Shown in pieces: positions 1 through 34,278 of a stretch of DNA of 34,278 bases. Below the pieces are notes generated by a model that had not been told where the DNA came from, did not search any database, and worked only from the letters and a program-made list of their open reading frames with translations. Each line of letters begins with the position of its first letter. Position 1 is the first letter of the stretch. The translations under genes were made by a program, and so were the position numbers. Source of the DNA: Propionibacteriaceae bacterium (GTDB lineage: Bacteria; Actinomycetota; Actinomycetes; Propionibacteriales; Propionibacteriaceae); NCBI GenBank assembly GCA_009782915.1, contig WRIC01000018.1, forward strand, positions 1 to 34,278, in the 5' to 3' direction.

Positions 1-424
1 GCCCCCCCCCCGGGGGACGGGCGCCCCGGCCCCCCCCTCCCCCGTCATCCCGCGGAGCGAAGCGACTCGCGGAATCCAGACTCCACAGTCGGACAACTGG
101 GTAGTCTGGGCCCTGCGAGTCGCTTCGCTCCGCAGGGTGACGGGGGTTGAGGAGTGCGGGGTGACGTGGTTGAGCAGGACGACGGGGTGGCGGGTGACGA
201 TGTGGGAGCGCAAAATAAAAGGGGGGAGCACAGAGGAAACTTTGGACTAAGCCTAGTGGTTTTTCGGTGATCAACCAAGGTGTCTCATCTGCGGCGGTGT
301 TGCTCGACGACCCTCACCACCTGGGGTAGAAATAGGGTGTGACTGTTCGGCATACTGCACTGGGTGGGGCAACCCAACCTCCGTCACATTCCCTCGTACA
401 TCCCCCTCAACTTTAGGAGACATC
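1..424. other. Intergenic region upstream of the nucleobase permease
   Basis: No gene is supported here. The first 43 bases are almost pure G and C, with long runs of each, unlike anything else in the window; this may be a degenerate repeat or an artefact at a sequence edge. A complete family A repeat follows at 44-141. The rest holds short A-rich and G-rich tracts and presumably the permease promoter, but no convincing -35/-10 pair could be chosen. The permease ribosome binding site AGGAGA lies just before its ATG. Confidence 0.5.
44..141. repeat. Family A REP/BIME-like palindromic repeat, full copy
   Basis: Two hairpin modules face each other. The left begins GTCATCCCGCGG and contains GAAGCGACTCGCGG followed by AATCCAGACTCCACAGTC. 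The right mirrors it as GTCTGGGCCCTGCGAGTCG and ends CGCAGGGTGAC. Each module folds on itself, and the whole element is an inverted repeat with GTCA/TGAC ends. Related copies recur throughout the window. Confidence 0.85.
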
Positions 425-2038
425 ATGGCCTTGTGGTCACTGCATGGAAACGGATCATTGACTCCCGGCGGAGTCGTTAAACCACACGAGCGCCTCAGCT
501 GGCCTCGTACCATCGGAATCGGGTCCCAACACGTCATCGCGATGTTCGGCGCCACCTTCCTGGTTCCCATCATCACCGGTTTCCCACCGGCAACAACCTT
601 GTTCTTTTCTGCGATTGGTACGGTCACCTTCCTGCTGATCACCGGCAACCGCCTGCCCAGCTATCTGGGTTCATCATTCGCGTTCATTGCCCCGATTGGC
701 GCGGTCATGGCCTCCCCAGACGGGAACATGGGCAAAGCCCTGTTTGGTGTTTTCGCTGCGGGGCTCCTGCTGGCTCTCGTGGGTGTGCTCGTACATTTTG
801 TCGGGCCAGGCTGGATCGAAAAACTTATGCCGTCAGTGGTGGTGGGTACGATCGTCATGCTCATCGGATTCAACCTCGCTCCTGTGGCGTGGATGAACGC
901 CTCCGAAGCGAAGTGGACGGCCCTGATCACGATTATGGCGATCCTGCTCATCTCGGTGCTGTTCAAGGGAATGATCGGACGGTTGTCGATTCTTCTCGGT
1001 GTGATCGTGGGTTACATCGCTGCCCTACTCCAAGGTGAAGTGAGTTTCGAACAGGTCAGCGCCGCTTCGTGGATTGGTTTGCCCCAGTTCCAGACCCCGC
1101 AAGTTGATCTGGCTGTCTTGGGTCTCTTCCTTCCCGTGGTTTTGGTTCTCGTGGCTGAGAATGTTGGCCACGTGAAATCGGTGGCTCTCATGACCGACAA
1201 GGACATGAACCCTCTCATGGGTCGCGCCCTGCTTGCTGATGGTGTGGCCACCATGTTCGCCGGTAGCGGTGGTGGATCTGGTACGACCACGTACGCCGAA
1301 AATATTGGTGTCATGGCTGCAACCAAGATCTACTCCACAGCTGTCTATTGGGTGGCTGCTGGGTTCGCTCTTGCCCTATCGTTGATCCCCAAGTTTGGCG
1401 CGCTCATCAACACGATTCCTGCCGGGGTTCTCGGCGGAGCTGGGACCGTACTCTATGGAATGATCGGGCTATTGGGCGCACGAATCTGGGTGGAAAACAA
1501 GGTGAACTTCTCCTCGCCAGTGAACCTCCTCACGGCTGCTGTGGCCCTGGTGGCCGGTATCGCCAACTTCTCGTTCGAGATCGGTGGGGCAGCCTTCGAG
1601 GGTATCGCCATCGGTTCCATCGGGGCGATCTGCCTCTATCACCTGATGCGCGCTTTGGCGAAGTGGAGGGGTACGGACCATGTGGAGCCAGCCTCACCCA
1701 CCTCGTTGTCGGGAACCTATGTGGCTGACGAGTTCGCTGAGACCCGTTCGTCTGGTGCCGTCGCCACGAAGGTAAAACCTGCGAGTACGAAGGTGGCGCC
1801 CGCCAAGCGAGCGCCAGCGAAGACCGCAGCTGCGAGGACTTCGTCTACAGCCAAGACGACTGCAGCAACGAAGAGTGCTGCAGCCAAGGCAACCTCAACT
1901 ACCAAGAGTGCTGCAGCCAAGACGAAGGCCACCGCAGCTAAGACAACCTCAGCGGCCAAGTCTGCTCCTGCTAAGGCGACCTCAGCTGCAAAGTCAACGG
2001 CGAGAACTGCAGCGAAGACAACTGCAAAGAAGAAATAG
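425..2038 (+). CDS. NCS2-family nucleobase (uracil/xanthine) permease with lysine/alanine-rich tail
   Basis: This is an integral membrane transporter of the nucleobase-ascorbate (NCS2, UraA-like) family and probably imports uracil or another nucleobase by proton symport. Residues 1-440 hold the hydrophobic core. The substrate-site glutamates expected from UraA are visible as E245 in AENVGH and E292 in AENIG. The ATG at 425 follows AGGAGA at good spacing. The oddity is the last ~95 residues, a low-complexity Lys/Ala/Thr/Ser tail with repeated AAK and TAK units resembling the basic tails of histone H1-like or mycobacterial HupB proteins. Typical UraA proteins of about 430 residues lack it. The tail should be cytoplasmic and may bind nucleic acid or anionic lipid; that is inference. 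A strong hairpin follows the stop. Substrate specificity cannot be settled from sequence alone. Confidence 0.88.
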   Translation: MALWSLHGNGSLTPGGVVKPHERLSWPRTIGIGSQHVIAMFGATFLVPIITGFPPATTLFFSAIGTVTFLLITGNRLPSYLGSSFAFIAPIGAVMASPDGNMGKALFGVFAAGLLLALVGVLVHFVGPGWIEKLMPSVVVGTIVMLIGFNLAPVAWMNASEAKWTALITIMAILLISVLFKGMIGRLSILLGVIVGYIAALLQGEVSFEQVSAASWIGLPQFQTPQVDLAVLGLFLPVVLVLVAENVGHVKSVALMTDKDMNPLMGRALLADGVATMFAGSGGGSGTTTYAENIGVMAATKIYSTAVYWVAAGFALALSLIPKFGALINTIPAGVLGGAGTVLYGMIGLLGARIWVENKVNFSSPVNLLTAAVALVAGIANFSFEIGGAAFEGIAIGSIGAICLYHLMRALAKWRGTDHVEPASPTSLSGTYVADEFAETRSSGAVATKVKPASTKVAPAKRAPAKTAAARTSSTAKTTAATKSAAAKATSTTKSAAAKTKATAAKTTSAAKSAPAKATSAAKSTARTAAKTTAKKK

Positions 2039-2052
2039 GACTACCCGGATGG

Positions 2053-2087
2053 GTACGGAGTCTGGTTCAGCTGACCAGACTCCGTAC
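2053..2087 (+). terminator. Hairpin terminator after the nucleobase permease
   Basis: GTACGGAGTCTGGT at 2053-2066 pairs perfectly with ACCAGACTCCGTAC at 2074-2087, giving a 14-bp stem with a 7-base loop that starts 15 bases after the stop codon. No T-tract follows, as is common for terminators in high-GC actinobacteria. Confidence 0.7.
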
Positions 2088-2173
2088 TGCATTCCCGGGA
2101 GGTGTGATGAAGCTCGCCTTCTCACAGTAGAATCGGCGAGTTTGCTACCAATAACCACAGTCCATGAGTTAAT

Positions 2174-2872
2174 GTGAAACCCATGGACGTGTCGGGCCCG
2201 ATCTTTGCTGTGCTTGTTGTGGCCTGCCTGTTTTATCTGGTGCCCCGGCAACTGAGCTGGCATATCCCCACCCAGGAGGAGGTTGACCAGCAGGATTCGA
2301 CCCCATCGACTTTGAAGACACTCCACTCGGCAGCCTCGCGCTATGACAGGTCGGCTCAGGTCTCCACTCTGCTGACGAGGCGAACTGCCCGCCGTAATGC
2401 ACAAAGAACAGCCATCAAAGCCGAGAAGAGGCGGGCCTATGTTTTTGTTGCCCTGCTGGTGGTATTCCTGGCCACGATTCCGTTGACATTGCTGTCGCTG
2501 ATCCAGTGGTTTGTTCCGATTGTGGGACTCGGTGTCGTGGGAGGATGGATGGGGTTTTCCCATCTTGAGGCTCGACGGGTACGCAAGCAGCTTGATGGAA
2601 TCATCGCCGAAACCGAGTTGGGGGACGCAGAGGAAACAATGGTGGTCCACCTCGGCAAAGCTGAAACTGCAGAACCCAGTGAGGTGATTGGCCCCAATGG
2701 GGAAGTGCAAATGTCACTGTGGGATCCGATCACCGTCGTACCAGCAACCTATCTGTCAGCACCCACCGCTGCCCGCTCGGTGAGAACCATCGACTTGGCC
2801 GCTCCGATTCAGCAGCTCCCCGTGACTGATGCCGATGCAGAAACCTACGGTGAGGACTCTATCGCTGTGTGA
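2174..2872 (+). CDS. SepX/GlpR-like membrane protein (putative divisome component)
   Basis: This 232-residue protein has one N-terminal membrane segment (about residues 8-27), a basic, Arg-rich cytoplasmic stretch (about 60-88), a hydrophobic hairpin of two membrane segments (about 90-131) and a long acidic cytoplasmic tail. The arrangement matches the actinobacterial SepX/GlpR family, which acts at the division septum and in mycobacteria is linked to the gephyrin-like Glp protein. The assignment rests on topology and on the flavour of the N-terminus, not on a diagnostic motif, so it is tentative. The start may be GTG at 2174 or ATG at 2183; neither has a clear ribosome binding site. The stop codon runs directly into the family C repeat shared with the convergent gene downstream. 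Confidence 0.5.
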   Translation: MKPMDVSGPIFAVLVVACLFYLVPRQLSWHIPTQEEVDQQDSTPSTLKTLHSAASRYDRSAQVSTLLTRRTARRNAQRTAIKAEKRRAYVFVALLVVFLATIPLTLLSLIQWFVPIVGLGVVGGWMGFSHLEARRVRKQLDGIIAETELGDAEETMVVHLGKAETAEPSEVIGPNGEVQMSLWDPITVVPATYLSAPTAARSVRTIDLAAPIQQLPVTDADAETYGEDSIAV

Positions 2873-2967
2873 CAAAAGGGGACGGGGCGTTTGTCACGAG
2901 GGGACGGGGCGTTTGTCACGAGGGGACGGGCCCCAATTGTCCAGAATGTGACAAACGCCCCGTCCCC
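2872..2967. repeat. Family C inverted repeat between convergent genes, possible bidirectional terminator
   Basis: GGGGACGGGGCGTTTGTCAC occurs at 2878-2897 and again at 2900-2919 (22-bp period), with a partial third copy from 2922. The reverse complement lies at 2948-2967. The left arms start at the stop codon of the upstream gene and the right arm abuts the stop codon of the convergent gene, so a long stem can form in both transcripts. Confidence 0.8.
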
Positions 2968-3753
2968 TTAGTCGCGGGCGTTATTTCGGCGGTTGCGAAT
3001 CCACCAGCCGATGAGCATCGACACCAGGATCCCCGCCACGACGTACCACATGAATTTGGCATACAGGTTGACGATGGCAACTGCTGGTTCACCGATCCAC
3101 CAACCCAGGGCAAGATAGCCCGCCTGGAAGATCAGCGAAACAATAATCACTGGGGGCAGGAAGCGTTTGAGAGGGGTTCCTGCTGCGCCGATAGCCGCAT
3201 AAACAATCGGCATGGGGAAAGGAATCGGCAGAAAGGTGAGAAAGATCGCCAGTAGCCAGAATCGATTCGTGAGCCGTACGGCCCGCTCAGCTCGTTTCTT
3301 GGCCCGCGTCGATTGCCCCGCCAACAGATCGATGATGCCCGTACCCCATAGTTTTCCGGCCCACCAATACACCCACGAGAATTTCACCAGGGACAGGCTC
3401 GCCACAATCCAGTAGACGACAATCGGCCCGCCGTTGACAAAAACCCAGGCTCCCGTCGCGACCACGGAGGTACGCCCACCGGTAATCATGGCTGCTGCCG
3501 GGGGACTCCACCCGATCAGAATGGCCCGCAAAGGAAGAAGAGCCAGACCGTACACCGATACCACAGCGATCCAAGCCCAACACGCCAGGTCTGCTTTCGT
3601 GGGTTTATGTTTCCACGGCAAAGAAGGATCATCCCACCAGGGGGTTTCCTGCGCAGTCTCATCGAACCCGCCCGACGACGCCTCAAGAGACTCCTCAACA
3701 GACCCAGGATTCTGCGGGATCTCATCACCTGGCGTCTCGATCTTCTCGCTCAC
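2968..3753 (-). CDS. VTT/DedA-like (SNARE-associated) membrane protein
   Basis: This 261-residue protein has an acidic, low-complexity cytoplasmic N-terminus (1-50) rich in Glu, Ser and Pro, then about five hydrophobic segments (roughly 55-80, 105-130, 165-190, 197-220, 232-252). The segment FLPIPFPMPIVYAAIGAAG, followed by a second hydrophobic helix, resembles the re-entrant region of VTT-domain proteins (DedA/TMEM41/SNARE-associated family). These proteins are linked to lipid (undecaprenyl phosphate or phospholipid) flipping and membrane homeostasis. It starts at GTG 3753 with a weak AAGG upstream. It converges on the SepX-like gene, and the family C repeat forms the junction. Family membership is likely; the substrate is unknown. 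Confidence 0.6.
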   Translation of the reverse strand: MSEKIETPGDEIPQNPGSVEESLEASSGGFDETAQETPWWDDPSLPWKHKPTKADLACWAWIAVVSVYGLALLPLRAILIGWSPPAAAMITGGRTSVVATGAWVFVNGGPIVVYWIVASLSLVKFSWVYWWAGKLWGTGIIDLLAGQSTRAKKRAERAVRLTNRFWLLAIFLTFLPIPFPMPIVYAAIGAAGTPLKRFLPPVIIVSLIFQAGYLALGWWIGEPAVAIVNLYAKFMWYVVAGILVSMLIGWWIRNRRNNARD

Positions 3754-3820
3754 CGCTCAACCTTAGCGCGTGGGCTAGTGGGGACGGTACTCATCGACCA
3801 ACCCGAGGAAATGCTGACTA

Positions 3821-3859
3821 GTGATGACTTAACCTCCATCATGGGGGTTAAGTCATCAC
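3821..3859. repeat. Long hairpin with CATCATG loop
   Basis: GTGATGACTTAACCTCC at 3821-3837 pairs with GGGGGTTAAGTCATCAC at 3843-3859: 17 bp with a single T-G wobble, around a five-base ATCAT loop. It lies between the divergent VTT-like gene and the ABC ATPase gene. A degraded relative with the same loop follows mutB at 21510-21545. Confidence 0.8.
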
Positions 3860-4016
3860 GCGTCAGGGATTTCGGCATCACACAGGCCGCGAGGAGCGGT
3901 CGGTCACGAAAATGGGACTTGACTGAGAGGAAAAACATGGAAAACTAGCAGGGAAGGGATTCACCCTCCACTAAGGATCGTCGGGCACGTACCGCCCGTG
4001 GAAAGGTAGAACCACT

Positions 4017-5108
4017 ATGGCTACTGTTAGTTTTCAAAATGCTACGCGCATATATCCAGGCTCGGATCATCCGGCTGTCAGCAATTTCTCCCTCGACATT
4101 GGTGATGGGGAATTCATGGTCCTCGTTGGCCCCTCGGGTTGTGGGAAATCCACCTCGCTGAGGATGCTTGCTGGGTTGGAGGAAGTCAATGAGGGTCGGA
4201 TTTTCATTGGCGAGCGTGATGTCACTGATCTGCCGCCCAAGGACCGCGACATTGCGATGGTTTTCCAAAACTATGCCCTCTATCCCCACATGACTGTGGC
4301 CGAAAACATGGGTTTTGCTCTGAAGATGGCTGGCGTTCCCAAGGCTGAACGTGATGTACGCGTCGGTGAGGCAGCCAAGTTGCTCGGTCTTGAAGAGTAC
4401 CTCACGCGCAAACCGAAGGCTCTTTCTGGTGGTCAGCGTCAGCGCGTGGCCATGGGTCGTGCAATCGTGCGTAATCCGCAGGTCTTCCTGATGGATGAGC
4501 CGCTATCGAACCTGGATGCCAAGTTGCGCGTGTCCACCCGTACCCAAATCGCCGCACTTCAAGCCCAGCAGGGTGCCACCACTGTTTATGTGACCCACGA
4601 CCAGGTTGAGGCCATGACCATGGGACACCGTGTGGCGGTCATGAAGGATGGTCTACTCCAGCAGGTGGATTCCCCACTGACCCTCTATCATTCGCCTGAG
4701 AATCTTTTTGTGGCAGGGTTCATTGGTTCCCCAGCGATGAACCTGCTCGTGGGTGATGTGGTGGACAAGGGCGTCCAAATCGGTGACTATGTGGTCCCGG
4801 TTGCCCGCGACGTACTGGCTAAAGCCAAGGGCGAGAAGACCCTCACTCTCGGCATTCGCCCCGAGTCTTTCGAGGTGGCCAAGACCGGGATATCGATGGA
4901 TGTCTCGGTCGTGGAGGAACTGGGTTCTGACACCTTCCTTTATGCCACCTTGGCAGGGTTGGATGATGTCGCGCGCCTCACTGCACAGCAGATTGTTGCG
5001 CGCACACCCACAGGTCACTCTGTTCAGGCAGGGTCACAGGTTCGACTTAATGCACCCAGTGATTCGATTCACGTGTTCTCCAACGAAACACAGTTGCGTT
5101 TGTCGTAG
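4017..5108 (+). CDS. msiK: Sugar ABC transporter ATP-binding protein, MsiK/UgpC-like
   Basis: This cytoplasmic ATPase energises carbohydrate uptake. Walker A is GPSGCGKST (38-46), the Q-loop is in VFQNYALYPHMTV, the signature is LSGGQRQ (136-142), Walker B is FLMDEPLSNLD and the switch histidine is in YVTHDQ. The C-terminal ~120 residues form the TOBE/MalK-type regulatory fold, and IGSPAMN is typical of the UgpC/MsiK branch. Its length of 363 is normal for the family. ATG 4017 follows GGAAAGG. No permease or binding protein is adjacent. In actinobacteria that is the usual situation for MsiK, which serves several separately encoded oligosaccharide transporters; the shared role here is inferred from this context. 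Paired GTCCC/GGGAC hairpins follow the stop. Confidence 0.88.
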   Translation: MATVSFQNATRIYPGSDHPAVSNFSLDIGDGEFMVLVGPSGCGKSTSLRMLAGLEEVNEGRIFIGERDVTDLPPKDRDIAMVFQNYALYPHMTVAENMGFALKMAGVPKAERDVRVGEAAKLLGLEEYLTRKPKALSGGQRQRVAMGRAIVRNPQVFLMDEPLSNLDAKLRVSTRTQIAALQAQQGATTVYVTHDQVEAMTMGHRVAVMKDGLLQQVDSPLTLYHSPENLFVAGFIGSPAMNLLVGDVVDKGVQIGDYVVPVARDVLAKAKGEKTLTLGIRPESFEVAKTGISMDVSVVEELGSDTFLYATLAGLDDVARLTAQQIVARTPTGHSVQAGSQVRLNAPSDSIHVFSNETQLRLS

Positions 5109-5170
5109 GGTTTTCCTGGACCACCGGAGTCCTTGCCTTCACGGTTGAGACTCCACTCAGCGGATTTGCT

Positions 5171-5209
5171 GTCCCATCTCGCGGGACACGGCGTCCCGTT
5201 TCACGGGAC
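5171..5209 (+). terminator. Tandem GTCCC/GGGAC hairpins after the ABC ATPase gene
   Basis: GTCCC (5171-5175) pairs with GGGAC (5183-5187), and GTCCCGT (5193-5199) pairs with ACGGGAC (5203-5209). The two hairpins are about 22 bp apart, and the inner arms can also pair with each other. They fall in the 135-bp gap between the ATPase gene and the next gene. Terminator function is inferred from position only. Confidence 0.4.
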
Positions 5210-5243
5210 TTGACCCCACAGGTGGCTCCCTCATTGAGGTATC

Positions 5244-6728
5244 GTGAGGGGCATGAGTGAGGCGAGTATGTCTGCAGTGATTTCTGGTACGGTCACGCGC
5301 CCTGTCCAGATGGATGAAGACGAGGCGTACCCCCCTCTCGTCGTGGCAGCGAAAATCGAGGTGGCAGGGAAAACACCAGTGTGGAGGAAACACCGGTGGG
5401 CTCCGATCGACGATGATGGGAATTACACCATCACCGAGCTGGACCCGGAAGCTGAATATGCTCTGTGGGTGGGGATCGACCCGTGGCGTTCGGGTGAGGA
5501 TGTGAAGCCGAGTACGCTGCTGACTACTGCCTATGGGGGGTTTGTCACGACCTCGGATTCTTTACGTGATGAGGATCTTCTCGACCCCCAGGTGACCTGG
5601 GTCAGGCCGGGGGATCCGGGCCAGGTTATCGCTGATATTCCCCTGGTGGAGGGGGCCAAGATTTCGGGGCGAATCCTCAACACTGATGGTGTCCCTTTCA
5701 CGTTGGAGCCCTACGGTGGTTACGCCTATCACACGCGTGGATCGGTGACCTGTATACCCGATGATGGGACAGACCCGATCGAGCACTATGTGGAGGCCAG
5801 TGGAAAGTTCACGTTCGTGGTGTTGCCGGGGAAAACCTACTCCCTTTACGCCCAGGTGTGGGGCCACCCGCGGGTGTGGCGTGGCGGTTGGGTGGGTCCC
5901 GCTTCGGGTAGTGTTCCGCCAGGCAAGATCGCTTGCGTTGTCGCTCCAGATAGTGGGGAAACCCTCGATGGAGAGGACATTATTCTTGTGGCTGGTTCCT
6001 CCATTTCGGGTCAGATCACTGGCGGTGATTCGAAGACCTGGGTACGCGCATGTGCTGTCCATGATGATTTGGGTTTTGAGTGTGTGGCTGAAGCTGGTGT
6101 TGATGAGTCGGGGGCCTACCTGCTGACTGGCCTCGTACCTGGAAGCTCTTATGTCGTGCGTGCCTCGTGTTCGGGGAATTGGTTGACGACGTGGTTTGGC
6201 GGTTATATGGGCAGGTCTCCGCGACTGCCGAGTGAGCGTGTCACCCAGTTGACTGCTCTGGGTGCGGGGGAATGCATCGAGGGCATCGATATCACTATGG
6301 ACCGGGCTTTGACGATCATGGGTACGGTGTATCCTTCGCGTATCATCAAGAAAACGAATGTGCGCTTGATGGCTTGTCCGATCGAGAAACGCGGTGAACA
6401 GTTGTTTTACCGTACCCTTCTCGAAGACGCACCAGCCGGCGAGGTCAGCCAATTCCCTGGTGGGTGCGCGAATGCACGCATCTATGCATCCTCGGAGTCG
6501 GGGCGTTACCTTTTGGAGGTGCCCCCAGATGTCACCTATGCGATCATCGCTTTGGCTGACAAGTACGAGGATTCCTGGCATGGAGGGTATTCGGGCGCCT
6601 CAGGTATAGAGGTTGTCACCGAGGAACCCTATCGTCCGCTGCCTGATTCGCCACTCGTGACCCTCGTCACCGGTGGTGCTGGTGACACCGTCGACGACAT
6701 CGACATCCACCTCGGCTCCAAGAAGTGA
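5244..6728 (+). CDS. Unrecognised four-repeat beta-sandwich (carboxypeptidase-regulatory-like) protein
   Basis: I do not recognise this 494-residue protein as a named family. It appears to contain four diverged repeats of about 90-110 residues, near 10-95, 130-225, 250-325 and 350-455. Each opens with an I-x-G-x-I/V-like strand, continues with G-x-Y/F-x-hydrophobic and L-x-P-G-x-x-Y turns, and closes with an aromatic/Gly-Gly motif: YGGF, WRGGW, WFGGY, WHGGY. This pattern fits carboxypeptidase-regulatory-like or Cna-B-like beta-sandwiches, which are usually extracellular. No signal peptide, lipobox, membrane anchor or sortase motif is visible, which is odd for such a protein. GTG 5244 sits five bases after GAGG; ATG 5253 and ATG 5268 are alternatives. 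It appears monocistronic, and its stop codon lies inside a perfect palindrome. Secretion route and ligand are unknown. Confidence 0.65.
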   Translation: MRGMSEASMSAVISGTVTRPVQMDEDEAYPPLVVAAKIEVAGKTPVWRKHRWAPIDDDGNYTITELDPEAEYALWVGIDPWRSGEDVKPSTLLTTAYGGFVTTSDSLRDEDLLDPQVTWVRPGDPGQVIADIPLVEGAKISGRILNTDGVPFTLEPYGGYAYHTRGSVTCIPDDGTDPIEHYVEASGKFTFVVLPGKTYSLYAQVWGHPRVWRGGWVGPASGSVPPGKIACVVAPDSGETLDGEDIILVAGSSISGQITGGDSKTWVRACAVHDDLGFECVAEAGVDESGAYLLTGLVPGSSYVVRASCSGNWLTTWFGGYMGRSPRLPSERVTQLTALGAGECIEGIDITMDRALTIMGTVYPSRIIKKTNVRLMACPIEKRGEQLFYRTLLEDAPAGEVSQFPGGCANARIYASSESGRYLLEVPPDVTYAIIALADKYEDSWHGGYSGASGIEVVTEEPYRPLPDSPLVTLVTGGAGDTVDDIDIHLGSKK

Positions 6729-6751
6729 CACTACGCTTCGCGTAGTGTCAC
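6725..6751 (+). terminator. Perfect palindrome overlapping the stop codon of the four-repeat protein gene
   Basis: GTGACACTACGC (6725-6736) pairs without mismatch with GCGTAGTGTCAC (6740-6751) around a three-base TTC loop. The TGA stop lies inside the left arm. It is followed immediately by a family A half-element, so this may be a terminator or another repeat end. Confidence 0.6.
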
Positions 6752-6790
6752 CCTGCGGAGCGAAGCGGAATCGCAGGGTCCAGACACCAC
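6747..6790. repeat. Family A repeat, half copy
   Basis: A single hairpin module: GTCACCCTGCGGAGCGAAGC, then GGAATCGCAGGGTCCAGAC. The opposite module is missing. Confidence 0.7.
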
Positions 6791-6853
6791 ACGTACCCAT
6801 GTGTCAAAACAGTACCGTCCCCACTGACTCACCCACTGACTCACTTCACCACC

Positions 6854-6930
6854 GTCACCCTGCGGAGCACTGCGAGTCGCGCTGGCGCGCTCCGCAGCAC
6901 AGGCTACGCGACTCGCAGGGTCCAGACATC
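6854..6930. repeat. Family A repeat, variant with extended stem
   Basis: GTCACCCTGCGGAGC is separated from CTCGCAGGGTCCAGAC by extra self-complementary sequence that includes GCTCCGCAGCACAGGCT. A variant with the same insert recurs at 27661-27712. Confidence 0.65.
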
Positions 6931-6998
6931 ACATTTGTCATGAAGAAGTTTCTGGCGAATTCGACTGAGTCAGTGGGGAGGAGTGAGAGAATAGTGAC

Positions 6999-8198
6999 GT
7001 GCCAAAAATCATTTCGGCGACACCTGATTCGCAGCTACTTCCTTTTCCTTGGGATACCAAGTTGGCTAAATGGCCGAAAGAATTACTCGTGGCTTTACCT
7101 CAGGGTATTTCGCGCCATGTGGTGAGGTTCATTCAGGTGGGGGATTCGGTCTTGGCGGCTAAGGAATTGGTGGAGGAACTCGCCCATCACGAGTACCGTC
7201 TCCTACACGACTTGAACCGTTTGGGTTGCCCTGCTGTTGAACCGGTGGGGATTGTTTCCGATCGAGTATCCAACAAAGGCAAGCAGCGGGTGGCGATCCT
7301 GCTCACCCGTCACTTGGAGTACTCCCTCCCGTACCGTTCCCTGTTCACCCCAGGGGTACGACAGGAAACAGTCTCGCGTCTGCTCGACGCCATGGTGGTT
7401 CTCATTGCCCGACTGCATCTGGTGGGTTTCCAGTGGGGTGATGTCTCACTGTCGAATATTCTTTTCCGCCGTGATGCGGGGGCTTTTGCCGCGTACCTCG
7501 TGGATGCCGAAACCGGGAAACTTCATTCCCAGCTGTCGCAGGGTCAGCGCGAGGAGGACCTGGAGATTGCGCGAGTCAATCTCTATGGTGACTTTTTGGA
7601 CTTGGAGGCGGCAGGAATGCTACTCGCACCCCTGGACCCGCTCAAGTTGGTGGACAGTATCATTTCACGCTATCACGAGTTATGGAAGGAGCTGACCGGG
7701 GTTGAGGAGTTCCTTGGTTCCCAGCGTGAGCGCATTGAAGGCAGGGTACGCCGGCTCAATGCCCTCGGGTTTGATGTTGCGGAGATGGATATCGAAACCG
7801 CTGATGGTGGCTCCAAGATTCGCATTCAACCCAAGGTGGTGGATGCTGGCCACCACCAGCGTCGCCTCATGAGATTGACTGGTTTGGACACTGAAGAAAA
7901 TCAGGCCCGCCGGATACTCAATGCCCTGGATTCTTATCGGTTCCGTTCAGGTCAAACCAAGACCCCTGAAGCTGTGGTAGCCCATCAATGGTTAACGGAA
8001 GTGTTCGGACCAGTGATGGCTGAGATCCCCAGTAATCTGTGGGCGAAACGTGAACCTGCCCAAGTCTTCCACGAGCTGTTGGATTACCGGTGGTTCATGT
8101 CCCAACATGAAAACCGCGACGTACCTCTCCTGGAAGCAGTATGCGGATACGTCAACGACGTCCTGGAACCCCTTCCCGATGAAGTTCTGGAAGTGTGA
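6999..8198 (+). CDS. DUF4032 domain protein, kinase-like (LPS kinase/InaA superfamily)
   Basis: This 399-residue protein matches the actinobacterial DUF4032 family. The N-terminal half has a degenerate protein-kinase-like fold: an ATP-grasping region with LAAKELVEELAHHEY (near 50-70), then WGDVSLSN with W146, D148 and N153 in the position of the catalytic loop, and LVDAETG with D169 in the position of the metal-binding DFG aspartate. The C-terminal half is the helical DUF4032-specific region. The substrate is unknown; a small-molecule or glycan phosphotransfer is possible by analogy with InaA/WaaP-type kinases. GTG 6999 is preceded by GGGGAGGAG about 16 bases upstream, which is long spacing, but the MPKIISATPDS start fits the family. 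A full family A repeat follows the stop. Confidence 0.75.
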   Translation: MPKIISATPDSQLLPFPWDTKLAKWPKELLVALPQGISRHVVRFIQVGDSVLAAKELVEELAHHEYRLLHDLNRLGCPAVEPVGIVSDRVSNKGKQRVAILLTRHLEYSLPYRSLFTPGVRQETVSRLLDAMVVLIARLHLVGFQWGDVSLSNILFRRDAGAFAAYLVDAETGKLHSQLSQGQREEDLEIARVNLYGDFLDLEAAGMLLAPLDPLKLVDSIISRYHELWKELTGVEEFLGSQRERIEGRVRRLNALGFDVAEMDIETADGGSKIRIQPKVVDAGHHQRRLMRLTGLDTEENQARRILNALDSYRFRSGQTKTPEAVVAHQWLTEVFGPVMAEIPSNLWAKREPAQVFHELLDYRWFMSQHENRDVPLLEAVCGYVNDVLEPLPDEVLEV

Positions 8199-8210
8199 CA
8201 CACTAACTCC

Positions 8211-8295
8211 ATTCTGCGCGAAGTCGCAGAATCCAGACTCCACAGTTGTGCAACTATGGAGTCTGGACATCTTGCGAGTTGCTCCGCAGGGTGAC
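8211..8295. repeat. Family A REP/BIME-like repeat, full copy
   Basis: The left module is ATTCTGCGCGAAGTCGCAG followed by AATCCAGACTCCACAG. The right module runs TGGAGTCTGGACATCTTGCG to CGCAGGGTGAC. It fills most of the gap between the DUF4032 gene and cysS. Confidence 0.85.
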
Positions 8296-8322
8296 GGCGG
8301 GAGCAACCAGTAGGATGAACCT

Positions 8323-9726
8323 ATGACACTGTCGCTCTATGACACCGCACGGCGGGCCAAGGTGCCCTTTGAACCTCTCGTACCTGGGGAGGTCTCGATC
8401 TACTGTTGTGGGCTGACGGTTCAATCTGCGCCGCATCTGGGGCACATCCGCAAAGAAGTGGTCTTTGATGTCCTGAGACGGTGGCTGACCACCTCGGGAT
8501 TCAAGGTCACCCAGATCACCAATGTCACTGATATTGACGACAAGATTCTCGCCAAATCAGCTGAGGCGGGTCTCCCGTGGTACGCCCACGCGTACGTTCA
8601 GGAAAGGGAGCTCCACCGAGCCTATGCCGCGCTCGGGATCCAGCCGCCCACCTATGAACCTCGCGCAACCGGGCATATCCCGGAGATGATTGAACTGGTT
8701 GAGCAGATCATCGAGCGCGGGCACGGGTATGTGGCTGATGACGGTTCCGGTGATGTGTATTTCGACGTACAGTCTTGGCCGGGGTACGGGGAACTCTCCG
8801 GGCAGAAACCCGATGAGATGGAACCCGATGAAGACGCCAATCCCCGCGGAAAGAAGGATCCCAGAGATTTTGCCCTGTGGAAGGGTTTCACCGATGGTGA
8901 GCCGATCACCGCGTCCTGGCCGTCACCGTGGGGGCGTGGTCGTCCCGGATGGCATCTGGAATGCTCAGCAATGGCTGGGAAATATTTGGGTGACAGGTTT
9001 GATATCCACGGCGGGGGGATTGATTTGCAGTTCCCTCATCACGAGAATGAGCTCGCCCAATCCCAAGCCGCGGGCCGGGGTTTCGCCCAGTACTGGCTCC
9101 ACAATGGGTGGGTGACCATGTCGGGGGAGAAGATGAGCAAGTCGCTGGGTAACGGTTTAGCGGTGACCGAGGTGGTCAAGCATTGGCCGGCTCGCGCTGT
9201 TCGGCTCTATCTGGTGGCACCCCACTACCGGTCGATGATTGAATACTCCGATGGTGCTTTGGATGAGGCGGCAGCTGCTTTGTCGCGAGTGGATTCCTTC
9301 GTTGCGCGGGCGAGTGAGGTTCTCGCAGAGATACCCGCTGAGACCGAGGTGCCGCAGGGTTTCGCTGAGGCAATGGATGATGATCTGGGCACACCTGCGG
9401 CGGTGGCTGTTCTCTATGAAACAGTACGCGAGGGTAACCGCGCCTTGGACGCTGGTGATCACGAGGTGGTGGGGCAGTTTCTCGCCCAGGTTCAAGCAAT
9501 GCTGAGTGTTCTCGGGTTGTCAGCAGACGACCCTTTCTGGGGGAATACCCCAACCAGTGATCTCACAGATCTGGTCGATGGTCTCGTGCAAGCCCTGCTC
9601 GATCAGCGTGCAGCAGCGCGTACCCGCAAAGACTTCGAAGCAGCCGACATGATCCGCAACCAACTCACCGACATGGGTCTCACCATCGAAGACACCCCCC
9701 AAGGCCCCCGCTGGTCGCTGGATTAA
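8323..9726 (+). CDS. cysS: Cysteinyl-tRNA synthetase
   Basis: Charges tRNA-Cys with cysteine in the cytoplasm. The class I HIGH motif is HLGH (38-41) and the KMSKS motif is intact (270-274). C28/C29, the later LECSAM cysteine and the HHENE segment supply the usual zinc ligands. The C-terminus ends with the CysS-specific pattern [12 protein letters not shown] followed by IEDTPQG and a late tryptophan. This separates it from MshC, the related mycothiol ligase, which is shorter and lacks that tail. Its length of 467 is typical. ATG 8323 follows a weak AGGATG-type site. The rlmB gene lies downstream in the same direction, an arrangement found in many actinobacteria, although a 334-bp repeat-rich gap separates them here. 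Confidence 0.95.
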
Positions 9727-10060
9727 ATCTAACTCCGTCACCCTGTGCCGACTGTGACAGTGGTGCCTGTCCCCGCTGGACTCTCACGTAGAACCCGGCT
9801 CCGTCACCCTGCGCGAAGTCGCAGGGTCCAGAAACCAAATTTTCTACGACTGTGGAGTCTGGATTCCGTGACTTTGCACGGAATGACGAGGGTGTGACTG
9901 TGGAGTCTGGATTCCGTGTCTTCGCACGGAATGACGAGGGTGTGACTGTGGAGTCTGGATTCTGCGACTGCGCATAGAATGACAGGGGTTGAGTGCGCTG
10001 GTGGGGACAGGGTGGGCGTACAAAAGACATGATGAGAGATAAGTGAAGTAGGATTCTCAG
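9727..10060. other. Repeat-filled gap between cysS and rlmB
   Basis: No gene is visible in these 334 bases. The gap holds a GTGACAG...CCTGTCCCC element at 9754-9774 (a variant of family C, partly mirrored by GTGGGGACAGG near 10001), a full family A copy at 9803-9887 and a 48-bp tandem array of family A half-units from 9848 to 9983. The last ~30 bases carry the rlmB ribosome binding site (TAGGA). Confidence 0.7.
9803..9983. repeat. Family A copy extended into a 48-bp tandem array
   Basis: A full element (GTCACCCTGCGCGAAGTCG to CACGGAATGAC, 9803-9887) is followed by repeats of its right module. GACTGTGGAGTCTGGATTC begins at 9848, 9896 and 9944, an exact 48-bp period. The three hairpins differ by compensating changes (TGACTTTGCA, TGTCTTCGCA, CGACTGCGCA). 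Local duplication of half-elements is visible directly. Confidence 0.85.
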
Positions 10061-10999
10061 ATGAGTAAAGGACGAAACACCGCCGGATCGGGCGGACGCA
10101 TTCGCAAGGGCCTGGAAGGGCGTGGACCAACACCCAAGGCGGAGGACCGCGAATACCATGCTGCACATCGGGCGAAAAAGGCGGCTATGAAACGCCAGAC
10201 TAGCCCCCGATCAACTCGGCCCAAACCGAAGGCAAGTGGTGAATGGGTGGTGGGGCGCAACGCCGTACTGGAGGCTCTGCGCGCTGACATTCCGGTGAAG
10301 ACTGCCTATATCGCTGAGGACGCCGAGCGCGATGACCGGCTCAAAGAGATCATCAAATTCGCAGGTGAACACAGTATCCCGATGCTCCAGGCGACCAAGA
10401 GGGAGTTGGATCGTCTCACAGGTGGCGCGGTTCATCAGTCAGTGGGTTTACTTCTGCCGAGTTACGAGTACGCCGAGGTGGACGACATCGAGGAGCAGGC
10501 TCGTCTCCATAGCAAAGTGGTGGTGGCGTGTGACCATCTCACTGATCCTCACAATTTGGGGGCGATCATCCGTAGTGCCGCGGCTTTCGATTCGGCTGGT
10601 GTGGTGATCCCGGATCGGCGTAGCGCGAAGATGACTGCTGCTGCATGGAAGGCCTCGGCGGGCGCGGCAGCACGCCTACCGGTAGCCCAGGTGGTCAATC
10701 TGAATCGGGCTATCGCTGGATTCAAGGATGCTGGGTTCACGATCATTGGTCTTGCTGGTGAAGGAGCTGAGCAGATCGATGAGATTGCCGTCGAGGGCCC
10801 CATGGTTTTGGTGGTGGGCTCGGAGGGCGATGGTTTGTCTCGCTTGGCGCGTGAGTCGTGCGATGTGTTGGTACGCATCCCGATTGCCGAGGGTGTGGAG
10901 TCATTGAATGCTTCCGTGGCGACTGCAATCGCACTCTATGAACTATCCCGCGAAGGCGAAGTTGATTGGACCCCCGAACCCGTGACAGAGGTTTCCTAG
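10061..10999 (+). CDS. rlmB: 23S rRNA (guanosine-2'-O-)-methyltransferase, TrmH/SpoU family (RlmB)
   Basis: Methylates the ribose of a guanosine in 23S rRNA (G2251 in E. coli numbering) using S-adenosylmethionine. Residues 1-60 are a basic, disordered extension rich in Arg, Lys and Gly that should help rRNA binding. Residues ~62-140 are the L30e-like substrate-binding domain. The rest is the SPOUT domain, with motif 1 DPHNLGAIIRSA, motif 2 VVGSEGDGLSRL and motif 3 IPIAEGVESLNASVA, so the knotted cofactor site is complete. ATG 10061 follows TAGGATTCTC. It pairs with cysS upstream. A long inverted repeat begins 11 bases after the stop and may end the transcript. Confidence 0.9.
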   Translation: MSKGRNTAGSGGRIRKGLEGRGPTPKAEDREYHAAHRAKKAAMKRQTSPRSTRPKPKASGEWVVGRNAVLEALRADIPVKTAYIAEDAERDDRLKEIIKFAGEHSIPMLQATKRELDRLTGGAVHQSVGLLLPSYEYAEVDDIEEQARLHSKVVVACDHLTDPHNLGAIIRSAAAFDSAGVVIPDRRSAKMTAAAWKASAGAAARLPVAQVVNLNRAIAGFKDAGFTIIGLAGEGAEQIDEIAVEGPMVLVVGSEGDGLSRLARESCDVLVRIPIAEGVESLNASVATAIALYELSREGEVDWTPEPVTEVS

Positions 11000-11010
11000 G
11001 TTTCCATCCC

Positions 11011-11117
11011 AGATCGCCTTCAATGTACGATTTTTTTCCCGTGGATGGTAAAAAAACCGGCGTTTTCATGGATTTCTGGGGTTGTCAGAGGTTGGAATCG
11101 TACATTGACGGCGATCT
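11011..11117. repeat. 107-bp element with 22-bp inverted repeats
   Basis: The arms at 11011-11032 and 11096-11117 match over 22 bases with one mismatch (core TCAATGTACGATT). Inside, a seven-T run (11031-11037) faces a seven-A run (11050-11056), so a second hairpin can form in the loop. It is not related to families A, B or C and carries no coding potential. It could be the rlmB terminator, a small structured RNA or a tiny non-autonomous mobile element. Confidence 0.75.
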
Positions 11118-11284
11118 CGGATAAAAACTTCATTCCAGCGCGTACGGGGGCCTCAGATGAACACCATAATGATGGACGCCAGTGGGATTGTTACTGTTCT
11201 TGCGCAGTGGCGACGCGCCATAGGTAACCATTGTGGAGCCGTGAGAGTACGAGGCGGGCCAGTCCCGACTCTGTCGCTCGAATC

Positions 11285-11290
11285 TAGTAT
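11285..11290 (+). promoter_or_regulatory. Putative -10 box for a leaderless transcript
   Basis: TAGTAT ends six bases before the GTG at 11297. No Shine-Dalgarno sequence is present, so transcription probably starts at or next to the start codon. Confidence 0.4.
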
Positions 11291-11296
11291 CATAGA

Positions 11297-12109
11297 GTGG
11301 TGAGTTCTCATGATGGCCAGGGGTTGGGGGTTCCCCAGAGTCATTATCCGCAATTTATTCCAGCCCAACCCGTCGATAGTGATGCAGCCACAGTCTTGGG
11401 TGGTTCCAGTGGGCCGGGGGTATACGGAACCCCATCAGATAGCCCTGGACCGTACCCACAAACAGGCCCCAACCAAACAGGCCCCTACCATCAACCTCCG
11501 CCCAAGTCAGGCCGTGGTCTGGTGTTGATTCTGATTCTTGTCGCTGCGTTTGCCCTGGTGTGTGCCATGATATGGGTCGTCACCGCGCAGACGGGCAGGG
11601 ATGAGCCCGATCCGACACCCGAGCCCACCATCACTGTTGATTGGCCAACACCAACCCCAACCCCCAAACCGACACCCACCACCCCAGCGCCAACACCCAC
11701 CGGCCCGTACAAGCGTGAACGCGATCCGATCACTGAGGTGGAGAAACAGAGCTATGGCTATCTGTTCAAGGGCGCGTGTGTGAACAATCGCCCTCCGGAC
11801 TACGAGCAGCCGGTTCCCACTGTTGATTGTGAGCAACCCCACACCGATCAGGTTATGGGTTTCGTTGATCTGTCTGATGACCAAATGAATATCAATGATC
11901 TTCTCGATTTTGAGATGAAGGTCGCTCAGCGATGCAATTCACTCAAAGCAACCCTGCCGGTTCCGGAAGAATTCAACCGCGGCGTACGCGCCACCTACCC
12001 CGATGCAGACATGTGGAACGATGGGGTGAGGCTCGCTTTGTGTTGGGTGCCGGTGTCCAACAAAACCTGGGTGGGGTCAGTTCTTGATGGTACGGCCCGG
12101 ATGATCTAG
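11297..12109 (+). CDS. Membrane-anchored protein with Septum_form-like extracellular domain
   Basis: This 270-residue protein has a Gly/Pro/Gln-rich cytoplasmic N-terminus (1-70), one membrane helix (about 74-96), a Pro/Thr-rich linker with PTPTP repeats (about 103-136) and a compact extracellular domain (about 145-270). That domain has four cysteines (C161, C178, C213, C249). The pattern GACVN...VDCEQPHTDQVMGFV is typical of the actinobacterial Septum_form domain, in which the cysteines are expected to form two disulphides. Members are loosely linked to cell-division or envelope functions; the biochemical role is unknown. GTG 11297 or the adjacent GTG 11300 is the start. It converges on rsmI. 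Confidence 0.65.
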   Translation: MVSSHDGQGLGVPQSHYPQFIPAQPVDSDAATVLGGSSGPGVYGTPSDSPGPYPQTGPNQTGPYHQPPPKSGRGLVLILILVAAFALVCAMIWVVTAQTGRDEPDPTPEPTITVDWPTPTPTPKPTPTTPAPTPTGPYKRERDPITEVEKQSYGYLFKGACVNNRPPDYEQPVPTVDCEQPHTDQVMGFVDLSDDQMNINDLLDFEMKVAQRCNSLKATLPVPEEFNRGVRATYPDADMWNDGVRLALCWVPVSNKTWVGSVLDGTARMI

Positions 12110-12123
12110 GTGTCCGCGAACAA

Positions 12124-12153
12124 CCACAAGCTATGATAGCTAGAAACCTGTGG
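12124..12153. terminator. Possible bidirectional terminator between convergent genes
   Basis: CCACA (12124-12128) can pair with TGTGG (12149-12153), and the perfect AGCTA-TGA-TAGCT hairpin (12129-12141) lies inside. It sits in the 54-bp gap between the Septum_form-like gene and rsmI, which converge. Confidence 0.35.
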
Positions 12154-12163
12154 CGACCTGGTG

Positions 12164-13039
12164 TCAATCAGTCTCCGTGCGATACCGGAGCTCTTCCATC
12201 CTGTCCCAGAGTTCGTGGCGGTCTGTGCCAGTTTTGGCAGCCACCTTCCTCACAGCAGTAGTGTACTTCACCCCATCAGCCATGAGTGCTTGCACACGGG
12301 CCACCATTTCTTCCATGGATGGCGGCTCAGGGGTCTCGCCAGAGATCACCACAGTCACCTCCCCACGTACTGAACTTTCAGCCCACGCCACCAACTCGGT
12401 GAGGGTGCCTCGGACCACCTCCTCATGTGGCTTGGTCATCTCTCGGCAGATGGCACCGCGCCTGTCGCTACCGAAGATAGTGGCGGCATCTGTGAGGAAA
12501 TCCCGGAGTCGGTGGGGGGCCTCGAAAAACACCATGGTTCGTTCCTCGTGGGCTAAACCCTGTAACCGAGATTGACGCTTCCCGCTTTTGCGTGGAAGAA
12601 AACCCTCGAAACAGAAACGATGAGTGGGCAGTCCGGACAAGGCGAGGGCGGTGATAACAGCTGAAGGTCCAGGGATAGCACTCACTGGCAGGCCAGCGTT
12701 CACACAAGCGGCAACAAGTCGAAAACCCGGGTCAGAGATCGATGGCATACCTGCATCGGTGACGAGGACAACAGTGGCACCATCGTAAATCTGATTCACT
12801 AAGAGACCAGTACGCACAATTTCGTTGCCCTCGAAATAGGAGACAATGTGCCCCGGCGGATCGATGCCCATGCGACGACACAAATCAGAAAAAGTACGAG
12901 TGTCCTCCGCGGCAATGACCTGAGCAGACATGAGAGCCTCACGCAGAGCCTCGCTGGTATAACGCGAATCACCTATCGGTGTTCCCGCTAACAGGAGAAC
13001 CCCGTGGTTGTTTGCCTCCTGAGTTGAATCATGGTTCAT
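12164..13039 (-). CDS. rsmI: 16S rRNA (cytidine(1402)-2'-O)-methyltransferase RsmI
   Basis: Methylates the ribose of C1402 in the decoding centre of 16S rRNA, using S-adenosylmethionine. It has the tetrapyrrole-methylase fold. The family motifs are GTPIGD near the N-terminus, AEDTR, VTDAGMPSISDPG (the cofactor loop), PGPSAVITALALSG and MVFFEAPHRL. Its length of 291 is normal. ATG 13039 is the start (MNHDSTQEANNHG). It is divergent from the protein mannosyltransferase gene. The same rsmI/pmt neighbourhood is known from Mycobacterium tuberculosis (Rv1003/Rv1002c), which supports both assignments. The short intergenic space implies overlapping divergent promoters. Confidence 0.93.
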   Translation of the reverse strand: MNHDSTQEANNHGVLLLAGTPIGDSRYTSEALREALMSAQVIAAEDTRTFSDLCRRMGIDPPGHIVSYFEGNEIVRTGLLVNQIYDGATVVLVTDAGMPSISDPGFRLVAACVNAGLPVSAIPGPSAVITALALSGLPTHRFCFEGFLPRKSGKRQSRLQGLAHEERTMVFFEAPHRLRDFLTDAATIFGSDRRGAICREMTKPHEEVVRGTLTELVAWAESSVRGEVTVVISGETPEPPSMEEMVARVQALMADGVKYTTAVRKVAAKTGTDRHELWDRMEELRYRTETD

Positions 13040-13057
13040 GCCACTAGACTAGTGAGA

Positions 13058-14974
13058 ATGAGCGAGTCTGTGCATGGTGACCAACCGCGATCTAACCGTG
13101 TCGCACCCTCACCACGTACCCGCCAACGTATCGAACAGGCTCGCGCTCAGGCCTCCCAGGAGCGCCAGGCTGCTGGGTTTACAGAAAAACCGGAGGAGCA
13201 GATCGGTCGTGCCTTGGCTTTGCTGGAGCCGCCCGCACGCCAGTGGACACCTGCGCCGACTGATCCCCCTCGAGTACGTGTCGCGCAACCTGCCGGAACC
13301 CAAGGCGACCTCCGGCCATCACTGGCGCATCACACCACAGTAACCCCACCACCCAAAACAACCACTTCACTGATCGGCTCGGTTCTGGATGCGAGCCATC
13401 CTCGTACCTCACCGTTGGCTACCGCGATCGAACGCTTGGCAAGCCCACTGCCGACCGACAGGGTCATGGGGTGGGTGGTGACCTTGGCGATCACCGGGCT
13501 GGCTTTCCTGATTCGTGTCGTCCATCTGGGTACACCGAAGACCATCATGTTTGATGAAACCTATTACGCCAAGGATGCGTGGAGTCTGCTTCGTTTTGGG
13601 TACGAGGGCAGGTGGACTGGTGAGGATGGTGAAGCGAATGCTGCGGTGGCCCGAGGTGACTATTCTTTCCTGAGCGCCGATGGTTCCTGGGCTGTGCATC
13701 CGCCCTTGGGGAAATGGTTGATTGCCTCAGGGGAGTGGTTGTTTGGGTTGAATGCTTTCGGGTGGAGGTTTGCTTCCCTGATCGCTGGGACACTCATGGT
13801 TTTCGTGGTGATTCGTTTGGCGCGTCGCTTGTCTCACTCCACCTTGATTGGGGGGCTGGCGGGTTTCCTTCTCACCATGGATGGGCTGCATTTCGTGTTG
13901 TCACGGATTGCTTTGCTCGACATTTTTCAGGCACTGTTCATCGTGGCAGGGGTGAGTTGTGTCGTCGCGGATCGTGATTTCTTCCGCAACCGGTTGGCAA
14001 ATCGGCTCACGGCTGAGGAGATCCCTGGTTTGGGTGGCATCGTGGGGCCCGTTATTTTCCGCCCCTGGCTACTGGCTGCGGGGGTTTTCTTGGGGCTAGG
14101 GTGTGCTGTCAAATGGAACACGATCTATGTTGTGGCTGTGTTTGGGATCCTCGTGGTGGTGTGGTCGCTGTCTGCTCGCCGCTTGGCTGGGGCAGGACGC
14201 AACACGTGGCGCGGGTTATATGTGGATGGTGTTCCTGGGTTTATTTCCCTGGTTGTGGTGGGCTTCTTTGCGTACCTTTCCACCTGGATTCCTTGGCTGC
14301 GATCCACTGGCGCCTACGGGCGTGATTGGGGGGTGAATAATCCTGATGCTTTCTCGACCCGCACCTTCGGGGAAGGGTTAGCGTCATGGGCTCACTGGCA
14401 TCAGATCACTTTCGACTTCCACACCGGCGAGGGTTTGGCCAAGGCGACCCACACCTATCAGTCGAGTCCATGGAGTTGGCCTTTCGTGGGGCGTACGGTG
14501 GGGATCTATGCCGATAATGGGATCGAGCCTGGTGTCGATGGGTGTACGGCTGCGGTGGGGGAGACCTGCATGAGGGTCGTGACGGCTTTAGGGACACCGT
14601 TGTTGTGGTGGGCGGCATCTGTGGCGATGGTGTTTGCCCTGATCTGGTGGGTGGCGGGAATGGATTGGCGTTTCTCCGTCGTGGTGTGTGGCATGGCGGC
14701 CACCTGGATTCCGTGGATGACGGTGGGTTCGCGTCCGATTTTCTCGTTCTATTCGATCACGATGCTTCCGTTCATGGTGATCGCCTTAGCAATGGCTCTC
14801 GGGGTTCTCCTTGGGCCGGTCGGTTCAAATCGCCGAGAATCGGGTTCTATCGGGGCTGGTACGCTCGTGGCTCTCATCGTGCTCAATTTCGCATTCCTCT
14901 ACCCGATCCTGACCGGCGCGCTCATCCCGCGCAGTCACTGGCAGTGGCGAATCTGGCTCCCCGGCTGGGTGTGA
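13058..14974 (+). CDS. pmt: Dolichyl-phosphate-mannose-protein mannosyltransferase (PMT/GT39 family)
   Basis: Transfers mannose from polyprenyl-phosphate mannose to Ser/Thr of exported proteins, at the outer face of the membrane. After a cytoplasmic N-terminus of ~130 residues come about ten membrane segments. The first extracellular loop has the catalytic Asp-Glu in FDETYYAKDA and the conserved HPPLGKW motif, both diagnostic for bacterial PMTs. A WNTIYV segment and a C-terminal SHWQWRIWLPGWV end also fit the family. I chose ATG 13058; GTG 13052 is possible, while ATG 13031 would overlap the divergent rsmI start. The length of 638 from 13058 is slightly longer than M. tuberculosis Pmt because of the N-terminal extension. 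Pro/Thr-rich exported proteins in this window, such as the Septum_form-like protein, are plausible substrates by inference. Confidence 0.9.
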   Translation: MSESVHGDQPRSNRVAPSPRTRQRIEQARAQASQERQAAGFTEKPEEQIGRALALLEPPARQWTPAPTDPPRVRVAQPAGTQGDLRPSLAHHTTVTPPPKTTTSLIGSVLDASHPRTSPLATAIERLASPLPTDRVMGWVVTLAITGLAFLIRVVHLGTPKTIMFDETYYAKDAWSLLRFGYEGRWTGEDGEANAAVARGDYSFLSADGSWAVHPPLGKWLIASGEWLFGLNAFGWRFASLIAGTLMVFVVIRLARRLSHSTLIGGLAGFLLTMDGLHFVLSRIALLDIFQALFIVAGVSCVVADRDFFRNRLANRLTAEEIPGLGGIVGPVIFRPWLLAAGVFLGLGCAVKWNTIYVVAVFGILVVVWSLSARRLAGAGRNTWRGLYVDGVPGFISLVVVGFFAYLSTWIPWLRSTGAYGRDWGVNNPDAFSTRTFGEGLASWAHWHQITFDFHTGEGLAKATHTYQSSPWSWPFVGRTVGIYADNGIEPGVDGCTAAVGETCMRVVTALGTPLLWWAASVAMVFALIWWVAGMDWRFSVVVCGMAATWIPWMTVGSRPIFSFYSITMLPFMVIALAMALGVLLGPVGSNRRESGSIGAGTLVALIVLNFAFLYPILTGALIPRSHWQWRIWLPGWV

Positions 14975-14993
14975 TGTCCCACTGGGGAGACTG

Positions 14994-15119
14994 GGACAAA
15001 AGGGGACGGGGCGTTTGTCACATTCTGACAATAATGGTTGTTCGACCAGCCGTGTTTCATCGTTTCGGGTAGTGACGGGGTGGAAAGAAATGTGACAAAC
15101 GCCCCGTCCCCTTTTGTCC
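14994..15119. repeat. Family C element with perfect 31-bp inverted repeats
   Basis: The arms at 14994-15024 and 15089-15119 are exact reverse complements over 31 bases, beginning GGACAAAAGGGGACGGGG and ending CGCCCCGTCCCCTTTTGTCC. They enclose 64 bases without an evident gene. The inner core is the same 20-mer found near 2878 and, as a single arm, at 23744. Confidence 0.9.
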
Positions 15120-15135
15120 GCACAGTCGCACCCCG

Positions 15136-15214
15136 GTCATTCCGTGCGGAGTCACGGAATCCAGACTCAACAGTCGCAAAAATATAAGTTCTGGACCCTG
15201 CGACGCAGGGTGAT
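15136..15214. repeat. Family A repeat, full but short right half
   Basis: Left module GTCATTCCGTGCGGAGTCAC with GGAATCCAGACTCAACAG. The right module is shortened to CTGGACCCTGCGACGCAGGG, with the hairpin loop deleted. Confidence 0.75.
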
Positions 15215-15331
15215 GAGGTTGCGCAGCCCTCCACTGTCCAACTGTCCCACTGGGACGACCAAGTTTCGTGTTGGGGGTGGACGTTGATAAACTCGCCCAC
15301 GTGATGCACGTGTTTATTTGTGGTGTTGACC

Positions 15332-16753
15332 ATGTCGATTGAACTCATTGTCCTCATCGTCGTTGTGACAGCCCTCGTTTTCGACTTCACCAACGGTTTC
15401 CATGATGCTGCGAATGCCATGGCCACCTGTGTTGCGACGGGTGCTTTCAAGCCGAAGGTTGCCGTACTTCTGGCTGCGGTCATGAACCTGGTGGGGGCTT
15501 TTCTGTCCACCGAGGTGGCGAAAACGATTGCCTCAGGGATTGTCGATGATACGAATGTCGCTATTGGCGCGCAAACCGTTTTTGCTGCCCTTGTGGGCGC
15601 GATCCTGTGGAACCTGTTGACTTGGCTGTTTGGTTTGCCGTCCTCATCGTCCCATGCCATTTTTGGTGCACTTATTGGTGCAGTCATTGTTCAAGCGGGG
15701 ATCAATGGTGTCCTGTGGTACGGCGTTGCCTCCAAGATTTTGTTGCCCGCTTTGGTTGCTCCGGTGGTTGCCGGTGTGGCTTCGTGGGCGGGAACCAAGA
15801 TCGCCTACAAGGGTTTGCATAATGACAACAAGGACTCCAAGAAGAGGTACCGCAACGGCCAGCGGGTGAGTTCCCTGCTGGTGGCCTTGTCGCACGGTAC
15901 CTCCGATGGACAGAAAACCATGGGCATTATCACTCTTGTTCTGGTGGTCAGTACGGCCCAATTCGCTGCAGCGAATCCTGGTGTTGATTTGCCGTGGTGG
16001 CATCAAGCCCCAGGGTCGGGGCCCCACTGGTGGGTCATGGTGGCTGCGGGTATAGCTATTGCCTTGGGCACCTACTCGGGTGGGTGGCGCATCATGAGAA
16101 CCATGGGCAAGGGCATGGCCGAGATCGAACCACCCCAAGGGTTCATTGCTGAGACCGCTGGAATGTCCTGCATTCTTGCCTCAGCGCACTTGGGGTTCGG
16201 GTTGTCGACCACCCACGTGGTTTCTGGTTCCATCATGGGAACAGGTTTGGCACGTACCCCAGAAGAAGTACGTTGGAACACTGCCAAACGAATGCTGATT
16301 GCTTGGGGGCTCACTCTTCCAGCGGCAGCACTCGTCGGTGGAGCCGCTGCTTGGCTCGCCCATTTCGGCTCCTGGGGTTTCCTCGCGGTCCTGGCCATCC
16401 TCCTCTTTGGGGCTGTGGCCATCAAGATTGCCTCGTCGAGGAACCACATCTCCCATGAGAATGTCAACGATGCCAATGAGGTGACTGTCCTCGCTAAGGC
16501 AGCGATTTCTTCGGTGACCACCACGATTCCTAACCCACTGGCTCCAGCGCTACCCGATTATATTGCTGATCACCCGCTGGCTGCTTCGCCTTTGCGTTTG
16601 ACTGGGTTGAAACCGAAACCGAAACCGAAGAAACCCAAGAAGAAGAAGACCCCACCCAAACCCACTCATAAAAACAAGGAGCGCAAAGATGCTCAGGTGA
16701 GAGCCTCGGTGGATAAGGCCAAAGCCAAAGAAGCAGAAAGGGGCGAGTCATGA
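15332..16753 (+). CDS. pit: Inorganic phosphate transporter, PiT family, with basic C-terminal tail
   Basis: Imports (metal-)phosphate by cation symport across the cytoplasmic membrane. The PiT signature appears twice in inverted topology: DFTNGFHDAANAMAT near the N-terminus and GFGLSTTHVVSGSIMGTG in the second half, with SSSHAIFGALIGA and SHGTSDGQKTMG between them. About ten hydrophobic segments are visible. The C-terminus is unusual: after about residue 415 comes a cytoplasmic tail dominated by KPKPK and KKPKKKK blocks and ending in charged residues. I chose ATG 15332; in-frame GTG codons at 15320 and 15323 are alternatives. The last four bases overlap the start of a small membrane protein gene (ATGA), so the two are translationally coupled. 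Confidence 0.9.
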   Translation: MSIELIVLIVVVTALVFDFTNGFHDAANAMATCVATGAFKPKVAVLLAAVMNLVGAFLSTEVAKTIASGIVDDTNVAIGAQTVFAALVGAILWNLLTWLFGLPSSSSHAIFGALIGAVIVQAGINGVLWYGVASKILLPALVAPVVAGVASWAGTKIAYKGLHNDNKDSKKRYRNGQRVSSLLVALSHGTSDGQKTMGIITLVLVVSTAQFAAANPGVDLPWWHQAPGSGPHWWVMVAAGIAIALGTYSGGWRIMRTMGKGMAEIEPPQGFIAETAGMSCILASAHLGFGLSTTHVVSGSIMGTGLARTPEEVRWNTAKRMLIAWGLTLPAAALVGGAAAWLAHFGSWGFLAVLAILLFGAVAIKIASSRNHISHENVNDANEVTVLAKAAISSVTTTIPNPLAPALPDYIADHPLAASPLRLTGLKPKPKPKKPKKKKTPPKPTHKNKERKDAQVRASVDKAKAKEAERGES

Positions 16754-17202
16754 CGCTGTTGCTTCTTGCCATTGATTGGCGTGCCTTGATTCTTGTCGCT
16801 ACTGTCGCGATCACTGCGACAGTGATTATTGCTTCGCTCATGAGTTTGGCTAACTGGTTTTTCGTACCCAAGGAGTTGACCAAACAGTCCCATGCCAAAG
16901 CCCATTCGATGATCGACATCCTCATAGGTGTCCTGGCTGGTTTCATCCTGGGACTTCTGGTGTATCAGATTGGCGTTCAGGTTGGCGGTTGGCCTGCACT
17001 CAATGCGTGGATTCCTCTGTGTTGCGCTGTCCTGGTGGTTCTGGTGTTGATGGTCCTGATGGGCTGGCCAACCTCCCACACCCAGTCAACCCCCGCCGAG
17101 GGTACGACCCATGTCTATCGCATGATGGGTTTCCTGGTTCTCGGCCTCATCGGTTGTTTCCTGTCTTTCGGCCTGTGGCTGATGATCCCGTACTTCCACT
17201 GA
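16750..17202 (+). CDS. Small membrane protein coupled to the phosphate transporter
   Basis: This 150-residue protein is not recognised as a named family. It has four likely membrane helices (about 8-34, 54-78, 84-106, 125-147), and a loop near 38-55 contains KELTKQSHAKAHSM. Its ATG overlaps the stop of pit by four bases, so it is co-translated with the transporter and may be an accessory or regulatory subunit; that role is inferred from context only. Uncharacterised small membrane proteins next to pit are common in actinobacteria. A family A repeat begins 12 bases after its stop. Confidence 0.7.
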   Translation: MTLLLLAIDWRALILVATVAITATVIIASLMSLANWFFVPKELTKQSHAKAHSMIDILIGVLAGFILGLLVYQIGVQVGGWPALNAWIPLCCAVLVVLVLMVLMGWPTSHTQSTPAEGTTHVYRMMGFLVLGLIGCFLSFGLWLMIPYFH

Positions 17203-17213
17203 CCCCCAACCCC

Positions 17214-17349
17214 GTCATTCGCGAAGTCGCAGAATCTAGAATCCACAGTCGAACAACTGGGTAGTCTGGACCCTGCGACTTCGCGCAGGGTGACAGAGGT
17301 AGTCGGGGCTAGTGGGGATTCTGGGCCCTGCGACTTCGCGCAGGGTGAC
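17214..17349. repeat. Family A REP/BIME-like repeat plus an extra right half
   Basis: The full copy at 17214-17294 runs from GTCATTCGCGAAGTCGCAG to CGCGCAGGGTGAC. It is followed by a second right module (GATTCTGGGCCCTGCGAC to CAGGGTGAC) ending at 17349. This resembles the half-unit amplification after cysS. Confidence 0.8.
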
Positions 17350-17390
17350 GAAAACAGGCAGGGTCCTGTCTCACCAGAGCATAAACTCTC

Positions 17391-17419
17391 TTTCGCCTCG
17401 GGGTGTGAGGCGCTAGGCT
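17391..17419 (+). promoter_or_regulatory. Putative mutAB promoter
   Basis: TTTCGC (17391-17396) and TAGGCT (17414-17419) are separated by 17 bases. The predicted transcript starts near 17426, which leaves a leader of about 65 bases able to form two alternative hairpins before the mutA ribosome binding site AGAAGGG. Confidence 0.35.
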
Positions 17420-17491
17420 GTGGCATACAAGCACTGATGTGTCGTATGCCCTTCCGAGGGCGCAGATGACACCCGCCCAGAAGGGATTCCC

Positions 17492-19338
17492 ATGACCGAC
17501 GAATTGATGGTACTGGCTGGTGATTTTGACACCCCGACCATGCAAGATTGGGACCGCGAGGTCCTCAAGGCGCTCAACAAGAGGCGTCCACCCGGATCAG
17601 AGCTGACGATCGAGCAGGCCCGCAAGCGCTTGACCTATGTGGGTGTTGATGGCGTGGAGATCGACCCGCTGTATGTGCAACCCGACAACCAGGTGGTGGG
17701 GATGCCCGCAGTGACACCTTTCACTCGTGGATCAGCCGCCGAAACCACACCGTGGATTGTTGCTCAACTCCACGAGGATGGCGACATTGCGCGTACGACC
17801 GCTGCTATTCAGGATGAACTCAATGCTGGTGGTACGGGGGTGTGGTTGCGCGTTGACGCTGATGCGATCTCCCCAGACACCCTGGGCAAGGTTCTTGCTG
17901 GGGTGAAACCTGAAGCTGCGCCCGTGTGCGTGAGCTCCATCACCCAGCAAGCTGACGCCGCTGATGCCCTGCTCAACTTCTTCGCTGGCGAGGCGACCGA
18001 GGACGCCGCCGGTAACCTCGGTATCGACCCGATGGCCCAAGCCGCGGTCACTGGTGAGGCTGCCGATCTGTCCGACCTCTCCCAGTGGGTACGCAAGGCG
18101 GGCAGCTACCCGAATTGTCGCGCACTAACAGTGGATGTGACCCCCTACGACAATGCGAGCTGTGGTGACATTGATCAGCTTGCGTTCGCGATCGCTACAG
18201 GCATTGAGTACGTTCGCGAACTCGATGAGCAAGGTGTGGACGCTGAGGAAGCCTTCGACCAGATTCTTTTCCGTGTGGCTGTGACCGCTGATGAGTTCCT
18301 CTCGATTTCTAGGGTTCGTGCTCTTCGTCGTTTGTGGGCTCGCGTGGGCGAGGTGCTGAAGGTTCCTGAGAATAAGCGCGGAGCCATGCAACATGCAGTG
18401 ACTTCGTGGAGGATCATGAGCAAGGATGACCCGTGGGTGAACCTGTTGCGTACGACCGTGGGTGCCTTCTCTGCTGGTGTTGGTGGCGTGGAGATCATGA
18501 CTGTTCTTCCCCACGACACTGCCTATGGTTTGCCGACCAAGTTCTCGCGTCGTATCGCGCGCAACATTCAGTTGGTCAATGGCGAGGAAGCCCATGTGGG
18601 CCGTGTCAAAGACCCCGCTGGTGGGGCCTGGACCTTTGAGGCTCTCACTGAGCAGCTCGCTGAGAAAGCATGGGCCCGCGTCCAAGAGATCGAAACCCTC
18701 GGTGGAATGTCTGCCGCTCTAGCACAGGGCAAGGTTGCCGAGTGGATCAAGGAAACCTGTGATGAACGCTGTGCCCGTTTGGCGACACGCAAGATTCCGC
18801 TCACGGGTGTGTCGATGTTCCCCAAGGAAGATGAGGCACCGTTGACTGACTTCATCCCGCGCCCCCCAGCCCCCAAGTACGGCGGTATCGGGGTGTGCCG
18901 GGATTCTGCCGCCTTCGAGGTGTTGCGGGATCGCGCGCGTACGTACGAGACGAAGAACAAGACCAAACCCACAGTGGTGTTGGCCTGTTTGGGGGACAGA
19001 CGGGACTTTGGTGCTCGCGAACAGTTCACCCAAAACCTGCTGCTTGTTGGTGGGATTGGTTTCGACCAGATCGAAGGCCCCACACCTGCGCAGATCGTCG
19101 AAGAGGCGAAGAAGGCGGGTACCTCGATGGTGATCCTGGCTTCCTCTGCGAGCGTTTATGCGGAGCAAGCCCTCGATGCAGCGAAAGCCGCGAAGGATGC
19201 GGGTTTGACCGTCTGGCTCGCTGGTAAGAAGACCGAGATCGGTGATGGTGCAGACGCCGTGATCGATGGCGAAATCTTCGATGGTATGGATGTGGTCGCC
19301 TTCCTGGGTGACACCTTGGATTCGTTAGGAGTTGCGAA

Positions 19339-19342
<4 letters not shown>
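17492..19342 (+). CDS. mutA: Methylmalonyl-CoA mutase small (beta) subunit
   Basis: This is the non-catalytic partner of MutB in adenosylcobalamin-dependent interconversion of methylmalonyl-CoA and succinyl-CoA, the central step of propionic fermentation and of propionate use. The protein has a mutase TIM-barrel N-terminal domain and a degenerate cobalamin-binding-like C-terminal domain. The C-terminal region reads [16 protein letters not shown] where a catalytic subunit would have DGHDRG. The lack of the axial histidine is typical of this subunit and is not a defect. Its length of 616 is close to the Propionibacterium small subunit. ATG 17492 follows AGAAGGG. Its stop overlaps the mutB start by four bases (ATGA), consistent with a 1:1 heterodimer. 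Confidence 0.93.
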
Positions 19343-21486
<2,144 letters not shown>

Positions 21487-21509
21487 TCCCTCCGGTTCTA
21501 CTCGACTGG

Positions 21510-21545
21510 TGGTGATTTACCTCCCATCATGGAAGATAAGTCACC
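21510..21545. repeat. Degraded hairpin related to the one at 3821, after mutB
   Basis: GGTGATTTACCTCCC faces GGAAGATAAGTCACC around an ATCAT loop, with about three mismatches or wobbles. Its position 24 bases after the mutB stop suggests a terminator role. Confidence 0.5.
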
Positions 21546-21588
21546 CACAGTCGTCGCTTTCTGTGTTTCGGCGGCCCCTCCCTCCCCG

Positions 21589-21642
21589 TCATTCAGTGCT
21601 GCTCTTTTCCCGTCTTTCTGCGCGCCAGTCGCAGAATCCATT
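21589..21642. repeat. Family A repeat, decayed fragments
   Basis: GTCATTC at 21589, then CTTTCTGCGCGCCAGTCGCAG at about 21616 followed by AATCCATTGACTAG. Only a left module survives, and it appears broken or duplicated. Confidence 0.55.
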
Positions 21643-21673
21643 GACTAGTCAACGTTTCACTGGTGATGCGCCC

Positions 21674-22330
21674 TCACACGTATTTACTAGCCTCCCGGAT
21701 AGAGAGGTTCGCGAGTTGATCGTGGTGGCGGGTGAGGAAACCCCGCACCCAATCGGGGTTCGTCTTAGAGTATTCGCGAAGACTCCAGCCAATAGCCTTA
21801 TTGATGAAAAACTCGTTGCTGCCGAGGTTGTTGACAATGATGGTTTCCAGAAGGTTTGCCTTCGTCTGGTCCCCGTACTGCAATTGAAAGTCGATAGCGA
21901 TACGGCGAATCCAGAAGTTATCATCCACTGACCATGTCAGCATCTCAGATTCCAGGTCGGGATTTCGCAGTACGATGTCGCCAACCAGCGAGTCGATGGA
22001 GTCAACACTCTCCCACCAGGATTTTCTCTCAGCCAGATCCCTCAACCTGGGAAGATCGGCTGGTTCGAGTTTCTTGGTTGTGCGCTTGAGATAATCGAGG
22101 GCGATGTATTGAGCTTCCCGGTAGTCCTTCACCCAACAGGCCTCCACGAAATCCCAGTCAATCTCGGGGTTCTTCTTGAGTTCAACGAGGAAAGGTTTCT
22201 CCAAGTCTTTGAGTCGGGGTTTCTGTATCCCCAGGAAAGGAAAGTGGTTTTTCATGTACGCCGACATCTGCTGCGCACGTGACTCATCACCATGAGTCTC
22301 CAACTCAGCAAACAACTCGTCGTACCACAT
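21674..22330 (-). CDS. DNA alkylation repair protein, AlkD-like
   Basis: A HEAT-like-repeat DNA glycosylase that removes cationic alkylated bases such as 3-methyladenine and 7-methylguanine. The active-site signature of Bacillus cereus AlkD (Trp109, Asp113, Trp187) is recognisable as W106 and D110 in KSWWESVD and W182 in KAIGWSLREY. The fold is entirely helical, and the length of 218 is close to the family norm of about 225-240. ATG 22330 follows AAGGTGG. It is the most downstream minus-strand gene of this cluster, and a family A half-repeat separates it from dtd. AlkD excises without base flipping; the substrate range here is inferred from the family. Confidence 0.88.
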   Translation of the reverse strand: MWYDELFAELETHGDESRAQQMSAYMKNHFPFLGIQKPRLKDLEKPFLVELKKNPEIDWDFVEACWVKDYREAQYIALDYLKRTTKKLEPADLPRLRDLAERKSWWESVDSIDSLVGDIVLRNPDLESEMLTWSVDDNFWIRRIAIDFQLQYGDQTKANLLETIIVNNLGSNEFFINKAIGWSLREYSKTNPDWVRGFLTRHHDQLANLSIREASKYV

Positions 22331-22385
22331 AGGATTCCACCTTCTCGTCTGTTCGTGACTGACTCTACATCAGAGCTACTCCATT

Positions 22386-22423
22386 GTCTGGACCCTGCGA
22401 GTCGCAACGCTGCGCAGGGTGAC
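22386..22423. repeat. Family A repeat, right half
   Basis: GTCTGGACCCTGCGAGTCGC, a short loop, then GCGCAGGGTGAC. It lies between dtd and alkD and ends 10 bases from the dtd stop, so it may also serve as its terminator. Confidence 0.7.
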
Positions 22424-22432
22424 GGTGGATCG

Positions 22433-22894
22433 TTAACCTTCGACAATGAGGGTAACTGGGCCGGTGTTGGTGAGGCTAACCTCCATGTGGGCGCCGAACA
22501 CTCCGGTTTCGACCCGTGCACCTAGTCCGCGCAGGGCCTCGACGAAATAGTCGAAAAGGGGTTCAGCGACCTCGGCGCGGGCGGCTAAGTCCCAGGAGGG
22601 GCGCCGGCCTTTGCGGGTGTCGCCGTACAAGGTGAATTGGCTGATCACCAGCAGGGGGGCGTCCACATCTGAGCAGGACACATCCCCACGGCTCCACGCA
22701 TCCGGGTCAGAACCACCCGTACCCTCCAAGATGCGCAACCCCCAGATTTTGGCTGCCAACTTCTCGGCGAGTGCTTGGGTGTCATCATGGGTGATGCCGA
22801 CCAGCAAGACCAGCCCAGGGGAGTCGAGCACACCAACGGTTTCGCCCTCCACACTCACCGAGGCGAACGATGCCCGTTGGGCGACAATCCTCAT
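22433..22894 (-). CDS. dtd: D-aminoacyl-tRNA deacylase
   Basis: Hydrolyses D-aminoacyl-tRNAs (and glycyl-tRNA-Ala) in the cytoplasm, which keeps D-amino acids out of proteins. The two family motifs are present: SQFTLYGDTRKGRRPS in the middle, and the C-terminal Gly-Pro cross-subunit motif as TNTGPVT, where most homologues have N-D/S-GPVT. A loop of ~20 residues near 58-78 (TGGSDPDAWSRGDVSCSDVD) is longer than in E. coli Dtd, as often seen in actinobacteria. The length is 153. The start codon overlaps the stop of the upstream nucleoside phosphorylase gene (ATGA), so the two form an operon. Confidence 0.9.
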   Translation of the reverse strand: MRIVAQRASFASVSVEGETVGVLDSPGLVLLVGITHDDTQALAEKLAAKIWGLRILEGTGGSDPDAWSRGDVSCSDVDAPLLVISQFTLYGDTRKGRRPSWDLAARAEVAEPLFDYFVEALRGLGARVETGVFGAHMEVSLTNTGPVTLIVEG

Positions 22895-23667
22895 GAGATG
22901 CGCAGAGCTATTTCGAGAGCCAGGCGTACGAAGCGGGCGCGCGGTTCTGAGGGAAGAGTGCCGAGGGTACGTGGGTCCCAGGTTTCGTCGCTGAGAGCAT
23001 CAGCGGCATAGATGAAATGGTAGATGTCCACCCCGCGGAATTGGGCGAGAGCAGCCAACGCGGAGGCTTCCATGTCGACCGCGATACAACCGGCTCCAAT
23101 GCGTTTGGCGAGATTGTCGCGGGTTTCACGGAAGAAAGCATCTGTGGTCCAGATCTTGCCGACCGTGTGGGGGATATCCAGAGACTCCATGATCTCGGCA
23201 GTCTTGGTTGCTGTGGGAATGTCGATGAAATCACTCGATTCAGCGTAGTGATAACTCGTACCCTCATCGCGATAGGCGGCCGATGGGACGATCAACCCCC
23301 CCATGGGAAGATCGGGGACGAGGGTTCCGCACGTACCAAAAACCACGAATTTTTTCACCCCATGGGCTATGGCTTTCTCGAAAGTCGACACCGCTGTGGG
23401 TGCGCCCACCGGGGCCAAGCAGGCAGCGAAGGTACGATCCTTGTAGTCGAGCGAGAAAGCATGGGCAATGAGCGAGGTGGAGTCAATGTCCTGCTCCAGG
23501 TCGAGGCTGGCCAGTGGTTTGGTCTTGTGCTGTTCGAGCAACACATGGAAGGTGTACGGCTGGAAGGTCACGATCATGGTGTCCGGGAAATCGGGTACCT
23601 CGCGGATCATCTGCGCAGGAGTAATGACCTCGGGACTCGTCGGATCAAAGGTGTCGGTTATCGCCAT
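22891..23667 (-). CDS. Nucleoside phosphorylase (PNP/UDP family, uridine-phosphorylase-like)
   Basis: Catalyses phosphorolysis of a nucleoside to a base and (deoxy)ribose-1-phosphate for salvage. Residues ~75-105 contain CLAPVGAPTAVSTFEKAIAHG and VFGTCGTLVPD, the phosphate and ribose-binding region of the PNP_UDP family. The segment near 195-205, AVDMEASALAALA, has the conserved Met-Glu that holds the ribose 2' and 3' hydroxyls. The following aspartate region (ADALSDETWD) should contact the base. The length of 258 fits trimeric or hexameric family members. Substrate choice (uridine, purine nucleoside or methylthioadenosine-type) cannot be fixed from sequence. It is the first gene of a two-gene operon with dtd. 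Confidence 0.82.
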   Translation of the reverse strand: MAITDTFDPTSPEVITPAQMIREVPDFPDTMIVTFQPYTFHVLLEQHKTKPLASLDLEQDIDSTSLIAHAFSLDYKDRTFAACLAPVGAPTAVSTFEKAIAHGVKKFVVFGTCGTLVPDLPMGGLIVPSAAYRDEGTSYHYAESSDFIDIPTATKTAEIMESLDIPHTVGKIWTTDAFFRETRDNLAKRIGAGCIAVDMEASALAALAQFRGVDIYHFIYAADALSDETWDPRTLGTLPSEPRARFVRLALEIALRIS

Positions 23668-23743
23668 GACCCCATGCTAGCGGTGGTACGTTGTGGGGCA
23701 CCGCCGATGTCCCGATCTGTGGGTCAGTGTGTCACACGCCCGC

Positions 23744-23835
23744 GACGGGGCGTTTGTCACACCGCGGTACGCTTCCTGTGTCATTCTGCGCGAAGTCGCA
23801 GAATCCAGAATCCACAGTTGCACGATTGCGGAGTC
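23744..23835. repeat. Single family C arm plus family A left half
   Basis: GACGGGGCGTTTGTCAC at 23744-23760 is one arm of family C without a partner nearby. GTCATTCTGCGCGAAGTCG at 23780 starts a family A left module that ends in CCACAGTTG, followed by a decayed right half. The stretch lies between two minus-strand genes. Confidence 0.75.
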
Positions 23836-23861
23836 TCTTGATAGGTGGACGTGACCGGGTT

Positions 23862-25145
23862 TCAGCGAGGGTACTGCACGTTCACATACAAGACCTGATC
23901 TGGTGACCCAAAGGAAAATCTGGAGATGTCGACGAGTTGCCCATCCAGGGTGAAGACGTTTGTCCAGACCACTGCCGGGAGGAAATCCTCTTTGTCTTCT
24001 TGGTACTCGTAGAAGATACCATTGGCGAGAATTGTGGTGCTGGATATGGGGAGGATAGCCATGTTGTACCACTCGGTTGAGGCCAGATCAGGAACATTTG
24101 TTGGAATCTTAATAGAGCTGAGATAGTAGGGTTCAGAACCCTCCTCGGCCATGTAGTAGGTTCCCACAGTAAAGTAAGTATCTGAATCGTCATCCTCATG
24201 GACGGCAAAGACATAACCTGGGAACAGCGGAGCAATAGTTCCACCGATGGCATAGGGCGAGTAATCTTGATATGCGGGTGAGTGGCCCAATCGTGCGAGT
24301 TGAGTGGTTTGACCTGTGATCGTGTCGTACGAAGAGAACTCCGCATTCCACTGGGGCCAGAGAAGAGTGGAGTACAACACCTCGTGGGAAGACACGACCT
24401 GAACCTCCGCATCCCGATCGAGGGTGCTGATCGTGTTGGTCTCCATGTCGTAAAGGTGTGGGCCTGACCCGTTTCCCCAGCCTTGACGGCAACCATAAAG
24501 GAGTCTGTCGTTCGTGGCGTGGAGATGGTGTATGGACATGTACGGAAGACGACTTGTGCGACACAGTGTGTCACTGATGTTGAGTATGCGACTCTGCCCG
24601 CCAGCGGTGAGATCGCGCTCGAACAGCTCCAAGGAATCGACTTCATAGGTGTAGTACGCCTTGTTGTTCATGACAGCAAGTGATGCTGGGCAGTCTGCCA
24701 GCGTTGTTTGAAAAGTTGAAGAATAGCCTCCCGAGCTGGTGTCGTAAACCAGGGAGTTTATCGTGTGTTTTTCTTTGGGAAGATAGCATTCCAAGACATA
24801 AATCCCCTCCCTACTGATGAGGTAGGTGTGACGGGGAGCGCTAAATTGGTAGATCTCTATCTCTTCACCACTACTGGTGAATCCGACGAGCGTCGAGGCC
24901 CCTTGGTGCCATTTCCCACCACCATAGGGGTTTGTGCCAGTCCATTTCTCTGCGAAACTCACGAACTCGTGTGGATCTGTGAATGATGAGGCTTCTGGGG
25001 TGCTGCTGGTTTCCTGAGTTGTCTGAGGCGTTTGATGAAAGTACCACAAGTTTGCACCTATCCTTGCAGCTATCGCGATGAGCGCAAGGACTATGAGCAG
25101 TACGAGTTCCATTCGTGAGGACCCTGGACGCGGGGAATTCATCAC
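23862..25145 (-). CDS. Membrane-anchored exported protein, paralogue of the 27736-29211 protein
   Basis: Function not recognised. The 427-residue protein has a short cytoplasmic N-terminus, one membrane helix (about 12-34), a Thr/Ser-rich linker and a large extracellular domain with short strand-turn repeats (SSGEEIEIYQFS, REGIYVLECY, NNKAYYTYEVDS, NDRLLYGC, SHEVLYST). This looks like a beta-propeller-type sensor or binding domain. It is a clear paralogue of the protein at 27736-29211. Shared features include the AE(K/R)WTG opening, LVGFT, SGGY(S/T)ST, four matching cysteines (in VLECY, LADCP, DTLCR and LLYGC) and the end GSP-x-QV-x-YVNVQYPR. The GTG/ATG start overlaps the stop of the SseB-like gene upstream, so the two are translationally coupled. 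Confidence 0.7.
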   Translation of the reverse strand: MMNSPRPGSSRMELVLLIVLALIAIAARIGANLWYFHQTPQTTQETSSTPEASSFTDPHEFVSFAEKWTGTNPYGGGKWHQGASTLVGFTSSGEEIEIYQFSAPRHTYLISREGIYVLECYLPKEKHTINSLVYDTSSGGYSSTFQTTLADCPASLAVMNNKAYYTYEVDSLELFERDLTAGGQSRILNISDTLCRTSRLPYMSIHHLHATNDRLLYGCRQGWGNGSGPHLYDMETNTISTLDRDAEVQVVSSHEVLYSTLLWPQWNAEFSSYDTITGQTTQLARLGHSPAYQDYSPYAIGGTIAPLFPGYVFAVHEDDDSDTYFTVGTYYMAEEGSEPYYLSSIKIPTNVPDLASTEWYNMAILPISSTTILANGIFYEYQEDKEDFLPAVVWTNVFTLDGQLVDISRFSFGSPDQVLYVNVQYPR

Positions 25146-25546
25146 TGGTCCCTGGTGCTATCGATGGTCTTGTGCACATTGAAGATGTCGTAGGTATGGA
25201 TGATCTCTTGGACGGTTTCTGGATCGAAGAACAGCTGTTCATCGTACATCTGAAACAAGATGCCAACACCCTCACGTACTAAACGAAACACGTCGTCGCC
25301 GTCCACTTCATTGACCTTTGTCACTGGATCTGGGAGCTGATCGGCAGCGGCCTGTGAGGAGCAGACAACTTGGTAGGAAATGCCTTCATGATCAATCATG
25401 ACCTCTGTGGGTTCACCTGTCGTGGGTGATTCGTTGGTGGGAATGAACACTTTTTCAGTCATAAAATCTCTCGTGAAACGTGAGATGGGGACTCTCCCGG
25501 TGATCACGTCGTCACCCAGTTCGTCAAGATACGTGTAGTAGCTCAT
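25142..25546 (-). CDS. SseB-like soluble protein
   Basis: This 134-residue acidic, probably cytoplasmic protein has no signal peptide or membrane segment. The central part (VFIPTNESP, then EGISYQVVCSSQAAADQLPD and DGDDVFRLVREGVGILFQ) resembles the SseB N-terminal domain: a strand, a segment naming an accessible value, and a helix followed by G-x-G-hydrophobic. The assignment is from general pattern, not a firm motif. SseB-like domains in actinobacteria are common next to exported or secretion-linked proteins, but a function is not established. It is the first gene of an operon with the exported paralogue. TAAGCT six bases before the ATG suggests a leaderless transcript. Confidence 0.5.
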   Translation of the reverse strand: MSYYTYLDELGDDVITGRVPISRFTRDFMTEKVFIPTNESPTTGEPTEVMIDHEGISYQVVCSSQAAADQLPDPVTKVNEVDGDDVFRLVREGVGILFQMYDEQLFFDPETVQEIIHTYDIFNVHKTIDSTRDQ

Positions 25547-25552
25547 GATGCC

Positions 25553-25593
25553 AGCTTAGACGATTCTCCTCCGTTTTATTCGCCACCTAGTAA
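25553..25593. promoter_or_regulatory. Divergent promoter region
   Basis: The 56-bp gap between two divergent genes holds a minus-strand -10 box TAAGCT (25553-25558), six bases from the SseB-like ATG, and a plus-strand TAGTAA (25588-25593), nine bases before the lipoprotein ATG. Both transcripts are probably leaderless or nearly so, and the shared space suggests co-regulation. Confidence 0.4.
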
Positions 25594-25602
25594 AGTGGAA
25601 AT

Positions 25603-26100
25603 ATGCGCAAGGCTTCTCACTGGTTCGTTGTTCTTTCACTAGTGTTGGTGGGATCGCTCTCAGCTTGCGGGGTCCTGTTCAACCCACCACCCGATCCCAG
25701 CAAGGCAGGATCCTTAAAGTCGTTCAGTTACGATTATGGTTCTTTCAACGGTGGATACTGGGCTTTTCAGATCCAGCTTGGCCAGAATCCCGAAGACCCC
25801 ATGGGTGATCTCATCTATATTTTCTCTGCGAGGGGTTCCAATGGTGTGGAGCTGGATGTGAACAAACCAGTACCGGGCACGGTTCTCGACGATATCGAAC
25901 AGATCATGGCTGACCACAATATTTACTCCTGGGATGGGTTCAACAAAAGCGACAAAGCCATATTGGATGGGTACAGTTTCGGATTGGTTGCAGAATTTGA
26001 CAACAGTACGGTCGTAGCCAGTGGTTACATGAAGTACCCCAAGAACTATCACGAAGGCCATCAAGCTCTAGCAACCTACCTCAACGCCCTTGCCGAATAG
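25603..26100 (+). CDS. Lipoprotein of unknown function
   Basis: The 165-residue product has a lipoprotein signal peptide: MRK, a hydrophobic core (about 7-18) and lipobox LSAC, with the lipid-bearing cysteine at 22. The mature part begins with a short proline-rich stretch and then reads FNGGYWAFQIQ, GSNGVELDVNKPVP, DDIEQIMADHNIYSWDGF and GYMKYPKNYHEGHQAL. I associate this pattern with a conserved, uncharacterised group of exported proteins in host-associated Gram-positive bacteria, but only from memory and with low confidence. It should be anchored at the outer face of the membrane. It is divergent from the SseB-like/exported-protein operon and ends just before a family B repeat pair. Confidence 0.72.
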   Translation: MRKASHWFVVLSLVLVGSLSACGVLFNPPPDPSKAGSLKSFSYDYGSFNGGYWAFQIQLGQNPEDPMGDLIYIFSARGSNGVELDVNKPVPGTVLDDIEQIMADHNIYSWDGFNKSDKAILDGYSFGLVAEFDNSTVVASGYMKYPKNYHEGHQALATYLNALAE

Positions 26101-26107
26101 ACGCCGT

Positions 26108-26172
26108 GTGACACATGGGGCCGGTATTAACTGTCACTCCCTGTGACACATGGGGTCGGTATTAACTGTCAC
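26108..26172. repeat. Family B repeat, two tandem units
   Basis: GTGACACATGGGG(C/T)CGGTATTAACTGTCAC occurs at 26108-26137 and 26143-26172, a 35-bp period with one difference between units. Each unit starts GTGACA and ends TGTCAC, so it can form a hairpin. The core GGTATTAACTG is the reverse complement of the CAGTTAATACC core at 32161-32444. Confidence 0.85.
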
Positions 26173-26187
26173 AACCTGACCCGCGTA

Positions 26188-27390
26188 CTAAACCTTCTTG
26201 AGATGTGGTGAGAGGTCACCTTTCCCGACAATGGTGATGGTTGATAGACCCAGCCACCCGGCGAGTCGAACGTACTCATGGTGGAGTTCCTGGGCGACAC
26301 GGGTTCTCATCGGTTCAGCGGCGGGTTCGAGGTACGCGGATTGTACGAGCAGAGTAGAGTTGGCCCGATCTGCTTTCAGGTCGGTGCGGGCCACGAATTG
26401 GTCGTCGAGCAGGAACAAATAGACATAGTATCCGTGGGTGCGTTGTGCGGCGGGAGTGTAGATGCTGATCTTGTAGTCGATGTCGAACAGCCAGCTCAGA
26501 CGGTTTCGGTCAAAGGCGAGAGAGTCGAAGGGGGAAACGAGCGCTGAAGCGGTGAGGGTTCGTGGGCGCTTGACTTCAGCAAAGAGGTACGCGGGGTCTT
26601 TCAACCCCTCAACCTCAACTTCGATAAGTTCACCGGTATCGACGAGTTCACTGATGGCAGCTTTGGTGGGCGCAGAGGCAGTACGAAAATAGTCGCCCAA
26701 GCACGTGGCCGTACCCACCCCGAGAGCGCGCCCTGCCCGTCGTACCAACTCCACATGATTCTCATGGGTGGCCGGTACATGCGTTCCCAGATGTTCGTGG
26801 GGGATCACCCGCTCAGGGATGTCATAGATTTTCTCAAACTGGGTGTTGCGTCCAGCCACTGCGATGTCACCACTCCAGTAGAGCCATTCCAGGGCTGCCT
26901 TTGCATCGGACCAATTCCATCCCCACTGTTCGGTTTTGCGGTCCTGACCAAAATTGAGTTCACGCGGCGTGACCGGGCCCAGCTGGCGTACCGCGTCTTT
27001 GACCTGCTCGATGATCTGGGGTTTTGAATCCACGAAACGCCGGATCTCACCCCAGGTGAGACTGTAGGCATTGTCCCGGCGAAACTGAAAGAACGGATAG
27101 AGGTCCACATCGATGAGGCTCGCCGCGTGACCCCAAAACTCGAAGAGCCGCCGCGGTGGTTGTGAAGCTGCCCGATCCAACAGTGCCCGGTCATAGGCCC
27201 CCAACCTGGTGAACAGGGGCATGTAGTGGGCACGGGCCACGACGTTGACGGTGTCGATCTGGAATTGCCCGAGCCGAGTGATCGTCGATTGCACCTGCCT
27301 CATCGTGACTACCCCATCGCGGGTCTGCCCCATCCCTTGAGCAGCCAGCGCAATCCGTCGAGCCTGAGCTTTTGTGAGACGCATAACCAT
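26188..27390 (-). CDS. Winged-helix YcaQ-like (HTH_42) protein, putative crosslink-repair DNA glycosylase
   Basis: A 400-residue cytoplasmic protein of the winged-helix DNA-binding family that includes E. coli YcaQ (AlkX) and Streptomyces AlkZ, which unhook interstrand crosslinks or remove bulky adducts such as azinomycin damage. The N-terminal part has LGQFQIDTVNVVARAHYMPLF near 40-60, containing the Q-x-D catalytic motif as QID. FEFWGHAASLID and the C-terminal SPFDSLAFDRNRL with LVQSAYLE are also family features. The length matches YcaQ. The ATG at 27390 or 27384 may be the start; a TATAGT box lies at 27413-27418 on this strand and no clear Shine-Dalgarno is present. Together with alkD this is the second alkylation/crosslink-repair gene in the window. 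Confidence 0.82.
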   Translation of the reverse strand: MVMRLTKAQARRIALAAQGMGQTRDGVVTMRQVQSTITRLGQFQIDTVNVVARAHYMPLFTRLGAYDRALLDRAASQPPRRLFEFWGHAASLIDVDLYPFFQFRRDNAYSLTWGEIRRFVDSKPQIIEQVKDAVRQLGPVTPRELNFGQDRKTEQWGWNWSDAKAALEWLYWSGDIAVAGRNTQFEKIYDIPERVIPHEHLGTHVPATHENHVELVRRAGRALGVGTATCLGDYFRTASAPTKAAISELVDTGELIEVEVEGLKDPAYLFAEVKRPRTLTASALVSPFDSLAFDRNRLSWLFDIDYKISIYTPAAQRTHGYYVYLFLLDDQFVARTDLKADRANSTLLVQSAYLEPAAEPMRTRVAQELHHEYVRLAGWLGLSTITIVGKGDLSPHLKKV

Positions 27391-27427
27391 ATTTTAGAGC
27401 GCACAGGGCCAGACTATAGAGTTGTTT

Positions 27428-27467
27428 GACTGTGGAGCCTGGATTCTGCGACTTCGCGCAGAATGAC
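27428..27467. repeat. Family A repeat, right half
   Basis: GACTGTGGAGCCTGGATTC, then TGCGACTTCGCGCAGAATGAC, a single hairpin module. Confidence 0.75.
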
Positions 27468-27527
27468 GGGGGTGGGTGGGTCTGCAGGCGGGGGTACGTT
27501 GTGCGGGGGTACGTTGGGTGGCGGGGG

Positions 27528-27662
27528 TGCGCTCTTCGTGAAGTGAGGATCCCTGATTCGGTGGAACGGATCGAGTGGTCGGCTTTTCAAGGGTGTTCCA
27601 ACCTGGAGCGCGTACTCATCCCCTCCCATGTGACCCACTTCGAGGGTGGGATTTTTTCTGGT
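27528..27662 (+). pseudogene. Remnant of a BspA-like leucine-rich-repeat (LRR_5) surface protein
   Basis: The plus-strand frame encodes about 45 residues that match two consecutive BspA/LRR_5 repeats: CALREVRIPDSVERI, then WSAFQGCSNLERVLIPSHV, then FEGGIFSG. The spacing of IP-x-(S)V, AF-x-GC-x-L and the next IP is the diagnostic ~23-residue period of this family of host-binding surface proteins. No start, signal peptide or further repeats remain on either side. The reading frame enters repeat DNA on both flanks, and the 3' end joins directly to a family A variant at 27661. It is therefore a fossil fragment, probably left by recombination or transfer. Confidence 0.75.
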
Positions 27663-27712
27663 CGCTCTAGCGGGCTCCGCAGCACAGGCTTCGTCGCATC
27701 CAGAATCCGCCC
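27661..27712. repeat. Family A variant with extended stem
   Basis: GTCGCTCTAGCGGGCTCCGC, then AGCACAGGCTTCGTCGC and ATCCAGAATCC. It shares the GCTCCGCAGCACAGGCT insert with the copy at 6854-6930. Confidence 0.6.
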
Positions 27713-27735
27713 TCACCCCACTGGAAAGTGTGCCA

Positions 27736-29211
27736 CTACGCAGAAAAACGTGGGTATTGAACATTCACATAGCTGACTTGATGGGGGGACCCAACCGGTG
27801 CGCTGGTGGTGTCGAGCAGTTCCCCTTGAAGGTTCACGATGTAGAGGGTTGCTCCTTCGGTGTCGCCCTGTGAATCCCAGATGGTGACGCTCGCAAATAG
27901 TTTGTTGGCTGACACGGGTACTATCGCCATGTCGAAGGCATTCGGGCAGACGTTGTTGAGGGTAACGAGCAGTTCTGGGTTTGACTCTCCCGAGGCATTG
28001 TAGAGATCCACCTGGGTGTCATCATTGTTGTCTATCCACATCGCGCCATAGACATAGTCGGTATTGATCGGAACGATTCCTCCACCTGCGGAGTAGGTCG
28101 ACGAGTCGGAGAAGTGTTTTTGTGTGACCCCGCGCCCGATCAGCGTCGAATCCTTGGTGATGGTGTCATAGGAAAAATATTCAACATAAGCGTCTTCCTC
28201 CCATGTTTCAACAGAATACAAAACCTGGTGGCTCAGGACGGCTTCGGCGAATCCATCGCGGGCGATGATGGTCGAGGATCGTGTTTCGATGTTGTACGCA
28301 TAAAGGGCATAGTCAAAGTCGTAGTACATATCGACACACTCATAGACCAGTGCGTCATCTGTTGCGATGAGGCTAAATATTGATGCGGAGTCGCCGGTCA
28401 GGTCGGGGCACAGTGTCAGCGCAATATTGAGGTTCTTGGGTGTTCCCTCAGGCGCCAAATCGTGCTCAACAAGTTCGGTTGAGTACATCTCTGTGAGGTA
28501 GTAGGCCTTGTGGTTCACAACAGTGAACTGATCCGGGCAGATGTGGAGTTTCATCAGGAGGGTGGAGGTGTAACCACCGCTTTCAGCGTCGACACTCACT
28601 GAGAAGATGGTGGCTGTGGTTGCTGAGCTATCGCATTCCATGACATAGAGTTTGCCGCCACTTTCGCGGTAGGTGTGGGTGTAGGAAGAAAAATGATAGA
28701 TGTCTATCTCTCTTCCGTCCCCGGTGAACCCAACGAGGGTCACCTGTGGGGCTACGGACTCCGTGGTGGAGGGACTATTGTGATTAACCCCGGTCCATCG
28801 TTCGGCATAACTGACGATGGCGCCGGGATCGGTTGGAGCAGCAACGGATTCTTGGGGGCTAGCGATATCGCTTGGGTTGTATAGGTACGCGGTTGCCACG
28901 CCTGTGCCGATGAGGGCAACGGCGATGAGGACGACGGGAATGATCCATCGAGGGGTACGGCGACGTGCGGGTTGCACTGCTGGAAGAATTGGTTCATGCT
29001 CTGGTGGTGGCCAGTCCACCTGGTTGTTGCCCTGAACGAGCAGCTGGGGTACCTCTGGTGTTAGCGGTGGGGCAATCTCTGGTTCCTCAAAGGTGGGGTT
29101 CTTGGCCTGCCCACCTGTGTCAGCGGTTGGTGGTGGAGTTTCATCCTCGTCCCTGAAGATGTCCGGCATCTCAGGTATCGTCCAATCCCAGTCCGGTGGC
29201 TTCTGCCCCAT
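27736..29211 (-). CDS. Membrane-anchored exported protein with proline-rich cytoplasmic region, paralogue of 23862-25145
   Basis: Function not recognised. The 491-residue protein has a long acidic, proline-rich cytoplasmic N-terminus (1-82) with several W-x-x-P/PPP motifs, a basic stop (ARRRTPR) and one membrane helix (about 90-111). The extracellular domain aligns along its length with the 23862-25145 protein: AERWTGVN, LVGFTGDGREIDIYHFS, SGGYTST, YVMEC, HICPD, LTLCPD, LVYEC and the end GSPHQVSYVNVQYPRFSA. Four cysteines match between the two. Strand-turn blocks of about 40-50 residues suggest a beta-propeller. ATG 29211 has the strong site AAGGAGG. The N-terminal region, absent from the paralogue, could dock a cytoplasmic partner. 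Confidence 0.7.
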   Translation of the reverse strand: MGQKPPDWDWTIPEMPDIFRDEDETPPPTADTGGQAKNPTFEEPEIAPPLTPEVPQLLVQGNNQVDWPPPEHEPILPAVQPARRRTPRWIIPVVLIAVALIGTGVATAYLYNPSDIASPQESVAAPTDPGAIVSYAERWTGVNHNSPSTTESVAPQVTLVGFTGDGREIDIYHFSSYTHTYRESGGKLYVMECDSSATTATIFSVSVDAESGGYTSTLLMKLHICPDQFTVVNHKAYYLTEMYSTELVEHDLAPEGTPKNLNIALTLCPDLTGDSASIFSLIATDDALVYECVDMYYDFDYALYAYNIETRSSTIIARDGFAEAVLSHQVLYSVETWEEDAYVEYFSYDTITKDSTLIGRGVTQKHFSDSSTYSAGGGIVPINTDYVYGAMWIDNNDDTQVDLYNASGESNPELLVTLNNVCPNAFDMAIVPVSANKLFASVTIWDSQGDTEGATLYIVNLQGELLDTTSAPVGSPHQVSYVNVQYPRFSA

Positions 29212-29288
29212 GGTCCCTCCTTGCTTACGCTAGGGAAAGCGTACCAAATGGTCTGGACCGTCTCATCACTGCTGGGCGTCCACCATGG

Positions 29289-29302
29289 TATGCTTTTGCA
29301 TA
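29289..29302 (+). promoter_or_regulatory. Putative vapB1 promoter/operator
   Basis: TATGCT (29289-29294) is a -10 box seven bases before the ATG at 29302. The perfect inverted repeat TATGC-TTTT-GCATA (29289-29302) covers the box and reaches the start codon, a good place for antitoxin autorepression. Confidence 0.45.
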
Positions 29303-29592
29303 TGAGGACCACGTTTCATATCGACGACGATCTTTATCGTGATGTCAAACTTATTGCGGTCAGCCAGTGCCGTACTGTCACATCAGCTGTCAGCGAAGCC
29401 CTGGAAAAATTTGTCGCAGACCAAGAACCAACCACGGCCGCGTTATCTCAGCCAATAGAGTTTCACATCATCTCATCCCCAGTCGCTACCGACTCTCTGG
29501 ATGTAACCAGCGCGGTGGAAATCGAAGACTATTTGGACAGAGTCGACCCACCCTTCACCATCAGGAGGTTGAGTAACCATGCTCATGCCTGA
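29302..29592 (+). CDS. vapB: VapB-type antitoxin (ribbon-helix-helix)
   Basis: The 96-residue product begins MRTTFHIDDDLYRDVKLIAV, the typical beta-strand plus helix of a ribbon-helix-helix antitoxin DNA-binding domain. A second helix (TSAVSEALEKFVAD) follows, and then an extended C-terminal half, probably disordered until it wraps the toxin. The frame is open further upstream, but ATG 29302 is chosen because the conserved domain starts there and a -10 box with an inverted repeat sits right before it (leaderless). Its end overlaps the toxin gene by 14 bases. It should neutralise the toxin and repress the operon. Confidence 0.8.
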   Translation: MRTTFHIDDDLYRDVKLIAVSQCRTVTSAVSEALEKFVADQEPTTAALSQPIEFHIISSPVATDSLDVTSAVEIEDYLDRVDPPFTIRRLSNHAHA

Positions 29593-30010
29593 TGTGAATA
29601 TTCTGGTGGGAGCGTGGAATAGCGCAGACCCTCAGCATGACGGGCTCAAAGATTGGTTGAATGACGCGCTGATGAGTGGGGATGGTCTGCTGATCTCTAG
29701 TTTGGTCATGTCCGGGGTGATGCGGCTTCTGACCAACCCGCATGTGCTTTCCCGTCCCATGGCAACCAGCGATGCACTCGATAACATCGATCGGTTGCTG
29801 TCGGCCCCTCGGACCTCTCTGGTTCATCCGGGAGTACGACACTATGAGATTTTCACCGATCTTTGTCGCCAGGTGAACGCTCGTGGAAACCTGATCTCGG
29901 ATGCCCAGCACGCTGCTCTTGCGATTGAACACAAGGCAACATGGGTGACTCTCGACAGCGATTTTGCCAAGTTTTCCGGTTTGAGGTGGGTGAGCCCTGT
30001 GGCTGGTTAG
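29579..30010 (+). CDS. vapC: VapC-type PIN-domain toxin
   Basis: A 143-residue PIN-domain ribonuclease, probably the toxin of the pair. The acidic metal-binding residues are visible as D5 in [10 protein letters not shown]108 in [10 protein letters not shown], and D126/D128 in TLDSDFAKF. The region [15 protein letters not shown] fits the PIN subfamily in which the second acidic residue is replaced near this helix. ATG 29579 follows AGGAGG with 10 bases of spacing; ATG 29585 is an alternative. It overlaps the antitoxin gene, so the two are co-translated. The cleavage target (tRNA, rRNA or mRNA) cannot be told from sequence. Confidence 0.85.
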
Positions 30011-30180
30011 TCTTCCTGGTCTAAGATGAGACGTTTACCGAAGTCGGGCACCCGCGAGCCAGCAGCGAGCTTGCGCCGTATATCTGCACGCGGATCATTC
30101 CATGGGCGCGTAAGTTCACAATCCTCCCACAAGGCGATCACCGCTACAGTGTCCTCCGGTTCGAATTGTCGTATGTTCAT
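30007..30180 (-). pseudogene. Truncated GNAT acetyltransferase (YpeA-like) fragment
   Basis: From ATG 30180 the frame reads [19 protein letters not shown], then [19 protein letters not shown]. This is the characteristic N-terminus of the YpeA-type GNAT acetyltransferases (I-R-x-F...DxxxVxxLWxxCxLxRPWNDPxxDIxRKL). After about 40 residues the similarity stops and an unrelated tail ends at 30007. The acetyl-CoA-binding part (R-G-x-G-x-A) is missing. The remnant is squeezed between two toxin-antitoxin pairs, and its stop overlaps the end of vapC by four bases. Insertion of the first toxin-antitoxin module probably destroyed the gene. Function as an enzyme is excluded. Confidence 0.75.
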
Positions 30181-30220
30181 ATAACTACTGTAGTAGGGAG
30201 AGTTGTGGGTAGCCCACAAG

Positions 30221-30251
30221 AGTGCAACACTCAACGACTTAGTGCTACACT
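30221..30251 (+). promoter_or_regulatory. Promoter and operator of the second toxin-antitoxin pair
   Basis: AGTGCAACACT (30221-30231) and AGTGCTACACT (30241-30251) are near-identical 11-bp sites whose starts are 20 bp apart (two helical turns). Each is itself a small palindrome (AGTG...CACT). The second contains the -10 box TACACT (30246-30251), six bases before the ATG. TGCAAC (30223-30228) sits 17 bases upstream as a -35. This fits cooperative repression by the antitoxin and a leaderless transcript. Confidence 0.55.
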
Positions 30252-30257
30252 TAGTCT

Positions 30258-30509
30258 ATGCCAACCACACTCGTTCGACATTCCATTACCGAAACCCCCC
30301 AGATCGCCGAGGCGATTGATGCTGGGGTTACTGCTATGCCTGGTATCCCGCGAGCTGAGGTCGTTCGGAAACTGATTGAGCGTGGCGCCCAGGCGGTACG
30401 CGCTGATGAGGAAGTACGGTTGGCAGCCATCGACAAATGGGCAGGATCTAGCTCGGGACCCATCCCTGATGACGCTGCTCAAAGGTTGAAAGATGAGTGG
30501 CCACAGTGA
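30258..30509 (+). CDS. Antitoxin of the second VapBC-like pair
   Basis: This 83-residue protein starts MPTTLVRHSITETPQIAEAI and continues with a helix PRAEVVRKLIERGAQAV and a charged C-terminal tail. The strand-helix-helix order and size fit a small DNA-binding antitoxin of the ribbon-helix-helix type, although similarity is weak and the assignment leans on its overlap (13 bases) with a PIN toxin gene. It should bind the duplicated AGTGC-N-ACACT sites upstream. It is not obviously related to the first antitoxin, so the two pairs did not arise by local duplication. Confidence 0.72.
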   Translation: MPTTLVRHSITETPQIAEAIDAGVTAMPGIPRAEVVRKLIERGAQAVRADEEVRLAAIDKWAGSSSGPIPDDAAQRLKDEWPQ

Positions 30510-30880
30510 TTGTTCTTGATGCTTGCGTACTCATCGCTTTTGTTGACCGTACTCACCATTTTCATCATGACGCCAGGATTGTTTTGTCTCATCCAGAACA
30601 GTTCGTCATCTCTGCACTGACCGCAGCCGAGGTCATGGTGTATCCCCTTGAATCTGATCATGGGGATTGGTTGAACCTTTTCCGTGATCTGGGTGTGGCT
30701 ATTGTTGCCATTGAAGAAGAAAATGTTCCCGGTATTGCTGAGATGCGACGCGTTTCGGGTTTGAGGATGCCTGATGCTTTGGTGCTCTGGTTAGCCCAGA
30801 ACAGTGGTTCCAGCATTGCTACTTTTGATGCTCAATTGATCAAGAGAGCTCAAGAGCTGGGTGTCGCTGTGGCGACGTAA
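30497..30880 (+). CDS. VapC-like PIN-domain toxin, second pair
   Basis: This 127-residue PIN-domain ribonuclease has the complete acidic set: D8 in VIVLDACVLIAF, E45 in LTAAEVMVYP, D93 in GLRMPDALVL and D111 in SIATFDAQL. The predicted active site is therefore intact. GTG 30497 is the likely start, overlapping the antitoxin gene by 13 bases; GTG 30506 is possible. The sequence differs clearly from the first toxin, in which the second acidic position is not conserved. It ends about 100 bases before meaB on the same strand, so read-through into meaB is possible. Confidence 0.85.
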   Translation: MATVIVLDACVLIAFVDRTHHFHHDARIVLSHPEQFVISALTAAEVMVYPLESDHGDWLNLFRDLGVAIVAIEEENVPGIAEMRRVSGLRMPDALVLWLAQNSGSSIATFDAQLIKRAQELGVAVAT

Positions 30881-30983
30881 AAAGCTGGGACTGCAGTGGC
30901 TGGGGCTCACCATCTCAGCGTTATCGGTGGAGACCTTATACGATAATCTTGAACCCAGTAACCCAGAGGGAAGTGAGGTGCAC

Positions 30984-32006
30984 ATGAATAACCAGGCTGG
31001 TGTTTATTCTGTTGCTGACCTTGCTCAGGGCGTGATTGCGGGCAACCGTCGCCAGATTGCGCGGGCGATCACTTTGGTGGAGTCGATGAAAATCGATGAT
31101 CGGGCCAGGGCGCGTGAGTTGCTGGGAATTTTGCGGGATCATCCCACAAAGGCAGTACGCATCGGGGTGACGGGTGTACCGGGGGCGGGGAAGTCGACGT
31201 TCATTGATGCCATGGGGGTTCGCCTGATTGAGAAGGGCCACAAGGTTGCTGTGCTGGCGGTGGACCCGTCCTCATCGAAAACAGGTGGATCGATCTTGGG
31301 GGATCGTACTCGCATGGGTGCCTTGGCCGTGAATGATGATGCGTTCATTCGCCCTTCACCATCGGGGAACCACCTGGGTGGGGTGGCGCGTGCCACACGT
31401 GAGTCGATGCTCGTGGTGGAGGCCGCCGGTTATGACGTCGTACTGGTGGAAACCGTGGGGGTTGGCCAATCTGAGGTTGCTGTCGCAGGAATGGTGGATA
31501 CCTTCTTGTTGGTGACTCTGGCGCGTGCCGGTGACCAACTCCAGGGGATCAAAAAGGGGATCTTGGAGATGGCGGACATTATCACCGTCAACAAGGCTGA
31601 TGGCGATAATGAGGCGGCGGCCCGGGTTGCAGCACGTGAGCTGTCGACTGCGATGAAGCTGATTACTGCTGATCCGAAGGCTAGGCGCCCACCGGTGTTG
31701 ACCTCCTCCTCGTACACCGGTATCGGTTTGGAGGAACTGTGGGAGTCGATCCTGGAGCACCGCGCGTACCTGGAGAAAACTGGTGGACTGGCATCGCGTC
31801 GTGCCCGCCAGCAACGCGACTGGATGTGGTCCCTGATTGATGACGAGTTGTTGGAGTCAGTACGCCAAACTCGCGCAGTCAAGGATGTTCGTGGTCGTCT
31901 CGAATCCGAGGTCATGGACGGTACGACCTCCGCCATGGAAGCCGCCCAAGAGGTACTCACCACTTTCGCGGCCCACCTCCCCCACACCTGGATGACCGAC
32001 GAGTAG
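30984..32006 (+). CDS. meaB: Methylmalonyl-CoA mutase-associated GTPase MeaB
   Basis: A G3E-family GTPase that protects methylmalonyl-CoA mutase and gates adenosylcobalamin loading. The P-loop is GVPGAGKST (about 64-72), followed by VDPSSSKTGGSILGDRTRM (the switch region), VETVGVGQSE (Walker B/switch) and NKADGDN (guanine recognition). The C-terminal helices form the dimerisation arm. ATG 30984 is chosen because GAGG precedes it and the family begins at this point; the open frame extends to 30861 and overlaps the toxin gene. The length of 340 is typical. It lies on the same strand as mutAB but is separated from them by the 21.5-31 kb stretch, whereas in many genomes meaB is adjacent to mutB. 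Confidence 0.92.
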   Translation: MNNQAGVYSVADLAQGVIAGNRRQIARAITLVESMKIDDRARARELLGILRDHPTKAVRIGVTGVPGAGKSTFIDAMGVRLIEKGHKVAVLAVDPSSSKTGGSILGDRTRMGALAVNDDAFIRPSPSGNHLGGVARATRESMLVVEAAGYDVVLVETVGVGQSEVAVAGMVDTFLLVTLARAGDQLQGIKKGILEMADIITVNKADGDNEAAARVAARELSTAMKLITADPKARRPPVLTSSSYTGIGLEELWESILEHRAYLEKTGGLASRRARQQRDWMWSLIDDELLESVRQTRAVKDVRGRLESEVMDGTTSAMEAAQEVLTTFAAHLPHTWMTDE

Positions 32007-32072
32007 GGTCGCAACCCCGTCCACTGTGTCTGAAAGCAACTACCCATCCCTATCTGCAACCGTCACCAACCC

Positions 32073-32520
32073 CGTCTTTCTGCGCGAAGTCGCAGAATCC
32101 AGACTCCACAGTTGAACGAGTGTGGTTTCTGGACCCTGCGACTTCGCGCAGGGTGACGAGAGTTGGTCGTGGCAGTTAATACCGACCACAACTGTCAGAC
32201 CAGAGTTGGTCGTGACAGTTAATACCGACCACAACTGTCAAAGCACATCCAACCCGTCCACGCAGTGCACCCACCCCGTCTTTCTGCGCGAAGTCGCAGA
32301 ATCCAGACTCCACAGTTGAACGAGTGTGAGTTCTGGACCCTGCGACTTCGCGCAGGGTGACGAGAGTTGGTCGTGGCAGTTAATACCGACCACAACTGTC
32401 AGACCAGAGTTGGTCGTGGCAGTTAATACCGACCACAACTGTCAAAGCACATCCAACCCGTCCACGCAGTGCACCCACCCCGTCTTTCTGCGCGAAGTCG
32501 CAGAATCCAGACTCCACGGT
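32073..32520. repeat. 204-bp composite tandem repeat (families A and B fused), 2.2 copies
   Basis: Unit 1 is 32073-32276, unit 2 is 32277-32480, and unit 3 breaks off near 32520. Each unit contains a full family A element (CGTCTTTCTGCGCGAAGTCG to CGCGCAGGGTGAC), two family B units (AGTTGGTCGTGGCAGTTAAT, then ACCGACCACAACTGTCA, 43-bp period) and a short linker AAAGCACATCCAACCCGTCC. The two full units differ at only a few positions (TGTGGTTTCTGG versus TGTGAGTTCTGG; GTGACAGTT versus GTGGCAGTT), so the duplication is recent. Confidence 0.92.
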
Positions 32521-32528
32521 TGCCTGTC

Positions 32529-32557
32529 TGGACACTGGAAATCACTCGTAGTAAACT
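32529..32557 (+). promoter_or_regulatory. clpB promoter
   Basis: TGGACA (32529-32534) and TAAACT (32552-32557) with a 17-base spacer. The boxes begin right after the end of the partial 204-bp repeat, and the -10 box touches the HAIR operator. Confidence 0.55.
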
Positions 32558-32576
32558 TGAGCGAAGTACACTCAAC
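32556..32576 (+). promoter_or_regulatory. HAIR operator (HspR-binding inverted repeat)
   Basis: CTTGAGC at 32556-32562, seven bases, then ACTCAAC at 32570-32576. This matches the actinobacterial HAIR consensus CTTGAGT-N7-ACTCAAG at 12 of 14 positions. It overlaps the -10 region and lies 14 bases before the clpB start, as expected for heat-shock repression by HspR. Confidence 0.8.
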
Positions 32577-32590
32577 TTTGGAGGACTGTG

Positions 32591-34278
32591 ATGGATGTTG
32601 AGAAGCTGACTGCGATGAGTCGTGATGCTTATAGTGCGGCGACTCGTACTGCGTTGACGAATGGGAATCCTGCTGTGGAGCCGGAACACCTGTTGTCGGC
32701 GTTGTTGCTGATTCCCGACAATACGGTGGGTCCGCTGCTGGAGTCTGTGGGTGCTGATCCGACTCAGATCGAGACCGAAGCCAAGAAACTCATCTCGAAA
32801 CTCCCTGCGGCCTCGGGGTCCTCGGTGGCGCAGCCCACTCTCTCGGGTGGACTGGCACGCGTACTGGCGGAAGCAGAAACCCAGGCACACACCATGGGTG
32901 ACCAGTTTGTGGCGACCGAGCACCTGCTGATTGGTTTGGCTACGGTGAAATCAGAGGTACGGGACCTGCTGGAGAAGCTTGGATCTTCGGCCAAACAACT
33001 CATCGAGGCCTTCAATGAAAGACGCGGGGGTAAGCGTGTGACCTCAGCAGCCTCTGAGGGTGGGGAGTCGGCTCTCGACAAATACTCGGTCGACCTGACT
33101 GAGTTGGCCCGTGACGGGAAACTCGATCCGGTGATTGGGCGCGACTCGGAGATTCGCCGCATCGTGCAAGTCCTGGCGCGCCGTACCAAAAACAACCCTG
33201 TCATCATTGGCGAACCAGGCGTGGGTAAGTCAGCGGTTGTCGATGGGCTCGCCCAGAGGATCGTGGCCGGTGACGTACCCGATTCTCTCAAAGGGCGCCG
33301 ACTAGTGTCGCTCGATTTGGCGTCGATGGTAGCGGGTGCGAAATTCCGTGGGGAGTTCGAGGAGCGCCTCAAAGCCGTACTGGGGGAAATCAAGGAAGCC
33401 GAGGGGCAGATCATCACGTTCATCGATGAACTGCACACCATGGTGGGCGCGGGCGCATCCGGGGATTCCGCAATGGATGCGGGCAATATGTTGAAGCCGA
33501 TGTTGGCACGCGGCGAACTGCGCATGATCGGTGCGACCACGCTGGATGAGTATCGCGAGCGCATCGAGAAAGATCCGGCGTTGGAGAGGCGATTCCAGCA
33601 GGTGTATGTGGGCGAGCCGTCGGTGGAGGACACGATTGCGATCCTGCGCGGGTTGAGGGAGAGGTACGAGGCGCACCACAAGGTACGCATCACCGACTCG
33701 GCTCTGGTGGCGGCTTCAACATTGTCGCATCGATATATTACGTCGCGGCAGTTGCCGGACAAGGCGATTGATTTGGTAGATGAGGCGGCCTCGCGGTTGC
33801 GCATGGAGATTGATTCCTCACCGGAGGCGATTGACGAGTTGCGTCGCCAAGTGGATCGGATGACCATGGAGCAGTTTGCTTTGGAGAAGGAGGATGATCC
33901 GTCGTCAAAGGAGCGCTTGGGGCGTTTGCAGGCGGAGTTGGCAGATCATCAGGAGCGGTTGCGCGTACTGGAATCAACGTGGACTGAGGAAAAGTCGGGC
34001 CTCAACGAGGTCGGCGATATCAAGGAGATCATTGACCGGGTACGCATCGAGGCGGATCGGGCCCAGCGTGAGGGTGACCTGACGAAGGCTTCGGAGTTGC
34101 TGTATGCCGAGTTGCCCAAGTTGGAGGAGCGTTTGGCGCGGGCTGCGGAGGCGCGCAGCTCGTACACGATGGTGTCGGAGGAGGTCGATGCGAGTGATAT
34201 CGCTGAGGTGGTGTCGGCGTGGACCGGGATACCAGTGGGCAAGATGCTCCAGGGTGAGTCGGAGAAACTGCTGGAGAT
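32591..34278 (+). CDS. clpB: ATP-dependent disaggregase ClpB (5' part; runs off the window)
   Basis: A Hsp100 chaperone that rescues aggregated proteins together with DnaK. The visible 562 residues contain the N-terminal Clp repeat domain (1-145), AAA+ domain 1 with Walker A GEPGVGKS (207-214), Walker B ITFIDE (275-280), the pore-loop region [13 protein letters not shown] and sensor/arginine-finger LERRFQ, then the coiled-coil middle domain (about 400-520) that separates ClpB from ClpA/C. The last residues ([13 protein letters not shown]) are the linker entering AAA+ domain 2, which lies outside the window; about 300 residues are missing. ATG 32591 follows GGAGG with six bases of spacing. The HAIR operator predicts HspR control. 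Confidence 0.95.

Follow-up and report, generated by a model that had tools for sequence, protein, structure and literature searches.

The window, by which we mean the whole 34,278-nucleotide (nt) stretch of DNA that was analyzed, belongs to a 1.64-Mb Propionibacteriaceae genome assembled in 33 contigs with 93.5% completeness; the nearest named relatives are termite-gut metagenome bins. Toward the end of the window meaB is followed on the same strand by clpB, and the gap between the two genes holds a tandem array of palindromic elements. The features of this region are as follows.

30861 to 32006, + strand: meaB, the upstream neighbor, encoding the methylmalonyl-CoA mutase-associated GTPase (Pfam MeaB, 5.4e-106); start codon uncertain
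32064 to 32267, + strand: unit 1 of the 204-bp duplication, starting with the meaB-side REP flank type, CACCAACC
32073 to 32158: element A copy 1, a head-to-head dimer of CGTC-tagged REPs (32073 to 32110, + strand; 32121 to 32158, − strand)
32169 to 32197, + strand: element B core, copy 1
32212 to 32240, + strand: element B core, copy 2
32241 to 32267, + strand: 27-nt tail of unit 1
32268 to 32471, + strand: unit 2, whose REP is chimeric, being of the clpB-side type at position 5 and of the meaB-side type at position 47
32277 to 32362: element A copy 2, the same dimer type (REPs 32277 to 32314, + strand; 32325 to 32362, − strand)
32373 to 32401, + strand: element B core, copy 3
32416 to 32444, + strand: element B core, copy 4
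32445 to 32471, + strand: 27-nt tail of unit 2
32472 to 32522, + strand: clpB-proximal REP half (third copy, 51 nt); a REP lies at the aligned position in congener G006
32529 to 32557, + strand: clpB promoter-like pair TGGACA-17-TAAACT (spacing compared by eye)
32556 to 32576, + strand: inverted repeat CTTGAGC-N7-ACTCAAC (read by eye)
32591 to 34276, + strand: clpB, running off the window (Pfam AAA_lid_9, Clp_N, and AAA)

The two full units and the exact 204-bp period described in a first-pass annotation of this DNA are borne out: 32064 to 32267 and 32268 to 32471 share 200 of 204 bases (98% identity), with mismatches at unit positions 5, 62, 63, and 152, and TRF gives a period of 204, 2.2 copies, and a score of 883. 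That annotation began the repeat at 32073, the first base of element A, but the periodicity starts 9 nt before it. The third copy has two mismatches to unit 1, at positions 5 and 47, and one to unit 2, at 47. The make-up of each unit is also as proposed, one element A and two elements B (an 86-nt A, 29-nt B cores at 43-bp spacing, and the 27-nt tail), and A and B are separate families, represented in the genome by 320 A-half and 21 B cores (patterns at ≤3 mismatches; the reversed-pattern control gave 0 for each).

Among the matches listed for this genome and 39 relatives, no complete 204-bp unit lay outside the interval, and the best partial matches listed, both on contig 19, covered 126 of the 204 bp at 91% and 173 bp at 79%. 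The sole further genome match to the 27-nt tail among those listed was on contig 1 (84924 to 84953, 100%), before an A dimer. No Rfam family was found in the array at gathering thresholds; the only Rfam match in the window, above gathering score, is an msiK RNA at 3956 to 4015, upstream of an open reading frame at 4017.

The promoter-like sequence T[GA]GACA-17-TAAACT occurs in three of the four congeners that have meaB near clpB (loci L081, L095, and L064) and was not seen at L084. Because L095 and L064 have it without this REP, the clpB promoter is not REP-made, and that idea was discarded. At L095 (3150 to 3580, WQYJ01000061.1) the meaB-clpB gap contains other palindromes, of the GGTCATCCTGCCTTCGGCAGGACCCCC type. 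The inverted repeat CTTGAGC-N7-ACTCAAC resembles the HspR-binding HAIR element.

Two families of palindromes

Element A consists of two ∼38-nt REPs placed head-to-head. The REP consensus, from an HMM profile trained on stretches of this genome, is CGTCATTCTGCGCGAAGTCGCAGAATCCAGACTCCACA, beginning CGTC. This tag was unpaired at one end in all 34 distinct ungapped halves, a tally that took in only halves aligned from model position 1, which favors the tag. CCA follows the hairpin in 31 of the 34. Seven stem pairs are kept in 97 to 100% of these halves, with some T-A pairs changed to C-G on both sides, and an eighth, outermost pair is present in only 16; the loop is 6 nt in the counted halves and mostly CGAAGT (19/34). 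Among 60 head-to-head dimers, a set chosen for REP matches, 45 paired a TTC-type with a CCC-type arm, 4 paired like with like, and 11 were unclassified.

These features place element A beside the CGTC-tagged REP superfamily (Di Nocera et al. 2013, PMC3733652), which, as that survey characterizes it, has the CGTC tag, the CCA tail, head-to-head dimers often made of unlike arms, and no dedicated transposase. The survey's stem criterion is 8 to 9 bp with the first two pairs A-T, and its families 1 to 4 have loops of 4 to 5 nt, with exceptions reported. Since the loop here is 6 nt, we file A at the level of the superfamily only, in none of the four families. The host phylum, Actinomycetota, is outside the five phyla that the survey gives for CGTC repeats. 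Head-to-head pairs predominate here as in the superfamily (30 head-to-head, 9 tail-to-tail, and 7 head-to-tail adjacent pairs in a 234-kb sample, described below), whereas clusters, rare according to the survey, are not rare in this genome: 12 of 39 REP clusters in the sample had at least three halves or a tandem pair. The RepRanger paper tabulates Acidipropionibacterium thoenii, so Propionibacteriaceae palindromes have already been counted in bulk.

REP cores were counted in 19 genomes at ≤3 mismatches (reversed control, 0). Against the 320 in this genome there were 66 in G006, 103 in G003, 13 in G005, 1 in G012, and none in the remaining 14. A wider search, with ≤2 mismatches allowed, covered a sample of 395 further genomes of the phylum and found the core in none of them; the reversed pattern matched once, in a single genome. 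The window itself opens with a REP dimer, at 43 to 142, and on contig 3 (8700 to 10700, locus L047) two near-identical dimers, at 503 to 587 and 1413 to 1498 of that locus, lie 910 bp apart, which suggests a larger duplicated block. Relative to genes, 26 REP clusters fell in gaps that were unidirectional (15), convergent (7), or divergent (4), versus 48, 14, and 16 such gaps available; 10 further clusters were inside called frames and 3 were unplaced. This tally rests on a gene call too crude to use, and any orientation bias is weak at most.

Element B has a different distribution. Its core was absent from 18 congeners at ≤3 mismatches, and the exact CCAC form was in no viral contig; no plasmid matches were found. 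A second form, B' (GTGACAAAACAGTACCGTCCCC...TGTCAC), has 15 copies in this genome, 1 in G006, and none in the other 17 congeners, including 0 matches in G012 and G014 at ≤3 mismatches. It is in G012 and G014 that nine Y1 (IS200-like) transposase loci were located; PF01797 was positive in 2 of 19 genomes of the genus and in 5 of 14 control genomes. Palindromes of the B' build (GTGACAAA...ACCGTCCCCA...TGTCAC-like) flank the Y1 gene on both sides at loci L035, L036, and L037 and on one side at L038, and B' of such build is scattered in our genome; the remaining five Y1 loci have other ends. The likeness of B to these ends lies in the build and in weak profile scores (best E, 0.003), with no strong alignment. 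Element A was also considered as an end of the congeners' Y1 elements, and this was ruled out: at the nine loci (2.1 to 3.3 kb each) no REP match was significant, the best having an E value of 1.5.

B is thus best read, from its build, as the orphan end of an IS200-like element family. Like the ends of the TIRtrons (TIRYT) described in the 2013 survey, B and the related B' are self-complementary, and their look-alikes flank Y1 genes in two congeners; unlike the TIRtrons as described there, B has no transposase found beside it, and its motif, GGGGWCGG, is one base off the published GGGGWSAS (PMC3733652). On the reverse strand most B and B' copies read GGGGTCGG, GGGGCCGG, or GGGGACGG, with at least one mismatch to GGGGWSAS. 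Two tandem B copies occur in the window at 26109 to 26172, where the nearest REP is ∼1.26 kb off, which suggests that B duplicates on its own. A further small repeat, of the AGGGGACGGGGCGTTTGTCACG type, is found at 2877 to 2930 of the window and at L041 (2541 to 2598), L171, and L212; it is tandem in several places, with no REP overlapped, and it looks like another GTGACA...CCGTCCCC palindrome family.

The joining of A and B extends beyond the array. Five further places in this genome, on contigs 19, 21, 6, 14, and 23, have a B no more than 15 nt from a REP. Seven of the 21 B copies (4 in the array, 2 on contig 19, and 1 on contig 21) share a GTTGGTC flank and the CCAC spelling and sit between two REPs whose tags face B, and on contig 19 the A-plus-B unit is tandem too (130 bp × 2.1). 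The copy at C6:115 has the CCAC spelling, with a REP 6 nt to its right. The diverged B on contig 14 also sits between two REPs with tags facing it, and neither it nor the B on contig 23 has the shared flank. At each place the A dimers beside the GTTGGTC-flanked copies have different centers; thus, A-B-A did not move whole, and the joined A-B segment has probably spread via recombination in REPs and not as a complete unit. Since none of the 18 congeners had B at ≤3 mismatches, none was seen with the fusion. The first-pass annotation had made its case depend on the fusion occurring in another genome or on a varying copy number; the former was not seen in these congeners.

Direct REPs in a congener and the origin of the array

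The nearest named congener is isolate Nt197P3bin38 (locus L081, contig WRIJ01000013.1), which we take to be genome G006. In its meaB-clpB gap, of ∼2.5 kb, two REPs enclose a Phd/YefM-ParE toxin-antitoxin pair, a small protein for which Pfam gave no match, and a Fic gene on the reverse strand (L081, 4270 to 6400). These REPs form the ends of the gap (11863 to 11906 and 14167 to 14209), and both are on the minus strand, the same strand as meaB. The flank is CAACCGTCACCAACC on the meaB side and CACCCACCCCGTCTTT on the clpB side. In the array the start of unit 1 aligns with the CAACCGTCACCAACC type, and the starts of units 2 and 3 align with the CACCCACCCCGTCTTT type.

Unit 2 combines the two types, for it has C at position 5, like unit 3, and A at position 47, like unit 1. 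The switch therefore falls between unit positions 6 and 46, inside the REP, and such a chimeric REP is, on these diagnostic bases, what unequal crossover or slippage between direct REPs should produce at its junction. The two sites could instead reflect independent substitutions or gene conversion among the ∼320 REPs. The third copy was described in the first-pass annotation as breaking off where the −35 box of clpB begins. It does end there, 6 nt before the TGGACA at 32529, but because G006 has a REP at the aligned place by the clpB promoter, we read the apparently broken copy as the old clpB-side REP, older than the duplication and not cut short by it. Identity in the aligned blocks of G006 is only 68 to 92%, and the loops of its end REPs are longer; the ancestral state is thus reconstructed by inference from this one relative.

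The duplication had also been called recent, which is supported relative to the nearest congener. Setting aside position 5, where the end REPs already differed, we count 3 mismatches in 204 sites between the units, versus 4 of 62 between this genome and G006 in the adjoining meaB-side flank, counted from the meaB stop codon. Together with the failure to find B in the other genomes searched, this fits an event after the split from G006.

These observations suggest the following history. Before the duplication the gap would have contained a pair of like-oriented CGTC-tagged REPs, the first close to meaB and the second abutting the clpB promoter. In the lineage of this genome the DNA between them would have come to consist of the right half of the first A dimer, two B palindromes, and the 27-nt tail. 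The direct REPs could then have mispaired over ∼51 bp of homology, within a hairpin that could stall replication, and unequal crossover between sister chromosomes or template slippage would have duplicated the first REP and all that lay between it and the second, leaving two full units, with the old second REP as an apparent third. We infer the enzymatic route, the stalling at the hairpin, and a continuing change in copy number, and the mechanism predicts that the number of units at this locus varies.

We therefore regard the array as probably a recombination product of two REP hairpins, a reading built on what can be seen in the aligned DNA: direct REPs in the congener, two flank types, the chimera of unit 2, and the excess of arrays at REPs documented below. 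The array belongs with the known ordered tandem REP clusters, although its partner repeat is unusual, and it was most likely formed by REP-REP recombination or slippage. Ordered tandem REPIN clusters are described in Pseudomonas fluorescens SBW25 (Bertels and Rainey 2011, PMC3116915); as in the clusters presented there, near-identical elements recur in tandem with their flanking DNA. SBW25 is described as carrying RAYT genes, whereas no Y1 transposase was found in our genome; and in contrast to the SBW25 elements as described, the REPs here are CGTC tagged and the second partner is a palindrome unlike a REP. Neisseria dRS3 mosaics, in the 2013 survey's description, interleave CGTC-1 REPs with other repeat families in intergenic DNA, a likeness in layout only (PMC3733652). 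Of the earlier interpretation, the recent tandem duplication of a two-family composite stands, the truncated third copy does not, and the mobile unit and the insulation are unsupported.

Two other origins deserve consideration. If A and B had fused once and the fusion moved and grew as one element, common flanks would be explained: the seven B copies at three places share flank, spelling, and facing REPs, and C6:115 is similar. Yet the centers of the A dimers differ from place to place, the layout on contig 14 without the shared flank may mean that the joining arose more than once, and an initial search of the genome, 93.5% complete as assembled, gave 0 candidates for a Y1 transposase (PF01797), which for this assembly also rules out a RAYT as the driver. 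With no other complete unit listed in the genome-wide search, the stepwise-growing mobile unit that had been proposed is unsupported, and a composite mobile element is very improbable. That a short-read assembler expanded or collapsed one REP-rich unit is likewise highly unlikely. The assembly is in 33 contigs with 93.5% completeness, the nearest named relatives are metagenome bins (the study behind Nt197P3bin38 names Illumina HiSeq), and a REP dimer stands at the start of the window. Against these points, expansion would tend to give identical units, but the units differ at four sites; the spellings at positions 62 and 63, GGTTTCTGG and GAGTTCTGG, are each found in other A copies; and the junction REP is an ordered chimera.

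Alternatively, the array could be a selected regulatory structure that ends or stabilizes the meaB transcript and shields a heat-shock promoter of clpB. In favor of this, the array separates a 3' end from a promoter-like pair that has the same spacing in three relatives, and a single unit has a + strand folding energy of −96.8 kcal/mol (z, −9.06), but a low folding z-score comes with palindrome dimers anyway. The relatives also argue against such a role: clpB was near meaB in four congeners in the DNA covered, and of these the gap of L095 contains palindromes of another type, those of L064 and L084 were not noticed to have any of the array's family, and that of L081 has a ∼2.3-kb cassette between REPs. 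Terminator-like sites with a T-run numbered 0 at the array versus 0.5 expected, which leaves the proposed insulation or termination between meaB and clpB unsupported. We consider a regulatory origin unlikely. Congeners do without the array, and a strong fold is typical of palindromes; we see no need for a selected role. If REP-REP recombination made the array, no dedicated function is needed, and effects on the 3' end of the meaB mRNA or on clpB would be side effects.

Tandem arrays at REPs across the genome

The window and ten 20-kb stretches that were not picked for arrays gave a sample of 234,278 bp, in which we counted 85 REP halves, grouped into 39 clusters, and 43 TRF arrays after merging. 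The meaB-clpB array included, 21 of the 43 overlapped a REP. When arrays were placed at random 500 times, the mean was 1.9 and the maximum 7; these placements took no account of gene gaps, preferred by REPs and arrays alike. Other large REP-overlapping arrays in the sample have periods of 129 and 200 bp, and further REP-bearing arrays are 93 bp × 4, 130 bp × 2.1, 43 bp × 4.6, and 48 bp × 4. The window also has a head-to-tail array of single REPs (48 bp × 2.9) at 9848 to 9987, with another REP at 9802 to 9837. The excess was weaker in the congeners: in 170 kb of G006 a REP was overlapped by 4 of 13 arrays (mean 0.4 and maximum 4 by random placement), and in 75 kb of G003 by 0 of 2.

Among short arrays (periods of 18 to 40), a REP was overlapped by 16 of 29 in the 234-kb sample and by 28 of 40 in a second, REP-selected set of 60,583 bp, and in both sets every overlap was on the CGTC side (16/16 and 28/28, together 44/44). 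Most of these arrays (40/44) contain 8 to 16 nt of the REP, most commonly 13, comprising the tag and one stem arm. The units, ∼24 bp, consist of one REP hairpin arm plus ∼10 nt of local flank; periods are 21 to 27 in 39 of 44, with 24 the commonest in the second set (12/28). Examples are at L045 (545 to 650), L044 (377 to 467), L052 (636 to 725), and L170 (592 to 696). Because the REP end is itself part of the array units, it is unlikely that arrays came first and REPs were inserted into them later.

The polarity is weaker than 44/44 implies, because in a dimer the partner occupies the inner side, which was free at only 47 of 221 REP halves. Among the 42 halves with both sides free there were 9 arrays on the tag side and 0 on the inner side, so the fair count is 9 of 9. 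We suggest tentatively that the CGTC end of REPs may be the birthplace of short tandem arrays that grow outward from the tag, although this must be considered doubtful. A limited search of the literature yielded no description of tag-side arrays at CGTC REPs. The short arrays differ from the 204-bp array, whose bounds are whole REPs; as a hypothesis, the same instability would have given rise to the 204-bp array on a larger scale.

Around the meaB-clpB gap, REPs stand as paired direct repeats whose contents vary, an array in this genome and a toxin-antitoxin pair with a Fic gene in the congener. The wider interest is in the arrays at CGTC tags; such hairpins go with tandem arrays at many places in the genome. 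With ∼320 REP cores, a Y1 transposase unfound, and many REP-anchored arrays, this genome offers a testable footprint of the fate of DNA at a REP. If the polarity is true, it would suggest that something specific happens at the hairpin base: either the polymerase stalls and re-primes, or an enzyme recognizing CGTC-tagged REPs nicks the DNA there. For the spread of these REPs the 2013 survey, in its account, found no transposase (PMC3733652); a nicking enzyme, if there is one, would be the mobilizing activity that they have been said to lack.
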